DNA of 64,000 nt from Thermoguttaceae bacterium (lineage in GTDB: Bacteria; Planctomycetota; Planctomycetia; Pirellulales; Thermoguttaceae), in contig JAFRAC010000007.1 in assembly GCA_017405595.1 (NCBI GenBank), forward strand, positions 1 to 64,000, written 5' to 3'. How positions within the stretch are numbered: the first letter of the stretch is position 1; the number at the start of each line of letters is the position of its first letter. A model generated the notes under the pieces. That model made no database searches and was not told the origin of the DNA. It saw only the letters and a program-made list of their open reading frames with translations. Made by a program: the position numbers and the translations under genes. Shown here piece by piece: positions 1-64,000 of the stretch.

Positions 1-43
1 CCGCATCAGGGGCCGGTCGGCCTGGCTCGTTTTTTCTTTCATG
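1..43 (-). CDS. 5' end of an unidentified gene leaving the window
   Basis: An ATG on the minus strand at 43 opens a frame that continues to the window edge, giving only 14 residues (MKEKTSQADRPLMR). It is supported by a purine-rich ribosome binding site (GGAGGGA) ending about 6 bases upstream and by a very good promoter at 76-103. Too little is visible to suggest a function. Confidence 0.6.
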
Positions 44-75
44 GCATATTCCCTCCGCACCTATCGTGCATATAC

Positions 76-103
76 ACTATACATTAAATCGGATCTCTGT
101 CAA
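76..103 (-). promoter_or_regulatory. Sigma-70-type promoter with overlapping near-palindrome
   Basis: On the minus strand TTGACA (103-98) and TATAGT (81-76) are separated by 16 bp, upstream of the partial gene starting at 43. A near-palindrome GTGCATATACAC (66-77) overlaps the -10 box and could be an operator; that role is inference. Confidence 0.65.
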
Positions 104-185
104 GAGAAGTTTAATTTCTTTTTCCAAGGGAGGGCAGAACCAGCGAAAATGGGGGCGGATAACCGCCGCCGGGCGCAGGCAGAGA

Positions 186-1208
186 TCAGCCCGCATCACT
201 CCCCCCGCGGCCGGCCGCCGATTCCTCTTTCGGCAGACTCTTCCGTTTCCTGAAAGACCGGCAAGCGGCCAAGAGAATCAGAGCGGTACCGATGGCGATC
301 AGCAGGAGACGCGGCCAGAAACCGCACGCGAAATCCGGTTCGGGAAAACCGTAGTGGGAAAGCCTGAATTCCTTCGGGGAAATTTTGCCCGGCTTTTCCC
401 ATGTGTAAAACGTTGTGCATTTCCAATTGCTCTCTTCAATTTCCAGCTTGTGGGAGACCGGCCGAGGGAAGCGGTCCAGCGTCTCGCCGTAGTCATTCTC
501 GACGCGGAACGGAGTATATTTCTCGTTCTCGCCGTCGATTTCGAGCCACTCGAAATTTCCTCGTTTGATCACCCAGGAATGATCGGGCATCAGGTAGACC
601 TCGCCGCCGCGCAGGGGAATGCCCGGATCGTAGTCCGCCGGCTCATACTGAAACTTCATGCGGACAAGACGCAGATCCCCCTCATGGACCTCCTCCGCTT
701 CGGTTATACAGAATTCCGGTTCGTTAAAATAAGACGGGAGCCACATCTGAGAATGTATTTTCAGCGCCGCCGCTTCCTGGCTGATAAACCAGTTAAGGCG
801 ATTTTGTTCCGGTCTCGGCACATGAAGCGGAGGGAAAGTGAGCGGAATCCGCGAATTCCTGCAATCTGTGACTTTTCCGAGAGTCCAGGTTTTCTCTGTC
901 GCCGACGTGAGAAGAAAAGCGTACTGGCCGTTGAGCCCGGAAACAGAATAAACCCCGTCTTTTTCCGTTTTCGAGAGGCAGCAGGGATACCTGTTGTACT
1001 GCTGCGACCTGCTCTGTACAGGCTCCGCGTCCCCTTCCTGTTCCACGCTGTTAATCGAAACATCGAGCTCTTTCAGGGATTCAAGATATTGCCCCCAAGC
1101 CGCAGGCGCCTCTTTTTTGATCGTCTCGATCAGCGCCTCGTCCGCCGAAAGAGACCCGATGTAAAACAGAACCGCCGCAAGCGTCAAAAACAGCCGAGAC
1201 CTTTTCAT
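186..1208 (-). CDS. Secreted or periplasmic protein with C-terminal membrane anchor
   Basis: About 340 residues. The start at 1208 is chosen because it follows a GTGAGGGTG ribosome binding site and gives a clean signal peptide (MKRSRLFLTLAAVLFYIGSLSA); a longer frame upstream is not needed. The body is soluble, rich in aromatic and acidic residues, and resembles an exported substrate-recognition or LolA-like beta-rich protein only superficially. Near the end a hydrophobic segment (LLLIAIGTALILLAA) followed by an Arg/Lys-rich tail predicts a single C-terminal membrane anchor with the bulk outside the cytoplasm. I do not recognise a family. It stands alone, reading out toward the partial gene at 1-43. 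Confidence 0.7.
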   Translation of the reverse strand: MKRSRLFLTLAAVLFYIGSLSADEALIETIKKEAPAAWGQYLESLKELDVSINSVEQEGDAEPVQSRSQQYNRYPCCLSKTEKDGVYSVSGLNGQYAFLLTSATEKTWTLGKVTDCRNSRIPLTFPPLHVPRPEQNRLNWFISQEAAALKIHSQMWLPSYFNEPEFCITEAEEVHEGDLRLVRMKFQYEPADYDPGIPLRGGEVYLMPDHSWVIKRGNFEWLEIDGENEKYTPFRVENDYGETLDRFPRPVSHKLEIEESNWKCTTFYTWEKPGKISPKEFRLSHYGFPEPDFACGFWPRLLLIAIGTALILLAACRSFRKRKSLPKEESAAGRGGSDAG

Positions 1209-1306
1209 GAAAATCACCCTCACGATTGAGAAACATCTGAATGATCCGGTATTGCCCGGGCAAAGACGAGCCCCTTTCGTCAAACAAGCCCCCCGTAAAA
1301 GCGAAA

Positions 1307-1346
1307 CCGGCCGTTTCCGCGGCGGAACCGCCGCGAAAACGGCCGG
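1307..1346 (-). terminator. Large GC-rich inverted repeat, probable terminator
   Basis: Two 19-base arms (1307-1325 and 1328-1346) match at 18 of 19 positions with a 2-base centre. It lies just downstream of the small minus-strand gene ending at 1369. The following T-tract is interrupted (TTTCGCTTTT), so termination strength is uncertain. Confidence 0.55.
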
Positions 1347-1368
1347 ACTGGCCATGAAACCATGACAA

Positions 1369-1608
1369 TCAGCTCGCGGCGTTTTCGTTCTTCTTGAGAA
1401 CGCCGGCAGCAAGGAGTTTGTCAATCAGCTGCTGCATGCTGTTGAAAGCGGCAAGGAAACCCATCGGCGGCATGATGATCCGTTCGTTGTATTCGGGGGT
1501 GGGGGCGGTGCCCTCGGCGCCCGGCTGGAGCGTCATGAAATCGAAACGAACCATGTTGCCGGCAAAGTGAATCTGGCCGATGCCATCAGCATAAATCTCT
1601 TTTTTCAT
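1369..1608 (-). CDS. Small conserved-looking protein, 79 aa
   Basis: The start at 1608 (MKKEIYADGIGQ) has an AGAAGGA site upstream and lies below a promoter at 1683-1710. The protein has no signal peptide. Its pattern of a short beta-rich first half, an RIIMPPMGF segment and an amphipathic helix (QQLIDKLLAAGVL) recalls the small DUF3467-like proteins of planctomycetes and other bacteria, but the match is by eye and weak. Function unknown. It is monocistronic between a promoter and the inverted repeat at 1307-1346. Confidence 0.65.
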   Translation of the reverse strand: MKKEIYADGIGQIHFAGNMVRFDFMTLQPGAEGTAPTPEYNERIIMPPMGFLAAFNSMQQLIDKLLAAGVLKKNENAAS

Positions 1609-1642
1609 CTGTACAGTCCTTCTGAAATTCGTGGTTGATCGC

Positions 1643-1665
1643 CAGGTCAAGACCACCCTGACCTG
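1643..1665. promoter_or_regulatory. Candidate operator, inverted repeat CAGGTCA-N9-TGACCTG
   Basis: Perfect 7-base arms (1643-1649 and 1659-1665) lie 18 to 40 bases downstream of the -10 box of the minus-strand promoter at 1683-1710, inside the predicted leader of the 79-aa gene. The geometry fits a dimeric repressor site or an mRNA hairpin; no regulator is adjacent. Confidence 0.35.
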
Positions 1666-1682
1666 TACAACTCTTATAAATG

Positions 1683-1710
1683 GTTATAACGGAATAGCAA
1701 GAAAACTCAA
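1683..1710 (-). promoter_or_regulatory. Promoter for the 79-aa gene
   Basis: Minus strand TTGAGT (1710-1705), 16-bp spacer, TATAAC (1688-1683), giving a leader of about 70 bases before the start at 1608. Confidence 0.5.
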
Positions 1711-2074
1711 GCCATTTTACCCCTTTTTGGAGAAAATCTTTTCCGATTCTCTCAAATGCGCGGGTTTTGAGGCCTTCTCCGGGCGGCAGCGGACCGGAAA
1801 CCGGCTTTCCCCGCTGCCCGCCGGCCGGTGATCCCCGGACCGGCCCGAGGCGGCGGGAGGTCGAAGAGAAACCGGGCATTTCCCCCGAAAGACGGGGTTT
1901 AACGATTGTAGCGGTTGAAAGAGACCCCTACCCGGAAAAGTTTAACAAATGAAGCCGAAACCCCTAAAAATTTCTTTTAAAAAAACCTTTTTTTATTAAA
2001 GTTTTAATTGTCGGCCGCTGCGGCCGGATTCAAATTCGTTTTCAGACCATCCAAGTTTAGGGTTGAATTCAGTG

Positions 2075-2665
2075 ATGGACAGCACTCTTTCCTCCTCTGC
2101 TGATATCCTTCTGCGGAATGCCGAACTCCGCGAAAAGCATGACCATTTGATCGATGAATCGTATACGCGCCTCAACCCCGACAAAAAGACGGTCGAAGAG
2201 CAGAACCGGATCATGAAAGAGCTGTTCGACTGGGAGGCCGCCCCCATCAAAAGAATCCGCGACTGGTTCGGCGTCGGGGAACTTCCGATCTACCCGCCCC
2301 AGTCGATTCCCGAAGAGAAGCTCCCGGAAACCCTCTCGCTTCTGGTGAATAAACTCTACGAAAAGCATATCGTTCTCGACCATACCGAACATCTTTCGGA
2401 CCGCGTCCTCTACCGGGTCATTCTGCTGGAAATCCTTCCGATGGAAGAAAAATACATCGAAGACACCGACCGCTACCAGCATTGGAACTTCTCCTTCGTG
2501 AGCGAAGACGGGATCGAGCTGGATAATCCGGAAACGTGGCTCGCCTATTACGCTTCGGACCGGGACCGGAAAGAGTGGGCAGGCTGTTTCGGTGAAGCCG
2601 TCCCCGAAAAGCAGATTCCCCGCTATCACCGCGACTTCCCGCAGGACTGCACTTTTTCCTACTGA
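2075..2665 (+). CDS. Hypothetical soluble protein, 196 aa
   Basis: The ATG at 2075 is preferred; a GTG at 2072 and a TTG at 2063 are in frame, and an AGGG sits 12 bases upstream of the ATG. The product is acidic and charged, largely helical by composition, without signal peptide or membrane segments. A central part (LPETLSLLVNKLYEKHIVLD) reads as a regular helix-turn pattern and the C-terminal third is rich in Trp and Tyr. I recognise no family. It is a single gene followed by a clear hairpin at 2692-2726. Confidence 0.7.
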   Translation: MDSTLSSSADILLRNAELREKHDHLIDESYTRLNPDKKTVEEQNRIMKELFDWEAAPIKRIRDWFGVGELPIYPPQSIPEEKLPETLSLLVNKLYEKHIVLDHTEHLSDRVLYRVILLEILPMEEKYIEDTDRYQHWNFSFVSEDGIELDNPETWLAYYASDRDRKEWAGCFGEAVPEKQIPRYHRDFPQDCTFSY

Positions 2666-2691
2666 ATACGGCCGGCCTGCAGGCTGCTTAT

Positions 2692-2726
2692 GGGGGTTGA
2701 GGGCGCCGCGCCGGAACTCAACCCCC
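2692..2726 (+). terminator. Intrinsic terminator after the 196-aa gene
   Basis: GGGGGTTGAG (2692-2701) pairs perfectly with CTCAACCCCC (2717-2726); the tail CTTGCTGTTTT is only moderately T-rich. Confidence 0.6.
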
Positions 2727-2843
2727 CTTGCTGTTTTGCGCCCCTTCTGATAAACTGATCTCAGCATTAAGGTTTCTTTTTGCGACGCGCGCCTTTTTTG
2801 CGTCAGAGGGATTGATTTTCAGCTAAGAAAGGAGTCAGACGCA

Positions 2844-2903
2844 GTGAACAGCAGACATCGGCGCCCTTGGTGGAAGGACACGCTCCTTTTCATCGCGGCT
2901 TAA
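2844..2903 (+). CDS. Possible 19-aa leader peptide
   Basis: A GTG at 2844 follows a near-perfect AAAGGAG site (2828-2834, 9-base spacing) and encodes MNSRHRRPWWKDTLLFIAA before TAA. It ends 31 bases before the next gene. The strong site and the position suggest a translated leader, but the length makes chance likely; there is no known family. Confidence 0.25.
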   Translation: MNSRHRRPWWKDTLLFIAA

Positions 2904-2934
2904 CACTCGGTACGCCCAAGGGGGCTGAGTTCGT

Positions 2935-3639
2935 ATGGACGAGTTCGTTCTTCCCGTTTCGCTGGTCTACGCTCCCTTCTGTTTCTACATCTGTTTTCTT
3001 CTTCTTTTGGGGCTGCGCAAGTTCCCTACGGTGATGAGGGGTACCGCCGAAAAATTCCTCTTCGCGTTCGGCCTTTCGGGATTCGTCATTCTTCAAATCG
3101 CTCCGGCCATCTTTCCGCTGCGCACGCTCGACCTTTACGGCATATACGCATACGCGGTCTTTCTTCTTCTCTATTTGCTCATTGTTTTTCTTCTGGCGTC
3201 CTGTTCGGCCCGGAAACTCTATATCTATAACATCACCGAAGAAGATATCCGAAAAATTCCCGAAATCCCTTTTTTTGATGTTTCTTCTGGCGATGCGCCG
3301 CAGGCCTCCCAGGAATTCTCTCCGGCCGAAATCTCCCCCGCCTGTGCGACACGCCTGCGCCGCGCCGGGAACAATCTGATTTTCCCCGAAGCGAAACTGA
3401 TCCTTTCGGTGGAATATTTTGTTTTTCCGGTCAGCGGGGCCGTCCTGCGGTCTTCCGAGACCAATCTCAGCGCCGAACAATGGCGGGCTCTGCTCGGCGA
3501 GGTGAACGCCTATGTCTCGACCTGCCGTCAGAACCTCAAAAGGCAGCTTCTGATTTACCTCCTGTGGCTCGGCACCGCCGTGTTCGGCTGCTGTTTCTTC
3601 CGATTCCTCTTCGCCCCGCTGCTGAACTTCATTCTATGA
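2935..3639 (+). CDS. Integral membrane protein, 234 aa, unknown function
   Basis: The start at 2935 has an AAGGGGG site upstream. Hydrophobic segments are visible at about residues 8-27, 43-60 and 70-90, and a fourth near 205-225 (IYLLWLGTAVFGCCFFRFLF), with a soluble central region of about 110 residues between the third and fourth. No family is recognised. Its stop codon overlaps the ATG of the PP2C phosphatase gene (ATGA), so the two are translationally coupled and probably work together at the membrane; the phosphatase also carries membrane segments. Confidence 0.75.
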   Translation: MDEFVLPVSLVYAPFCFYICFLLLLGLRKFPTVMRGTAEKFLFAFGLSGFVILQIAPAIFPLRTLDLYGIYAYAVFLLLYLLIVFLLASCSARKLYIYNITEEDIRKIPEIPFFDVSSGDAPQASQEFSPAEISPACATRLRRAGNNLIFPEAKLILSVEYFVFPVSGAVLRSSETNLSAEQWRALLGEVNAYVSTCRQNLKRQLLIYLLWLGTAVFGCCFFRFLFAPLLNFIL

Positions 3640-4949
3640 CCGCTTCTGATCAGACTCCTGAGAAAAACTGGTGGGAAGGTTCCCTCGACTACGCCGCCAT
3701 CTCGAACGTCGGGATGCAGCGGACGAACAACCAGGATTCACACATCGAGGTTCCGGCGGCCAGCAAGCGTCTCTGGCGCGACCGCGGCCACTTCTTCATG
3801 GTCGCCGACGGAATGGGGGCGCACGCCGCGGGGGAACGCGCCAGTGAAATGGCAGTGCTCCTCACCTCGCAAAGCTACCTGAAGCGTACCGAGCAGTCCC
3901 CGTACAGCGCGATCCGCGACGCGATCGGCGATGCTCATCTGCAGATCAAAAAACAGGGGGAAGCCGACGAGGCTTTCCGCTCGATGGGAACCACCGCCGA
4001 TGTACTTCTTCTCCTCCCCGAAGGGGCGCTGAACGCCCACGTCGGGGACAGCCGGACCTACCGGCTCCGCGGCGGCTGTTACGAACAGCTGACCTTCGAC
4101 CACAGTCTCGTGTGGGAACTGACCCGTTCGGGAAAAATCGACCCTTCCAAAATTCCGGCGAAGATTCCGAAAAACATCATCACCCGTTCCCTCGGGCCGG
4201 GCTCGAATCCGCTGGTCGATCTGGAAGGGCCGTTCCCGCTGAAGAAAGGGGACACGTTTCTTCTGTGCAGCGACGGCCTTTCCGGGCAGGTCGCCGATTC
4301 CGAAATGGCGCAGATTCTCAAGCTTCTCCCCCCCGCCCAGGCGGCGCAGACGCTTGTCAGTCTCGCAAACCTTTCGGGAGGTCCCGACAACGTCACCGTC
4401 ACGGTCGTCAAGGTTCTCGATCTGCCCGATCCCGCCGACCTTTCGGGGGAGAAAGATCCCGCGGCAAAACGGGAAGCGATCGGCCCGGCGGCGTGGGGCG
4501 CGCTGGCCGGAACACTCGGCTTTTTCCTGCTGGGAATCCTCTTTCTGCAGGGGCAGGAAACACCCCTTTTCCTTTCGGTTCTTTCGCTGGCCGCGGCGCT
4601 CGGTTCGCTCGGAACCTTCTTTGCGCTGGCCCGCAAGACCTTCTTCCCCGCCAAAAAAGAGGCGCGGAATCACGAACCGTTCGGACGCGGGCCATACACC
4701 CGCGTTTCCGCCGAATTCACCCCCGCATTCGCCGAAAAGCTCCTCGGCTACTGCCGCAAGCTCGACGAGGTCACCCGGAACCAGGCCCCCGAAAAGCTCC
4801 GTCCCGCCGGCGAGTCGGCGTTCCAAAAGAGCGAATCGGCGCTGGCCCGGCGTGACTGGCGCGAGTCGATCCGCCTTTCGATTGAATACATTAACCGCGG
4901 CTACAGTCTCCTTTGGGGAGGGGGCGCCGGACCGGAAGGGGCTCAGTGA
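3636..4949 (+). CDS. PP2C-family serine/threonine phosphatase with membrane segments
   Basis: About 437 residues; the ATG at 3636 overlaps the previous stop. The N-terminal ~260 residues carry PP2C landmarks: RTNNQDS (family usually NEDS), the metal site ADGMGAHAAGE, GTT, HVGDSRTYR, DHS, ITRSLG, LLCSDGLSG and GGPDNVT. Such enzymes remove phosphate from Ser/Thr using two Mn or Mg ions and usually reverse Hanks-type kinases. Two hydrophobic segments follow (about residues 288-308 and 312-336) and then a helical domain of ~90 residues, so the catalytic domain is tethered to the membrane. No partner kinase is in the window. The stop overlaps the start of the next gene (TGATG). Confidence 0.9.
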   Translation: MTASDQTPEKNWWEGSLDYAAISNVGMQRTNNQDSHIEVPAASKRLWRDRGHFFMVADGMGAHAAGERASEMAVLLTSQSYLKRTEQSPYSAIRDAIGDAHLQIKKQGEADEAFRSMGTTADVLLLLPEGALNAHVGDSRTYRLRGGCYEQLTFDHSLVWELTRSGKIDPSKIPAKIPKNIITRSLGPGSNPLVDLEGPFPLKKGDTFLLCSDGLSGQVADSEMAQILKLLPPAQAAQTLVSLANLSGGPDNVTVTVVKVLDLPDPADLSGEKDPAAKREAIGPAAWGALAGTLGFFLLGILFLQGQETPLFLSVLSLAAALGSLGTFFALARKTFFPAKKEARNHEPFGRGPYTRVSAEFTPAFAEKLLGYCRKLDEVTRNQAPEKLRPAGESAFQKSESALARRDWRESIRLSIEYINRGYSLLWGGGAGPEGAQ

Positions 4950-5830
4950 TGAACCGTCTGTTCCGGCGTCTTTTCCGGCCGCGTTCCTCTTTTCCGGCAC
5001 CCCTTTTTTTCCGGAGCGTTTTCCTGTTCCTCCTTTTCGCCGTGCCGGTCTTCACGGCCGCGGCGGCGGAACCGGCCGCGCGTCTGCCCCGGCAGATCGT
5101 CCTGACGCCGGTCAGATCGTATCCGCACGACCCCGCCTCGTTCTGCCAGGGTCTGGTCTGCGCCTCGGAAGGGGACGGCGCCCTTTTCTTCTACGAAAGC
5201 GCCGGGCTTTACGGCCGTTCGGCAATCAAGCAGGTCGCGCTCAGCGGCGAGACGCTCCGCCGCGAAGAACTCCCCCGCCGCTGTTTCGGCGAAGGGGCCG
5301 CCCTGCACGACGGAAAGATCTACCAAATCACCTGGCGCGAAAACACCTGTTTTGTCTATGACACACAAACATTCCGGCTCCTGAAAAAGCTTTCCTATAA
5401 GGGGGAAGGATGGGGACTGGCCGAAAACGGTACGGAACTGGTGATGAGCGACGGTTCCGATAAGATCACGTTCCGCGACCCCGAAACCTTTAAGCCGGTT
5501 CGGGAACTGCGCGTTTTCTGGACAAACCCCAAAACGAAAGAACAGATTCCGATCCCGCGGCTCAACGAGCTGGAATGGATCGAAGGCGAAATCTGGGCGA
5601 ACATTTTTGAAACGACAAAAATCGCGCGGATCGACCCGGAATCGGGCGAGGTCATTCAGCTTCTCGATTTCGCCCGTTACGTTCCCGGCGAATGTCGGGG
5701 GGATCCCCAGCGCGTTCTGAACGGGATTGCCTGGGATCCGGCCGGGCGCCGCCTCTTCATCACCGGCAAAGAGTGGCCCGTCCTCTATGAGCTGGCCATC
5801 GAAAACGACCCTCTGAAGAAAACCCCCTGA
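4949..5830 (+). CDS. Glutaminyl-peptide cyclotransferase (glutamine cyclotransferase family), exported
   Basis: About 293 residues from the ATG at 4949, which overlaps the phosphatase stop. An Arg-rich start and a hydrophobic stretch (SVFLFLLFAVPVFTAAAA) form a signal peptide. The rest matches the plant-type glutamine cyclotransferase beta-propeller family: a YPHDPASFCQGLV opening, repeated blade-like strands, the WGLAENG and MSDGSD segments, LNELEWIEGEIWANI and LNGIAWDP. The enzyme converts N-terminal Gln of peptides to pyroglutamate in the periplasm. It is coupled by overlap to the upstream phosphatase and membrane protein genes, which is more likely an operon convenience than a known pathway. 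Confidence 0.9.
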   Translation: MNRLFRRLFRPRSSFPAPLFFRSVFLFLLFAVPVFTAAAAEPAARLPRQIVLTPVRSYPHDPASFCQGLVCASEGDGALFFYESAGLYGRSAIKQVALSGETLRREELPRRCFGEGAALHDGKIYQITWRENTCFVYDTQTFRLLKKLSYKGEGWGLAENGTELVMSDGSDKITFRDPETFKPVRELRVFWTNPKTKEQIPIPRLNELEWIEGEIWANIFETTKIARIDPESGEVIQLLDFARYVPGECRGDPQRVLNGIAWDPAGRRLFITGKEWPVLYELAIENDPLKKTP

Positions 5831-5831
5831 A

Positions 5832-6125
5832 ATGCCGTTACGTTCCCGAGCCGGATGGATTACCGTTCTCTTTTGGATCGCCTCGCTGGCCGCGATCGTT
5901 TACGGCGCCGACGAGCTGACGCTGGGCGCCTTTCTCCGCACCGCCGTCGTCATGTCGCTCCTCTGGCTGGCCTGGCCGCAGCTGGCGCGGATGCCCCGCT
6001 GGCTTTGCGTGACCGTTCCGGCGGCCGCCCTGGTCGCGGCGTTCCAGCCCCGTGTTCTTTTCGTGCTGATTCCGGGGCTTCTCCTCTACGGTTTTGTACG
6101 CCCGAAACCGAAGAAAAAGGATTGA
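5832..6125 (+). CDS. Small membrane protein, 97 aa
   Basis: Begins one base after the stop of the cyclotransferase gene, so it is the last member of this operon. Three hydrophobic segments (residues ~9-27, 31-48 and 57-85) and a C-terminal Lys-rich tail (RPKPKKKD) indicate a small polytopic inner-membrane protein. No family recognised. Its stop codon overlaps the -35 box of the next promoter. Confidence 0.7.
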   Translation: MPLRSRAGWITVLFWIASLAAIVYGADELTLGAFLRTAVVMSLLWLAWPQLARMPRWLCVTVPAAALVAAFQPRVLFVLIPGLLLYGFVRPKPKKKD

Positions 6126-6151
6126 CATTCCGCCTAAACAAGGGATAATAG
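6122..6151 (+). promoter_or_regulatory. Promoter upstream of citramalate synthase
   Basis: TTGACA (6122-6127), 16-bp spacer, GATAAT (6144-6149), or TAATAG with 18. It overlaps the stop codon of the 97-aa gene and leaves a leader of roughly 120 bases before the ATG at 6279. No attenuator or T-box was recognised in that leader. Confidence 0.65.
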
Positions 6152-6278
6152 AAAGAGTCCCTATTTTACCTTAAGCCCCCTGATTTAACGGCTCGCCCGC
6201 GGTTTGCCGCTGCCGGCCGAACCCCGGAAAAAGGGGGCGGGCACCCGTCCATCAGACAGCGCGAAAACAGTAAACACA

Positions 6279-7853
6279 ATGCGGCGAATTCAAATCTACG
6301 ACACCACCCTTCGCGACGGAGCTCAGGCCGAAGGAATTTCCTTCTCCCTGCAAGACAAGCTCCTGATCGCCAAACGGTTCGACGAAATGGGGTTCGATTA
6401 TATTGAAGGGGGGTATCCCGCGTCGAACGAAAAGGATTCCGCGTTCTTTGCGCGAATGGAAGGGCATCTTCTTCACCACTCGGCCATCTGCGCGTTCGGG
6501 ATGACCCGCCGCAAAGGCTTGAAGCCGGAAGAAGATCCCGGCCTGGAAAGCCTGCTGAACTCGGGAGCCCCCGTCGTCACCCTGGTCGGAAAATCCTCCT
6601 CGTTCCAGGTGCGCGAAGTCATCCGCGCTACGCTCGAAGAAAACCTTGAGATGATCCGCGAAACCGTGAGCTTTTTCGTCGGTCAGGGGAAACGCGTCTT
6701 TTTTGACGCCGAACACTTTTTCGACGGGTGGAAAGCCGATCCCGGCTACTCGATTGAGGCGATCCGCGCCGCCGCCGAGGCGGGTGCCGAATCGGTACAC
6801 CTTTGCGATACAAACGGCGGAAGTATGCCCGAACAGATCGCCGCCGGGGTACGCGCCGTGCTCGACGCGGTGCCGGTTCCGGTCGGAATCCACGCCCACA
6901 ACGACTGCGGCATGGCGGTCGCCAACTCTCTGGCGGCGGTCGATGCCGGCGCCTCGATCGTACAAGGGACCGTTAACGGTTTCGGCGAACGGTGCGGCAA
7001 CGCCAACCTGGTGACCATTATCGCCAACCTTCTCACGAAGAAAAACGGCGCGTACGACCTGCTCCTGCCCGATTCCCTTTCCCGTCTCACACGCCTTTCC
7101 CGCTATGTCGACGAAGTACTGAACGTGAAATCCTCTCCCCGGCAGCCGTATGTCGGCCGCGGCGCGTTCACCCACAAGGGGGGAATGCACGTTTCGGGAA
7201 TCAGCCGAAACACATCCTCCTACGAGCATATCGATCCCGAGCTGGTCGGCAACGAGCGCCATGTGCTGGTCAGCGAGCTTTCGGGCCGTTCGAACATCGC
7301 GGCGCGGACCGAAAAATACGGTATTGCCGATAACCCCGACCTGCTGAACCGCATCCTCGACGTGGTTGTCCGCAAAGAGAACGAAGGCTACTCGTTCGAG
7401 TCGGCCGAAGCCTCGTTCGACCTTCTGGTACGCAAGTCGATGGGAATCTACTACCCCCATTTCGAGCGGATCAACTACCACACCAACGCCGCATCGGGGG
7501 CGAACGGCGTTATCGAAACGACCGCCTCGGTCAAGCTGCGTATCGGAAACATCATCCGGCACGAGGTTGCCGACGGCGACGGGCCGGTCAACGCGCTCGA
7601 CGCCGCCATGCGCAAGGCGCTCACTTCGGTCTATCCGGAAATCCGCGATATGTCGCTCATCGACTACAAGGTGCGCGTTCTCAACTCCGAGGCCGCCACC
7701 GCCGCGCGGGTGCGCGTGGTCATCGAAAGCAAAGACGACGACGAAATCTGGGGAACCGTCGGTGTCGACGAAAACGTGATTGAAGCGAGCTGGATCGCTT
7801 TGTGCGACAGCTTTGAATATAAACTTTCGAAAATGAGAAAGGACAACCGATGA
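6279..7853 (+). CDS. cimA: (R)-citramalate synthase / 2-isopropylmalate synthase family
   Basis: About 524 residues, the usual length for CimA of the TIGR00977 type. The ATG at 6279 puts the family N-terminus (MRRIQIYDTTLRDGAQAEG) at residue 1; an in-frame TTG at 6204 would add a non-conserved tail. DTTLRDG gives the metal and pyruvate site, HAHNDCG the His pair, and GFGERCGNANL a classic HMGL-like signature; the C-terminal LeuA dimer/regulatory domain spans about residues 390-524. The enzyme condenses pyruvate and acetyl-CoA to citramalate, feeding isoleucine synthesis. No strong ribosome binding site is visible. The stop overlaps the next ATG. Confidence 0.92.
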   Translation: MRRIQIYDTTLRDGAQAEGISFSLQDKLLIAKRFDEMGFDYIEGGYPASNEKDSAFFARMEGHLLHHSAICAFGMTRRKGLKPEEDPGLESLLNSGAPVVTLVGKSSSFQVREVIRATLEENLEMIRETVSFFVGQGKRVFFDAEHFFDGWKADPGYSIEAIRAAAEAGAESVHLCDTNGGSMPEQIAAGVRAVLDAVPVPVGIHAHNDCGMAVANSLAAVDAGASIVQGTVNGFGERCGNANLVTIIANLLTKKNGAYDLLLPDSLSRLTRLSRYVDEVLNVKSSPRQPYVGRGAFTHKGGMHVSGISRNTSSYEHIDPELVGNERHVLVSELSGRSNIAARTEKYGIADNPDLLNRILDVVVRKENEGYSFESAEASFDLLVRKSMGIYYPHFERINYHTNAASGANGVIETTASVKLRIGNIIRHEVADGDGPVNALDAAMRKALTSVYPEIRDMSLIDYKVRVLNSEAATAARVRVVIESKDDDEIWGTVGVDENVIEASWIALCDSFEYKLSKMRKDNR

Positions 7854-9022
7854 ATATCTCCCGCCGCCGTTTTCTGCGGACCACTGCCGCAGGTCTTCTC
7901 TCAACGACTTTGGTCACCTCGAAAAGCCGCGTTCACGCCGCCGAGGCGCCCGCTTTCGAAATTCAGGAGATCAAGCTGATCGCCCGCCATCCCGGCATCT
8001 ACTACGGCTGGCCGACGGTCGGCATCCACCCCGAAACCCACGAGCTGTTCGTCGTGGCCTCGGCACGGGAAGCGCACGTCTGCCCGTTCGGACGGGTCGA
8101 CCTTTTCCGTTCGAAAGACCTGGGGAAATCCTGGACCTGGCCGCAGACGCTTTACGACGGCCCGACCGACGACCGCGATTCGGGCATTCTTGTCACACGT
8201 AAGGGAACCCTTCTGGTCACCACCTTTACCGAGAACGGGTATATCAACATTCTCAACGACGAGCTGAAACGCCGCCAAGAGGGGCAGGCGCCCGAGTTCA
8301 GCGACGAGCAGCTCGAACGCTGGCTGGCCGTCAAGGCGCGTATGACCGACGAAGAGCGCCGGAAGGAGGTCGGCTCCTGGATGCTCCGTTCGACCGACAA
8401 CGGAATCAACTGGTCGGCCCGCTACGCCACCCCGTTCAACAGTCCGCACGGCCCGTTCGAGTGCTCCGACGGACGGCTCCTCTATCCGGGCCGCGAGTTC
8501 AACCAGCCGGAACACGTCATGGGGGTCGCCGAATCGACCGACGACGGGGCGACGTGGAACGTCCTTTCGATCATTCCTCCCCGCGAAGGGGAACAGGCCG
8601 GGTTCTATCATGAACTCCATGGGGTCGAAGCCGCCGACGGCACCATCGTCGTTCAGATCCGTAACCACAACGAACGGAACGGGGGTGAAACGCTTCAGAC
8701 CGAATCGGCCGACGGCGGGAAAACGTGGTCCGAAATTCATTCGATCGGCGTCTGGGGACATCCCTCGCACCTGCTCCGCCTGGCCGACGACCGTCTGGTG
8801 ATGACCTACGGTTACCGCCGCGAAGGAATGGGGAACCGCGCCCGTGTCTCAAGCGACAACGGCAAAACCTGGTCCGAACCGATGACCATCTCCGACGACG
8901 CACGGATCACCGACGTCGGTTATCCCTCGACCGTTCAGCTGCCCGACGGTACGCTGCTGACCGTCTGGTACGAAAATATGGGCACGACCTGCCTGCGTAT
9001 GGCAACGTGGAAACTCAACTGA
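7850..9022 (+). CDS. Tat-exported sialidase-like (BNR/Asp-box) protein
   Basis: About 390 residues starting in an ATGA overlap with cimA. The N-terminus ISRRRFLRTTAAG is a twin-arginine signal. Five Asp-box motifs of the S-x-D-x-G-x-x-W form can be read (SKDLGKSW, STDNGINW, STDDGATW, SADGGKTW, SSDNGKTW), so this is a six-bladed sialidase-fold propeller. Exo-sialidases of GH33 use a Tyr/Glu pair and an Arg triad; I cannot assign those with certainty, and planctomycetes hold many such propellers of unproven substrate. Its overlap with a biosynthetic gene has no evident functional meaning. A bidirectional terminator follows. Confidence 0.85.
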   Translation: MNISRRRFLRTTAAGLLSTTLVTSKSRVHAAEAPAFEIQEIKLIARHPGIYYGWPTVGIHPETHELFVVASAREAHVCPFGRVDLFRSKDLGKSWTWPQTLYDGPTDDRDSGILVTRKGTLLVTTFTENGYINILNDELKRRQEGQAPEFSDEQLERWLAVKARMTDEERRKEVGSWMLRSTDNGINWSARYATPFNSPHGPFECSDGRLLYPGREFNQPEHVMGVAESTDDGATWNVLSIIPPREGEQAGFYHELHGVEAADGTIVVQIRNHNERNGGETLQTESADGGKTWSEIHSIGVWGHPSHLLRLADDRLVMTYGYRREGMGNRARVSSDNGKTWSEPMTISDDARITDVGYPSTVQLPDGTLLTVWYENMGTTCLRMATWKLN

Positions 9023-9043
9023 GGTTCGCCGTTCCCTTTAGAA

Positions 9044-9075
9044 AAAACAGGGGCGCCTTGGCGCCCCTGTTTTTG
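9044..9075. terminator. Bidirectional intrinsic terminator
   Basis: CAGGGGCGCC (9048-9057), 2-base loop, GGCGCCCCTG (9060-9069), with an A-run before and TTTTT after. It separates the convergent genes ending at 9022 and 9098. Confidence 0.85.
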
Positions 9076-9097
9076 TTCTCCTCTCCCCCAGACGGGT

Positions 9098-10297
9098 CTA
9101 CCTTCTTCTCAGAAATCGCCGGAGAAGCCGTTTTACCCTCATCTTCATTCGTTTCCAGCGAAGGTGCAGCAAATCTTTTCGATATTTGTGTAAAAGGGTT
9201 TCGTAGTCGTACGCCACGGTATCGCGCACAAAAGCGTCCCGTTTCGGGTTCAGAGGCGTGTGTTCCCGCAGTGTCAGGTTTCCCGCCGCCGCCTCGGCAA
9301 AATCACGTTCAATCAGGCGCGCGCGCTTTTGCACGTCGGAAAGAAGGAACCGGCCCTTTTCGCTGTTAATAAGGTTCAGTGAAATCCCCTTCCTTTTTTC
9401 ACCCTCTTCGCTGCCGAGTTTTCCCAGTTTCCAAAAATCGCCAAGCGTTACATCCCCGAACCGCGGAGTTTTGACATACGGGCACGTAAAACAGCATTTC
9501 CGAAGAGAGAGATTCGAGAGAAATGCCCAGCCGAGAAACTCAATGCCTTTGCCGCGCCAGGAAAAGGTCAGGTGCCGCAGCGGCGAACCGACCTGAAATT
9601 CGACCGCCATGCTATAAGCGTGCAGTTCCTTGGCCCGCATATTGATCGAAAGGATCGGTCCGCCAAACTTCCGTTTCAGAGAATCGAGCCACTTTCGGTA
9701 AAACAGGGGAGAAGGGACACCGTGACAGACCAAATCACACGTGTAGAGTTTCGGCCGGTCGCCGTTCAAAAAGGCATAAAGACCGGCAACCTGGCAAGGT
9801 GTTCCGGTAAAGAGAACTTCTTTCCCGGAATCGAGAACCTCTTTTACTCGACAGTAGATCTCATGCGTATCGGCTTGAACATATTTTGAGCAGCGGAGTC
9901 GTGCAATTTCGCCGGACGTGTGTGCGGCGCAAAAGAGAACATTTTGCTCGGCGTCCGCCCCTGCACCGAACACCACCCCGCCTCGGCTTAAAATCAACTC
10001 CGCGTAAAGCGTAAACATTCCGCCGCTGGAACTGAGCCTGCGCTGTTCGTCGTTCAAATTCCAGCACGCGTAGGCTGCGGGAACTTCAGCGCGTTCCAAT
10101 TCCGGCGGGCTGTTTTGCGGACATCTCTTCCGGCACAACCCGCACCCGGCGCAGAGCTGCGTATCGATCACCGGCGAAAGAAAGCCTTCGGCATCGGTTT
10201 CCATCCGTACCGCGTGATGCGGACAGAGATTCCGGCAGACGCCGCAGCCGGTACACTTCCCCGGTTCGGTTATCATCTCAAGCGGTTGCGTCGTCAT
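9098..10297 (-). CDS. Coenzyme F420 hydrogenase/dehydrogenase beta-subunit family Fe-S protein
   Basis: About 399 residues. Two 4Fe-4S ferredoxin motifs are at the N-terminus (CTGCGVCRNLC with a downstream CP, and CAGCGLCRKRCP). Then come FrhB-type N- and C-terminal domains with SSGGMFTLYA, GTPCQVAGL, CDLVCHGVPSP, an extra Cys cluster (CCFTCPY) and GDVTLGDFW. Family members move electrons between ferredoxin and a flavin; this subgroup is often found in polysaccharide or pyruvyl-transfer loci rather than in methanogenic pathways. The C-terminus is very basic (RMKMRVKRLLRRFLRRR). It is a lone gene here, so its partner is unknown. No good ribosome binding site precedes the ATG at 10297. Confidence 0.85.
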   Translation of the reverse strand: MTTQPLEMITEPGKCTGCGVCRNLCPHHAVRMETDAEGFLSPVIDTQLCAGCGLCRKRCPQNSPPELERAEVPAAYACWNLNDEQRRLSSSGGMFTLYAELILSRGGVVFGAGADAEQNVLFCAAHTSGEIARLRCSKYVQADTHEIYCRVKEVLDSGKEVLFTGTPCQVAGLYAFLNGDRPKLYTCDLVCHGVPSPLFYRKWLDSLKRKFGGPILSINMRAKELHAYSMAVEFQVGSPLRHLTFSWRGKGIEFLGWAFLSNLSLRKCCFTCPYVKTPRFGDVTLGDFWKLGKLGSEEGEKRKGISLNLINSEKGRFLLSDVQKRARLIERDFAEAAAGNLTLREHTPLNPKRDAFVRDTVAYDYETLLHKYRKDLLHLRWKRMKMRVKRLLRRFLRRR

Positions 10298-10717
10298 GAA
10301 AAGGAGCCTTTCTCAATCCGGATTTCAGTTTTTCGATCGACTCGGCCCGGCGCCGGAACAAGATTTCTTCGGCGGGAATCCGGCTCATCGCGCTCTTTCG
10401 GCCCCGTTTAAAATCAAAATCTCACGTTAAATAAAACGGCCCGCCGAAGGGGCGGACCGTCCGTTCCTCTCAAACAAAATAACGTCCAGACTCGGTTCTG
10501 TCAACAGCTCACTCTTCGCCGGATCCGTGACCGGCTTTAATCTTAACGCTGCCGCTCTGCTGAACGTTCGATTACGGGACAACAACCTTGTTTTAGGAAT
10601 ACTCGATGATGAGACAGGCGTCTGTTTCGAAATGACCATCGCCGCCGAATCAGTTGAGGTTGTAATGTAGTCCGATTTCCCCTTCCCCGTATCGGCGCTT
10701 GCCGATATAATTCCGCT
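10298..10717. other. Intergenic region with an orphan reading frame
   Basis: No confident gene. A short inverted repeat (ACGGcCCGCC / GGGCGGaCCGT, about 10435-10460) is present. A plus-strand frame from 10431 to the TAG at 10668-10670 has no ATG start but reads like protein (for example FAGSVTGFNLNAAALLNVRL and ILDDETGVCFEMTIAAESV). It may be the end of a decayed gene, or chance. Confidence 0.35.
10691..10711 (+). promoter_or_regulatory. Promoter and palindrome directly before the glycosyltransferase ATG
   Basis: A perfect TATAAT (10706-10711) ends 6 bases before the ATG at 10718, and a hairpin/palindrome ATCGGC-GCTT-GCCGAT (10691-10706) abuts it. The -35 region is weak. The spacing predicts a leaderless mRNA and a site where a protein could cover the -10 box. 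Confidence 0.5.
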
Positions 10718-12304
10718 ATGGAAAACTCGGAAAAACAGGATGTTCCCGAACCCCGCGCGGCGGAATCACGCCGGCTTTTTTGGTACGCCGCCATTCTTTT
10801 CGCCCTCTTGTGGACGATTGTGCCCGCGTTTCTCTTCCCGAATTTCCGGCTCGACATCATCGAACAGTTCTTCGTCGGCCGCGAATGGACCTTCGGAAGC
10901 GGCTCGCACCCGGCGCTGACCGCCGACCTTCTCGACCTGGTCAGCCGTGTTGTCGGAATTGCCGTTGCCCCTTCCCTTTGCGCGGCGCTCTTTAATCTGC
11001 TCGCCCTCTGGTCGATCTGGCGGCTGGCACGGGAATATCTCTCCCCCCCCTTGGCGCTGGCGGCAGCATTGGCGATGTTCGGCTACTGGTACCTCTTTCA
11101 GATGGAAGGGACCCGGTACAATAACTCGGTCACACTCGACGCCTCCTGGATCTTCGCCGCCTACCTGGCGTTTAAAGCTATCGAAACCGAAAAGCGCGCC
11201 CGGTGGCTCGCCGCCGGTGCGGCGATCGGCGTCGGACTCTATTTCAAATATACGGTCGCGATTCTGGCGCTGGTCATCGTCCTCTTCCTGGCGGCCAGCC
11301 GCGAAAAGCGGCGGCTTTGGCGCACGGCCGGTCCCTGGATCTCGACATTCACCGCGTTTCTCGTCTTTCTCCCGTATCTGATCTGGCTCTTCGGAACCGG
11401 GTTCTTCGCCTCGGTCACTTACGCGGTCGGAAACGCGCCGCAAGAGAGCGGCTGGGCGGGACATTTCCTCGCCCCGCTTGAATTTCTGAGCAACCAACTC
11501 CCGCTCGTCCTTCCCCCGATCCTCTGCCTGGCGCCGATCCTCTGGCCCCGCCGGAAAACCGGGGCGGACATGTCCGGAAATGCGTCCGGAGAAACACCTG
11601 ATTCCGGCTGGAAACGCGGCTATTTGAACGGACTCCTCTTCGGGCCGCTGGCGTTTAACCTCATCTGGTCGGTTTGCGGCGGTGTGTATCTGCGGTGCGA
11701 TCTGGGCTGCCATATTTGGATGCCTCTGACGGTCTGGCTTTTGGTCTTTTTCCGGAAGAACGAAACGCCGAAAGCGGTTCGGCGAAGTTATGCCGTTTCG
11801 ATTCTGTTCGATTTGGCCTGTCTTGCCGGACTCTGTGTACTGGTGCCGCTGGCCCCGCTCTTCGAAAAAAACATTCCCCGCTACCACTTTCCGGGGAAAG
11901 AGGTTGCCGCCCTTGCCGAAGAGGTCTGGCACGGCCATTCTTCCGGCCCGCTCCCCTGGGTGACCGGAGAGGGGTGGAACAGGGGCCCCCTCTACGACGT
12001 CTGGCCCTGGCTGGCGGGGAACGTGAGCGTCTACGGCCGCGACCGCGCCCGGGTCTATTCCGGCCCGAACCACTGCTCGTGGGGAACGGCCGAGGATGTC
12101 GCCCGCGACGGAGGCCTTTTCCTCTGGACACACGGCGACCGCGACGGGGAAATCGTCGCCTCGATGAAATCCGTCTTCCCGCAGGCGGTTGTTGCGGGCA
12201 TTTACACAGTTAAGCCGAAAAACCGATTTGTGAAAAAGGATGTCTCGGTTGGGATCGCCGTCATCCCGCGACCGTCCGACGGCCCCGAGAAAAAAACGCC
12301 ATGA
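10718..12304 (+). CDS. Polytopic glycosyltransferase of the ArnT/PMT (GT39/83-like) superfamily
   Basis: About 528 residues with roughly ten or more hydrophobic segments between residues 20 and 390. The first extracytoplasmic loop carries an Asp in FRLDIIEQFFVGREW and a following MEGTRYNNSV segment, the layout of dolichol/undecaprenyl-phosphate-sugar transferases. A C-terminal soluble domain (~130 residues) contains NVSVYGRDRARVYSG. Such enzymes transfer a sugar from a lipid carrier to lipid A, protein or glycan at the outer face of the inner membrane; the acceptor here is unknown. No ribosome binding site is present, consistent with a leaderless transcript. It overlaps its paralogue by ATGA. 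Confidence 0.8.
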   Translation: MENSEKQDVPEPRAAESRRLFWYAAILFALLWTIVPAFLFPNFRLDIIEQFFVGREWTFGSGSHPALTADLLDLVSRVVGIAVAPSLCAALFNLLALWSIWRLAREYLSPPLALAAALAMFGYWYLFQMEGTRYNNSVTLDASWIFAAYLAFKAIETEKRARWLAAGAAIGVGLYFKYTVAILALVIVLFLAASREKRRLWRTAGPWISTFTAFLVFLPYLIWLFGTGFFASVTYAVGNAPQESGWAGHFLAPLEFLSNQLPLVLPPILCLAPILWPRRKTGADMSGNASGETPDSGWKRGYLNGLLFGPLAFNLIWSVCGGVYLRCDLGCHIWMPLTVWLLVFFRKNETPKAVRRSYAVSILFDLACLAGLCVLVPLAPLFEKNIPRYHFPGKEVAALAEEVWHGHSSGPLPWVTGEGWNRGPLYDVWPWLAGNVSVYGRDRARVYSGPNHCSWGTAEDVARDGGLFLWTHGDRDGEIVASMKSVFPQAVVAGIYTVKPKNRFVKKDVSVGIAVIPRPSDGPEKKTP

Positions 12305-13785
12305 CCCATCAGCCTGCGCCGCGCCTTGCCGACCGTTACTGGAGCATTCTCCTTCTGTTCAGCCTCTTCTGGACCGTTGCGCCGGTCTTTGTAATCGCCA
12401 ACTACCGGCCCGATGTTATGGAAATGATCCTGACCGGTCAGAACTGGGTTCTCGCCACGCCGAAACACGGCGCGCTGACCTGTTGGCTTTTAGAAGTGAT
12501 CTACACTCTTTCGGGGCGCGCCCCCTGGGCGCCTTATTTCACTTCCCAATTGTGCGTCTTCTTTTCGCTCGCCGGAATCGGTGCGGTTGCCGACCGGTTT
12601 CTTCCGAAAAAAACCGCCATGCTGGCCGTCTTTTGCATGATGGCGTATTACTTCTTTCATTTTGAAAGCACGCTGTACAACAACAATACCACACTCGGCC
12701 TTTTTTGGATTTGGACGGCATATTTCGGTCTTTTGAGCGTCGAGACCGATCGGATGCGGTGGTGGATCCTTACCGGCGTTGCGTTAAGTCTGGGGATCTA
12801 CTGCAAGATGACGATTGTGTTTCTCGCTTTTGCGATTGTCATCTATCTTTTGGCGCGCCATCCCCGCCGGTGGCTTTCGGCCGGCCCGTGGCTGACGACC
12901 GCCGTGGCGGTCATCATCTACCTTCCCTTGCTCAAGTGGAACGCCGACCATGATTTCGCGCAGTTTTCCTACGCCGCCGCCTCGGCTTCGGGTAACCGGA
13001 TTCCTTCCCTTCTCGGCCATTTTGCCGCGCCGTTTGCGTTTTTGGGCGAACAGCTCCTGTACATCCTGCCGATCACTTTCGCGCTTTTTCCGCTCCTGTT
13101 CGGACGAAAAAAAGATTCTCTCCCGAAAGAAACCGGATCCGATGAAAGCCGCCTCCGGCTCGGTTACCTCCACTTTATCTTTTGGATTCCGCTGGCGTTC
13201 GAATTGGTTTTCGCCGCCGTTTCGGGGAGCGCGCCGCGCGGCGCGCTCGGCTGCCACCTCTGGTATTTTCTCCCCCTTCTGATTCTGGCGCACCTGCCGC
13301 AGGATCTGCCCGAAAAACCTTTCCGCGCGGCGCGATTCCTTTCGCTTCTCGTTCCGGGAGTGATTATGATCCTGTTCATCGTCGGCGTCTGGCTTTCCCC
13401 GGCGATTGAGGGGCACGCCTCGCGATATCAGTACCCGGGAAAAAATCTTGCCGGTGCCGTTACGCGCATCTGGCATGAAAAGTACCGTTCCCCCATCCCC
13501 TTTGTGATCGGGGACGAATGGCTGACGCAGAACGTCTCGGTTTACGGACCCGACCGCGCCCGTCTCTGGGACCCGCTCTGGGCAACCGAAGAGGAGTTTC
13601 GCCAAAAGGGGGGCGTTCTCCTTTGGGAAGAGGGAAACGAAGAGTCGATGGGCCGGCGCGACGAGGCGCTGGCGCGGTTCCCCTACGACGGCGAAATCAT
13701 CTCGCTCACCCTGCCGCAGCAGACCCGGTTTAAAGTCCCCGCCGCCAAGGTCAAGGTCGGAATCTACCCCCCTTCCGGAAAATAA
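12301..13785 (+). CDS. Second tandem ArnT/PMT-like glycosyltransferase
   Basis: About 494 residues, clearly paralogous to the preceding protein: [41 protein letters not shown] and [14 protein letters not shown] align with equivalents there. It has the same multi-span N-terminal domain and a soluble C-terminal domain. Translational coupling through the ATGA overlap indicates that both are made together, possibly adding successive sugars or forming a heterodimer. The two differ enough (for instance a longer loop before the C-terminal domain in the first copy) to be an old duplication. Confidence 0.8.
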
Positions 13786-13855
13786 TTCCGGAGCACACGC
13801 CCTTCGCGCCTTTCCTCCAGACTCCCCCGGCGCGGAAAAAAGATTCTCCCGTTTC

Positions 13856-13884
13856 TTGATATCCCCCACCTTTTCAGGTAAACT
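13856..13884 (+). promoter_or_regulatory. Promoter of the GH2 gene
   Basis: TTGATA (13856-13861), 17-bp spacer, TAAACT (13879-13884). The leader to the ATG at 13970 is about 80 bases. A second TATAAT-like box (TACAAT, 13896-13901) lies just downstream. Confidence 0.5.
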
Positions 13885-13969
13885 GGTTCTGTTGGTACAA
13901 TGTCCTCCGCCGGAGAAAGGCGCCGGACTTTCCCCGCTTCCCGAACGTCATTCTTTTAGGAACAGAACC

Positions 13970-15766
13970 ATGAAATTCCGACTTTTACTCGCCTGCGCCG
14001 CGCTCCTTTTCACCGGTTCGGTGATCAGCGCCGCCGATTGGAAACCCGCCGGGGGGATCCTCCTTTCGAAATTCGCCAAAGACGTCGATCCGAACGCGCC
14101 GCTGCCCGAATATCCGCGTCCGCAGCTTGTCCGTTCCGACTGGCTGAACCTGAACGGTCTCTGGGATTACGCGATCACTCCGGTCCAGCTTTCGAACCCC
14201 GGACCGCAGGGGAAGATCCTCGTTCCGTTCCCCGCCGAATCGGCCCTTTCGGGTGTCGCCAAACCGGTCGGAAAGGATAACCTGCTCGTTTACTACAAGC
14301 AGTTCACCGTTCCGGAAAGCTGGTCCGGAAAACGGATTCTTCTCCATTTCGGCGCCTGCGACTGGGAAACCAACGTGACCCTCAACGGCCATTATCTCGG
14401 ACAGCACCGCGGCGGATACGATCCATTCACGTTCGACATCACCGACGCGCTGACCATTGGGGAACAGCAGCTGACCGTTACCGTCTGGGATCCGACCAAA
14501 GAGATCGTTGACGGAGACGACCCGGCGGGGAAACAGCCGGTCGGCAAACAGCTTACAAACCCGGGCGGAATCTGGTACACCCCGAACACCGGCATTTGGC
14601 AGACCGTCTGGCTCGAACCGGTCGGCGAAGCCTACATCAAATCGATCACGCCGGTTTCGGACATCAAAGCCAAAACGATGACCTTTAACGTCGAAGTTGC
14701 CGGGGCTTCGCTCGGGACATTCGTGAAAATTGCCGGCCAGACAATGGCGGTGGCCGACGGCCGCGCCAGCCTGACCGTCGCGTATCCCGACGCGCAGCTC
14801 TGGACCCCGAACACGCCGAACCTTTACGATTTCAGCGCCCAGCTCCTCAAAGGGGGCGAAGTGATCGACTCGGTCGATTCCTACTTCGGCATGCGTGAAG
14901 TTTCCCTCGGAAAAACCGAAGACGGCATCACCCGCATCCTTCTTAACGGCGAGTTCCTCTTCCAGCACGGTCCGCTCGACCAAGGCTGGTGGCCCGACGG
15001 GCTTTACCGCGCTCCGACCGACGAAGCGCTCCGTTTCGACGTCGAAATGACCAAAGCGTTCGGGTTCAACATGCTTCGGAAACATGTGAAGTCGGAACCG
15101 GACCGCTTCTACCGCCACTGCGATGAAATCGGGATTCTTGTCTGGCAGGATATGCCGAGCGGCGACGCCTATATCGGAACCGAAGACCCGGACATCGTCC
15201 GTACCCCCGCCTCGGCGGCGCAGTACGAACAGGAATACGCCGCGATGATCGCCCGGCTCAAATCGTTCCCCTGCATCATCATGTGGGTGCCGTTTAACGA
15301 GGGGTGGGGTCAGTTCGATACCGAACGGATTGTGGAAATGACCAGACAGCTCGACCCGACCCGCCTTGTCGACTGTACCAGCGGCTGGGCCGACCGTCCC
15401 TGCGGCAGTGTTCACGACAAACACAATTATCCCGAACCGGCCATGTTCCCCCCCGAGGAGAACCGCGCGACGGTTTTGGGTGAATACGGCGGCCTGGGAC
15501 TCCCGATCAAGGGTCATTCCTGGAAAGAGGACGGAAACTGGGGTTACGTTTCGTTCGGCGACCAGGAGGCGCTCTTCAACAAATACAGCGCCCTGAACGA
15601 GACCCTCAAAGGACTGATCCCGCAAGGTCTTTCGGCGGCGGTCTACACCCAGACGACCGACTGCGAAATCGAGGTCAACGGCCTCATGTCGTACGACCGT
15701 GAAGTGGTCAAGATGCCGGCCGACAAGCTTGCGGCGGCGAACAAGGCGCTCCGGGGAGAACAATGA
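13970..15766 (+). CDS. Secreted glycoside hydrolase family 2 enzyme
   Basis: About 598 residues; the start at 13970 follows an AGGAA site and gives a signal peptide ([21 protein letters not shown]). The order of domains is the GH2 sugar-binding jelly roll ([51 protein letters not shown]), the immunoglobulin-like domain, and a TIM barrel from about residue 320. Glu444 in [10 protein letters not shown] fits the acid/base and Glu505 in LGEYGG the nucleophile position. GH2 includes beta-galactosidases, beta-glucuronidases and beta-mannosidases; the substrate cannot be told here. It acts in the periplasm or outside. The last four bases are shared with the next ATG. Confidence 0.9.
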
Positions 15767-16599
15767 GTCAGCCGCCCCGCCGCTTGAACGACCTTCTGGC
15801 CGACTATTTTGAAGATCTGAACCTGGCCGGGATCACCGAATTTCCCCCGATACCCGGCTCGGTTCAGAACGGGGCCGGCCGGCAGCAGAGCGGCGAAAAC
15901 CCCCTTCCTTCCGCGCCGAATGCCGGGATTCCTTCCCCGGCTCCGGCGTCTTCCGCCTCCCCCTCCATGAAAAAGTTCCCCGACGATCAGCTCGAACCGA
16001 TTCTCGCCCGGGTCAAACCCGCTCTTTCGCTCCGCGCCAAAGAGGCGATCCTGCGCGACATGGCCCAGGTCGTCGCGGGGTGCAAGCTCTGCCCCGACCT
16101 TGTCGCAAACCGGACCCAGACCGTTTTCGGAGTCGGGAACCCGAACGCCGAACTGGTCTTTGTCGGGGAAGGGCCGGGCGCCGACGAAGACGCTCAGGGG
16201 ATCCCCTTCGTCGGCCGGAGCGGCCAGCTCCTGACCGACATTATCGTCAAGGGGATGAAAATGAGCCGCGACGAGGTCTATATCTGCAACATCGTCCGAT
16301 GCCGTCCTCCGGGAAACCGGAACCCTTCCGACCAGGAAGCCGCCTGCTGCCGTCCCTTTCTGGAAGGGACGCTGCGGGTCATCTCCCCCCAATATATATG
16401 TTGTCTCGGCGCAGTTGCCGCGAGGAACCTGCTCGGCACCGACCTGGCGATCGGCAAACTTCGGGGGAAAGTTCACGATTACCGGGGCGCCAAAGTCGTC
16501 TGTACCTATCATCCCGCTTATCTTTTGAGGAATCCTCCAGCTAAAGTTCAGACCTGGGAGGATATAAAAATGCTTCTTCGGCAGATGGGAAGAATGTAA
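15763..16599 (+). CDS. Family 4 uracil-DNA glycosylase
   Basis: About 278 residues. After a ~90-residue Pro/Ala/Ser-rich N-terminal extension the catalytic domain shows [21 protein letters not shown] (uracil pocket), a Cys in [12 protein letters not shown], a further Cys pair before RPFL, and the C-terminal HPAYLLRNP motif. The four Cys fit the 4Fe-4S cluster of type 4 UDGs, which excise uracil from DNA to start base excision repair. The gene overlaps a secreted glycosidase by ATGA, a coupling with no obvious logic. The long N-terminal extension is common in this subfamily, where part resembles a polymerase-associated region. Confidence 0.93.
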
Positions 16600-16792
16600 A
16601 GTTTACTTATTTTTCCTATTTTAATGCCGATTGTTCCATCTTTATAAAATTTTCCGATTCTAGCGATTATCACTCAACTGTTACTTTCGGAATATCCGAT
16701 AAATCCGCTACAGCCGTTGGTATCGGCCGGGTTTACCTGTGCAGATACCTACACCAAATGGATGAGTTATTTAGAGCAGATTGGATTTTACC

Positions 16793-18331
16793 ATGTCTCT
16801 GAAAAAGTTGAAGTTGAGTATCGTCTGCCTAGGCCTATTCCTCTTCATGGCAGCCCACGCCAACGCGCAGATCTCGCAGATGCGGTTCTTTTCGCCGTAT
16901 CCCGATGATCAGTTCGGCGGCGGGGCTTATATGAGCGAAGGAATTTACGGGAGTGTCGGGGCCGGTCTGATCACGATCTCTCAGCCGTCGAGTACGCAGA
17001 TCGGTTACGAATACGGGTCTTTGGCCGACACGCCGTACCTGATTTCACGGACGACGGGGGGCGCTTTCACTGCGATTAAGACGACGAACCAAATCACGAC
17101 CGACTCGTTCCATTCCGATTTCACCTCGGCGAGCCAGTTCGAAATCGGAAACCGGCGCGGCCATCACGGCTGGTCGGTCAAGGGAACGATCATCACGCCG
17201 CAGCGTCAGCGCGACGAGGGGATCGACGCCTCGATCAACATTCTCGACCCGCAGACGGTTCTTCTCGACGAATATACCGACGGCGCCGCGAACTACTACG
17301 TTTGGGCCGACGACAAGTTCGTCTCGATGGCGACCTACGAAGCTTACAACCAGGGGCGGATCGGGCACCTCTGGGCGCTGATCGACCTGTTCGGCGGCCA
17401 GACGAGCGATCACAGCTACTCGAACGGAAATACCAACACAAACCGGAACAACAATAACAACAACGATAACGACGAAGATGTTCAGTACGCGTTCGCGCCG
17501 ATCCCGATCGTCTTCGACACCTATACCCTCAACACGAAAGTCAATACCTGGTGCGTGGAAGCGATGTACACCTACCGGTTCCATCCTTTCCGCATCGGCA
17601 CGCTCGAGTTCCTCGGCGGCGTCAAATACCACGTCTTTGACGACAAGATGGAATTCTTCGCCCACGCCACCACGAAGACCAGCTCGCACTATACCGACAC
17701 CATCGTCAACATTCTGAACAAGGGCGGTTCGACGATCGTCACCAACAGCGGGAACATTTCGAGCGAAGATCAGGAATACGATTCCTACGACGAAGACAGC
17801 GATTCCTTCTCGGGCGCCGATCTGGGGTATTCGAGCTGGAACTTCGATGCTGACAACCAGATCATCGGTCCGCAAATCGGGGGCCGCTACACACTCTCGA
17901 ACAACCGCTGGCGCCTGATGGGGGAAGGGACGTTCTTCGCCGGATTCAACCGCCAGAACCTTTCGGGAAACGGTTATCTCGGCCTGAAATATGAATCGAG
18001 CCAGTCGGGCAACCTCAGCGATACCGGCGGGATCCCGCTCAATTCCCCGATCAACACGGTTGCCAACTCCTTCTCCTACTCGGAACACTTCAACCAGTGG
18101 TCTCCCGGAGTCAACGTCAAAGTCGAAGCGGCCTGGCACTGGACATCGGTTGTTTCGTTCAAGGTCGGCTACGATTTCACCTACCTGGCAAATCTCGCCC
18201 GGAGTACAACTATCAACGATTACCGTATCAATCCCGACGGAAGCTACTTCGGCGTTCGCGACGACAAACATCTGCGGAATGAAGACACCCTCATCCATGG
18301 GGTGATGTTCACGGTGCAAATCAATAAGTAG
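16793..18331 (+). CDS. Outer-membrane beta-barrel protein, BBP7-like
   Basis: About 512 residues from the ATG at 16793 with a signal peptide (SLKKLKLSIVCLGLFLFMAAHANA). The mature part has alternating hydrophobic and polar residues, many aromatic girdle residues, paired strands and a terminal strand ending HGVMFTVQINK, all typical of an outer-membrane barrel. Order and features agree with the planctomycete BBP7 (DUF1551-like) family. An Asn-rich linker (GNTNTNRNNNNNNDNDED) sits at about residues 212-230 and probably forms a surface loop. Function is unknown; a porin or structural role is inference. It is a single gene followed by a strong terminator. Confidence 0.8.
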   Translation: MSLKKLKLSIVCLGLFLFMAAHANAQISQMRFFSPYPDDQFGGGAYMSEGIYGSVGAGLITISQPSSTQIGYEYGSLADTPYLISRTTGGAFTAIKTTNQITTDSFHSDFTSASQFEIGNRRGHHGWSVKGTIITPQRQRDEGIDASINILDPQTVLLDEYTDGAANYYVWADDKFVSMATYEAYNQGRIGHLWALIDLFGGQTSDHSYSNGNTNTNRNNNNNNDNDEDVQYAFAPIPIVFDTYTLNTKVNTWCVEAMYTYRFHPFRIGTLEFLGGVKYHVFDDKMEFFAHATTKTSSHYTDTIVNILNKGGSTIVTNSGNISSEDQEYDSYDEDSDSFSGADLGYSSWNFDADNQIIGPQIGGRYTLSNNRWRLMGEGTFFAGFNRQNLSGNGYLGLKYESSQSGNLSDTGGIPLNSPINTVANSFSYSEHFNQWSPGVNVKVEAAWHWTSVVSFKVGYDFTYLANLARSTTINDYRINPDGSYFGVRDDKHLRNEDTLIHGVMFTVQINK

Positions 18332-18355
18332 CGGCTGTACTTATGCACCTGTGAG

Positions 18356-18391
18356 AAAAGAGCGCAAACCGGAAGGTTTGCGCTCTTTTTT
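18356..18391. terminator. Intrinsic terminator, bidirectional
   Basis: GAGCGCAAACC (18360-18370), GGAA loop, GGTTTGCGCTC (18375-18385), then TTTTTT; an A-run precedes it. It ends the beta-barrel gene and may also serve the convergent minus-strand gene. Confidence 0.88.
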
Positions 18392-18474
18392 ATCCGTCGC
18401 CGGAGGGAAGAAAAACAAAAAATCCCCAAAGCTGCCGGTTCCCGTTCCGCCTCGGCGGGGTTTTCCTTTTTTCT

Positions 18475-19140
18475 CTACCAAATCCCCGGGACAAGCCTGT
18501 ATCTGACCCGCTTTTTGTATTCGGCATACCCTTCCAATTCTTTTTCCAGCAGCCTCTCCTCATGTTTGATCCGGGCGGCAAAAAGCGGCGCGTAAAGGAG
18601 CGAAACCGCAAAGGAAACCGGCGAGTTCAGAACGAGGGGTATGGCCAGGAACATACTCAGTGCCGCGGTGTACATCGGATGCCTGATACAGGCGTAAAAG
18701 CCCGTATCGACCAGTTTCTGGCCCGCCCCGCACCGAACGGTTCTTGAAAGAAACGGGTTTTCCCGAAGGATTTCGGCGTACAGGAGCCAGCCGAGGGAAA
18801 AGAGTACCGCGCCGGTCACCGCCGCCGTACCGGGGAACGCATACCAGCCGCAGCGGAAATTGAGACCGGCGGTGATCAGCACGGCGGCGGAAAGGATCGC
18901 CGTCAGCGCGGCAATCAGCTTTTGCGCCGGTTCGGTCTCTTTTGCATCGAGCCGTTTCCGCAGAAGGGCCGGCGCCCGGAACCGGAGAACGGCGCCGACA
19001 GCCAGCATCGGAACAAAGAGGAGGATGACGAGAAGCCAGGCGTGCGGCCAATCGAACGTTCCGGCGGGAACGAACAGGAAAAGGAGGGTCAGCGCAAGTC
19101 CGGCGGCATAGCGCGTCACGGCGCGGGCGGTCAGGTTCAT
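18475..19140 (-). CDS. Isoprenylcysteine carboxyl methyltransferase-like membrane protein
   Basis: About 221 residues; the start at 19140 is the first ATG after the tRNA-Pro gene region and has a GGA site upstream. Five hydrophobic segments can be traced. The C-terminal half has the PEMT/ICMT signature: YACIRHPMYTAALSMFL, then HEERLLEKELEGYAEYKKRV. In this family the RHPxY and E-E-x-x-L residues contact S-adenosylmethionine and the lipid or thiol substrate. Bacterial members have mostly unknown substrates. It lies alone between a terminator and tRNA-Pro. Confidence 0.85.
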   Translation of the reverse strand: MNLTARAVTRYAAGLALTLLFLFVPAGTFDWPHAWLLVILLFVPMLAVGAVLRFRAPALLRKRLDAKETEPAQKLIAALTAILSAAVLITAGLNFRCGWYAFPGTAAVTGAVLFSLGWLLYAEILRENPFLSRTVRCGAGQKLVDTGFYACIRHPMYTAALSMFLAIPLVLNSPVSFAVSLLYAPLFAARIKHEERLLEKELEGYAEYKKRVRYRLVPGIW

Positions 19141-19260
19141 GGTCGGTTCCGTCCCCGGTTCGGTCGAGAGATTCGGCTGAAACCCGCCGGCGGGCGGCCG
19201 TCCCGCGTTAAATCGTCCCGTGCCAACAAAAAAGGCGAAGGGGTTAACCTTCGCCGAAAA

Positions 19261-19335
<75 letters not shown>

Positions 19336-19373
19336 ATAAATGATTTGCCCTTTCCGGGTAAACATTTAGGGCT

Positions 19374-19401
19374 ATTTTAGCCATTTTACGCGTTTCGTCA
19401 A
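19374..19401 (-). promoter_or_regulatory. tRNA-Pro promoter
   Basis: Minus strand TTGACG (19401-19396), 16-bp spacer, TAAAAT (19379-19374), about 30 bases upstream of the mature tRNA. The -35 is embedded in TTGACGAAAC, shared with the tRNA-Thr promoter. Confidence 0.65.
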
Positions 19402-19436
19402 GAGGGATTTTCTTGAAGGGAGGCCCGGGAAAGCGG

Positions 19437-19476
19437 AAAACGCGCGGCGGAAAGGCTCTTTTCCGCCGCGCGTTTT
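19437..19476 (-). terminator. Terminator at the end of the BMC operon
   Basis: A 17-base stem (AAAACGCGCGGCGGAAA with TTTCCGCCGCGCGTTTT) around a short loop. It lies 41 bases downstream of the aldolase stop codon and is followed by TTTTCC on the minus strand. Confidence 0.8.
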
Positions 19477-19516
19477 CGCGGGTGCCGGGTTTGGCAAAAG
19501 GGCTTGCCGAAGCGGC

Positions 19517-20416
19517 TTATTTCTTGTTCAGGACTTCCAGAACGCGGTCGGCAATCGCTTTAATGAGCGCTTCCTGGTCTTTGTCTTTGCCGACCTCAAC
19601 ATTGCTCGCCAGAATCGGGTTCGACGCGCATCCGCAGCCGGTCGGTTCCGGACCCCGCTTGAAGGTCGGGGGAGTAAACGCGTGATGGCCGACGCCGGTC
19701 TCTTTCCAGCTGTCGCGGAACATATCGTTGGCGCAAAGTTCGCAGTTCTCGGCGGCGGCGCGGGGATCTTTGAACCCCCACTTCTGTTTGAGCTGGAGCA
19801 GGTCTTCCGCCTCGTTTTTGGTGAAGTAGCCGACATTCCCCAGTCCATGGGCGATCATCAGAATGCGGCAGTACGCGTCGAGGATTTCGGTCAGCCAGTA
19901 GGCGCGTTCCACCGTCGGGCCGTAACTGACAGTGCCGTGGTTCGCCTGAACGATAATATCGGTCTTGTGAATAAAGGGAAGAACGGTGTCGGCGAAATCC
20001 TGACCGCCGGGAATCGCGTATTTGGCGATCGGCACATCGCCCATGTAGATGTCGACTTCGGGCAGAACGCATTGCGGAATTGCTTCGCGCGCAACGCCGA
20101 ACGCGGTCGCATAAGGGGGATGGCAGTGAACGACCGATTTGACATCCTGCCGCTCTTTCATGATCGTCAGGTGAAGGAAGATTTCGCTCGTCCGTTTCCG
20201 GACACCCGAAATCTGATTCCCTTCCATGTCAACCACGCAGAGATCTTCCGGTTTCATGAACCCTTTGCAGATCTGCGTCGGCGTGCAGACGACGCGGTTT
20301 TCATCGATGCGGTAGCTGATGTTCCCGTCGTTTGCCGAAGCGAACCCCCGGTTGTAGATTCTGCGCCCGATGTCGCAAATTTCTTCCTTCACTTTTTGAA
20401 GATTCATCATTGTCAT
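19517..20416 (-). CDS. Class II aldolase, BMC-associated (fuculose/rhamnulose phosphate type)
   Basis: About 299 residues; the start at 20416 is set by GAGGAGG 5-6 bases upstream. The fold is that of L-fuculose-1-phosphate aldolase: an SANDGNISYRI opening, the Glu in RTSEIFLHL, zinc ligands in VVHCHPPYATAF and QANHGTVSYG. It should cleave a 6-deoxy-ketose-1-phosphate to DHAP and lactaldehyde. Beyond the catalytic domain there is a Cys-bearing linker and a terminal amphipathic helix (KDQEALIKAIADRVLEVL) that looks like an encapsulation peptide targeting the enzyme into the shell. It is the last gene of the operon, with its own 90-base leader containing a hairpin (about 20438-20462). Confidence 0.9.
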   Translation of the reverse strand: MTMMNLQKVKEEICDIGRRIYNRGFASANDGNISYRIDENRVVCTPTQICKGFMKPEDLCVVDMEGNQISGVRKRTSEIFLHLTIMKERQDVKSVVHCHPPYATAFGVAREAIPQCVLPEVDIYMGDVPIAKYAIPGGQDFADTVLPFIHKTDIIVQANHGTVSYGPTVERAYWLTEILDAYCRILMIAHGLGNVGYFTKNEAEDLLQLKQKWGFKDPRAAAENCELCANDMFRDSWKETGVGHHAFTPPTFKRGPEPTGCGCASNPILASNVEVGKDKDQEALIKAIADRVLEVLNKK

Positions 20417-20506
20417 CTTTTCCTCCTCAGTCGTTCCGTTCCGGCCCGGAACGGGCCGAAACGCTTATCATATCGCTTTTCGGTTTTTCTCTTTGTTCTT
20501 TATCGG

Positions 20507-20842
20507 TCAAAGAAGGGACTGAAAATCCGCTTCGCTGATCTCAAGGGTATCGATAATCGCGCCGGCATAAACATCGACCGGCTTTAAATCGGGATAGAAC
20601 GGCATCGCCGCTTCCGCCCCTTCGCTGAACGCCACCCATTCGCCGACCCCGACCGAAAGCTCATCGTAAGCAACGATCTCTTCGCCGGTCGGAACGAGCG
20701 AGGCTTTGCTCAGGCCGCCTTCGGCGTGCGCGGCTTTAAAATCTTTCCAGGTAAAGGGGCGGACGATCTTAAACTGCCCCGCCTGCAAGAGGGGGTGTAT
20801 CCGATTCGGGGTTACCGTTCCGATCACTTTCCCGATCCTCAT
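20507..20842 (-). CDS. BMC-P shell vertex protein (EutN/CcmL family)
   Basis: About 111 residues with the pentameric vertex-protein pattern: MRIGKVIGTVTPNR opening, ...GGLSKASLVPTGEEIVAYDEL, the VGVGEWVAFSEGAEA glycine-rich turn and a closing VDVYAGAIIDTLEI. BMC-P pentamers cap the icosahedral corners. It overlaps the preceding gene by ATGA and is one of three BMC-P proteins in this operon; its longer insert (FTWKDFKAAHAEGG) distinguishes it from the others. Confidence 0.93.
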   Translation of the reverse strand: MRIGKVIGTVTPNRIHPLLQAGQFKIVRPFTWKDFKAAHAEGGLSKASLVPTGEEIVAYDELSVGVGEWVAFSEGAEAAMPFYPDLKPVDVYAGAIIDTLEISEADFQSLL

Positions 20843-21591
20843 GGTTCAAGCCCCCTTTGAAGAACCGGCGGGCAGACGGCCGCGCCGAGTGCGGCGAAGC
20901 GCACCGCCATCTGCCGGACCTGGTAAAGGCCCGCCCCGGGATCGAGAATCAGCAGATTCGCGCCGATCGACCCCGCGTCTTTTTCGAGCGATGCCAAATC
21001 GCGGCCGATCATGGCGCGCAGCTCGCGTTTCCGGTTGCAGACGGCCGATGCCGCCGCGGCATATTTCGTCAGGAGGATTCCCTTCGCCGCGCTGTCGGCA
21101 AGCCGGCCGGCAAGAAATTCCGCCGCCTGCATAACACAGTCGTTCCGGTACACATCGACCGGAACCGTTTTCCGGATCTGGTCGAAGAAAGACGCCGGAA
21201 AGGTCTCGGCGGAAAGAGCGTGAAATGCCGCGGTCAGCCGGGTGATCGGCGGTGCGGCGGAAATCTTCCGGCCGGCCGGGGAAGACGCTGCGGCGTCGAA
21301 AACCAGATCCCAGCCGCGGTCTTTCAGCTCATCGTAGACCAGCGGGGTCACAACCGCGCCTTTAGGAACAACGACGCGCCTGACCGAGGGGGTCGCGGCC
21401 TGCTGAACCGCTTTGAGCGTAATCACATGCGAGGTCAGCCGCAGTTCGGCAACGTCGCCGGAATCCTGCCGGGATTCGCCTGGCGCGGCAGGGACCGGCG
21501 CGGAAACAGGGCCGACCGCCAGGCCCAAGTCGGCCATAATCAGGCGGACCAGCCGCTCAATGTCGATCGAACCTGCCGCGAAACTGCCCAT
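20839..21591 (-). CDS. BMC-associated protein with RpiB-like C-terminal part
   Basis: About 250 residues between two BMC-P genes, overlapping both by ATGA. An N-terminal amphipathic stretch (DIERLVRLIMADLGLAV) resembles an encapsulation peptide, followed by a Pro/Ala linker. A segment RRVVVPKGAVVTPLVYDELK resembles a motif found in several BMC accessory proteins. The C-terminal half (KGILLTKYAAAASAVCNRKR, LRAMIGRDLASLEKDAGSIG, ANLLILDPGAG) follows the layout of ribose-5-phosphate isomerase B, including the positions where RpiB has its catalytic loop, but the catalytic Cys/His context is not the standard one. A sugar phosphate isomerase or scaffold role is inference. Confidence 0.65.
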   Translation of the reverse strand: MGSFAAGSIDIERLVRLIMADLGLAVGPVSAPVPAAPGESRQDSGDVAELRLTSHVITLKAVQQAATPSVRRVVVPKGAVVTPLVYDELKDRGWDLVFDAAASSPAGRKISAAPPITRLTAAFHALSAETFPASFFDQIRKTVPVDVYRNDCVMQAAEFLAGRLADSAAKGILLTKYAAAASAVCNRKRELRAMIGRDLASLEKDAGSIGANLLILDPGAGLYQVRQMAVRFAALGAAVCPPVLQRGLEP

Positions 21592-21869
21592 CAATCTTTT
21601 TCTTCGTGCTTCTTGTCGATAATTCCGGCAACACCCCAGCGCGCGGGGGTGGCCCGGTTCCCGATGATCTCGGTTCCGGTATAGCGGCCGTCGCTGGTAA
21701 TCAGAACCAGGTCGCCCGGCCCGGCTCCCAGCCGGTCGTAGACGATCGACGGGTCGCCGTCCCCCTTCCCTTCGCGCGAGACGGGCACCACCAGAAGCAT
21801 CTTCCGCCCCTGGAGAGAGTCATGCTTCATAATCGAGGTCACGTTCCCGATGACTCTGGCCCGCTGCAT
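21591..21869 (-). CDS. BMC-P shell vertex protein, second copy
   Basis: About 92 residues, the shortest of the three EutN/CcmL-type proteins: MQRARVIGNVTSIMKHDSLQ, KMLLVVPVS, VYDRLGAGPGDLVLITSDGR and a final GVAGIIDKK. The GAGPGDLVL turn and the closing strand are family hallmarks. Its stop overlaps the ATG of the RpiB-like gene, and it starts 21 bases after the aldehyde dehydrogenase stop. Confidence 0.93.
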   Translation of the reverse strand: MQRARVIGNVTSIMKHDSLQGRKMLLVVPVSREGKGDGDPSIVYDRLGAGPGDLVLITSDGRYTGTEIIGNRATPARWGVAGIIDKKHEEKD

Positions 21870-21890
21870 CGCGCTTTGACCTTTCGCCTG

Positions 21891-23339
21891 TTACCGCCCC
21901 AGAATGTGGAGCGACTCGACCATCGCGCAGCGCCGGCTCCGCGTAAAGGTGAGCGGGCAGGTGATCCCCTCGCCCGTCGGCCCGGCGATCGAGTAGGAAC
22001 CGAACCCTTCGCCGCCGCCGCCGTTGCCGGCGGTGCTCGGACCGTTCTTCACGAAAATGGTCGTGTCGAGGAGCTTGCCCATCTTCGTCATGTTGACGAC
22101 GTTGTTCGAGTGAATCATGGCGGTGTGACGGAACCCGTGTTCCATCTCGTAGGCGCGCCAGATCGCTTCATCGACATCTTTGCAGCGGACGAAGGGAAGG
22201 AACGGCATCATCTGTTCGACCGGAACGAACGGGTTTTCGTAATCGGTTTCGCCGTAGAGCATCACCACATCGTTCGAGACCGATTTGCCGATTCCCGCCG
22301 CCAGAACCGTGGCGTCTTTCCCGAGGAACTCGCGGCTGGGCGCGTCGTGCCGTTTGGCGCCTTCCCCGACCTGCACGATTCCGCGCTGGGTCATCAGGTC
22401 GGTTTCGCGGGCGTTGAGCCGGACTGCGCCGGCGCGTTCCATGGCGTCCATCATCTGGTCGAAAACCGAATTGACCACAAAGACTTCCTTTTCGGCAAGG
22501 CAGAGGAGGTTGTTGTCATAAGCGCCCCCTTCGATAATGCAGCGGGCGGCGCGGTCGAGATTCGCGGTTTCGTCGACGACGACCGGCGGGTTTCCCGGTC
22601 CGGCAACAATCGCGCGTTTGCTCTGCGACATTGCGGCTTTCACCACCCCTTCGCCGCCGGTCACAACCAGAATGTTGATCAGCGGGTGCTTGAAGATACG
22701 GTCGGCGGTCTCGAGGGTCGGCTCGGCAATGACACACATGAGGTTGTCGATTCCGTGGTCGGCGTAAATCGCCTTATTGAACCGGCGCACGCCTTCGACG
22801 GCGATCTTTTTGCCGCCCGGGTGCGGGTTAAAGACCACGGTGTTCCCCGCCGCGATCATATTGATGGAGTTGTTGGCAATGGTCGGCAGCGAATGGGTGA
22901 CCGGCGTGATCGCGCCGATCACGCCGAACGGGGCGTGTTCGATGACCGTCAGGCCGTGGTCGCCGCTGTAAACCTCGCTGGTGAGCGCCTCGATCCCCTG
23001 CGCGTTGTAGCCGACATTGAGGAGCTTGTCGATCTTGTGTTCGAGCCGGCCGATTTTCGTCTCGTTCATTTCCATCGTGCCGAGCTCAACGCTCTCTTCG
23101 ATGCAGACGCGGCGGATATGGTCGAGAATCTTTTTCCGTTCGGCGCGGGTCCGGCGCGAGAGTTCCTCGAATGCCGCGCGGGCCGCCGCCACAGCTTCGT
23201 CGACATCGGTGAAGACACCGAAACGGCCGTTATAGGAAGCGCCGGCGCTGCCGCCAAGACGGTTGGCGGTGTCGGTTCCGAGTCTCGAAAGTACTTCCTC
23301 TACTACGCTTCGGACCAGCGTTTCGTTAATTCCCTGCAT
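21891..23339 (-). CDS. CoA-acylating aldehyde dehydrogenase (PduP/EutE family)
   Basis: About 482 residues. The N-terminal helix (NETLVRSVVEEVLSRL) is a typical encapsulation peptide, followed by a short linker and the ALDH domain. Landmarks are APFGVIGAITPVTHSLPT, AGNTVVFNPHPGGK, VVTGGEGVV, and the catalytic Cys in GGAYDNNLLCLAEKEV; ENPFVPVEQMMPFLP is the ALDH cofactor-side motif. It should oxidise an aldehyde (lactaldehyde in this operon type) to an acyl-CoA with NAD. In PVM-type compartments it acts between the aldolase and PduL. It is transcribed after BMC-P and ackA. Confidence 0.94.
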   Translation of the reverse strand: MQGINETLVRSVVEEVLSRLGTDTANRLGGSAGASYNGRFGVFTDVDEAVAAARAAFEELSRRTRAERKKILDHIRRVCIEESVELGTMEMNETKIGRLEHKIDKLLNVGYNAQGIEALTSEVYSGDHGLTVIEHAPFGVIGAITPVTHSLPTIANNSINMIAAGNTVVFNPHPGGKKIAVEGVRRFNKAIYADHGIDNLMCVIAEPTLETADRIFKHPLINILVVTGGEGVVKAAMSQSKRAIVAGPGNPPVVVDETANLDRAARCIIEGGAYDNNLLCLAEKEVFVVNSVFDQMMDAMERAGAVRLNARETDLMTQRGIVQVGEGAKRHDAPSREFLGKDATVLAAGIGKSVSNDVVMLYGETDYENPFVPVEQMMPFLPFVRCKDVDEAIWRAYEMEHGFRHTAMIHSNNVVNMTKMGKLLDTTIFVKNGPSTAGNGGGGEGFGSYSIAGPTGEGITCPLTFTRSRRCAMVESLHILGR

Positions 23340-23365
23340 ATAAATTCCTCAACTCTCTTTGTTGA

Positions 23366-23677
23366 TTAATGAAGTTCCAACGCTTTGCGATCGACATGGA
23401 TCGAGTCGATAATCCCCACCGTGGCGCAGTCGGACGGCAGGTTTTTGGTTTCGGGTGTCATACGGGCACTCGACCCCTGTACCACAAGAACATACTCATT
23501 TTCGCCGGCGCCGACCGTGTCGATGGCCACGAGCGTTTTATGGTTGGAAACCAACCGCCCGCTGTCGGGATCGGCCGGATCGAGAATGAACGGCTCAATC
23601 AAAAGAAGACGATGGCCGACCATCGCCGCGGTCTTTTGCGTCGAGACCACCGAGCCGAGAACCTTCGCGATAAACAT
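23366..23677 (-). CDS. BMC-P shell vertex protein, third copy
   Basis: About 103 residues with a strong GGGAGGAGGG site upstream. The sequence MFIAKVLGSVVSTQKTAAMV, HRLLLIEPFI, VAIDTVGAGENEYVLVVQGS and VGIIDSI is the most canonical EutN/CcmL pattern of the three. It sits between ackA and the aldehyde dehydrogenase. Three different BMC-P paralogues in one locus is the usual number for planctomycete compartments. Confidence 0.94.
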   Translation of the reverse strand: MFIAKVLGSVVSTQKTAAMVGHRLLLIEPFILDPADPDSGRLVSNHKTLVAIDTVGAGENEYVLVVQGSSARMTPETKNLPSDCATVGIIDSIHVDRKALELH

Positions 23678-23702
23678 GAGCCGATCCCTCCTCCCGGATC
23701 TG

Positions 23703-24893
23703 TTAATTTCGTTCGGCGAGTTTTGCCATCGTCTGCCGCGCGACGATGATCTCTTCGTTCGTCGGAATCACCCAAATCTGCGTACGGCTTTCCGGGGCGT
23801 GGATCGCGGTCTCCTGACCCATCACCGTCTCGTTCTTGGCCTCGTCGAGGACAATCCCGAGTTCCGCCAGATTCCGGCACGCTTTGCTCCGGATGACCGG
23901 CTGAAATTCGCCGATCCCGCCGGTAAAGACGATCAGATCGGCGCCCCCCAGCTCGACGAGAAACGCGCCCATATACCGACGGACATCCCCCGCAAAAACA
24001 TCGAGCGCCAGCGCCGCTTGTTTGTTCCCCGCCTGCGCCGCTTCGTAAACATCGCGGCAGTCGGAGCTGACACCCGAAAGGCCGAGCATTCCGCACTGGG
24101 TCGAGAAGATCTCGAGCATTTCGTCGAACGATTTGCCGAGTTTCTTCATGACGTGGCTCATCATGAAGGGGTCGAAATCGCCGACCCGGTTGTTGTGGAA
24201 GAGCCCGGTCTGCGCGCTCGACCCCATACTCGAACCGCGGCTCTTGCCGTCGGCAATCGCGCAGATCGAACTCGAGCCGCCAAGGTGGCACGAGATGATC
24301 CGCAGATCTTTCCCGAAAATCTCGCGGCTGCGCGTCGCGATATACCGGTGGCTCGCGCCGTGGAACCCGAACCGTTTAACCGAGTATTTCTGCGACCATT
24401 CGTAGGGAACGCCGTAGTAGCGGTTGTGTTCGGGAATCGTCTGATGAAAACCGGTTTCGAACGCCGCGACCAGCGGGATGTGGGGGAACTGCTCGTTTAA
24501 GAGGCGCATCGCCCGCACATAGGGGGGATTATGTGCCGGCATCACCTGGTTGAGCTCTTCCATCGCGTCGAGGAGCTCGGAGGTGACCCACTGCACACCG
24601 GAAATATTGTTCGCCATCACGGCTTTAAAGCCGATTCCGGCAACCTCGTCGGCCGACTTGAGACACCCGGTTTCCGGGTCGGTCAGCTGCGCTAGGCACT
24701 GCCGCACCGCGACCGCGTGATTGGGGATCGGAACCGTCACCGACGATTTTTTCTCGCCGATCACGACTTCGCACGGCGACGCCTCTTCGCCGATCCGCTG
24801 CACCTTGCCGCGGGCCAGGAGCGTTTCGGTCTCCATGTCGTAGAGGCTGTACTTAAAGCTCGTCGAGCCGAGATTGGCTACCAATATTTTCAT
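23703..24893 (-). CDS. ackA: Acetate/propionate kinase family enzyme
   Basis: About 396 residues; the start at 24893 follows GAGGG and gives the family opening MKILVANLGSTSFKYSLYD. Other hallmarks are MPAHNPP, AFETGFHQTIP, FGFHGASHRYIA, SCHLGGSSSICAI, VFTGGIGE and PTNEEIIVA. It should make ATP from an acyl phosphate, completing the pathway after PduL. One motif departs from the usual form: where standard enzymes have DTSMGLTPLEGL then TRSGDIDP, this one has SSMGSSAQTGLFHNNR then VGDFDPF, suggesting altered substrate or phosphate handling. It is the first gene after an intra-operon terminator. Confidence 0.92.
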   Translation of the reverse strand: MKILVANLGSTSFKYSLYDMETETLLARGKVQRIGEEASPCEVVIGEKKSSVTVPIPNHAVAVRQCLAQLTDPETGCLKSADEVAGIGFKAVMANNISGVQWVTSELLDAMEELNQVMPAHNPPYVRAMRLLNEQFPHIPLVAAFETGFHQTIPEHNRYYGVPYEWSQKYSVKRFGFHGASHRYIATRSREIFGKDLRIISCHLGGSSSICAIADGKSRGSSMGSSAQTGLFHNNRVGDFDPFMMSHVMKKLGKSFDEMLEIFSTQCGMLGLSGVSSDCRDVYEAAQAGNKQAALALDVFAGDVRRYMGAFLVELGGADLIVFTGGIGEFQPVIRSKACRNLAELGIVLDEAKNETVMGQETAIHAPESRTQIWVIPTNEEIIVARQTMAKLAERN

Positions 24894-24923
24894 CGTTTCC
24901 CTCTTCCCGCCTTGCGGAGGTTC

Positions 24924-24953
24924 AAAAAAGAGCGGTCCTCCGAAGAGGATCGC
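24924..24953 (-). terminator. Intrinsic terminator inside the BMC operon, UUCG loop
   Basis: On the minus strand GCGATCCTC (24953-24945), TTCG, GAGGACCGC (24940-24932) then TCTTTTTT. The stem has one A-C mismatch, is closed by a stable tetraloop and is followed by a good T-tract. It lies between the second BMC-H gene (stop at 24979) and ackA (start at 24893), so read-through controls everything downstream. Confidence 0.8.
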
Positions 24954-24978
24954 CGGCACGCGCTGTTTTGCCGGTTCC

Positions 24979-25248
24979 TCAGTTGAGGTAAGCGGCAATG
25001 ACGCCGTCGGCCGGACGCGGAATCACATGTGCGGCAATCACTTCGCCGACCATCTGAGCCGCCGCGGCACCCGCGTCAACAGCGGCTTTCACGCTGCCGA
25101 CATCGCCGCGCACGATCGTCGTGACAAGACCGCCGCCGATCTGGATCCGTTTCACCACTTCGACATTCGCGGCTTTCGCCATCGCATCGGTCGCCTCGAC
25201 CAGAGGAAGAAGGCCTTTCGTTTCAATAAGTCCAATTGCGTTATCCAT
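24979..25248 (-). CDS. BMC-H shell hexamer protein
   Basis: About 89 residues, a minimal single-domain BMC protein: [20 protein letters not shown], a [19 protein letters not shown] core with the pore-loop glycines, and [16 protein letters not shown] hexamers tile the facets of the shell. It ends about 26 bases before the in-operon terminator, placing it in the strongly expressed promoter-proximal part together with PduL and the other BMC-H. Confidence 0.96.
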
Positions 25249-25299
25249 AGCTGTTCCTTTCAGATCTTTTCTGTGGGTGAAGATGAAGGCCGGTTCGTC

Positions 25300-25602
25300 T
25301 TACTTCGCCGACGGCTTGACGATCGTGGCCGGCAGAACCTTCGCGATATCGCCGTGAGGACGGGCGATCACCTTAACCGAGGTGACTTCGCCGTACTGGC
25401 TTCCCTCGGCGGAACCCGCTTCGATCGCGGCTTTGACCGCCGCGACATCGCCGGTCACAAAGGCCGTAACGATACCGCTTCCGACCTTATCCCAACCCAG
25501 AAACTCGACATTGGCCGCTTTCAACATCGCGTCCGTTGCCGCGAAAAGGGTCACGAACCCTTTCCCTTCGATCATTCCAAGTGCTTCCATCGCTTTTGCC
25601 AT
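25300..25602 (-). CDS. BMC-H shell hexamer protein, second paralogue
   Basis: About 100 residues: ALGMIEGKGFVTLFAATDAM, GWDKVGSGIVTAFVTGDVAA and VKAAIEAGSAEGSQYG mark the BMC domain, followed by a short C-terminal tail (HGDIAKVLPATIVKPSAK) absent from the other copy. The pore loop differs (KVGSG against IGGG), so the two hexamers probably have different permeability. RBS GGGAGAGAG precedes the ATG. Confidence 0.96.
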   Translation of the reverse strand: MAKAMEALGMIEGKGFVTLFAATDAMLKAANVEFLGWDKVGSGIVTAFVTGDVAAVKAAIEAGSAEGSQYGEVTSVKVIARPHGDIAKVLPATIVKPSAK

Positions 25603-25662
25603 GTTTTCTCTCTCTCCCGTGTTAAAGGTTTAGTAAGAAACTTCGTTGTGTACTCGGTTTGT

Positions 25663-26349
25663 TTATTTGATTAACTCGATTTTGGTCGCGTGTTCCAAAT
25701 CGACCGCGTTCCCCTCGTCGGTATCGAGATGAACTTCAAGCTTGATCCCCTCGCCCACGCGCACCAGCACGTTTTCCAGGGTGGTGGTGCAGCCGCCGGC
25801 CTCGACACGCAGGCGCATGCGGTCTTTATCCTTAACGCCGTAATACGCGGCGTCGGCGGGCCCCATGTGAACGTGGCGTTCGGCGCGGATGACACCGTAT
25901 TTGAGATCGACCACACCCGCCGGACCGACCAGGACGCAGCCGGGCGTTCCCTGGAGCTTGCCGCTTTCCCGCACCGGGGGATCGAGCCCCAGCGAGATGG
26001 CGTCGGTAAACGAAAGCTCAACCTGCGACTCTTTCCGGGTCGGGCCCAAAATCCGCACGCTCGGCAGCATCCGCTTCCGCGGGCCGATAAGCATGACAGT
26101 TTCGTTGGCGGCGAAAAAGCCGTCCTGGTAGAGGTCTTTCATCTTCGTTAAGGTTTTCCCTTTGCCGAAGAGGGTCTCGACATCGGCGTCGGTCAGGTGA
26201 ATGTGACGGGCCGAAATGCTGACCACCAGGGGATTGCGGCCGAGCGGCGCTGCCGGCGCCTGAGAGGCCGTCAGTGTGCCGTCCGCCAATTTTTCGACGA
26301 GAACTTTGCGGATGATCGCTTCAATCGTTTCGCGGTTAACCATATTCAT
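25663..26349 (-). CDS. pduL: Phosphate propanoyltransferase PduL
   Basis: About 228 residues; it is the first gene of the operon. An N-terminal helix ([16 protein letters not shown]) with linker is the encapsulation peptide. The two PduL domains follow, with zinc-binding motifs SARHIHLT and AERHVHMG. It swaps CoA for phosphate on an acyl-CoA inside the compartment, recycling CoA and giving acyl phosphate for the kinase. The ATG at 26349 (MNMVNRE) or 26343 could be used; ribosome binding sites are weak for both. A promoter with a perfect TATAAT lies about 87 bases upstream. Confidence 0.95.
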
Positions 26350-26369
26350 CGCATCATGTCCAAACTACG

Positions 26370-26410
26370 CAGGCGACCCGATTGCGGGAATCATAACTAA
26401 ACAACGCCTG
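26370..26410 (-). promoter_or_regulatory. Candidate regulatory hairpin in the BMC operon leader
   Basis: Outer arms CAGGCG / CGCCTG and an inner CCCG-attg-CGGG stem lie between the -10 box and the pduL start. Could be an RNA switch, an operator or chance; no regulator gene is adjacent. Confidence 0.35.
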
Positions 26411-26435
26411 TCAGCTATCTTTCCCAAGCCTCTTT

Positions 26436-26441
26436 ATTATA
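26436..26441 (-). promoter_or_regulatory. -10 element of the BMC operon promoter
   Basis: Perfect TATAAT on the minus strand within GGGTATAATAAAG, with an A-rich region upstream. No -35 close to TTGACA at 16-18 bp. Confidence 0.5.
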
Positions 26442-26529
26442 CCCATTTTTTCGAGGGATAAAATCGGGTGTCATCAGATTTAATCGGATATTTTTTAAGG
26501 CAAGAGGGGGAATTTACCGGCGCCCGAAT

Positions 26530-26565
26530 AAAAAAACACCTTATTCGAAAATAAGGTGCTCTTTT
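26530..26565 (-). terminator. Intrinsic terminator after the small secreted protein gene
   Basis: CACCTTATT (26537-26545), CGAA loop, AATAAGGTG (26550-26558), followed on the minus strand by GTTTTTTTA. Confidence 0.85.
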
Positions 26566-26659
26566 ATCGTCGCATTCGTAAAAAACGAAATAAGCCTGTT
26601 AAGCCGAATGTACAGCCTGAACCTGTCCCGGAGGGGGCGGCGCCGGAGTGCGGCATGCG

Positions 26660-26983
26660 CTACATCACATCGAGTACAAAGTGCGTCCCCTGATGGTAGC
26701 GCCGCGGTACCGGATAGTAGTTCTGCCAGTAGGGGTTGTAGACCGGAACCTGCATGTCGCGGCGGTACCGGTAGTAGAGGTCATCGGTACTCCGGTAATT
26801 GTCGATCGGCCGGAAATTCTGCGGGTAGTAGACATAGGGATAGTGGAAGAACCTCTCCCAATTCTGCGCGTTGTAATTCGCCGACGGCCTCACCCCCAAA
26901 GGCTGCTGCGCCGAAGCCTTTTCGCACCAGAGAGCGGCGGCAAACGCCAGCAGGAGGGCAAAGAACAAAAATCGGGTTTTCAT
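26660..26983 (-). CDS. Small secreted Tyr-rich protein, 107 aa
   Basis: The start at 26983 follows AGAGGAA and gives a signal peptide (MKTRFLFFALLLAFAAALWCEKASA). The mature ~80 residues are rich in Tyr, Asn, Pro and Arg (HYPYVYYPQNF, YYRYRRDM, VYNPYWQNYYPVPRRYH). Planctomycete genomes often contain such small exported Tyr-rich proteins of unknown role; a structural or surface function is only a guess. Single gene with its own terminator. Confidence 0.75.
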   Translation of the reverse strand: MKTRFLFFALLLAFAAALWCEKASAQQPLGVRPSANYNAQNWERFFHYPYVYYPQNFRPIDNYRSTDDLYYRYRRDMQVPVYNPYWQNYYPVPRRYHQGTHFVLDVM

Positions 26984-27202
26984 GGATTCGATTCCTCTCG
27001 ATAAAGATTTTCCGTCATCAACGGGGAGCGGAAAAGACCGCCCGGCCCTTTCCCCTATTTCGGCTGAGCCGCGCCCGCAAGATTGAACAAGAGAAGAAAG
27101 AGATATCCTTTTTCGGCGGGAACGCTTCTCTTTCCGGCATAACCGCTATGACCGGCATAAGAAAGAGGTCCTGCCCGCCCGCGCGGCCCGGCACCGGAAA
27201 GA

Positions 27203-27240
27203 TTAAGAGCGCGATCCGGTTTTCCGGACCGCGCTCTTAA
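27203..27240 (-). terminator. Terminator of the pyrophosphatase gene
   Basis: TTAAGAGCGCGaTCCGG and CCGGAcCGCGCTCTTAA form a long stem around TTTT. It lies about 40 bases beyond the hppA stop on the minus strand. Confidence 0.75.
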
Positions 27241-27278
27241 CGAAGATTCATCCCCTCAAAGGGGAGGGTTTCGCAAAC

Positions 27279-30038
27279 TTAGAAGCCGAGGCTGTATTTG
27301 ACGATCAGACCCGCGGCCACGACCGAAACCATGCTCATCAGTTTGATGAGGATGTTCAGCGAAGGACCGGTGGTGTCTTTGAAGGGGTCGCCGACGGTAT
27401 CGCCGACCACGGTCGCCTTGTGAACTTCGGACTTCTTGCCGTTCCCTTCGCCCAAAGCGCCGGTTTCGACATACTTCTTGGCGTTGTCCCAGGCGCCCCC
27501 TGCGTTGGCCATGTAGACCGCCACGCAGAAACCGCAGGTCAGAGCGCCGACCAGAACGCCGATGACACCCGTCACGCCGAGAACCAGACCGACGACGACC
27601 GGAAGAACCAGGCCGAGGAGCGAAGGAACGATCATTTCCTTCTGAGCGGCGCGGGTCGAAATGGCAACCGGCTTCTTGTAGTCGGGCTTGACCTCGTAGT
27701 TCATGATGCCGGGGTTCTCGCGGAACTGGCGGCGGACCTCTTCGACCATACCCGAAGCGGCGCGGCCGACAGCCATCATCGTCATGGCGCCGAAGACGAA
27801 GACCGCCATCGCGCCGAGGAAGATTCCGACGAGGACTTTCGGGTTAATCAGGTTGCAGGAATAATAGTTCATCCAGTCGATCATATTGGCTTCTTTGACC
27901 GGAGTCATTTCGGTCTTTTCGCCTTCCTGAGCGGGGACGAACGGGCAGGCTTCGGCCACTTCGGCAGTGATGAGGCCGGGACCCGCTTTGCAGTTCACCG
28001 ATTTCCAGGCCGCGTTCGATTCGGCCCAGGTCTTGTCGGCGCCGCGGTAGATCGGGGTATCTTCGGCCGGGTTGTTCGCCTGATTCGGCATCACGAGATA
28101 GGATTCGGGGAACCATTCGTGACCCTTCTCTTTGGCGGCCTGACGTTCGGCTTTGGTGTCTTCATCGTATTTCACGACAAAACGGTCGGCAACCTTGTAG
28201 TAGCCGGCTTCGCCGTTCATCGCCTCGATCTTCTCGACAGCGGTGGCGCCCCAGCGTTCGAAACCGACACGGACTTCTTCGACATACGCGGCCAGAAGAG
28301 CCAGAGCCGTAAGGGCGGCCGAACCGATCGCGAAACCTTTCCCCGTGGCGGCGGTGGTGTTTCCGAGCGAGTCGAGCGCGTCGGTCCGTTCGCGGACTTC
28401 GGGAGGAAGTTCGGCCATTTCGGCATTACCGCCGGCGTTGTCGGCGATCGGGCCGTAAGCGTCGGTCGCCAGCGTCACGCCGAGGGTCGAAAGCATGCCG
28501 ACCGCGGCGATACCGACACCGTAAAGACCGAGCGAGAAGAGTTTGACATCTTCAAAATTGAAACCGGTGGTGAACCCGAACGCGAGAATCGTCGCCACAC
28601 CGACGATCACAACCGGAGCCCAGGTCGAGAACATCCCTTCGGCGATACCGGCGATGATGACGGTTGCCGGACCGGTTTTCCCCTGGTTGGCGATCGACTG
28701 CGTCGGCTTGAATTCGTAACTGGTGCGGTACTCAGTCCATTTCCCGATCAGCCAGCCGGCGAAAAGACCGGTGACAACCGAAAGGCCCGCCCATTTGGCG
28801 GTCGAACCGTGAAGCATGACCAGCGAAATCAGGATCGAAGCGACCGTGATGACGACGGACGGCATATTGACACCCTTGCCGAGCGCCTTGAGGAGCGTTC
28901 CCTGATCGGCTTTTTCGTCGGTCTTCACACGGAAGATCCCCCAGATCGAAGCGGCGATACCGACCGCGGCCAGAAGGATGGGGAGGAAGAGCGCGTTGAG
29001 CTGAACGCTGGCTTTGGCACCGAGGGCGGTGAAAGCGGCGACGCCGAGCGCGGCGGTCGAAAGGATCGAGCCGCAGTAAGATTCGTAAAGGTCGGCACCC
29101 ATACCGGCAACGTCGCCGACGTTGTCGCCGACGTTATCGGCAATGGTGGCGGGGTTCCGTTTGTCGTCTTCGGGGATACCGGCTTCGACTTTACCGACAA
29201 GGTCGGCGCCGACATCGGCGGCCTGGGTGTAGATACCGCCGCCGACACGCGCGAAGAGCGCCTGCGACGAAGCACCCATGCCGAAGCAGAGCATAACGAC
29301 CGTGATTTCGGTCAGGCTCATCGTCCAGTTCATGTGGGGGAAGACCCAGTAGAGGGCGCCGAACCAAAGGACGATGTCCAGAAGGCCGAGCCCGACGACC
29401 GTCAGACCCATGACCGCGCCCGAACGGAACGCGACCTGAAGACCCTGGTTCAGCGAGTTCTGAGCGCCGGCCGCCGTACGGCTCGAAGCCCAGGTCGCGG
29501 TTTTCATGCCGCACCAGCCGGCCAGACCCGAGAAGAAACCGCCCGTCAGGAAGGCCCAGGGGACGATCTTGTTCTGAACGCCGAGCCCCCACGCGAGGAA
29601 CATCAGGAAGGCCCAGATCACGACAAAGAAAATGCCGACCACTTTGTATTGCTGCTTCAGGTAGGCGTTTGCCCCTTCGCGGACAGCGGCGGCGATCGAT
29701 TTCATCTCGTCGTTCCCCTCGTCGGCGGCCATCATCGCCTTGAAGAACTTAAAGGCGAAATAGAGCGCGGCGAGAGCTCCGGCGAGAGCCAGGAGCCAAT
29801 AAAGACCATAAGGGCCGATGAAGCTGAGACGGTCGTAACCGGTCTCGGCAACAGTTTCGGCAGCCTCAAGAGCGGCATCGGCGGCAGGCGCGGCAGCATC
29901 GGCAGCGGCTTCGGCCGCGGCGGGTGCCTCGGAAGCCGCTTCTTCTTGCGCGCGCAGCGCCGGCAGCGCGAAACAGGCGGCGACGGCCAGAACGGCGGCG
30001 CTTGCCCGCAGCACTTTGGAAAGAGTCGATTTCATCAT
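27279..30038 (-). CDS. hppA: Membrane-bound proton/sodium-translocating pyrophosphatase, enlarged
   Basis: About 919 residues against ~650-720 usual. The ATG at 30038 has AAGGAG 8 bases upstream. Catalytic motifs are intact: [30 protein letters not shown], and a C-terminal [30 protein letters not shown] carries Ala where potassium-independent enzymes have Lys, so it should be K+-stimulated; whether it pumps H+ or Na+ is unclear. Two additions stand out: a cleavable-looking signal plus an Ala/Glu/Pro-rich ~45-residue tract before the first core helix, and an extra ~120 residues at about 590-720 between two core helices. By the known topology both face the periplasm. It couples PPi hydrolysis to ion export. 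Confidence 0.93.
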
Positions 30039-30115
30039 CAATGAATCTCCTTGAACGGTTTCAAAAAATTTTTTGCGGGATACAAAGCTCCCTCATCAAC
30101 CAAGTAAAATTACGT

Positions 30116-30145
30116 ATATTATCCTCAAAACCTTCCCATTGTCAA
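30116..30145 (-). promoter_or_regulatory. hppA promoter
   Basis: Minus strand TTGACA (30145-30140), 18-bp spacer, TAATAT (30121-30116), about 78 bases upstream of the hppA ATG. Confidence 0.8.
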
Positions 30146-30214
30146 GAAGCGTAGAATAAACAAAAACGCGAAAACCTGTTTCGAAAACTCTTCAGAATTT
30201 TCGGGGGAATTTCC

Positions 30215-30243
30215 TTGACAAGCAACATGGCTGAATTTAATAT
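30215..30243 (+). promoter_or_regulatory. Promoter of the MurE-like ligase operon
   Basis: TTGACA (30215-30220), 17-bp spacer, TAATAT (30238-30243). Optimal spacing; leader about 225 bases. Confidence 0.8.
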
Positions 30244-30474
30244 GGTGGTAGTAGCGGTTATTTGGATTACACCTTCGGTTTTCCCCTTAAAAAACAGGGT
30301 TTTGCCCGTTAAAATTTGCGCGGATTGCCTATTGTGTTATTTTGCGAAAAACCGCTTTTCCAAATGGGAATTTTCACCGTACTGTGCGTAGTAACATTAC
30401 AGCTTCGCGCCGCATTCCGGCGAAGCTCAAATCCGTAAAAAACCGCACCGTACTTTCTATACAAGGGGGCAAAT

Positions 30475-31965
30475 ATGTCGCAAGTCACCAACAGGTTTCC
30501 TGTTCAGCTTTCTTCTCTTTTCGAAGAAGGGGTCCGCGTCCCGGCCGACCAGGCCTTTACCTCCTACCAGACCGATCCTTCCCTCCTCGAAGAGGGCGAC
30601 CTTTTCATCTGCCTCGCCAACGATACCGCCTCGGCACTCGCCGAACTTCGGACAGCTAAAGAACACGGCGCCTGCGCCGCCGTCCTCGAAGAGACCCTTT
30701 CCGTTCCCGACGAAGTGTTCGAAAACCTGATCCGGGTCGAAAACGTCAAGATGATCCCCGGCCGGGCGGCTCAGGCGGTGAACGATTATCCCGCCCGCCA
30801 GTTAAAGACGATCGCCATCACCGGCACCAGCGGAAAGACTTCCGTCTCCTACATCATCGCCGGAATGCTGGCCGAAAGCGGCTTTCCGGTCGGGCTGATC
30901 GGTTCGCTCGGCGTCTACGACGGCCGGGTTCTTCTGCCGAACCGCGAAACGACCCCCGAACCGCGCCGCATGGCCGAGCTGATGGCCAGGATGGTCGAAA
31001 ACGGCTGTACCCATGTCATTGTCGAAGTTTCGAGCGAAGCGCTCGAACAGTGCCGTCTTTCCGGCATCAAGTTCGACGCGGTCTGCCTGACCAACGTCCG
31101 CCGCGATCACCTCGATCTGCATAAAACGGTCGATCTTTACCGGCGCACCAAGATGAAGATTTTCGACTACGCCAAAGAAGACGCGCTGGTCGTCTGCAAT
31201 CCGAGCGACCGTGTCACGAGCGCGGTTCTCCACCTGATCAAAAACCCGACGATCACCATCGGCATGCATCCGAACGAAGCGATGGTCAACGGAATGCGGG
31301 TCGAGCAGAGCCGCAGCGAGCAGACTTTCTACATCATCGCCGGCAGCGATGCGATTCCTGTCCGGACGAAAATCATCGGCAAAGAGCATATCTACAACTG
31401 CCTGACCGCCGCCGCGCTCGGCCTGAGCTGGGATATCGACCTGAAAACCGTCGTCCGCGGCATCGAGCGGGTCGAGCATATCCCCGGCCGCATGGAACGG
31501 ATCGACTGCGGCCAGCCGTTCGGCGTCTTCGTCGATAACGCTTCCACGCCGGAATCACTGACCGAGGTCCTCCGCACCATCCGCGAAGTGACCGAAGGAA
31601 TGGTCTACACCGTCCTGAGCGCTCCCGAAGACAACGACCGGAGCAAACGCCCGCTGATGGGGCGCGCCGCCGAACAGAACAGCGACCTTGTCATTCTGAC
31701 AATCGGCCGGCAGTCCGACCCGGCGACAGGGGTCAAAGATCTCCAGCAGGGGATCGAAAACAACTCGAAATGCCTGCTGCGCGCCTATCACCGTTCCGAC
31801 GCCATCATCTGGGCGCTCTCGAACGCCGCGCCCGAAGACACCGTTCTGATCGTCGGCGGCGATCTGGCTCCCGGCGTTGATCCCGAAGAAGTCGTTTCGG
31901 ACCGCCAGTTTGTGCGCCATTGGCTCTATGAAAACCAGCCCTGCCTCGAAGGGTTCTGGTATTGA
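30475..31965 (+). CDS. MurE-like Mur ligase family protein, divergent
   Basis: About 496 residues with AGGGGG upstream. The three Mur ligase domains are present: an N-terminal substrate domain, the ATP domain with AITGTSGKTS, a TTPEP segment, EVSSEALEQCRL, TNVRRDHLD and the Lys of YRRTKMKIFD that is normally carbamylated, and a C-terminal Rossmann-like domain with DNASTPESL. The usual MurE signatures for the incoming amino acid (DNPR or DDNPN) and the final KGHE are not present; that region reads TIGRQSDPATG and GGDLAPG. It is therefore a MurE paralogue whose added substrate may not be meso-diaminopimelate, or an inactive homologue. It is followed directly by the Kdo transferase gene (TGATG). 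Confidence 0.82.
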   Translation: MSQVTNRFPVQLSSLFEEGVRVPADQAFTSYQTDPSLLEEGDLFICLANDTASALAELRTAKEHGACAAVLEETLSVPDEVFENLIRVENVKMIPGRAAQAVNDYPARQLKTIAITGTSGKTSVSYIIAGMLAESGFPVGLIGSLGVYDGRVLLPNRETTPEPRRMAELMARMVENGCTHVIVEVSSEALEQCRLSGIKFDAVCLTNVRRDHLDLHKTVDLYRRTKMKIFDYAKEDALVVCNPSDRVTSAVLHLIKNPTITIGMHPNEAMVNGMRVEQSRSEQTFYIIAGSDAIPVRTKIIGKEHIYNCLTAAALGLSWDIDLKTVVRGIERVEHIPGRMERIDCGQPFGVFVDNASTPESLTEVLRTIREVTEGMVYTVLSAPEDNDRSKRPLMGRAAEQNSDLVILTIGRQSDPATGVKDLQQGIENNSKCLLRAYHRSDAIIWALSNAAPEDTVLIVGGDLAPGVDPEEVVSDRQFVRHWLYENQPCLEGFWY

Positions 31966-33266
31966 TGAGCCTGCTGCTCGATCTTGCCTACATCCTCTTT
32001 CTGACAGCGGTCTCGCCGGTTCTCCTCTGGCGGAGTTTGCGGCAGGGAAAGTACCGGGAAGGTTTCGCCGAAAAATTTCTCGGCGCGGTTCCCCGAACCC
32101 CCCAGGACGCCGGCCGCGTGATCTGGCTTCACGCGGTCAGCGTCGGCGAGGTCAATCTCTTAAAGCCGATTCTCCCTCTCCTCCGGGAAACTTATCCCGA
32201 CCGGCATTTTGTCGTCTCCTCCACATCCAAAACCGGACGCCGGCTCGCCGAAAAGCTTTTTCCCGATCTCACGGTCTTTTACTGCCCCCTTGATTTCTCC
32301 TGGGCTGTACGCCGGGCGCTGGCGCGGGTTCGTCCCGAGCTTCTCGTTTTGGCGGAACTCGAACTCTGGCCGAACCTGATCCGTCTCGCGGCAAAGCGGG
32401 GGGTCAAAACCGCCATCATCAACGGCCGGATCAGCGAAAAGAGTTTCGCGCAGTACCGCCCGATTCGTTTTTTTCTCGCCCCTCTTCTTCGGAAACTGAA
32501 CCTTGTCGCCGCTTCCGATCAGCTTGCCGCCGATTATTTCCTCCGTCTCGGGATGCCCGCCGAACGGCTTACCGTGACCGGCTCGATCAAATTTGACGGT
32601 GTCCAAACCGACCGGCGGAATCCCAAAACACTTGAACTGGCGCATCTGGCGGGGATCCGTCTTGAAGAGGAGAAAAACACGCCCGCCGACATTGTCTTTC
32701 TTGCGGGGAGTACCCAGGAGCCGGAAGAGGCCATGGCGCTCGACGCATTCCGGGCATGGTCCGGCGAGTTCCCGGCGCTGAAGCTGATCCTCGTCCCCCG
32801 TCATCCCGAACGGTTCGATGCGGTCGCCAAACTCCTCGAACAGGCCGGGCTCCCCTGGATCCGCCGTTCGGAGCTCACCGAACCGGCCGCTCCCGGCCGG
32901 GCGCGGATTCTCTTGGTCGATACCATCGGCGAGCTGGGCGCCTGGTGGGGAACCGCCCAAATCGCCTTCGTCGGAGGGAGCATGGGCAAACGCGGCGGCC
33001 AGAACATGCTCGAACCGGCCGCCTACGGCGCGGCGGTCAGTTTCGGGCCGAACACCAAAAATTTCCGCGAAATTTCGGACCGGATGCTCCGCGCGTCCGC
33101 CGCGCAGCTTGTGCGCAGCGGCGAAGAGCTGACCGCCTTCCTCGGCCGCGCCCTTCGCCAGCCGGCGTGGCGCGCCGGGCTCGGAAGCGCGGCAGTCCGG
33201 CTCGTCCTGGACCAGCAGGGCGCGTGCCGGAAGACCGCCGATCTCCTTTCCGGACTTCTGCGGTAG
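31965..33266 (+). CDS. waaA: 3-deoxy-D-manno-octulosonic acid transferase (Kdo transferase)
   Basis: About 433 residues; the ATG at 31965 overlaps the previous stop. An N-terminal hydrophobic anchor is followed by two Rossmann domains. Family signatures are WLHAVSVGEV, FVVSSTSKTGRRLAE, YCPLDFSWAVRRAL, ELELWPNL, AGSTQEPEE, VPRHPERFD, FVGGSM and GGQNMLEPAAYG. The enzyme adds Kdo from CMP-Kdo to lipid A precursor on the cytoplasmic face of the inner membrane, so the organism makes LPS. The coupling to a Mur ligase-like gene places it in an envelope operon. Confidence 0.93.
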   Translation: MSLLLDLAYILFLTAVSPVLLWRSLRQGKYREGFAEKFLGAVPRTPQDAGRVIWLHAVSVGEVNLLKPILPLLRETYPDRHFVVSSTSKTGRRLAEKLFPDLTVFYCPLDFSWAVRRALARVRPELLVLAELELWPNLIRLAAKRGVKTAIINGRISEKSFAQYRPIRFFLAPLLRKLNLVAASDQLAADYFLRLGMPAERLTVTGSIKFDGVQTDRRNPKTLELAHLAGIRLEEEKNTPADIVFLAGSTQEPEEAMALDAFRAWSGEFPALKLILVPRHPERFDAVAKLLEQAGLPWIRRSELTEPAAPGRARILLVDTIGELGAWWGTAQIAFVGGSMGKRGGQNMLEPAAYGAAVSFGPNTKNFREISDRMLRASAAQLVRSGEELTAFLGRALRQPAWRAGLGSAAVRLVLDQQGACRKTADLLSGLLR

Positions 33267-33299
33267 CCTTTCGCGCCTTTCCCCGCGGGTTTCGTCCTA

Positions 33300-33327
33300 T
33301 TGACCCGCGTGGGCGGTTTTTTATAAT
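33300..33327 (+). promoter_or_regulatory. Promoter of the OB/HD gene
   Basis: TTGACC (33300-33305), 16-bp spacer, TATAAT (33322-33327); leader about 36 bases. Confidence 0.75.
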
Positions 33328-33369
33328 GAACTCGTCTTTGTCGGGTATTGCTGTCGTGTTAGGGAGATT

Positions 33370-34338
33370 ATGAGCCGCCGTTTTATCAACCATCTGCGCG
33401 AAAACCAGAATGTGACCGAGGTTTATCAGATGACCGAACGGTCGCTGAGGACGAACAAGAACGGCGAACTCTACCTGCAGTTTGTGCTGACCGATAAAAC
33501 CGGCTCGATTGACGCCCGGATGTGGAACGTCGAGAGCAGCGCGCTTTCCAAATTCGAGGCCGGCTGTTTTGTCGCCGTCGAAGGGACGGTTCAGCGGTTC
33601 CAGGGCTCGCTGCAGCTGATCGCGCGGGCTCTTCATACCGTCACTCCCGAAAAAACCGACCTTGCCAATTTCGCCCGGGGGGGCGTTGTCGATATCGGCG
33701 CGCTCACCCGCCGGGTCCGGGAGCTGTTGGAAGAGATCCGGAATCAGGATATCCGGAATCTGGTCGAGTCGTTCCTTTCCGACGAGACGTTCATGCAGGC
33801 GTTCTGCAACCGGCCCGCGGGGATCAAGATTCATCACGCCACCATCGGCGGCCTTTTGGAACACACCCTTCAGATGATGGAAATGGCCAAAAGCGTCGGT
33901 TCCATCTACTCGAAGATCCTCAACCCCGATCTTCTGCTGATGGGCGCGTTTCTGCACGACATCGGTAAAATTGACGAGCTCTCCTCGAAAAGCGGGTTCT
34001 CCTACACCGACCTGGGACAGATGCTCGGGCACCCGCACTTGGGTGCCGCGCTTTTGCGCGAGAAGATCGCCGAAACCGAAAAGCGTACCGGCACCCCCTT
34101 CGATCCGGAACTGGCGATGCTCTTAACGCACCTGATTATCTCGCACCACGGAACATTAGAAAACGGAAGCGCCAAGGTGCCGATGACGCTCGAGGCGGTT
34201 GCCCTGTACTACATCGACTCCCTTGACGCGAAATTGGCCGAGTTCCACCGGAATCTGTGCGAGGATGTCAACTCCGATTCCCGCTGGACGAACTACATCC
34301 CCGGACTCGAGCGGAAACTTTACAAAAACAAAAACTGA
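33370..34338 (+). CDS. OB-fold/HD-domain protein, YhaM-type 3'-5' exoribonuclease-like
   Basis: About 322 residues with AGGGAGA upstream. Residues ~10-95 form an OB nucleic-acid-binding domain (YLQFVLTDKTGSIDARMWN). The HD phosphohydrolase domain spans ~160-310, with HHATIGGLLEHTLQM, the HD pair in GAFLHDIGKI, GHPHLGA and LIISHHG. This is the architecture of YhaM/CBF1, Mn-dependent exonucleases acting on RNA (and some DNA). It has its own promoter and no operon partner; the downstream neighbour is convergent after 24 bases with no obvious terminator between. Confidence 0.87.
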   Translation: MSRRFINHLRENQNVTEVYQMTERSLRTNKNGELYLQFVLTDKTGSIDARMWNVESSALSKFEAGCFVAVEGTVQRFQGSLQLIARALHTVTPEKTDLANFARGGVVDIGALTRRVRELLEEIRNQDIRNLVESFLSDETFMQAFCNRPAGIKIHHATIGGLLEHTLQMMEMAKSVGSIYSKILNPDLLLMGAFLHDIGKIDELSSKSGFSYTDLGQMLGHPHLGAALLREKIAETEKRTGTPFDPELAMLLTHLIISHHGTLENGSAKVPMTLEAVALYYIDSLDAKLAEFHRNLCEDVNSDSRWTNYIPGLERKLYKNKN

Positions 34339-34362
34339 AACTCCTCTGTCTTAACGTCTCTT

Positions 34363-36570
34363 TCACTCGTTCGGCGCCCAGCGCAGCGGCAGGCCGTCGT
34401 CGACGAAGTCTCGTTTTTTGCTCTTGATCGGCGCGGGAAGAGGGGCGCCGCCGGCATTGTTTGTATAACCGGGCGAAACGCCGCTCGGCTGATAGCCGTT
34501 TGCTGGAGCACTGCGGCGGATCGCACTGGCGGGAAGCTCCTCGGTCGCACCGGGGGGAAGCGTCGAAGGGGCTTCGGCCTGCGGCTTTTCGGTCGGCAGT
34601 TCAGGAAGCGCGGTGCCGCCCGTCCGCTCCGGCAGAGGAGATTCCGTCGGCAGATAGCCCTTCTGAGCCGGAAGAGGTTCCGAGAGATTCCCGCCGCCGC
34701 CGGGAAGGGCACAGCCGGTCTCGCAGGAGGGAGCCTCACAGGAGGGAATCTCGCACGCCGGCGCGGCGCATTCGCCGTCGAACACCAGTTCCTCGCCGCC
34801 GGGCGCCCACGAGATCGTCTCGGCGGGGATCCCCTCGGCCGGATTCCAGGTGTCGCCGCCGCAAAGAGCGCCGATCATCGGCACCCCGGCGGGAACCGCC
34901 GGCCGCAGCGACTGCAGCGGGCAGCCGCCTGCCGGCTCTTCGTCCCCCTTGAAGACTTTCCGGAACGCGCGGGTCAGCGAAAACTTCATTCCGCACAGCC
35001 CCCCTTCCTGCGGCACATCCATCCTGTTTTCACCCGAGACGGGCATCGAACCGGAATAATATCCCCCGGCATACATGTCCCCCTCGACCGGAACCACGCC
35101 CTCGAGGCCGTAATACGCGCCCGGATCGGACGTGTAACCGGCCTGCGGCATCTCCTGGGCGTTTTCGCGGCTGAACAGCGGTTTCCCCAGAGGCCCTCCG
35201 CCGGAAAGGCAGCTTCCCAGCGGCTTTTGACGCTGCAGTTCGGCATAGGTTTCCGGGTAAGACGCCTGATAACTTTCGAGCGATCCGGGATAATACTCAT
35301 GCCCGCCGGCCGAAGGCGCCTGCGGAGCGCGGGCGCGTGTTTCGGTCCAGAGCTTCGAGCCGATCCCCCCGGCAGGGGAGTACGGCTGATATGAATAGCG
35401 GCTGTCCGAAAGCGCGGGAGCCCCCTTGTAGGTATCGCGGCTGAAAACCAAAGCGCTCGGGCGATGGGCGATTTTGTTGGTAAAGACACGGGCATCGTCC
35501 AGAATCGGCTGAACCTTTTCGGTGGCCGATTCCACGTTCCGCACAATCCCCCGGACCCTTCGGCCGACATCCTCGTCGGTCAGCATTCCGAGCGGCGTCT
35601 CCTTGTTGCCGATCTGCTCGACAATCTCCTCGGAGAGCGTGCTGATGTTCCCGACCATTTTGGTAATGTCTTCACTGCTGGCATTCATGTTCTGAATGAA
35701 GCTCTTGCCGTCTTCGGAAAGGATTTGCGTGAACGACTCGACGTTCCCCAGGCTCCGGTCGAATTTCGCCATGGTGTTTTTCGAACTGGCCACCATATCC
35801 TTGACCGTGACGTAAAGCTCTTCGCCGTGATCGAGAAGGCTGTTCACCTTGTTCAGGATGTTCGGAAAATCTTCGGCGCCTTTCAGGATATTTTTGCGGA
35901 TGTTCGGGTCCGAGATGATCTCGTTCATGTTCTCGGCCAGTTTCGAGGTCGTTCCCAGCGTGCTTTCGAGCTGCCGGAAGACGTTCTCGATATTCTGCTT
36001 CTTGATGTTGACGTCCCCTTCGTCTCCGATGAGCAGGTTCACTTTTTCGATGAACGCCGTGGCCTCTTTGGCGGTTTCGTTGATCGACTCGATCGCGGTT
36101 TTCAGGTCCCCTTCGATGTTCCCGACCGTTCCCATGATGTCGTTCCCCGAAACGCCGCGGATCTGATCGCTGGGGGTCATCTCGCGGACCTCGCCGCGGT
36201 AAGCGGGATTCTTGACGAACTCAATTTCCGATTCCCCCATCAGCAGCGACGGCTTGATGCGCGCCTGCTCGTTCGAGAAGATGCGGGTTTTCGGGTCGTT
36301 CAGCGTAAAGAAAACGCGCACCTGCGCGCTGTTTTCGCTATCGACCAGATCGGTCCGGACAACGCGGCCGATTTCGACCCCGCTTTTTGTTACACGCGAG
36401 GTGTTTTTGATTCCCGGCGCCTTGTTAAAGAGGATCGACATCCTCTGCCCCTGCTTGAACTGGAACAGACTCGTCTGGTTCGAACCGAACAGGATCGTCA
36501 TCACGATGATGGTCGCAAAGACAACCAATACCGTCATCCCGATCAAAAATTCCATACGTCTGTTAGCCAT
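34363..36570 (-). CDS. MlaD/MCE-domain periplasmic lipid-transfer protein with long Cys/Pro-rich tail
   Basis: About 735 residues. An N-terminal anchor (EFLIGMTVLVVFATIIVMTILFG is inferred to span the membrane) is followed by the MCE domain (residues ~38-125, with IKNTSRVTKSGVEIGRV), then ~200 residues of helical coiled-coil type (DLKTAIESINETAKEATAFI, LESTLGTTSKLAENMNEIIS). From about residue 390 the sequence is low complexity: Tyr/Pro/Gly/Ser repeats and a Cys cluster (CAAPACEIPSCEAPSCETGC). MCE proteins hexamerise to make a lipid tunnel between membranes. The tail is not part of the family and may anchor or cross-link the protein. Last gene of mlaE-mlaF-mlaD. Confidence 0.88.
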   Translation of the reverse strand: MANRRMEFLIGMTVLVVFATIIVMTILFGSNQTSLFQFKQGQRMSILFNKAPGIKNTSRVTKSGVEIGRVVRTDLVDSENSAQVRVFFTLNDPKTRIFSNEQARIKPSLLMGESEIEFVKNPAYRGEVREMTPSDQIRGVSGNDIMGTVGNIEGDLKTAIESINETAKEATAFIEKVNLLIGDEGDVNIKKQNIENVFRQLESTLGTTSKLAENMNEIISDPNIRKNILKGAEDFPNILNKVNSLLDHGEELYVTVKDMVASSKNTMAKFDRSLGNVESFTQILSEDGKSFIQNMNASSEDITKMVGNISTLSEEIVEQIGNKETPLGMLTDEDVGRRVRGIVRNVESATEKVQPILDDARVFTNKIAHRPSALVFSRDTYKGAPALSDSRYSYQPYSPAGGIGSKLWTETRARAPQAPSAGGHEYYPGSLESYQASYPETYAELQRQKPLGSCLSGGGPLGKPLFSRENAQEMPQAGYTSDPGAYYGLEGVVPVEGDMYAGGYYSGSMPVSGENRMDVPQEGGLCGMKFSLTRAFRKVFKGDEEPAGGCPLQSLRPAVPAGVPMIGALCGGDTWNPAEGIPAETISWAPGGEELVFDGECAAPACEIPSCEAPSCETGCALPGGGGNLSEPLPAQKGYLPTESPLPERTGGTALPELPTEKPQAEAPSTLPPGATEELPASAIRRSAPANGYQPSGVSPGYTNNAGGAPLPAPIKSKKRDFVDDGLPLRWAPNE

Positions 36571-36600
36571 ACTCGACAGCTCCGGTTTCTATTTTCTCGC

Positions 36601-37521
36601 CTAACGCGCGTGCTGCGCTTCGGTCATTTCCATCAAACGTTCCCCCGCTTCCCCCTCGACGAACTGGGTCACCCGCTTGTCCTGCGACAGTTCGATCTCG
36701 TCGGAAGGCCCGTCGTAAACGATCTGCGGCTGGCCCTCTTCCAGGCGGCTTTGCGGATAAAACATCACGATCCGGTTCGCGACTTTTTTGGCGGACTTCA
36801 TATCGTGGGTCACAACAATTCCGGTCACCTTATGGTTGTCCCGGACCCGGACCATCAGCTCGTTAATCACGTCGCTCATGATCGGGTCGAGTCCGGTCGT
36901 CGGTTCATCGTAGAGCATCAATTCCGGATTTCCCGCCAGGGCGCGGGCGAATCCGACACGCTTGCGCATCCCGCCCGAAAGTTCGACCGGCATCCGGCGC
37001 GCGACATCGGGGGTCATCCCCACCTCGTATAACAGCTCGGCGACCCGGTCGTTCAGCTCTTTGAGCGGAGTCCGCGGATTCTGCTGCAGGATCGGAAACA
37101 TGATGTTTTCGCCGATGGTCATACTGTCGAAGAGCGCCGCCTGCTGAAAGACGAAACCGATGCGGCAGCGCACTTCGCTCAGCTGGCGCCCGTTGAGTTT
37201 GCCCAGGTCGATGCCGCTGAACAGGACGGTCCCTTCGGTCGGCGTCATCAGGCGGATCGCCGTTTTGAGAAAGACCGTTTTCCCGCAGCCGCTCTCGCCG
37301 ATAATCGCCACGGTTTCTCCTTTGCGGACCTTGAAGCTGATCCCCTCCAAAATTGCCCGTCCGCCGATCCGTACGCCCAGACCGCAGGCTTCCAGAACGG
37401 GAGGCCGGCGGCGCAGGACGCGCCGCGTCCCGTCGGCCGAGGTGTAGACCTGCCCTTCCCACTGCGGCTCTTCCGCCGCGCTGGAATCGTCTTGATACAG
37501 ATCTTCTTGGTCGGCCATCAT
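36601..37521 (-). CDS. ABC transporter ATPase, MlaF-like
   Basis: About 306 residues. After a ~45-residue acidic N-terminal extension come all ABC motifs: Walker A GESGCGKTVF, Q-loop FVFQQAALFDSM, signature LSGGMRKRV, Walker B ELMLYDEP and the switch His in GIVVTHDM. The FQQAALFDS and ABC signature variants are typical of the Mla/Ttg2A lipid-transport ATPases. It powers lipid exchange through the MlaE permease and the MCE protein encoded on either side. The extension is unusual and may bind a partner. Confidence 0.92.
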   Translation of the reverse strand: MMADQEDLYQDDSSAAEEPQWEGQVYTSADGTRRVLRRRPPVLEACGLGVRIGGRAILEGISFKVRKGETVAIIGESGCGKTVFLKTAIRLMTPTEGTVLFSGIDLGKLNGRQLSEVRCRIGFVFQQAALFDSMTIGENIMFPILQQNPRTPLKELNDRVAELLYEVGMTPDVARRMPVELSGGMRKRVGFARALAGNPELMLYDEPTTGLDPIMSDVINELMVRVRDNHKVTGIVVTHDMKSAKKVANRIVMFYPQSRLEEGQPQIVYDGPSDEIELSQDKRVTQFVEGEAGERLMEMTEAQHAR

Positions 37522-37566
37522 TTCACTCCGAATCCGCCCGGGTTCCGCACCGCGGCAGGTTTCCTT

Positions 37567-38427
37567 TCAAACAACGGATTTTGCCCCGCCTCCGAACCAC
37601 GCGACGTGGATCTTATCGAGAAAGATCCCCAGAAGCAGGTCGAGCAGCAGGATCATCACAAACGAAACGACAAACGACCGGGTCGAGGCTTTCCCAACCC
37701 CTTCGGCGCCCGCGTCGCAGTTAAATCCGTGGTAGCAGCTGACCAGCGCGATCGCCCCGCCGAAAAAGATGCTCTTAAACATCCCGGCAAAGACATCGTA
37801 CTGGCTGACCGCATGGCGGGAATAATCCCAGTAGTATCCCCAGTCGACACCGAGGAGTTTGATGCTGAAAAACGCCCCCCCCAGGACCCCCATCGCGTCG
37901 GCCATAATCGTCAGCCCCGGGATCATAAAGAGGCAGGCGATAAACCGGGGAACCACCAGATAGTGGATCGGGTTCGGCCCCATGCTTGCCAGGGCGTCGA
38001 TCTGTTCGGTCACCCGCATGGTTCCCAGTTCGGCGGCAATCGAACTGCCGATCCGGCCGGCAAGCATCGTCGCGGCCAGAACCGGACCGAGTTCCTTGAC
38101 CAGAGAGAGGTTGATCGCCGCGCCCAGCCGCGATTCCAGCCCCACCGCCTTGAACTGCGGGTGGGTCTGAACCGCCAGAACCATTCCGATAAAGGTGCCG
38201 GTCAGCATGATCACCGGAAGGCTTTGGACGCCGATCCGGTAGCAGGCGCCGACCAGCGTCTCCTTTTTGGCGGGACGGGCAAAGAGCCAGTAGAACGTCG
38301 AAAGCGAAAACGCGGCCAGCTGGCCGGCATAGATGATCCGGTCGCTCAGACTCTTTCCGATTGTCCCGACAAAGATCGTCAGCCGGTCGGCCAATGTGAT
38401 CTTTTCCGCAGTCCACTCGCTTGACAT
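37567..38427 (-). CDS. MlaE-family ABC permease
   Basis: About 286 residues, with GAAGGAA before the ATG. It has five or six hydrophobic segments and the MlaE hallmarks: LTGTFIGMVLAVQ, the coupling region LVKELGPVLAATMLAGRIGS with SIAAELGTMRVTEQIDAL, and a C-terminal VMILLLDLLLGIF. First gene of the lipid-transport operon, whose products should move phospholipids between inner and outer membrane. No MlaA, MlaB or MlaC is in the window. Confidence 0.93.
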   Translation of the reverse strand: MSSEWTAEKITLADRLTIFVGTIGKSLSDRIIYAGQLAAFSLSTFYWLFARPAKKETLVGACYRIGVQSLPVIMLTGTFIGMVLAVQTHPQFKAVGLESRLGAAINLSLVKELGPVLAATMLAGRIGSSIAAELGTMRVTEQIDALASMGPNPIHYLVVPRFIACLFMIPGLTIMADAMGVLGGAFFSIKLLGVDWGYYWDYSRHAVSQYDVFAGMFKSIFFGGAIALVSCYHGFNCDAGAEGVGKASTRSFVVSFVMILLLDLLLGIFLDKIHVAWFGGGAKSVV

Positions 38428-38540
38428 TCTGACGTTCCTTCAAGTTTTTCTCTATCTTTCCCGTTTTGCCGAAAGGCACAGGCGGGGAAAGGGTAATCTT
38501 CCCTCATCGAGAGGGTACCCCGTCTCTCTTATCGACCCCT

Positions 38541-38647
38541 TATAATCACTACTTTAGGAATAACCGTTATAATCGGAACATTTTAACATCGGGCCGGAGT
38601 TTCTTTTCTTAATCCCCCCGCGTGCTATAATGGGGGTACGCTATAAT
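38541..38647 (+). promoter_or_regulatory. Cluster of four TATAAT hexamers upstream of the 95-aa gene
   Basis: Perfect TATAAT occurs at 38541, 38568, 38626 and 38642. The last lies 10 bases before the AAAGGAGG site of the 95-aa gene and is the likely -10 box. None has a -35 close to TTGACA. Confidence 0.45.
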
Positions 38648-38671
38648 AAGATGGGGAAAGGAGGCGAAAAG

Positions 38672-38959
38672 ATGAGACCGAACAAACCGACCCCGCCCAA
38701 AGAGAAAGCCCTGCTGGGCGTGGGGCTCGACAATTCCGACGGCGAAACCCGCCTGACCCGCGGAAAGAACTTCACCCTGGTCGGGGGGAGTCAGGAGACC
38801 CATTCCGTCATGCAGGAGACCGCCATCAAGGTCAACGAGCGGCTCGACCGCAAGGGCAAAACCTTAGACGAGGTCGCTCCGGCGGAACTCCGCGATATGA
38901 TCCTCGACATTACCGAAAAGATCGGCGCCAACCCGAACCGTTCGCAGCGTCAAAAGTAA
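38672..38959 (+). CDS. Small conserved-type protein, 95 aa
   Basis: The ATG at 38672 is set by AAAGGAGG with 7-base spacing, one of the best sites in the window. The product is basic at the start (RPNKPTPPKEKALLGVGLD), then TRLTRGKNFTLVGGSQETH and a predicted C-terminal helix pair (KVNERLDRKGKTLDEVAPAE). No signal or membrane segment. I do not recognise a named family. It probably shares a transcript with the LarA-like gene 39 bases downstream. Confidence 0.75.
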   Translation: MRPNKPTPPKEKALLGVGLDNSDGETRLTRGKNFTLVGGSQETHSVMQETAIKVNERLDRKGKTLDEVAPAELRDMILDITEKIGANPNRSQRQK

Positions 38960-38997
38960 ATTCCCCCTTTCCCTCACTCGTTCAAAGGTTAAAAACG

Positions 38998-40284
38998 ATG
39001 CCGTGGTTTTACGAAGAAGGTTCCCTTTCCAAAGAGCGGGTCCTTGAACTGGCAAAACGCGCCGCCGAAGAGGCGCTCCGGCGGATCGCCCCCCGCCCCG
39101 AGCGGGTGCTTCTCCTTCCCCCCGACATTACCCGCGCGCACAGCGGCGCCGGCTGGATTACCGAGTCGCTCTATCATTTCTTCACCGAAAAGGGGGCCGA
39201 GGTCTGCCTGATCCCCACGCTCGGCCAGCATGTTCCGCACACGCCCGAACAGAACCGATGGATGTTCGGTTCGATCCCCGAAGAAAGAATCCTGCCGCAC
39301 GACTGGCGCAGCGGCTCCCGCGTGATCGGCGAGGTGAGCGCCGATTTCGTGAAAGAGGTCTCCAGGGGAAAAGCCGACTGGCCGATTCCGGTCTCCCTGA
39401 ACACGACCCTTCTCGACGGCGGGTGGGATCTGGTCATCAACATCGGCCACATCGTTCCGCACGAAGTACTCGGGTTCGCCAACCACAACAAAAATTACTT
39501 TATCGGTCTCGGCGGAAAAGAGATGATCTGCGCCTCGCACATGATGGCGGCGTGCTGCGGCATCGAAAACAACCTCGGACAGCTGATCACCCCCCTGCGC
39601 CGCTGCTACAACAAGGCGGAAAACGACTATCTGGGCGATCTGCCCGACCTCTACCTCGAAGTGGTCATGGCGTACAACGCCGACGGGGTCCTCGAACATA
39701 CCGGCTTTTACGCCGGCGACGATCTGGACACCTACCTGATGGGCGCCGAAGCCTCGCGCCGCCAAAATATCACCGTGGTTCCCCCGCTCAAAAAGGTGGT
39801 GGCGGTCATGCAGGGGGACGAGTTCCACAGCACCTGGGTCGCGAACAAGGCGATCTACCGCACCCGGATGGCGATGGCCGACGGGGGGGAACTTCTCATT
39901 ATCGCCCCCGGCCTGCGCCGGTTCGGCGAACAGGACGACGTCGACGCGCTGATCCGCAAATACGGCTATTCCGGAACCGAAAACATTCTCCGGCTCTGGA
40001 AAACCGAGCCGGTTCTGCAAGACCTGACACACGGTACCGCGCACCTGATTCACGGATCGTCGGAAGGCCGGTTCAGAATCACCTACGCGCCGGGCCATCT
40101 GCGCAAAGACGAAATCGAATCGGTCGGGTTCGGCTACGCCGATCTCGCCGAAACGCTCCGGCGGTACGACCCGGCGACACTGAAGAACGGGTTCAACACC
40201 ATGCCCGACGGCGAAGAGATCTACTTCATTTCCACCCCCAGCGCCGGGCTCTGGTCAACCGCCGAAAAGCTGGAGAACCGTTAG
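38998..40284 (+). CDS. LarA-family (DUF2088) protein, lactate racemase-like
   Basis: About 428 residues. The LarA fold can be read from LLLPPDITRAHSGAG (LarA: DHTRP), TLGQHVPHTPEQ and GHIVPHEVLGFANHNKNYF with GLGGKEM. In LarA the equivalent region binds the Ni-pincer cofactor through a Lys and two His. Here the Asp-Thr-Arg, the paired His and a Lys are retained, but spacing and context differ from the Lactobacillus enzyme, so it may act on another 2-hydroxy acid. No larBCE cofactor genes are in the window. It is in line with hisC and hisB downstream, probably an operon. Confidence 0.75.
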   Translation: MPWFYEEGSLSKERVLELAKRAAEEALRRIAPRPERVLLLPPDITRAHSGAGWITESLYHFFTEKGAEVCLIPTLGQHVPHTPEQNRWMFGSIPEERILPHDWRSGSRVIGEVSADFVKEVSRGKADWPIPVSLNTTLLDGGWDLVINIGHIVPHEVLGFANHNKNYFIGLGGKEMICASHMMAACCGIENNLGQLITPLRRCYNKAENDYLGDLPDLYLEVVMAYNADGVLEHTGFYAGDDLDTYLMGAEASRRQNITVVPPLKKVVAVMQGDEFHSTWVANKAIYRTRMAMADGGELLIIAPGLRRFGEQDDVDALIRKYGYSGTENILRLWKTEPVLQDLTHGTAHLIHGSSEGRFRITYAPGHLRKDEIESVGFGYADLAETLRRYDPATLKNGFNTMPDGEEIYFISTPSAGLWSTAEKLENR

Positions 40285-40300
40285 AGACCGGAATCCTAAA

Positions 40301-41416
40301 ATGAGCGACTACATCCGCCGAAATATTCTTGACATGCCCGGCTATGTCCCCGGCGAACAGCCGAAAAAAGGGGAGGCGGTCAAGATGAACACCAACGAAA
40401 ATCCCTATCGGGCAAGCGAATCGGTCTACGACGCGATCCGCCGCGTGGCCGACGAGGGGCTTTCGCGCTACCCAAACGCCGTCGGCGAAGCGTTCCGCGA
40501 AGCGGCGTCGCGCGTGTACGGCCTTCCCGCCGACTGGTTCCTCTGCGGCAACGGCAGCGACGATATCCTCACCATTCTGACCCGCGCCTTTGTTCCCGAA
40601 GGGGGGCTGCTGCGGCTGGCGTATCCGAGCTACATCCTTTACCGGTCCCTGGCGCAGATTCAGGGGGCGGCCAGCGAAGAGGTGCTCTTCAACGCCGACT
40701 GGTCCCTGCCCGGCTATTTCGGCGCGCCGCCCGAACCGGAATCGGCGTTCCACCTGCGCCCTGTCCCCGGCACGAAACTCGGGCTGGTCTATCTGCCGGT
40801 GCCGAACTCCCCTTCCGGAACCGTCATCCCGAAAGAGCAGATTCTTGCCTTTGCCGAGTCGCTCCCCTGCCCCCTTCTGATCGACGAGGCCTACGCCGAT
40901 TTCGCCGACGGGAACTGCATCGATCTTGTGCGGAAATCTTCCAAGATCATGATCTCCCGCACGCTCAGTAAAGCCTATTCCCTGGCGGGGCTCCGGTTCG
41001 GTTTTCTGATCGCCCGGCCCGAAACGGTCACCGAACTGATCAAGGTCAAGGATTCCTATAACTGCGACGCGCTTTCGATCGCCGCCGCCGCCGCCGCGAT
41101 CGGCGACCAGGCGTGGCGCGCCGAAAACCGCCGGAAGATCCTCGCGACCCGCGCCGTTCTCACCCAGCGGATGCGCGCGCTCGGCTTTACGGTTCCCGAC
41201 TCCCAGACCAACTTCACCTGGAACGTCCATCCCGACAAAAGCGTCTCGCATAAGGCGATTTACGAATATTTAAAGGCTCACGGTTATCTGGTCCGCTACA
41301 TGGTCTACCCCGGCTGGGAAAAGGTCGCCGGGCGCGATGACGGGCTGCGGATCACCGTCGGCACCGACGGGCAGACCGAAGAGTGTCTCGATCTGATCGA
41401 GAAGTTTTTATCTTAA
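40301..41416 (+). CDS. hisC: Histidinol-phosphate aminotransferase
   Basis: About 371 residues of the fold-type I aminotransferase class. MNTNENPYRAS is the substrate-binding start, CGNGSDDIL the PLP phosphate region, LPVPNSPSGT and IDEAYADFA the Asn and Asp that hold PLP, and SRTLSKAYSLAGLR the Schiff-base Lys with its Arg partner. It converts imidazole-acetol phosphate to histidinol phosphate. It is 16 bases after the LarA-like gene and directly upstream of hisB. Confidence 0.93.
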   Translation: MSDYIRRNILDMPGYVPGEQPKKGEAVKMNTNENPYRASESVYDAIRRVADEGLSRYPNAVGEAFREAASRVYGLPADWFLCGNGSDDILTILTRAFVPEGGLLRLAYPSYILYRSLAQIQGAASEEVLFNADWSLPGYFGAPPEPESAFHLRPVPGTKLGLVYLPVPNSPSGTVIPKEQILAFAESLPCPLLIDEAYADFADGNCIDLVRKSSKIMISRTLSKAYSLAGLRFGFLIARPETVTELIKVKDSYNCDALSIAAAAAAIGDQAWRAENRRKILATRAVLTQRMRALGFTVPDSQTNFTWNVHPDKSVSHKAIYEYLKAHGYLVRYMVYPGWEKVAGRDDGLRITVGTDGQTEECLDLIEKFLS

Positions 41417-41439
41417 CCCTTTCCGGGCAAGGAGCCGCC

Positions 41440-42027
41440 ATGGCACGTCAAGCATCAGTGACACGCAACACAAAAGAGACGAAGATCAGCATCGAGCTGA
41501 ACCTCGACGGAACCGGCAAATCCCAAATCGAAACCGGAATGGGGTTCTTCGACCACATGATGACCCTCTTCGCCGCCCACGCGATGATCGACCTCGTACT
41601 GAAACTCGACGGCGATCTGGAAGTCGACGGCCATCATTCGGTGGAAGACGCCGGAATCGCTCTCGGCGAAGCGTTTGCGCAGGCGCTGGGCGATAAAAAA
41701 GGGATCCGGCGCTACGGGTTCTTCATTCTGCCGATGGACGAGACCCTCTGCCGGACCGCGATCGACTTCTGCGGCCGGCCGACCCTGGTTTACAACGCCG
41801 CCTTCCCCACCGAACGGGTCGGCACTTTCGACCTGGAACTGGTCCACGAGTTCTGGCAGGGGTTCGCCAACGCCGCCGGAGCCGCGCTCCATATCACCGC
41901 CGAAAACGGGACGAACGGGCACCACATTGCCGAATCGATCTATAAGTCGGCGGGCCGGGCCATCCGCGCCGCGGTCGAAGACGACCCGCGCCAAACGGGT
42001 GTCCCGAGTACAAAAGGGGTTCTTTAA
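41440..42027 (+). CDS. hisB: Imidazoleglycerol-phosphate dehydratase
   Basis: About 195 residues; the ATG at 41440 has AAGGAG upstream and gives the standard start MARQASVTRNTKET. Manganese ligands are visible in FFDHMMTLFAAHAMID, GHHSVEDAG and NGHHIAESIYKS. This is the monofunctional HisB, with no fused phosphatase. It acts one step before HisC; the pair sits apart from other his genes here. Confidence 0.95.
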   Translation: MARQASVTRNTKETKISIELNLDGTGKSQIETGMGFFDHMMTLFAAHAMIDLVLKLDGDLEVDGHHSVEDAGIALGEAFAQALGDKKGIRRYGFFILPMDETLCRTAIDFCGRPTLVYNAAFPTERVGTFDLELVHEFWQGFANAAGAALHITAENGTNGHHIAESIYKSAGRAIRAAVEDDPRQTGVPSTKGVL

Positions 42028-42044
42028 CCGAAGACGCGGAAAAG

Positions 42045-42374
42045 CTAAACGGTCAATTTCAGCGTAAACGGAACGTTGTTCTGCTTACAGAGAATCGTGA
42101 GCGTTTCGGCGAAAATGCGTACCCGCTTGTTCTTCTGTTTCCCCTCGGCGCTCCGCCAGGCGGCATAGACGAGTTTTTCGGGGATCTTTCTGGCTTTCAC
42201 GAGAGCGGCAACCCCTTTAAGATACTTTTTCTCCCCTTCGGTTTTCGGGTAGAGCGTGGCCATGAGCCGGCCGAAATTGATCGGCTCGGCGGCGGAAAGA
42301 GTGCCGGCGCCCGCCGCGATTGCCGCTAACGCGAAAAACCGAATACCGTTTTGTAAGAATTGCCGCCTGTCCAT
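42045..42374 (-). CDS. Small Tat-exported protein, 109 aa
   Basis: The start at 42374 follows AGGGGGAA and gives MDRRQFLQNGIRFFALAAIA, a twin-arginine-type signal (one residue short of the full consensus). The mature part is basic and helical (TEGEKKYLKGVAALVKARKI, PEKLVYAAWRSAEGKQKNKR). No family recognised. It lies 70 bases after the GxGYxYP gene start-to-stop direction and may be its co-transcribed partner; convergent with hisB after only 17 bases. Confidence 0.7.
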   Translation of the reverse strand: MDRRQFLQNGIRFFALAAIAAGAGTLSAAEPINFGRLMATLYPKTEGEKKYLKGVAALVKARKIPEKLVYAAWRSAEGKQKNKRVRIFAETLTILCKQNNVPFTLKLTV

Positions 42375-42444
42375 AGCGTTCCCCCTAATGGCCGAAAAAA
42401 GAAACATCTCTTAGTCTCCTTATCGGCACCGGGCGGTTGAGCGT

Positions 42445-44361
42445 TTAATCCTTTTTTTCCGATTTTTCCGATTGCGCGGCTTTCAGAAGCTTGAAGAAGG
42501 AGTACATATCAACGATCTCGATGCGGTCCCCTTTTTCCGGATCGGCCTTGAGCCTTTCGTAGAGGGCTTTCAACTGGGTCGGGGTCCAGACGATCGTACG
42601 GTAAACAAAAAACTGCGGCGTTTCCGAAAGGGAGACATCGTCCAGAACAATCGCCGCCGCTTCGGCCGCGTCGGGCGTGTTCGGCAGATCGCGCCTCATG
42701 CCGATCCACGGCATCCCTCCGGTCATCCCCGGTTCCGCGAACCGGTGCTGAACAATCCCGTCGGGGGAAAACCGGGCGTACGCCCGGCGCGCCTCTTCGG
42801 TGATCGCCGCCGAAGACCCGTCGATCAAAAATCCGGTCACCGAAAGATCCCACTGCCTGTAATACCTTTCGCAATGCCGGGTCCAGAGATCCAGCGCGCC
42901 GGGGAGCCCGGAAACCGGCCGCGGCTCGACCAGCCCCATCACGTTCACGTACCCGGCGCCGGAATCCCCCGCCACAAAGAAATCGTTCGGGGTCGCGGTC
43001 TTTCGGAAATAGTCGAATCCGGGCGCGAACCGGTCGGCCAGGGTCGGGTTAAACGCCCAGTTGATCGGAACCGACCCGCGGTTCGGATCGGACCAGAAGA
43101 CGGGCATCGTCTGATAGACCCAGGCGGCGCTGTCGTAGTCGCCGGCATAGATCGTAATGAACGCCTTGTTCGCCGGCCGGCCGGCCTTATCGAGAAGCCC
43201 GCGCTTTTTCAGGTCGGCCGCCGTCGGTTTGGCAAACGGATACTTCTTTTGAAGCGGCGCGTGGGCGAAAAACGAGGCGTTCGCCATCGCGCCGTAACTG
43301 AGCGCGTCGGCATCGAGCCAGGCGTTATAGTTCGAGAGGATTTCGACCTGTTTCCACTCGGTCGCGACCGGATCGTGCTTTCCGCCGAGGTTCTCCCAAT
43401 TCGTGTACTTGGCGTTCCACAGGATAAACCCGCCGACATGGATCATTTTCCGGCCGCGGTTCCGCTCATAAAGCGCCCCGAAAAATTCGGCAAGCGTTGC
43501 GGTATCGGTACCGATTTTCTGGTTCGGATCGTCGCTGGGCGCCTCGTCGTTCCACGGCGAGAGGTCGACAAAAGGCGCGCGGCGGGCAATAAAATAATCG
43601 TAATTCGTCAGCGTATGGTTTTGGATCGCGTTGGGGTGCCGGAACCAGGCGGCATCGGTATAATAGCCGGCCGCGTCGTCGCACGTTTTCCCCGTTTTGA
43701 TATAGCGGTCGACAAGCCAGCGGTACGCGTCGGCTTTCGCGCTGCCGGTGGAATCGAGACCGGTCTCGGGGATTTTCCCCTCACCGGTAAACATCGGGCC
43801 GCCGTCGGGCGCTAGCAGGCTTTTCACCACCGGAATCTGCGGGCCGTCCGGGTCGGTCACGAGCCGCGTATAGAGGGAACCGGGATCAGGATCGAACCGG
43901 ATCGGCAGAAGCGAATCGGCACCGGCGACCGTCGCCGCCAGACAGGACGTGGCGGGAACCCGCTCGTCGTAGACGACCGCCCCGCGGTACTCTTTCCGGA
44001 ACAGGTTCAGGAGTTCTTCGAGCGATTCGGCCTGATATACCGGCCGCCCTTCAAGCCAGCCTGGCCCGCCGTCCGGCGCCGGCGACCGGAACAGATCGAA
44101 CCAATACCGGTCGATCTGCAGACCCCCCTGAACCACATAAAAAATGTAAAGCCGGGGGGTCGAACGGTTCGCCAGCCCCTGAAGCGCGGCGACCAGAAAC
44201 GTTTCGTCCCAGCTCCGGCGCATTTCGTTCGGGTCGGAACGCTTGACCTTCTGCGCGTATTCGAGATCGTAGAGAACGATCGGTTCTTCGGCGGCGAACA
44301 AAAAAGAGGCTGCGAAAAGGATCGCCGTCATGATCGCCAGGAACGAGGCCGTTTTTTTCAT
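42445..44361 (-). CDS. Secreted GxGYxYP-domain protein
   Basis: About 638 residues; the start at 44361 follows AGAGGAA and begins a signal peptide (MKKTASFLAIMTAILFAASFLFA). The family name motif is present as GDSGAGYVNVMGLVEP at about residues 470-485. The family is a putative glycoside hydrolase-like group of PVC and Bacteroidetes bacteria with a TIM-barrel core; activity is unproven in most cases. Other readable landmarks are AALQGLANRSTPRLY near the N-terminus and YAGDYDSAAWVYQ. It may act on polysaccharide outside the cytoplasm. The 109-aa Tat protein follows on the same strand. Confidence 0.85.
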   Translation of the reverse strand: MKKTASFLAIMTAILFAASFLFAAEEPIVLYDLEYAQKVKRSDPNEMRRSWDETFLVAALQGLANRSTPRLYIFYVVQGGLQIDRYWFDLFRSPAPDGGPGWLEGRPVYQAESLEELLNLFRKEYRGAVVYDERVPATSCLAATVAGADSLLPIRFDPDPGSLYTRLVTDPDGPQIPVVKSLLAPDGGPMFTGEGKIPETGLDSTGSAKADAYRWLVDRYIKTGKTCDDAAGYYTDAAWFRHPNAIQNHTLTNYDYFIARRAPFVDLSPWNDEAPSDDPNQKIGTDTATLAEFFGALYERNRGRKMIHVGGFILWNAKYTNWENLGGKHDPVATEWKQVEILSNYNAWLDADALSYGAMANASFFAHAPLQKKYPFAKPTAADLKKRGLLDKAGRPANKAFITIYAGDYDSAAWVYQTMPVFWSDPNRGSVPINWAFNPTLADRFAPGFDYFRKTATPNDFFVAGDSGAGYVNVMGLVEPRPVSGLPGALDLWTRHCERYYRQWDLSVTGFLIDGSSAAITEEARRAYARFSPDGIVQHRFAEPGMTGGMPWIGMRRDLPNTPDAAEAAAIVLDDVSLSETPQFFVYRTIVWTPTQLKALYERLKADPEKGDRIEIVDMYSFFKLLKAAQSEKSEKKD

Positions 44362-44406
44362 CGTGGATTCCTCTTTTCGGTACGCGGTTCTTTTCCGCCC
44401 GGCCAC

Positions 44407-44439
44407 AAAAAAAGCTGTGCCGGAAAACAGCACAGCTTT
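44407..44439 (-). terminator. Terminator of tRNA-Thr
   Basis: AAAGCTGTGC (44411-44420) pairs with GCACAGCTTT (44430-44439) around CGGAAAACA; on the minus strand it is followed by TTTT. It lies 5 bases after the tRNA 3' end. Confidence 0.88.
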
Positions 44440-44443
44440 CGAG

Positions 44444-44516
44444 AGCCAGAGGGGGGAATCGAACCCCCAACCTCAGCATTACGAATGCTGCGCTCTGCCA
44501 GTTGAGCTACTCGGGC
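44444..44516 (-). tRNA. tRNA-Thr (anticodon CGU)
   Basis: On the minus strand: acceptor GCCCGAG / CTCTGGC (one C-U mismatch at pair 4:69), D arm GCTC...GAGC, anticodon stem CAGCA/TGCTG with loop TTCGTAA (anticodon CGT), T arm GGGGG-TTCGATT-CCCCC. CCA is not encoded. Reads ACG. Confidence 0.92.
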
Positions 44517-44555
44517 GAAAGGGACTTCGCGACAGCGGCAAAATCCCTTATCAAA

Positions 44556-44583
44556 ATCTTACCCGGTTTGTCTGTTTCGTCAA
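44556..44583 (-). promoter_or_regulatory. tRNA-Thr promoter
   Basis: Minus strand TTGACG (44583-44578), 16-bp spacer, TAAGAT (44561-44556), about 40 bases upstream of the tRNA. Confidence 0.65.
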
Positions 44584-44603
44584 GGCGTCGCGGTTCCCTT
44601 TCT

Positions 44604-44632
44604 TTGAAAAAAGATCGCCGATCGGGTATATT
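44604..44632 (+). promoter_or_regulatory. Promoter of the diacylglycerol kinase-like gene
   Basis: TTGAAA (44604-44609), 17-bp spacer, TATATT (44627-44632). Confidence 0.6.
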
Positions 44633-44711
44633 CTAGGGAGTGCGCCCGGCCTGCCGGCCGGCATTTCGGATCCGCCGAGAACCCCCAACGAGCCCTCCTG
44701 ACCCCAAACCG

Positions 44712-45668
44712 ATGAACGAACCGCGTCGCATCCTGATCTCCCTCAACCCCAAAGCGGGACGCCGTCCGGCGGCACAGCGCGCCGAAAAGCTCCGTGCCGA
44801 GCTCGCCTTGCGCGGGTTCGCCGCGGATCTTCTCACCGACCTGGACGAGGTCGAACAGAGGGCCAAAGACCTTTTTCGTGCCGGAACACTCCGCGCGCTG
44901 GTCGGCGTGGGGGGAGACGGTACCGCCGCCGAACTCGTCCGCCGTACCGACCCCGGCACCCCCATCACCCTTCTGCCCGCCGGAACCGCAAACCTGATCG
45001 CCAAGGAATTCCGCCTTCCCTTCAGTCCGGCGAAGTCGGCGCAGATGATCGAAACCGGCACACCCCTTTCGCTCGACGCCGCCGAAGCGAACGGAAAGCT
45101 CTTTCTGATCATGTTCACCGCCGGTATCGACGCCGAAATCGTCGCGCAGGTACACCGGAAGCGGGAAGAGGCGTTTCGCGGAACGAAAGGGAGCCGCGGA
45201 CATATCGGTTACCGGTCCTATTTGCGGCCGGTTTTAAAGTCGGTTTGCCGATACCCCTACCCCGCCATCCAGGTTATCACTGGGGAAGAGAACGCCGGTT
45301 CCGCCGCAAGGCCGGTCCGCTGGGCATTCCTCTTTAACATACCCCGCTACGGGTTTGGCGCCGCGCCGTGTCTCGGCAGCGACCCGCGGGACGGCCGGCT
45401 CGATTACTGCGGGTTCCGCCGGGGCGGTCTTTTCCCCTCCCTGTTCGGAATCCTTGCGGCGTTTTTGGGCAGAAGCCACCGTTTCCTTCCGGGCTGTGTT
45501 TTCGGGAAAGGCGCGCGTTTTCAATTCACACCGCACAAGCCCGATACACCGATCCCCTACCAGATCGACGGCGACCCCGCCGGACACCTTCCGGCGGAAA
45601 TACAGATCCTCCCCCGGCGCTTCACCCTGCTGGTCCCCAAACAGGAAGCCGCGCGACGGGCCGGCTGA
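44712..45668 (+). CDS. Diacylglycerol/sphingosine kinase family protein (YegS/BmrU-like)
   Basis: About 318 residues. RRILISLNPKAGRR, GVGGDGTAAELV (nucleotide-binding GGDGT) and LPAGTANLIAKEF are the DAGK catalytic-domain motifs; IDGDPAGHL marks the second domain. It phosphorylates a lipid using ATP. The ATG at 44712 fits the family N-terminus but has no ribosome binding site. An in-frame GTG at 44640, 8 bases after the -10 box, could start a leaderless message with a 24-residue Arg/Pro-rich extension; I judge this less likely. Single gene with a strong terminator. Confidence 0.88.
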   Translation: MNEPRRILISLNPKAGRRPAAQRAEKLRAELALRGFAADLLTDLDEVEQRAKDLFRAGTLRALVGVGGDGTAAELVRRTDPGTPITLLPAGTANLIAKEFRLPFSPAKSAQMIETGTPLSLDAAEANGKLFLIMFTAGIDAEIVAQVHRKREEAFRGTKGSRGHIGYRSYLRPVLKSVCRYPYPAIQVITGEENAGSAARPVRWAFLFNIPRYGFGAAPCLGSDPRDGRLDYCGFRRGGLFPSLFGILAAFLGRSHRFLPGCVFGKGARFQFTPHKPDTPIPYQIDGDPAGHLPAEIQILPRRFTLLVPKQEAARRAG

Positions 45669-45732
45669 ACGGGCCGTTTGCGGTCCTTCGCTTGATCCGT
45701 TTCCCTGTGTACAGCCGTTCGGTTTTTTGACG

Positions 45733-45776
45733 AGATAAAACACGCCCCGGCTCGTGTTCGGGCCGGGGCGTGTTTT
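45733..45776. terminator. Bidirectional intrinsic terminator
   Basis: AAAACACGCCCCGGC (45737-45751) pairs with GCCGGGGCGTGTTTT (45762-45776) around a 10-base loop. It separates the DAG kinase-like gene from the convergent Gfo/Idh gene. Confidence 0.88.
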
Positions 45777-45794
45777 GGAAACCTTTTTGCGGAA

Positions 45795-47840
45795 TCAGAG
45801 TTTGTATTCCGCCCGGTCGAGGTTCGGGGTCTGGAACGCCTTGTAGTCGGCAAGGCGCTTCTGGTAATCGGCGTCGGATTCCCCGTCTTTCTTTTCGACC
45901 AGCTGATCGGCATAGTCGAATTCGGGGGTCGCGTCGCTTTCGACGTCGAACCATTCCTTCTTAAACGGAACCGTCAGACGCAGGTCGGCGGCAATGTTCG
46001 TGGTCAGCGCAATCACGGCGTCCCAAAGGGCGACGTCGCCGCGGCAGCGGGTTACAAGTTTCGGCGGCGAGGGTTTCTTCCCCGCATCGGGGCCGACCAG
46101 AGTCGGGTCTTCGTATGTCTGGTCGACCAGGTCGGGATCGGCGGTCGGGTTCTTGCGGATGCAGTAGGCCCAGTGCTCGATCTCTTCGCAGTAGCCGCGC
46201 GAAACGTCGGTCGCGTAAACGCCCTGGTACCCGATCGCCGAAGAGAGCGGATCGCCGTTATCATCGATCACGATATCGAGTTCGCCGGAACCGGATTTTG
46301 CCACACGCGTCTTGTCGTTGATGGCGCTGGTGCGGTAAAGAAGCCCTTCCTTCTCGGTTTCGATCAGGAGCGTTCCCTTGGTGCCGAAGACGGTTTCGCC
46401 GTAACCGCCGAACCCGTTTCCGTTAATCGTCGAATAGGCGACGGTGATTTTCCGCTGCGAGCCGAGTTCGTCGTTCGGGTCGTAGCCCGGCGCCGGATAG
46501 TCGTAGACCGCCGAAATGTGGTCGTCGACGTCGCGGTCGAGCGACGAGAAGAGGGAACGGGACGAAGTCGCCGAAACCGAAAGGGGATACTGCTTCTTGC
46601 CGCCGTGCGCCGCGGCGATGAAGATCGACGCGGCGTCGAGCTGATGGCTTCCGAGTTCCGCCATCAGGCCGCCGCCGGTACGGTTCCAAAGGCGCCAGCG
46701 GATCAGCTCTTCGATGGCCGGCCGGTCGTACGCCTGGCCGTCGTCTTCGCGCTGCTCTTTCTGATACCCGTATTCGTCGGCCGATTTGTACTGGCGGCCG
46801 CCGATCGTTCCCCCTTTCAGAAGGATGACATCCTGCAGCTGGGCGCGTTTCTGTTCGAGTTTCGGCAGCCACGCCGCAAGATCTTTTTCCAATACCGATT
46901 TCTCTTTGGAAAGGCGTTTGGCCTTGTCGATGAGTTCCGGCGTCTTCTGCGCGTCGGGAAGTTTGCTGATCTTGTCGATCGCCAGCTCGTTTTTCACGAT
47001 ATTGGCCTTGAGCCGCTCGACTTCCGCCGACCAGGCTTTCCACTCGTCCTGCAGGCGGGTCGCTTCGATATCCTTCTCTTTCGAGCCGGGAGGAAGCGGC
47101 ATCTGCCAGGAATCGGAACCGGGCAGGTTGCCGCGGTGCCACTGCGCGCGGATGTAGTGCAGATCGCCCATCACGCCGCGGTTGATCAGGTCGGTCGCGT
47201 GATCGTAAAGGATGTTGTAGTGACGCTGGTGGCCGATCGTCAGGTGTTTCTTGTGAAGGCGGGCGGCGCGCGCCATCTCTTTGCAGCGGGCGATCGAGTG
47301 GCCCATCAGCTTTTCGGTAAGAACGTGGCACCCTTTTTCCATCGCCAGAATCGCGGCCGGCGCGTGCAGGTGAAGCGGAAGCCCGATGATCACCCCTTCG
47401 ATCCCGAGTTTTTCGGCATCGTTCAGAAGGTCCCGGTAGTCGTTGTAGACCTTGATGTTCGCCTTGGCCTGTGCTTCGGTCTTGTAGCCGTATTTCTTCA
47501 TCAGGCCGGGCCGGACCGCCGCGGCGGTCGCGCTGTACACGTCGCCGTGAAACGCGCGGTACTGGTTATACGGCCGGATGTCGGCAATGGCGACCACCTT
47601 CACGTATTTCGGGTTGATCCCGCCGATCAGCACGCTCCCTTCATCGCCGGTTCCGAGAACCGCGATTTTGACCGGGTCTTTGAACTCGCCATAATGAAAG
47701 TAGTACGCGCCCATCCCTTTTCCGGAGGCAAGGTTTTCCTGGCACGACTTTTTCAGGAAATCCCGGCGCGTGACCGAACTTCCGATCGCCGCCAGGAAAT
47801 TCTCTTTTCCGATCGCTTTCTGTTCCGGCGTTAAATTCAT
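45795..47840 (-). CDS. Gfo/Idh/MocA-family oxidoreductase with coiled-coil insertion
   Basis: About 681 residues; the start at 47840 follows AGAGGAA. The Rossmann domain begins at VKIAVLGTGDEGS, with IADIRPYNQYRA, the catalytic-Lys region TEKLMGHSIARCKEM and IGHQRHYNILYDH. Between the Rossmann domain and the second domain is an extra ~80-residue Lys/Glu-rich coiled coil (EVERLKANIVKNELAIDKIS, KDLAAWLPKLEQKRAQ). VTRRDFLKKS looks like a Tat signal, but the usual hydrophobic stretch is replaced by polar residues, so export is doubtful. NAD(P)-dependent; substrate probably a sugar. It is the last gene of the DoxX operon and paralogous to the next entry. Confidence 0.87.
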   Translation of the reverse strand: MNLTPEQKAIGKENFLAAIGSSVTRRDFLKKSCQENLASGKGMGAYYFHYGEFKDPVKIAVLGTGDEGSVLIGGINPKYVKVVAIADIRPYNQYRAFHGDVYSATAAAVRPGLMKKYGYKTEAQAKANIKVYNDYRDLLNDAEKLGIEGVIIGLPLHLHAPAAILAMEKGCHVLTEKLMGHSIARCKEMARAARLHKKHLTIGHQRHYNILYDHATDLINRGVMGDLHYIRAQWHRGNLPGSDSWQMPLPPGSKEKDIEATRLQDEWKAWSAEVERLKANIVKNELAIDKISKLPDAQKTPELIDKAKRLSKEKSVLEKDLAAWLPKLEQKRAQLQDVILLKGGTIGGRQYKSADEYGYQKEQREDDGQAYDRPAIEELIRWRLWNRTGGGLMAELGSHQLDAASIFIAAAHGGKKQYPLSVSATSSRSLFSSLDRDVDDHISAVYDYPAPGYDPNDELGSQRKITVAYSTINGNGFGGYGETVFGTKGTLLIETEKEGLLYRTSAINDKTRVAKSGSGELDIVIDDNGDPLSSAIGYQGVYATDVSRGYCEEIEHWAYCIRKNPTADPDLVDQTYEDPTLVGPDAGKKPSPPKLVTRCRGDVALWDAVIALTTNIAADLRLTVPFKKEWFDVESDATPEFDYADQLVEKKDGESDADYQKRLADYKAFQTPNLDRAEYKL

Positions 47841-47954
47841 TTTCTTCCTCTGTTTGTATCTCAATGCGTCTGAACCGGCGGTGCGCGGTGGAGCGCGGCT
47901 TTCATTCAGGCGCGAGTGTTATTGTTGATTTCGGTTTCCTCGGCTCGCTCCGGT

Positions 47955-49757
47955 TCAGGAGAGCTTGTATTTTTCCTGGTCCAGATTCGGAACCCCTTTC
48001 AGATCGGTCAGATCGTCTTCGGGCGTCTCGTTGCTTTCCGGATCGAACCAGGATTCCTTGAAGTTGACGCTTTCCCCCTTGTCGGCGGCGATGTTCGTCA
48101 CCAGCGCGATGACCGCGTCGCCGAGGGCAATCTTCGGGTTGCAGCGGGGCTGGAACGCCGGATTGGTGTTGTTCGGGTTTTCGCGAATGCACCATGCCCA
48201 GTGCTCGATCTCTTCCTTATAGCCGCGGCTGACGGCCGGGCCGGCTCCGGCGGCGCTGGCCACCGCTTTCTGGGCGGGGGCGCTGGCCTGGGTGTCGAGC
48301 GCGGCGGCGCCGGCGGCCTTCTTCTCGACCTTGCTGGTCGAAGGGCCGCGCAAAAGTTCGGCGGTCTGTTCCCGTTCGAGGATGATCGTCCCCTTGGTGC
48401 CGAACACGATTTCGCCGTATCCGCCGAACCCGTTCCCGTTGATCGTCGAGTACTGAACGGTGATCGTCCGTTTCCGGCCGTCGATTGTCGAAGGATCGTA
48501 GTTCGGCGCGGGGAACTCGACCAGTGTGGTGATATGGTCGTGCACCTGGCGGTCGAGACCGAACAGGTTGCGGTTCGCCGAAACGTAAACTTTAAGCGGA
48601 TGAACCTTCCCGCGGTCGGGCAGCGCGTTCGGGTCTTCGCCCCGAAGCGCGGCGGCGCGGCGGTTGTTCGCGGCCAGGAAGATCGACGCGGCGTCGAGCT
48701 GGTGGCTTCCGAGCTCGACCATCAGGCCGCCGCCGGTACGTTTCCAAAGACGCCAGCGGACAAGCTCTTCGGCGGCCGGCCGGTCGTACGCGTATTTCGT
48801 TCCCCGGCCGAACGATTCGGACTGATACCCGTATTCGGCGGGGGTTTTCAGCTCAACACCCTTGTATTTCGACCCGTCCTGCGCCAGGAGGGCATCGGAA
48901 AGCTCGGCCTCTTTCTGAATGACCTTTTTCCGCCACTTTTCGATGTCCAGGCCGCTCGCCTCGGCCAGATTCTGCTTCCAGGCGATCAGTTCGTCGCGGA
49001 GTTTTCCGGCCTGCTTGTCGCCCGGCTTGAGCGCGGTAGGCATCGGCATCTGCCAGGAATCCGCCCCCGGGGAATTGCCGCGGTGCCACTGCGCGCGGAT
49101 GTAATGCAGGTCGCCCAAAAGGCCCCGTTCGATCTGTTCTTCCGCGTCGTGGTAGAGAATGTTGTAGTGGCGCTGATGGCCGATCGCCAGGTGTTTGCCG
49201 AAAAGCTTCGCGGCGCGCGCCATCTCTTTGCATTCGATGATCGAGTGCCCCATCAGCTTTTCGCAGATCACATGAAGGCCGCAGCTCATCGCCTGGATCG
49301 AGGCGGGCGCGTGCAGGTGAAGCGGAAGGCCGATAATCACGGCTTCGATACCGAGTTTGCCGGCGTCGCGGAGGAGGTCGCGGTAATCGGCGTAGACCTT
49401 CACGTGTTTCCGGGCCTCGTCTTCGGTTTTCCAGCCGTATTTTTCCATCAGGCCGCAGCGCGCCGCCAGCGCGGCATCGCTGTAATTGTCGCCGTGGAAT
49501 GCGCGGAACTGGTTATACGGCCGGATGTCGGCGATCGCCTTGACCTGAACGTAATCGGGATTGATCGCGCCCAGAAGAACGCTCCCTTCGTCGCCCGTGC
49601 CGAGAATCGCGACGCGGACCGGATCGCCCTTCACCTGAGAATATCCGAAGTAGAAGGCGCCGAGCCCGGCGGCCGGCACCGCCGCCGCCAGTACGCCCGC
49701 TTTCATAAAGTTGCGGCGGGAACACCCGAACTGAGTTTTATCTGCTTGATTCGTCAT
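47955..49757 (-). CDS. Tat-exported Gfo/Idh/MocA-family oxidoreductase
   Basis: About 600 residues. SRRNFMKAGVLAAAVPAAGL is a proper twin-arginine signal, so the folded enzyme with its bound nicotinamide cofactor is exported. VRVAILGTGDEGSVLLGAIN starts the Rossmann fold; CEKLMGHSIIECKEM and GHQRHYNILY match the paralogue. A low-complexity Ala-rich segment (about residues 480-510) interrupts the second domain. Such periplasmic oxidoreductases are expanded in planctomycetes and act on sugars or sugar-like compounds without obvious NAD turnover. Encoded between a DoxX membrane protein and its paralogue. Confidence 0.88.
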   Translation of the reverse strand: MTNQADKTQFGCSRRNFMKAGVLAAAVPAAGLGAFYFGYSQVKGDPVRVAILGTGDEGSVLLGAINPDYVQVKAIADIRPYNQFRAFHGDNYSDAALAARCGLMEKYGWKTEDEARKHVKVYADYRDLLRDAGKLGIEAVIIGLPLHLHAPASIQAMSCGLHVICEKLMGHSIIECKEMARAAKLFGKHLAIGHQRHYNILYHDAEEQIERGLLGDLHYIRAQWHRGNSPGADSWQMPMPTALKPGDKQAGKLRDELIAWKQNLAEASGLDIEKWRKKVIQKEAELSDALLAQDGSKYKGVELKTPAEYGYQSESFGRGTKYAYDRPAAEELVRWRLWKRTGGGLMVELGSHQLDAASIFLAANNRRAAALRGEDPNALPDRGKVHPLKVYVSANRNLFGLDRQVHDHITTLVEFPAPNYDPSTIDGRKRTITVQYSTINGNGFGGYGEIVFGTKGTIILEREQTAELLRGPSTSKVEKKAAGAAALDTQASAPAQKAVASAAGAGPAVSRGYKEEIEHWAWCIRENPNNTNPAFQPRCNPKIALGDAVIALVTNIAADKGESVNFKESWFDPESNETPEDDLTDLKGVPNLDQEKYKLS

Positions 49758-49835
49758 TCTGTTACCCTGAATATATCTGCAATGGATGTTTTCTTTGGCA
49801 AATCCGCCGCGGGAGAAGGCCCGCGGCCGGGAGGA

Positions 49836-50978
49836 TTACGCGTTGGCCTCGTCGGAAGCGGGGCCGAGCGTTTCGCTGGTGATTTCCGGGGTAAGAGGAT
49901 CTTTCTTGCCGCGGTAGAGCCGGACCAGCTGTTTGCCGCCGCAATTCCAGAGGAACCAGTCGAGACCGCCCCAGCGGCCCGCCGGCAGGATAATCAGAAG
50001 GATGAGAGCCAGCAGCTCCACCGTGTCTTTGCTGACCACCATCGAATGGCCGACCACTTCGGGCGCGTGGGGATAAACCGTCGGCCAGGGGAACTGCGTC
50101 AGGACCACGTTGACCATGAAGATCGCGCCGCCCAGCGCGGCCAGGCGGGTGCAGAGCCCGAGGATCAGGCAGAGGCCGATCGCCGAAAGGCCGATCGTCA
50201 CGCACAGATCGAGAAGCCCCATTCGGGAAGGAACCGCGAATTCCTTGATGACCGGAATCTTTTGGATGAAGGAAATCCCCGGAATATAGTTCGACCCGTA
50301 GGCGATCGGGGGAAGTTCGCCGAGTGCCTTCTGCTGCGGCGTCAGCTCGTCCCAGAGGGCCAGCTGCATATTGGCGCCCATCTTTTCGGGCACCGAGGCC
50401 ATCGCGTCCCCTTCGTTGCGGAGCTTGAGTTTGGTGTCCCAATCCCAGACTTTCTGATGTTCGGCGCCGTCGGTCTTGAGCCTCTGTTTGGCCTCGAACC
50501 GTTTGCGGCTCCCCATCAGTTCGCGGATCGCGTCGCGCTGTTCAAGAGTGCATTCACGAAGAGAACCGATATACTGGTTGAAGACGGCGTCGGTCTTCTT
50601 GCGCTGCTCGGCGGCGGATTCCTGGTCGAGCCCGTATTTGGCGAGGTACTTATCGTAATACTTGAACCAGGCCGTTTCGAAGACGGGAAGCGTCCAGCCC
50701 TGGGACTGGCCGGCGACAAATTTGCCGTCGACCATTTCCCCTTCGACGGCTTCGGCCATCTGCAGCCGTTCGACACCGGTGAGGTCGGGGAGCATTTTGT
50801 AGTAGAGTTCCGCCGTCGGGCCTTTCGCGATGCCCAGGAACCCCTTGGCGCTGAATCCGTTCGCCGGATCCATTTTCCAAAGCCCTTCATAGAGAAAATG
50901 ACAGCCAATCGCCATCCGCAGAATGACGACCGCGACGATAAACACGCCTGTCCAGAAACTGACCTTTTTGACGCCCAA
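49836..50978 (-). CDS. DoxX-family membrane protein with a large soluble insertion
   Basis: About 380 residues. The start is a TTG at 50978 because GGAGGGAGG ends 6 bases upstream and translation gives LGVKKVSFWTG, a normal inner-membrane N-terminus; no ATG serves as well. One segment (residues ~8-28) and three near 265-355 (LLDLCVTIGLSAIGLCLILG, GAIFMVNVVLTQF, LLALILLIILPAG) are the DoxX core. Between the first and second lies a charged ~200-residue insert, predicted outside the cytoplasm. DoxX proteins form redox-linked membrane complexes; linked here to two exported-type oxidoreductases it may pass electrons from them, which is inference. Confidence 0.8.
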   Translation of the reverse strand: MGVKKVSFWTGVFIVAVVILRMAIGCHFLYEGLWKMDPANGFSAKGFLGIAKGPTAELYYKMLPDLTGVERLQMAEAVEGEMVDGKFVAGQSQGWTLPVFETAWFKYYDKYLAKYGLDQESAAEQRKKTDAVFNQYIGSLRECTLEQRDAIRELMGSRKRFEAKQRLKTDGAEHQKVWDWDTKLKLRNEGDAMASVPEKMGANMQLALWDELTPQQKALGELPPIAYGSNYIPGISFIQKIPVIKEFAVPSRMGLLDLCVTIGLSAIGLCLILGLCTRLAALGGAIFMVNVVLTQFPWPTVYPHAPEVVGHSMVVSKDTVELLALILLIILPAGRWGGLDWFLWNCGGKQLVRLYRGKKDPLTPEITSETLGPASDEANA

Positions 50979-51009
50979 AAGGCACCTCCCTCCGATACTA
51001 AAAATCAGA

Positions 51010-51031
51010 CATACGCGCCGCGGCGCGTATG
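51010..51031. promoter_or_regulatory. Perfect 22-bp palindrome upstream of the DoxX gene
   Basis: CATACGCGCCGCGGCGCGTATG is its own reverse complement and lies 32 bases before the TTG start of the DoxX gene. It may be an operator, or a terminator for the upstream gene (a broken T-run follows: TCTGATTTTTAG). Confidence 0.45.
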
Positions 51032-51120
51032 CCAAGATGGATAATTTGCGCTAATCGTGCCGGGTCCGGCTTCGTGACCCCATTCTATCAGGAAATCGCG
51101 AAAATGATACCCCCGCGACG

Positions 51121-54100
51121 TCAGAAGCCGCCCATGCCGCCCCCCATGCCGCCGCTCATACCGCGGCTGCCGCCCCCCATGCCGCCGAAGCTGCCGCCCC
51201 CCATGCCGCTGCCCCCGCGCATGCTGCTGATGCTCCCCATACCGCCCCCGCCGCGGCTCCCCATGCCGCCGCCGAAGCCGCCGCTCATGCCTCCGCCCCC
51301 GCCGAAGCCCCCGCCCGACATTCCGGAAGAGGTGTTGTACTGGAACATGCGGAGCATTCCGCTGAACGCCGCGTTCGGGGAAATCAGCACGTAGCGCCGG
51401 TCAGGCGTGACGCCCAGGTTCGGCTGCATCTGCGCGCCGACCGTGACCGTGCTGATCACCGGCATGTAGCCGGAATCGGTTCCGAGGGTGTACTGGAGTT
51501 CCGGCGTGACGAAGTCGGTATCGGCTTTCTTGACCGGCTCCTTTTCGCCCAGCGTATACGAGGCGGCGTAGTTCTGATTCTCGGCCGCGCGCGCCGCCGC
51601 GGCTTTCGCCGAACGGTCCTGATAAGCCTTCACTTTTTCGGAAATCTCCTTGTCGGTTTTCACCCGCAGCTGTTCGACCAGCGCCGAGGCGGTCAGAAGC
51701 TCCTGCTTGACCTCTTCGCTCCGGCGGCCGTTTTCGAGGGTCACGGTAAACCCGGCTTTGCCGTCTTTCAGTTCAAGCACGCGCTCAAACACTTTTTCAT
51801 TCTCGGTACCGATCCCGGTGATAATCTTCACCGTGACTTTCCCCTGCGGCAGCTCGCCCCACGTGCGGCTGACGACCACATCGTAATCGCCGGTAAACGC
51901 CGTCGGGCAGGTGTAGACCTTGCAGCGCTCCCCTTCCTGCTGTTCTTCGAGCGAGGAGGCTCGGACCGCCTCGGTCCGCAGGATTCCCCCCGCCCCGGTC
52001 CGCGGCTGGGCAAACCAGCAGACGGTGTTGACCGGCTCTTTGACCGCGATATCGATTTCGGCGCTTCCGGTCCAGCGGACTTCGATGACCAGGTCGCGCA
52101 CCAGCGCTTCGGTCAGCTCTTTCTGGTATTCGGCGAGCTCTTCTTCCCGCCCTTCACTTTTCATCTTTTCGATCAGCTCTTCGGCAAGCCGGCTTCCGGC
52201 TTCCCAGACGTCGGTCTCGAGCCGCCCTTCCCAGGCGCCGGAAGCGATCCCGATCGTCACCCATTTCTGAGCGTCTTCGTCGCCTGTTTCCTGGGCCAGC
52301 GCCAGCGCGCGGATATACGGTTCGGGGCGGGCGGGGTCGAACTTCGAAACCTCGCGGTAGAGTTCCAGCGCCTTTTGGTTCGAACCGATCGTCTCCAGGT
52401 ATCCGGCGACCCCGAGAACGGTGACCGGGTCATCGGCGAACTCCGCCGCCGAAAGGATGACCCGTTCCACTTCCGACTGGGGAGCGTCGGACTGCATCAG
52501 CGCGATGGCCAGCGCCTCGTACATCCAGCCGGCCGCATAGTCGGCGCGGATGGCGGCTTTGATCGCCGCCGCGGCTTCGTCGTACTTCTCCGCCTTCATC
52601 AGGCTGTTGACCTCTTTGACGAAGTCCATCTGGAAGTTGTAAAGGGCTTCCTCGTACTCTTTCTGCCGCTCGGCGCGGACAGCTTCGCGTTCTTCGTCGG
52701 TTCCCTCTCCGGGGGCTTCCGGCGCGGCGGGAGCTTTCGCCGCGAAGTAGCTGTCCCACTTTTCGTCGAGACCGGCCGGCGCGCTCATCAGGGTTCCGGG
52801 CGCCTTCGCCTCTTCGGCGGGCTTGTCGGCTTTGGCGGGAACGTTAAACATGCCGCCGCCGAAACCCCCGCCGCCGCGGTTGCCGCCCCCCATGCTGTTC
52901 AGCCCCATGTTGCCGCCGCCGCCGTTCAGGTTGCTGAGCGAACTGTTGCCGGAACTGGGAACGAGCGTCAGGTCCGAAACGGGATAGTAGCGGAGATGAT
53001 AGATTTCGCGCCAGAGGTCGTCCGAGGATTCGAGCCCCTCGATCGTGTCCCGCGTCGTGATATACAGATACTCGTCGCGCACGCAGGGAACCAGGTCGTA
53101 GGGACGCAGAATCAGGTTCAGCGCGGTTCTCAGGCTGACCGAAAGGAGCGTGTCCTGGATGACCATTTCGTCGAGCGAGTTTTCGCTCTCTTCGATCGCC
53201 GCGCGGTCGAAAACAATGTTGATCCCCTTGTCGCGCTTGATCTCGTTGATCCAGTCGGTCAGCGGCCGGCCCTCTTCGTCGTTCTCGTCGACACGCACGT
53301 CAATGGTGTCGTTCAGGGCGCGGATAATCTTCTTGCGTGTTTCAGACTGGGTAAAGAGCGAAGCGTCGGAATACTTTTCCTTGCGGGCCTTGGAAAGCGC
53401 CAGCCACGTATCGGCGTCGGGGTAAATGATCGGCGGCTCGTCGGAAGTCGGAATGTGCGACCGTTCCACCGACATCAGAACGTCGAGGAACCGGATCCGG
53501 CGGTATTTGCGCAGGAACTGGTTCTCGGAAAAGGCGTCGGTCAGGCGGGCGACATTCGCCGCCTGGGTCGGAAGAGCCAGGTCGTCGATCAGGTCGGCGG
53601 CCGTACTCGCGACATCGGCGGCAAGCGTGTATTGCTCTTCCGCCACCAGCGAGTTGAACCGTTTCATGATCTCTTCGACCTTTTTCTGGTTCTCGGCGCG
53701 CTGGTTCGTGATCGAGGCGATCGCGGTCAGCTTGGCGTTGTTCCGCATCGCGTCGAGGTCGCGTTTGTCTTTGGCGAATTTTTCGCGTTCCAGAAAACGG
53801 GCGTTCGCCTCGAGCGAGCCGAGCAGCTCTTCCCGGTCGGCATCGGCCAGGAACGGATTGTTCTGAACCGACATGATCGCCAGCTTGATGTTCTGGATCG
53901 CGCCGAGCGGATCGGTCACCGACTGTTTGCGGGCGCTGTCGATGGCGGCCTTGATCTCGGTTTTCACCTGGGCGGTCTTAAGGCGTGTGTTCGCGTCCGA
54001 AGCGCCGAGCAGATTCGCCGTTCCCGGCTCCGAGCCGGCCTCATGGGCATCGATGGCCGCTTCGGCGGCGGCAAAGGCGTCCTGGGTATCGGGGTCGCCC

Positions 54101-54177
54101 GAAACGGCCCGCACCGGGGTTCCGAACGCTGCGGCGGCGACAAACGCCATCGAAAGAAGGAAAAGGCGGTTTCTCAT
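51121..54177 (-). CDS. Exported secretin-STN-like/TPR-like protein with Gly/Met-rich tail
   Basis: About 1018 residues with a signal peptide (MRNRLFLLSMAFVAAAAFG). In order: a helical region (~25-230); a short domain at ~300-375 (DKGINIVFDRAAIEESENSL, LLSVSLRTALNLIL, VRDEYLYITT) that resembles the secretin/TonB N-terminal (STN) domain; a Gly/Asn-rich linker; TPR-type helices (~500-640); a beta-rich region with TVTVGAQMQPNLGVTPDRRYVLISP, which resembles the conserved pre-secretin segment; and ~65 residues of Gly/Met/Ser repeats (MSGGMGGGMGG). The true secretin barrel domain is not evident. Associated with VWA and pilus-type ATPase genes; may be an outer-membrane-side scaffold. Confidence 0.75.
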   Translation of the reverse strand: MRNRLFLLSMAFVAAAAFGTPVRAVSGDPDTQDAFAAAEAAIDAHEAGSEPGTANLLGASDANTRLKTAQVKTEIKAAIDSARKQSVTDPLGAIQNIKLAIMSVQNNPFLADADREELLGSLEANARFLEREKFAKDKRDLDAMRNNAKLTAIASITNQRAENQKKVEEIMKRFNSLVAEEQYTLAADVASTAADLIDDLALPTQAANVARLTDAFSENQFLRKYRRIRFLDVLMSVERSHIPTSDEPPIIYPDADTWLALSKARKEKYSDASLFTQSETRKKIIRALNDTIDVRVDENDEEGRPLTDWINEIKRDKGINIVFDRAAIEESENSLDEMVIQDTLLSVSLRTALNLILRPYDLVPCVRDEYLYITTRDTIEGLESSDDLWREIYHLRYYPVSDLTLVPSSGNSSLSNLNGGGGNMGLNSMGGGNRGGGGFGGGMFNVPAKADKPAEEAKAPGTLMSAPAGLDEKWDSYFAAKAPAAPEAPGEGTDEEREAVRAERQKEYEEALYNFQMDFVKEVNSLMKAEKYDEAAAAIKAAIRADYAAGWMYEALAIALMQSDAPQSEVERVILSAAEFADDPVTVLGVAGYLETIGSNQKALELYREVSKFDPARPEPYIRALALAQETGDEDAQKWVTIGIASGAWEGRLETDVWEAGSRLAEELIEKMKSEGREEELAEYQKELTEALVRDLVIEVRWTGSAEIDIAVKEPVNTVCWFAQPRTGAGGILRTEAVRASSLEEQQEGERCKVYTCPTAFTGDYDVVVSRTWGELPQGKVTVKIITGIGTENEKVFERVLELKDGKAGFTVTLENGRRSEEVKQELLTASALVEQLRVKTDKEISEKVKAYQDRSAKAAAARAAENQNYAASYTLGEKEPVKKADTDFVTPELQYTLGTDSGYMPVISTVTVGAQMQPNLGVTPDRRYVLISPNAAFSGMLRMFQYNTSSGMSGGGFGGGGGMSGGFGGGMGSRGGGGMGSISSMRGGSGMGGGSFGGMGGGSRGMSGGMGGGMGGF

Positions 54178-54690
54178 AAAATGAACCTTTCCGTCCGAAA
54201 TATGGGTTCGCGATAAAATGAATTTCGTTGTTCTTCGGGAACCGCCCGCGCCAGGGGGCGTAACCCTTTAAATCGATATAATCCCCCCAGCCCTCTTGAA
54301 AGAGAGCTTCCCCTATCTCTATTATGTTCGTCCCGCGGCTTGCCGGGGGATAAAACCAATACCCGTTTCACCCTCTATTCTGCAGATTGCGGATCGAGCA
54401 TTTGGCACAACAGAAAGAACGCGCATTATTCTCGTTTTCGGAGAAACCGAACTTATCCGCATTCTTTCCGGCCCGGGAAAAACGGGTACGCCGGAGGGTC
54501 CGGCGGCCGCGGCCGGCGCCCGGCGGAAAGACGCGAAGAGCGCCTTTTCTGCCGAATTGCCCACATTATTAAGTTTACCTATTTTTTACCTGTTATCAAC
54601 GGAAAAAGGAACAAAAAGCCCCCCTTTTTTTGAAAAAAAGGGGGGGTCGGAGAATCTTCACAAAGGGCGGGATTCCGCCGCTGGCCCGGT
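54178..54690. other. Intergenic region upstream of the STN-like gene
   Basis: No gene seen. An imperfect inverted repeat AGCCCTCTT / AAGAGAGCT (54289-54308) lies about 110 bases upstream of the start codon at 54177; TATATC near 54274-54279 (minus) is a possible -10 box without a good -35. The terminator at 54615-54646 ends the VWA-like gene. Confidence 0.4.
54615..54646 (-). terminator. Terminator of the VWA-like gene
   Basis: CCCCCCTTTTTTT pairs with AAAAAAAGGGGGG around GA; minus strand continues GGCTTTTTG. Symmetric, so it could act in either direction. Confidence 0.8.
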
Positions 54691-55869
54691 TCACCACGCT
54701 TTCGGAGTTTTTTCGGTACGGGGCGGTTCCGCCGGCCGGGCGGGGGACGCCGGCGGGGCGTCTTCCGTCTTCTCCGCCGTCTCGTCGCCGAGCTTTTTGA
54801 TCTGTTCCTCCTCATTTTCCAGAGCCGCCATGTATTCGCGCAAAAGGGCCCGGCCCGGAATCGGCAGGGCGATCCCTCCGTCTTTGGCGGCTTCCCGGAC
54901 CATTCGGGCCAGAGGGCGGTTCTCTTCTTTCGGGGGCGCGGCGGTCAGGGAAAGTTCCAGCGTGCTCCGGGTTCCCGCGGCATCGGCGACCTCGAGGGTC
55001 AGCGGGATCGGATTTTCGGACGGAAGATCCCCCTCGCCGATCAGGAAGGTTTCCCGGTCGCTCCGGATCGGGGGGAGGCGGGCCGGGTAGAGTGCATCGG
55101 CCCCGAGCTGTTCGGGCAGGTCGTCGTTTTCGAGCCAGCCGACCGCCGCCGCCGAGGCTGCCGCAAGGTAGGCCCCCGCTTCGGCGCCCTCTTTGATCCG
55201 CAGATCGGCGATCGCCCCGCCGGTCTGGAAGACGAGCGAGGCCAGAGCGTTGTTGTTGGTGACCGCGCCGTTGGCAAACGCGCTGAACGTGATCCGGTCC
55301 TCGGCCAGCCCGGCAGTGAGACGCGCCGCTTCGTGCCGGTTGAAGAACGAGGCGGTACTCACCCCGCGGCCGATAAAGACGATCGATTTCCGGTTCGCGC
55401 CGTCAAGCCCATTCAGCGCCTCGCGGGCCGACTGAATCCCCTTTTTCAGGTCCATCGCCCCCAGCGGCGTTTCCCGCGCCAGGTCGGCGGCGGCCGCCGC
55501 GGCCAGTTCCGGCGTCGCCCCGACGAACCCGGGGGTCGAGGCAATCGGCGTCATCTCGTTCGAAAGGACGAAGACCTGAACGCGCGAACCCCGGGGGAGC
55601 CCGGCGATCAGCGCCGTGACCGCGTTGCGCGCCTCTTCCCGGACCTGGCGCGAAAGCTGGCCCGCCGAAAGGTCGACGGCGATCAGCATGTCGGTCCCTT
55701 CAACCCGGTCCGGCGCAGGGAGGGTCAGCGGGACCGCGAAACAGGTTTTCCCCTCTTCCGAAAGGCAGGTTTCGATCGGAACCGCCCCCCGGACCGGGGA
55801 AACGGAAAAGAGGGCCGCCGTCCAGAGGAGGGCGAAAAGGGGGAACAAAACAGGGTGATTTCGCGTCAT
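54691..55869 (-). CDS. Exported von Willebrand A-like domain protein
   Basis: About 392 residues with AAAGG upstream and a signal peptide (PVLFPLFALLWTAALFSVSP). Residues ~60-225 follow the VWA fold: MLIAVDLSAGQLSRQ at the metal site (canonical D-x-S-x-S is degenerate as DLSAG), a second strand RVQVFVLSNEMTPI and KSIVFIGRGVST. A disordered acidic/Pro-rich tail (TAEKTEDAPPASPARPAEPP) follows. VWA proteins mediate metal-dependent contacts between exported proteins. It is transcribed ahead of the STN-like gene but separated by a terminator. Confidence 0.72.
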   Translation of the reverse strand: MTRNHPVLFPLFALLWTAALFSVSPVRGAVPIETCLSEEGKTCFAVPLTLPAPDRVEGTDMLIAVDLSAGQLSRQVREEARNAVTALIAGLPRGSRVQVFVLSNEMTPIASTPGFVGATPELAAAAAADLARETPLGAMDLKKGIQSAREALNGLDGANRKSIVFIGRGVSTASFFNRHEAARLTAGLAEDRITFSAFANGAVTNNNALASLVFQTGGAIADLRIKEGAEAGAYLAAASAAAVGWLENDDLPEQLGADALYPARLPPIRSDRETFLIGEGDLPSENPIPLTLEVADAAGTRSTLELSLTAAPPKEENRPLARMVREAAKDGGIALPIPGRALLREYMAALENEEEQIKKLGDETAEKTEDAPPASPARPAEPPRTEKTPKAW

Positions 55870-56000
55870 CGGTTTACCTTTGCACTCGCTGCGCCTGATT
55901 TCGGCTTTCGGGCCGCCGGCCCTGCGGCCGGCGGAAGAACATCCCCGATTTTACTTCCCCGCGGCGAAAAAACCAGCCGGTTCGGACCCGAAAAGAGGGG

Positions 56001-56020
56001 CGGCGCCGGGCCCGGCGCCG
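56001..56020. promoter_or_regulatory. Perfect 20-bp GC palindrome before the PilT promoter
   Basis: CGGCGCCGGGCCCGGCGCCG is its own reverse complement and ends 10 bases before the -35 box. Position suits an activator or repressor site, although pure GC palindromes can arise by drift. Confidence 0.4.
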
Positions 56021-56030
56021 CGGCGGAGAA

Positions 56031-56058
56031 TTGCAAATTCTTCGCCGGGAATTATAAT
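56031..56058 (+). promoter_or_regulatory. Promoter of the PilT/pseudo-GspE cluster
   Basis: TTGCAA (56031-56036), 16-bp spacer, TATAAT (56053-56058). Confidence 0.65.
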
Positions 56059-56073
56059 AAGGGGAGGTTTGCT

Positions 56074-56259
56074 ATGGAATTGCGGGCGGGGGGATTGCCG
56101 GCATTTTTTTGTTCAGAAAGCGCGCCGTTTTCCCGGCGCCCTCTCAATTTGACTGACGGGAGCCTCAGACTATGTCATCGACCGATGCGGGGACAGAACT
56201 CCACTTTACGCGCAAAAAGAAAGAACTCGAAATCGACGCTCTCTTCCGGGCCCTGGTGA
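56074..56259 (+). CDS. Possible upstream short frame overlapping the PilT gene
   Basis: An ATG at 56074 follows AGGGGAGG with 6-base spacing right after the promoter and runs 61 codons, overlapping the first 88 bases of the PilT gene in another frame. Product begins MELRAGGLPAFFCSESAP. No family; it may only be translated to couple initiation downstream. Confidence 0.25.
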   Translation: MELRAGGLPAFFCSESAPFSRRPLNLTDGSLRLCHRPMRGQNSTLRAKRKNSKSTLSSGPW

Positions 56260-57320
56260 AGTTCAAGGGGAGCGACCTCCACCTGAAAGTTGACCGTCCC
56301 CCCTATATCCGCGTCAAGGGAAGCCTGCGCACGCTCAACCGCGGCCCGATCGACGACGAAGAGATGGAACGCCTCATCTACCCGATGATGGACGAGCGCA
56401 ACCGGAAAATCTACAACAACGACGGCGGCGCCGACTTCGCGCACACCTGCCTGTGCGACGGGGTTCAGTGGCGGTTCCGTGTCAACGTGCTCACCCAGAT
56501 GGGGCATATCGGGCTGGTGGCCCGCCGCATCAACAACGACATTCCCGAACTCGAAAAGCTTCATCTTCCCCCCGTTCTTTACAACCTGTGCAAACACGAA
56601 CAGGGGATGATCCTTCTGGCGGGGGTTACGGGGAGCGGCAAATCGACCACGATCGCCTCGATGCTCAACTGGGTCAACCGGAACTACTACAAGCATATTT
56701 TAACCCTCGAAGACCCGATCGAATTCATGTTTACCGAAGACAAATGCCTGATCAACCAGCGGGAGATCGGGCAGGACGTCATCGACTTCAGCGTCGGCAT
56801 GAAACATGCCGTGCGGGAAGACCCCGACGTGATGCTCGTCGGGGAAATGCGTGACCGCGAAACGTTCGAGACGGCCATCCACGCCGCCGAAACGGGGCAC
56901 CTGGTTTTCGGAACGATCCACGCCTCCTCGGCCCCTTCGACAATCGGCCGTATCCTCGACCTCTTCCCCGCCAACATGCACAAGGCGATCCGTAGCGCGC
57001 TGGCGCTCAACATGAAGGGGATCGTCGCGCAGAAGCTCCTCCCCTCGATTCTGCCCGGCGTGCAGCGCGTGCCGACCTGCGAGATCATGATCTTCAACAG
57101 CATCGTTCAGAAACTCGTCCTCGAAGAACACGACGAAAAACTCGCCGACGCGGTGCGTATCGGCGCGCAGGAGGGGATGCAGGATTTCACGATGAGCCTG
57201 AAAAGCCTCGTCCAGGCGAAAAAGATCGACCGCGCCACCGCGTTCCAGGTCGCCCCGAACATCGAGTCCCTGAAAATGGCGCTCAAAGGGATTGAAGTCA
57301 AGGAACCGGGCATTCTGTAA
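56172..57320 (+). CDS. PilT/PilU-type twitching ATPase
   Basis: About 382 residues, close to the family's usual ~350-380. The N-terminal PAS-like domain includes SDLHLKVDRPPYIRVKG. The motor domain has Walker A at residues 151-158 (GVTGSGKST), the Asp box in LTLEDPIEFMF, Walker B as PDVMLVGEMRD and the His box near FGTIHASSAPSTI. It hydrolyses ATP to pull back type IV pilus-like fibres or drive related machines. The C-terminal AIRNLIRE-type motif of retraction PilT is not exact (AVRIGAQEGMQDF). It heads an operon with two degenerate GspE-like paralogues; no pilin genes are seen. Confidence 0.9.
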   Translation: MSSTDAGTELHFTRKKKELEIDALFRALVKFKGSDLHLKVDRPPYIRVKGSLRTLNRGPIDDEEMERLIYPMMDERNRKIYNNDGGADFAHTCLCDGVQWRFRVNVLTQMGHIGLVARRINNDIPELEKLHLPPVLYNLCKHEQGMILLAGVTGSGKSTTIASMLNWVNRNYYKHILTLEDPIEFMFTEDKCLINQREIGQDVIDFSVGMKHAVREDPDVMLVGEMRDRETFETAIHAAETGHLVFGTIHASSAPSTIGRILDLFPANMHKAIRSALALNMKGIVAQKLLPSILPGVQRVPTCEIMIFNSIVQKLVLEEHDEKLADAVRIGAQEGMQDFTMSLKSLVQAKKIDRATAFQVAPNIESLKMALKGIEVKEPGIL

Positions 57321-57337
57321 ACGGGTTTTCGATAAAG

Positions 57338-59314
57338 ATGACATACGCGCTCTCACGAACTTTCCGGCGATTTTTTCTTCCCGCGCTTCTGCCGCTGGCG
57401 ATCCTCCTGTTCGCTCTCTCGATGACCTCATCGGTTCAGGCGGCGAAGTCCGACAAAGACAAAAAGCCGCCTCAGGAAAACGACTATTACAGCCAGGAAA
57501 GCTGGTACGGCAACTTCTTCAAATGCTTTCAGATCTGGCGGCCCGAACTCAAATACAAGAAAGAGAACCATCAGGCGGTCTCCCGTCTGGGCGAGGAAGC
57601 GAAAAAAGGGTGGCGGAAAGACGCCGGCCGGTACTACAGCATTCTGAAGCTCTCGCTTCTGATGATCCTCTTCTGGGTCTGGACCGCCACCTCGACCTGG
57701 GTCAACAACGACGCGCAGCGGCTGGTCGATCTGCACCGGGTCGGGTGGAACACCACGATGGCGGTCACCTTCCCGGTCGGGTTCCTGCTGGCCCTCTTCA
57801 TTCCGGTCTTCTGGGTCGGGTTTCCGGTTCTCTTCGTTTTCTGGTTCGCGCCCCTCTGCACGTATATCGTGCACCGCAATTCGGGCGTGCTCGACGCCGA
57901 CAAGGTCATGACCCCCGGCCACATCGCGTTCCTCGCCAAGCGCCTCGCCGGCATGGACGTGAGCAAGCCGAAACCGATGGCCTACATGACCGGCGCGCCG
58001 ATCGAGATCATTTCGGGGGGGAAACGCGTTTCGGACGAAGCCAAAACGGGGCGGACCATCGCCGCGCGGAACCAGCAGCCCGGGTTTAACCACTTCAAGG
58101 AGGTGGTCTACCAGGCGATCCGCTACAACGCGATGATGATCCGGATTACGTCGTCCGCCGGCCAGGCCGGGATCTCGTTCTTCATCGACGGGGTCTGGAT
58201 TCCGATGAACAACGTTCTCGACCCGGCGAAAAAGCGCGCGGTCACGCCGCAGGAAACCGAACAGATCATCCGGGCGATGAAAGTCCTTGTCGGCGCCGAC
58301 ACCGACGAACACGCCCGGCGCCAGACCGGCGAATTTCTGATGAAATACGACCGGAAAAAGAAGATGGAAGCCCTTCTGGCCACCCAGGGGAAAGGGGGCG
58401 CCGAAGAAGCGCTCGTGCAGTTCCAGCTTCTGAGCCTGCCGTTCACCACGCTCGACGAGCTGGGAATGACGCCGAAACGGCAGGAGATGTTCCGGAAAAT
58501 CCTCGCCGCCGAGAAGGGGCTCTGCATCCTCGGCGCGGCGCCGGGCCAGGGGCTGCGCACCTTTACGAACGTGGCGTTCAATGCCACCGACCGGTTCACC
58601 CGCGACTTCGTAACCGTCGAAGACGTTCAGCGGCCCTACATGACGATCGAAAACCTGACCAAGGTCACGTACGATTCCGCCAAGAAGGAAACGCCGATGA
58701 GCGTTCTGCCCGACGTCTTCTTCAAAGAGCCGAAAGTTCTTCTTTTGCGCGACATGATCAACCTCGAAACGCTGAAACTCTGCTGTGAAGAGGTCAGTCA
58801 CGACCGCCTGATCGTCAGCGCGTTCCGGGGAATCGATTCCGCCGACACCATTATGCGCGTTCTGCAGACCGGAGTGCCGCGGAAGCTTTTCGCCGATTCC
58901 CTCTACGCCGTCGTCACACAGCGGCTGATCCGCCGCCTGTGCCCGCACTGCAAGGAAGAGATTCCCGCCCAGCCGGAACTGGTCCGCCGCCTGGGGCTGA
59001 ACCCGCAAACCGTCAAGACGCTCTGGCGCCGGCGCGTGCACGCCGCTCCGGAACCGGGCCAGAAGGACCGGTACGAACCCTGCCCCCACTGCCTGGAAAT
59101 CGGCTATTGGGGAAGAGCCGGCGTCTACGACGTCATCATTGTCAACGACGAAATCCGCCAGATCATCACCGCGGCTCCTTCGGCCGACGCGATCCGCAAA
59201 GCGGCACTCAAGTCGGGAAGCCGGGGCTACTTCACCGACGGCGCCGACCTGGTGGCCGCCGGCGTGACCTCGTTCGACGAGTTCCGGCGTTTCATGCAGG
59301 GAGGGAACAAATAA
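57338..59314 (+). CDS. Membrane-anchored GspE/PilB-like protein with degenerate P-loop, copy 1
   Basis: About 658 residues starting 18 bases after the PilT gene. A signal-like segment and two or three transmembrane segments (to about residue 185) precede a cytoplasmic part. This follows the GspE layout: ISFFIDGVWIPM resembling the N2 domain, TVEDVQRPYM at the Asp box, LLLRDMINLETL at Walker B (family GEIRDLET), QRLIRRLCPHC at the C-terminus, and Cys4 motifs CPHC at 535-538 and 582-585. Where Walker A should be, residues 399-408 read GAAPGQGLRT, with no Lys. ATP hydrolysis is therefore unlikely. The second copy shares the same substitution. Confidence 0.82.
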   Translation: MTYALSRTFRRFFLPALLPLAILLFALSMTSSVQAAKSDKDKKPPQENDYYSQESWYGNFFKCFQIWRPELKYKKENHQAVSRLGEEAKKGWRKDAGRYYSILKLSLLMILFWVWTATSTWVNNDAQRLVDLHRVGWNTTMAVTFPVGFLLALFIPVFWVGFPVLFVFWFAPLCTYIVHRNSGVLDADKVMTPGHIAFLAKRLAGMDVSKPKPMAYMTGAPIEIISGGKRVSDEAKTGRTIAARNQQPGFNHFKEVVYQAIRYNAMMIRITSSAGQAGISFFIDGVWIPMNNVLDPAKKRAVTPQETEQIIRAMKVLVGADTDEHARRQTGEFLMKYDRKKKMEALLATQGKGGAEEALVQFQLLSLPFTTLDELGMTPKRQEMFRKILAAEKGLCILGAAPGQGLRTFTNVAFNATDRFTRDFVTVEDVQRPYMTIENLTKVTYDSAKKETPMSVLPDVFFKEPKVLLLRDMINLETLKLCCEEVSHDRLIVSAFRGIDSADTIMRVLQTGVPRKLFADSLYAVVTQRLIRRLCPHCKEEIPAQPELVRRLGLNPQTVKTLWRRRVHAAPEPGQKDRYEPCPHCLEIGYWGRAGVYDVIIVNDEIRQIITAAPSADAIRKAALKSGSRGYFTDGADLVAAGVTSFDEFRRFMQGGNK

Positions 59315-59317
59315 GCC

Positions 59318-61570
59318 ATGAACCTCTTTGCACTGATTCTCCTGGCCCTCTGCGGCGTCTTTATCGGCTCGGTCGGATACGTCATCTGGAAGAAGGGGTT
59401 CTGGCCCGGGCTGGCCGGCGCGTGCGCGTTCTTTCTGGCGCTCCTGTTCGCTCTGCGCTACGATGTCGCGTCGGAAAAGATTCTGGTCCCCCTCAAAGAG
59501 ATGGCGATGGGAACCTTCCTCGTGCTTCTGGTTGTCGGAAGCATGGTGTTCGGCGCCATCACCGCCCAGGCCCGCCCGCTGAAGTATTACTTCTCGAAGA
59601 AAGCCGACAAGTTCATCAGCATCGCGCCGATCGCCCTGATGACCCTTCTTTGTGTGATCCTGGTCTCCGCAGCGGTCCGCTACGAAGTCAGAGACCCCGA
59701 TAAAGACGAAGTGAAAGTTGTCGGCACCCAGGAAAAAAGCCAGAGCGACTCTTCCCCGCTCCGCGAGGAATTCGGAAAGTTCAACCAGAAGCTCGGGTAT
59801 CTCAACGCCAAAGATCACCTGTGCGGCATCAGCGCCGACATTAAAAAGTATTTCTCGGTTCCCCTGCAGATCTCGCTGGTGCTCGTCTTCTGGCTCTGGG
59901 TGATGACCGGCGCCTGGGTCGCCGAAGACGCGCCGAAAATCAAAAAGATTTCCAACCCGACGGTCTGGAAAGTGATTTTTGCGCTTGTCTATCCGATCGG
60001 CATGGCCATCGGGGTCTTTCTGCCGATCTTTGCGGCCGACGCGTTCGTTCCCGTGATTCTCTTCCTGGTTCCGGCGCTCGTCTATGTCGCCATTCACAAC
60101 AAGAACGTTCCCGATTCCGACAAGGTGCTCACCCCCGACCACCTCGGCCGCTTCTTCCGGCAGATGTTCAAAGTCAAGAAGAAGAAGGGGGGCCGCCGCG
60201 TGATCGAGATGACGGTCATCGACCTTTCGGCGTACGGCAAAGCGTTTCCGAAAGAGGTTCTGAAAGAGCGGACCGAAGCCGCGCGTTCCCTTCCCGGCTA
60301 TACGCCGTTCGGCACGATCGTCAACAACGCGCTTCTGCGGCGCGCGACGAAGGTGGAATTTGAGTACAACGGCGAGACGAGCGTCCTGAAATACTTCATC
60401 GACGGGCTCTGGCATCCGGTTACCGACCTTTTTAAGCGCCCGCTCACCCCGCAGGCTTCCCGCGCGCTCTGTATGTCGATGCGCGCGATTCTGGGGGACA
60501 ATTCTCCTCTGGAAGCGGAACTCCAAAAGGAAAAGAATCAGGAGAACGCGCCGAAAATCCAGATCCCTCCCAAAGTGGCGGGGCAGTTCTTCATTGAATA
60601 CGACAAGCGGGGCGGAAAGAAAAAGAAGATGGCCGCCCGCCTTCTGGTGCAGACCAAAGGCAGCGGCGAAAACGCGCTGATGCAGTTCGAGCGGCTGGCG
60701 ATCCGTTTCGGCTCCTACGAAAAGATGCGCGTCGGCGCGAAACGCGCCGAACAGATGAAAGGGCTTCTGGCGCTGCCGAAAGGGCTCATCGTCTTTGCCG
60801 CGCCTCCGGGCCAGGGCCTGCGCACCTTTACCGAGGTGTCGTTCTGCGAAACCGACCGGTTTACGCGCGACGCCGCGACGGTCGAGGACATCCGCCACCC
60901 CTACATGGTCATCGAGAACCTGCCGCTGACCACCTACGATTCGTCGAAAGGGGAATCGCCGCTTTCGGTACTTCCCGGGGTCTTCTTCAAGGAGCCGAAA
61001 CTCCTTCTGATCCGCGACATCGTCAACAAGGAGACGCTCAAGCTTTGCTGCGACGAGATTCAGAACGAGCGGATGATCGTAACGACTCTCCGCGCCAAAA
61101 CCTCGGCGCAGGCGCTGATGCTCCTGCTCCGGACCGGAATCGACCCGAAACTGCTCGCCGATTCCCTGACCGCGATCATCACGCAGCGGCTAATCCGCAC
61201 CCTCTGCCCGGAATGCAAAGAGGAAATCCCCGCGACCGAAGAGATGTGCCGCCGGATCGGCGTTCCCGCCGGCCGCGTGAAATCGTTCTGGCGCAAGCGC
61301 GTGCATGTCCCCCCCGAGCAGGGACGCGACCCCTACGTGCCGTGCAAACACTGTATGGAAACCGGATACTACGGAATGGCGGGCCTGTACGACGTGATCG
61401 TGATCAACGACCAGATCCGCCAGATCATGACGACAAAACCGAGCGAAGAGGCGATTCAGCGGGCGGCAATGAAAAGCGGCGGCGGCACCTTTACCGCCGA
61501 CGGCGTCCGGATGATGATCGAGGGCCTGACCTCGTTTGAAGAACTTTCACGCGTGCTCCGGCTCTTCTGA
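59318..61570 (+). CDS. Membrane-anchored GspE/PilB-like protein with degenerate P-loop, copy 2
   Basis: About 750 residues, paralogous to copy 1 over its C-terminal two thirds. It has more membrane segments (about six between residues 1 and 265, with a ~75-residue charged loop). The P-loop region reads APPGQGLRTF (about 495-504), the Walker B equivalent KLLLIRDIVNKETL, followed by QRLIRTLCPECKEE and Cys4 motifs CPEC (630-633) and CKHC (676-679). The shared substitution and retained Zn-type cysteines in both copies point to selection for a non-hydrolysing function such as a motor adaptor or membrane base. It begins 4 bases after copy 1. Confidence 0.82.
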   Translation: MNLFALILLALCGVFIGSVGYVIWKKGFWPGLAGACAFFLALLFALRYDVASEKILVPLKEMAMGTFLVLLVVGSMVFGAITAQARPLKYYFSKKADKFISIAPIALMTLLCVILVSAAVRYEVRDPDKDEVKVVGTQEKSQSDSSPLREEFGKFNQKLGYLNAKDHLCGISADIKKYFSVPLQISLVLVFWLWVMTGAWVAEDAPKIKKISNPTVWKVIFALVYPIGMAIGVFLPIFAADAFVPVILFLVPALVYVAIHNKNVPDSDKVLTPDHLGRFFRQMFKVKKKKGGRRVIEMTVIDLSAYGKAFPKEVLKERTEAARSLPGYTPFGTIVNNALLRRATKVEFEYNGETSVLKYFIDGLWHPVTDLFKRPLTPQASRALCMSMRAILGDNSPLEAELQKEKNQENAPKIQIPPKVAGQFFIEYDKRGGKKKKMAARLLVQTKGSGENALMQFERLAIRFGSYEKMRVGAKRAEQMKGLLALPKGLIVFAAPPGQGLRTFTEVSFCETDRFTRDAATVEDIRHPYMVIENLPLTTYDSSKGESPLSVLPGVFFKEPKLLLIRDIVNKETLKLCCDEIQNERMIVTTLRAKTSAQALMLLLRTGIDPKLLADSLTAIITQRLIRTLCPECKEEIPATEEMCRRIGVPAGRVKSFWRKRVHVPPEQGRDPYVPCKHCMETGYYGMAGLYDVIVINDQIRQIMTTKPSEEAIQRAAMKSGGGTFTADGVRMMIEGLTSFEELSRVLRLF

Positions 61571-61607
61571 GCCGCCGGGTGCGCCGGATTCATCAAGGAA
61601 AACAACT

Positions 61608-62294
61608 ATGTGGATCGATTTTTCCCAATACCCGATGTTCTGGATCTGCTGCCCGATCATCCTCCTCTGCCTTTTGGGATTCTGCCGGAAAGAGTCGCTC
61701 TGGACGATTCTGCTCCTGCCGTTCTGCCTCTTTTTCGCGACCTTTTTCGCACTCGGCTACTTCGAGCCGCTGGCGAATCTTTTGGATAAGTTTTTCCCGA
61801 AACTGGCGTTCTACAACGACCTGACCGCGTTTACCATCATCTACGCCGCGGTGTTCGCGCTCAACATTTTCGTGACGCAGTTCCTTTCGCGAATCAACCT
61901 CTTTTTCCCCGACAAGGTCAACTTCATCGGAAACATCTCGCTTCTGGCGGTGATCTTTCTGGTGTTCTATTTCTGTGTCGCGCCGGTCTTCTTCTACCTG
62001 ATTCCGGAAGGCCCTCCCCGGCTGACGTTCGACAATCTGCAGCCGATGCCGCAGTTCTCGGTTTACGAGCGGCTTTCGAGCGGTTCGCTGAGTTCAATCA
62101 AGGGAGATCCCGCCCGGGACCGTTTCAGTTTCACCGACTTCTACAAGGCCGAGGTCGGGAAAAACGCCATCGTCTACTCTCAGGTGCTGGCGGTTTCGGG
62201 AAGCGAAAAAGCCAAGGGCGACGAATGGCAGCAGAAAAACAAGCCTTCCCCGAACGTTACGGTCAAGAAGGACGACAAGAAGAAAAAGAAATAG
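61608..62294 (+). CDS. Membrane protein with CvpA-like segment pattern, 228 aa
   Basis: The ATG at 61608 is preferred over earlier in-frame codons within the upstream gene. Four hydrophobic segments occupy residues ~8-145 (FWICCPIILLCLLGF, LWTILLLPFCLFFATFF, FTIIYAAVFALNIFVT, ISLLAVIFLVFYFCVAPVFF), recalling CvpA-type proteins, followed by a soluble tail ending in a Lys-rich run. Family assignment is weak. Position in the pseudo-GspE operon suggests it is part of the same membrane assembly. Confidence 0.7.
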   Translation: MWIDFSQYPMFWICCPIILLCLLGFCRKESLWTILLLPFCLFFATFFALGYFEPLANLLDKFFPKLAFYNDLTAFTIIYAAVFALNIFVTQFLSRINLFFPDKVNFIGNISLLAVIFLVFYFCVAPVFFYLIPEGPPRLTFDNLQPMPQFSVYERLSSGSLSSIKGDPARDRFSFTDFYKAEVGKNAIVYSQVLAVSGSEKAKGDEWQQKNKPSPNVTVKKDDKKKKK

Positions 62295-62333
62295 CCCCCG
62301 GTGTTTCTTCCGCGATAAGGAGACCGTTTTCCC

Positions 62334-63116
62334 ATGCTCTTCGACGACAGCGCCGCCGGCAGCGGCAAACCCCGGTATTCCTCAGCCTCCTGGACGGCGG
62401 AAGAGCCGCAGGACCAGTTTTCCGCGGTCTGTATTACGGCGGTCTTCGCGCTGGCCGGCGGTGTCCTTTCCCTCCTCTGCCTGGTAAACCGTTCGCTCTG
62501 GCCGATTCCCGCCCTGACCCTCGCGGCGGTGATCGGCGCCTTCTGGCGGATCCACCGTTCCGAAGGCCGCCTGACCGGACTCGGCCTGGCCCGCCTGGCC
62601 CTGGCGCTCGTCCTGATTCCGGTTACCGCCATGCCGATCCAGCGCTGTCTGTATAACCGCCAGCTGATCGCGCAGGCGCGCGCGTTCTTCCCGCTGGTCA
62701 TCAAGGCGGCCCAGGAAGGGGACACCGTCGCGCTGAGCCAGTTTCTGCGGTTCCAGACCTCCCGCCAGACCGTCACCGACGAGGCGGAATACTGGAAAAG
62801 CCAGTTTAACGACCAAATGGGGAGCATTACCGCGCAGATGCTTGTGCGGAACCCCCTCCTTATCGCGCTGGCAAACCTCGGCGAAAACGCGTCGGTCACC
62901 TACGACCGCACTGTGGGAATCGGCTACAGCAGCAAATACGATTCCGACCAGATCTGCTGCATTTACGCGGTCACCTATTCGGAACACAACGACAAAAAAA
63001 CCTTCTTTATCCGCCTGGACGGCGTCAGGGCCCGCGACAAAAAAAATCACACGGCTCTCTGGAAATGCGAGCGCTACCCCTCGAAGCCGATCTCCCTCGC
63101 AGGAAACCCCGAATGA
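62334..63116 (+). CDS. Membrane protein with soluble C-terminal domain, 260 aa
   Basis: AAGGAGA precedes the ATG. Three hydrophobic segments (residues ~32-50, 57-70, 80-100) are followed by a ~150-residue soluble domain with Cys-Cys (SDQICCIYAVTYSEHNDKKT) and a mixed beta pattern. No family recognised. It follows the CvpA-like gene by 39 bases and its stop overlaps the dinG start. Confidence 0.7.
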   Translation: MLFDDSAAGSGKPRYSSASWTAEEPQDQFSAVCITAVFALAGGVLSLLCLVNRSLWPIPALTLAAVIGAFWRIHRSEGRLTGLGLARLALALVLIPVTAMPIQRCLYNRQLIAQARAFFPLVIKAAQEGDTVALSQFLRFQTSRQTVTDEAEYWKSQFNDQMGSITAQMLVRNPLLIALANLGENASVTYDRTVGIGYSSKYDSDQICCIYAVTYSEHNDKKTFFIRLDGVRARDKKNHTALWKCERYPSKPISLAGNPE

Positions 63117-64000
63117 GTCTTGATTACAGGGATGTTCTGGGCGAGGGGGGCCTCATCTCCCGAAAGATGCCGAATTACGAGTCGCGTGCCGAGCAGATGG
63201 AGCTCGCCGGCGCGGTCGATGCCGCGATCCGAAGCGGCCGGCATCTGGTTGCCGAAGCGGGAACCGGCGTCGGAAAAAGTTTCGCGTATCTCGTTCCGGC
63301 GATCCTGCACGCCGTCGAAGACCAGAACGAGCCGGAACTCCTTGCGCCGGAATCCGGCGGCCCCGCGCCGCGCCGCGTGGTGATTTCGACACACACGATC
63401 GCGCTCCAGGAACAGCTTTTCGACAAGGACATCCCCTTTCTCAACAGCATCCTTCCCTACGAGTTCTCTTCGGTCCTGGTCAAGGGACGGAGCAATTACC
63501 TCTGCCTGCGCCGCCTGCACGCCGCCGAATCGCGGTCGAACTCCCTCCTTTCGACCGACGAGGAGATCGAGGAGCTGAACCGGATCGCCGAATGGAGCCG
63601 GTCCACCGACGACGGTTCCCTTTCGGACCTGAACCCGCAGCCGGCCGGTCCGATCTGGGACGAGGTCTGCTGCGAGCAGGGAAACTGCATGGGCCGGCAG
63701 TGCAAGCATTACAAACAGTGTTTCTACCAGGCGGCGCGGCGGCGGGTCGAACGCGCCTCGATCATTGTGGTCAATCACGCGCTCCTTTTCAGCGATCTGG
63801 CGGTCCGCAGCGCCGGGGGAAGCATCCTTCCCCAATACGACGTTCTCGTCTTCGACGAGGCGCACACCATGGAACAGACCGCCGGAGACCATTTGGGCAT
63901 CTCCGTTTCCCAGGGCCAGATCACCTATCTGCTGAACCGGCTCTGGAACGCCAGAACGCAAAAGGGGCTTCTTGCCCTTTCCGCGAAAAAGCTCGCCGCG
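63113..64000 (+). CDS. dinG: DinG-family ATP-dependent DNA helicase, 5' part
   Basis: 296 codons to the window edge, in an ATGA overlap with the preceding membrane protein gene. SRAEQMELAGAV starts helicase domain I, Walker A is AEAGTGVGKSFAYL with Lys55, and the DEAH box is in VLVFDEAHTMEQ. The 4Fe-4S cluster cysteines are spread as NYLCLRR, CCEQGNCMGRQC and KQCFYQ. DinG/XPD-type enzymes unwind DNA 5' to 3' and resolve R-loops. Coupling to a membrane operon is probably positional only. Confidence 0.94.
   Translation, partial: MSLDYRDVLGEGGLISRKMPNYESRAEQMELAGAVDAAIRSGRHLVAEAGTGVGKSFAYLVPAILHAVEDQNEPELLAPESGGPAPRRVVISTHTIALQEQLFDKDIPFLNSILPYEFSSVLVKGRSNYLCLRRLHAAESRSNSLLSTDEEIEELNRIAEWSRSTDDGSLSDLNPQPAGPIWDEVCCEQGNCMGRQCKHYKQCFYQAARRRVERASIIVVNHALLFSDLAVRSAGGSILPQYDVLVFDEAHTMEQTAGDHLGISVSQGQITYLLNRLWNARTQKGLLALSAKKLAA

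Follow-up and report, generated by a model that had tools for sequence, protein, structure and literature searches.

The window, that is, the whole 64,000-nucleotide stretch of rumen Thermoguttaceae DNA analysed, carries towards its end five consecutive genes, all on the forward strand. A gene for a PilT-family ATPase (56172..57320) is followed after 17 bases by a gene of 658 codons, here called A (57338..59314), and after 3 more bases by a tandem paralogue of 750 codons, B (59318..61570). Downstream of these lie C (61620..62294, the start being approximate), which codes for a membrane protein with four predicted segments, and D (62334..63116), the following operon gene, whose product is a membrane protein with two segments and a soluble tail. 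The earlier note had described A and B as tandem reading frames with GspE landmarks, which agrees with our results: both retain the QRLIR motif and two CxxC pairs, and both match the T2SSE domain (PF00437; 1.4e-32 for A and 3.3e-25 for B). The two proteins are 38% identical to each other. GspE/PilB family models also matched them, at scores far under the equivalog cut-offs (122–136 bits for A, against 617–676).

Modelled with AlphaFold2 (mean pLDDT 69; mostly 75–90 in the ATPase core, with low confidence over the N-terminal 220 residues), A has a core with the PilB/GspE fold. The best Foldseek match was 5oiu (E 1e-31), and PilF, PilB and EpsE structures matched with E-values of about 1e-31 to 1e-28. 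As with the HMM matches, these alignments to PilB/GspE ATPases spanned the whole ATPase core. The core fold and the four-cysteine motif are thus shared with Thermus thermophilus PilF (5oiu), Geobacter PilB (5tsh) and Vibrio cholerae EpsE (1p9w); the four cysteines (C535, C538, C582 and C585) were invariant in a 30-row alignment. Unlike these ATPases, A and B have an N-terminal membrane domain of their own, as had been proposed, and no match to the known N-terminal domain was detected. Hydropathy placed hydrophobic segments at residues 8–36 and 139–179 of A, to which the structure model adds a helix at 102–126, while B has about seven such segments, all before residue 262. In the same genome, no protein other than A and B, the canonical motors included, was found to carry this domain.

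The nucleotide-binding site departs from that of an assembly ATPase at several positions. Where Walker A (GxxGxGK[ST]) is expected, both proteins read PGQGLRTF, with G-L-R-T at the P-loop and no lysine; the segment is APGQGLRTF in A (LGAAPGQGLRTF, about 58538..58564) and PPGQGLRTF in B (FAAPPGQGLRTF, about 60803..60829). At Walker B, canonically hhGEIRD, the GE pair is replaced by RD, giving LLLRDM in A (58739..58756, in the context KVLLLRDM) and LLIRDI in B (61004..61021, in the context KLLLIRDI). In the His box, arginine replaces the histidine in both. The lysine-free P-loop and altered Walker B announced in the earlier note were therefore recovered in the motif alignment. Five further residues of the N-terminal half, charged or histidine and fixed in intact orthologues (D267, H269, R282, R346 and R361), have been lost in the order. 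Thus, unlike PilB/GspE assembly ATPases, A and B combine the T2SSE core and the four cysteines with a site that has neither the P-loop lysine, nor the Walker B glutamate, nor the His-box histidine. Judged from their sequences, the requirements for ATP hydrolysis have been lost in both, and we infer that neither has ATPase activity. Annotation of such proteins as 'GspE/PilB ATPase' is probably wrong as far as the activity is concerned. In type IV filament motors, an active assembly ATPase is thought necessary.

A pattern scan of genome contigs, reaching beyond the phylum, returned close relatives and canonical GspE proteins, the closest named relatives being rumen planctomycetes and a Thermoguttaceae metagenome-assembled genome (80–84% identity), which puts the window, itself part of a Planctomycetota metagenome-assembled genome, in Pirellulales. 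Matches to A were obtained in 99 of 99 relatives searched, some of which may be ordinary GspE. Within the order (Pirellulales), the P-loop lysine was absent from all 63 aligned members, being replaced by leucine in 59, methionine in two, phenylalanine in one and tyrosine in one. Among the 58 order rows of the tree described below, which included further members of family f16, 57 lacked the lysine and 50 had leucine; the one lysine-bearing row was a second tandem copy in an f16 genome (L180). A syntenic homologue with an ordinary P-loop, the finding that was to count against a conserved non-canonical role, was not seen inside the order. It was seen in the other orders of the class, where the orthologue has mostly GPTGAGKST, GEIRD and HAND-type boxes and, for most, a pilT gene directly upstream. 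The lysine was present in all 20 of these other-order orthologues and of those of two families of another class (f56 and f70), and PilT often adjoins such intact proteins. The intact orthologues in the other orders share the N-terminal domain, with profile matches starting at positions 3–12. The non-canonical site is, on this distribution, a derived state, and membrane anchoring is older than this state.

The lysine was likewise missing in another class of the phylum (the second class, probably Phycisphaerae), where all 30 representatives, drawn from many families, lacked it. Its replacements were arginine (nine), leucine (eight), valine (seven), glutamine and isoleucine (two each), alanine and methionine, a variety expected of a site released from constraint. 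This variety speaks against the proposal that A and B are still active ATPases with a non-canonical nucleotide site, for instance one that takes its lysine from elsewhere. The Asp-box glutamate (about 92%) and the Walker B aspartate (about 94%) are still conserved among the aligned order members, and the lysine of L180 points the same way; the joint loss of the lysine, the Walker B glutamate, the His-box histidine and the N-terminal charged residues does not, and we consider residual activity of this kind quite improbable.

Selection on the operon genes was estimated from comparisons with relatives. Values of dN/dS against four of these were 0.12–0.20 for A, 0.13–0.19 for B, 0.11–0.16 for C and 0.36–0.48 for the fast-evolving D, and those for the PilT-like gene against three relatives were 0.015–0.019. 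A and B might be decaying relics on their way to pseudogenes, as could be read from a class-2 lineage (f28; L174 and L175) that has also lost the CxxC pairs and from an order member (L179) in which the cysteine motif is partly lost. The low dN/dS of A and B, open frames conserved throughout the order, the tandem duplication retained in other genomes of the genus and the intact catalytic residues of the PilT partners contradict this, and decay is so unlikely that we treat it as ruled out. The earlier preference for a conserved non-canonical function over decay is upheld by the order-wide lysine loss, the purifying selection and the intact PilT partner; from its sequences, the A/B family is a conserved pseudo-ATPase.

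The earlier note had argued from identical changes in two diverged paralogues, and this argument fell. In a tree of the ATPase-like proteins built with the motif columns removed, A and B derived from a single duplication common to another member of the genus, so that independent change of the two is ruled out: their ancestor was recent and already lacked the lysine, and the common changes were inherited. A further tandem pair was found in f16 (that of L180). The order formed one group in this tree (support 100) and the second class another (98). Joining the two lysine-less groups was not rejected (p-AU 0.67), the constrained tree being even better, possibly through long-branch attraction. The linked PilT proteins, tested with four long-branch rows left out, gave a different answer. 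Their tree set the class of the window apart from the rest (99), with the order nested inside, and rejected a clade uniting the order with the second class (p-AU 0.013); rooting it on the canonical PilT of the C8 locus was unreliable, given a very long branch. A single lysine loss common to both groups is thus rejected by the PilT tree and left undecided by the protein's own tree. Going by the PilT tree and the class assignment of the genomes, the ATP site was probably lost twice. The starting point, on the simplest account, would have been an active motor already furnished with a membrane domain, the site being lost once before the radiation of Pirellulales and again in the other class, after which the genus of the window duplicated the gene.

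The gene upstream of A had been called PilT-like, and its product scored above the cut-off of the pilT_fam model (TIGR01420; 390 against 319 bits). Its Walker A (GVTGSGKST), Walker B (LVGEMRD) and His box (TIHASS) are intact. Across the PilT partners, the P-loop lysine and the histidine were present in 90 of 90 and the Walker B glutamate in 89 of 90, and mean identity across the order was 74% for PilT against 33% for the A-type protein. With its catalytic residues kept and its dN/dS low, the PilT-like protein is a plausible engine for the operon. Co-occurrence with PilT was frequent: pilT lay directly upstream of the lysine-less gene in 43 of 56 order rows and, within the stretch examined, in 26 of the 30 rows from the second class. 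Of the 13 misses in the order, six were downstream tandem copies, and others were due to ends of contigs or to ORF calls that overlap. There are exceptions to the link, since PilT was non-adjacent in the genomes of f22 and in some members of the order (L073, L084 and L085); the partner of A and B might instead be the PilB or PilC of canonical pilus loci.

Among 77 loci compared, C was present in 50 and D in 27, and hisF lay just upstream of pilT in 38. A Pfam search with the C protein of the window gave no matches, while its homologues in several genomes exceeded the Pfam cut-off for PF02674 (Colicin_V/CvpA), so that C can be called CvpA-like through them. No platform protein (PilC), pilin or secretin was found among the operon genes. 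In the genome of the window, which is 85% complete, PilC/GspF genes were found only at two separate loci, C8 (pilB-pilT-pilB-pilC) and C25 (gspE and gspF), and secretins were located at other loci. An AIRNLIRE-type motif is needed for PilT/PilU retraction. It is absent from the window PilT, which reads IVQKLVLEEH where the C8 PilT has ANLIRENK. The location of the PilC/GspF and secretin genes, together with this difference, marks the operon as a module separate from the ordinary pilus locus of the genome. A and B could nonetheless act on PilC or on the canonical PilB/GspE motors, either by assembling with them or as inhibitors. Motor sets to act on do exist at C8 and C25, and inhibitors of such motors are known, an example being CpiA (PMC8213720), but the genes are linked to another PilT rather than to those loci, and the N-terminal domain is missing from the canonical motors; we regard an effect on these motors as improbable.

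The reading that we favour, to which we give an even chance, is that A and B descend from an assembly motor and have come to serve the PilT-like motor as a dock at the membrane, an allosteric ring or a regulator. The ancestor would have been a PilB/GspE assembly motor with an N-terminal membrane domain, whose gene usually shared an operon with that of a PilT-family motor and, in many of the genomes, also with that of a CvpA-like membrane protein. Pirellulales and, probably separately, the second class would then have abandoned the nucleotide site while keeping the fold, the four-cysteine motif and most of the neighbourhood. A and B would now be static, nucleotide-independent partners at the inner membrane. 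They would offer the PilT-like ATPase, the sole hydrolysing subunit left in the operon, a dock or an allosteric ring. Docking on PilT is proposed on the basis of operon linkage, co-conservation and a precedent in V. cholerae, in which PilU-driven retraction persists when PilT carries a Walker A substitution (K136A) but not when pilT is deleted (PMC6821130). In that case a lysine-less PilT-family ring supports an active paralogous motor, much as is proposed here; however, the dead PilT is a laboratory mutant there, whereas here a natural, membrane-anchored, PilB-like protein is the dead one and a PilT-like protein the live one. The archaellum offers a second likeness, as FlaH (ArlH), a non-hydrolysing protein of ATPase fold, partners FlaI, a motor of the PilT/VirB11 superfamily, and stimulates it (PMC6011876).

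The main rival to a partnership with PilT is a signalling or regulatory role, in which a permanently nucleotide-free, PilB-like state would report on or control a pilus or the envelope, together with the CvpA-like protein. In Myxococcus xanthus, an ATPase-deficient Walker A variant of PilB supports the production of exopolysaccharide (EPS), and the form believed to signal is the nucleotide-free one (PMC5544727). There, as would be the case here, a nucleotide-free PilB-type protein has a non-motor role, but it is an engineered point change of an active motor rather than a separate gene family. The absence of genes for a pilin, PilC and a secretin from the operon also suits a signalling role, which leaves unexplained the adjacency of PilT and the strong constraint on it; we think it unlikely, while giving it more weight than any other rival. 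A broader form of the PilT partnership, slightly more doubtful again, is that planctomycetes have a phylum-wide two-ring motor without PilC, formed by a membrane PilB-like protein and a PilT-like protein, in which the assembly ring twice independently became a stator.

The order and, probably separately, the second class keep an assembly-motor protein and discard its catalytic site, next to a PilT neighbour that is intact and far more constrained. If the two proteins do function jointly, these lineages would provide a natural test of what a PilT ring needs of its partner beyond ATP hydrolysis (docking, symmetry or membrane anchoring), and would indicate that these bacteria, whose cell biology is unusual, have an envelope machine not yet described. 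The literature on Planctomycetes with PilT, GspE or CvpA held nothing on the present locus, and no description of a lysine-less PilB-like/PilT system was found in the searchable literature. In several members of f16 the N-terminal domain has been lost, while the dead ATPase domain remains, with PilT still beside it. In these sequences at least, membrane anchoring is inessential, and since the dead domain is kept beside PilT without it, the ATPase-like domain rather than the anchor alone would carry the function; this suggests that PilT needs the ATPase-like domain itself.

The PilT-family protein encoded directly upstream of the tandem PilB/GspE-like pseudo-ATPase genes (window positions 56172–57320) lacked an ANLIRE-type stretch, while the other PilT of the genome (L196:3465–4601, minus strand) contained it. 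Since this stretch is missing, the operon PilT may, judging from its sequence, be something other than an ordinary retraction motor. Across the class, hisF was found immediately 5′ of the operon-type pilT in 38 of 77 loci (L053–L189; for example, L061:11129–11911, and L160 from position 6032); in the window, hisF was absent from the position directly upstream of pilT.

Divergent to the operon, a gene on the minus strand (window positions 51121–54177) coded for a protein of 1018 aa that matched TPR weakly and had a long tail rich in Gly, Ser and Met; comparison of this protein with NCBIfam returned no matches. The CvpA-like membrane protein encoded downstream of the pseudo-ATPases was often far longer in the second class of the phylum (351–606 aa; L166–L174), which suggests that these long versions carry an additional domain.

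Within the order, one genome of family f16 contained a second tandem copy of the PilB/GspE-like gene (L180:8773–10101, plus strand) that lacked the membrane domain and again had Lys at the P-loop position (LPGDGKST). Several f16 genomes (L181–L184) contained a shortened version that had lost the N-terminal membrane domain; in this version the ATP site was still of the altered type and PilT was still the neighbour. Two partially eroded intermediates were present in other orders: L162:7494–9356 retained the Lys, with motifs DELRD and LQAMD, and L150:7723–9609 retained GPTGSGKTT and GEIRD, its His box reading LQATD.
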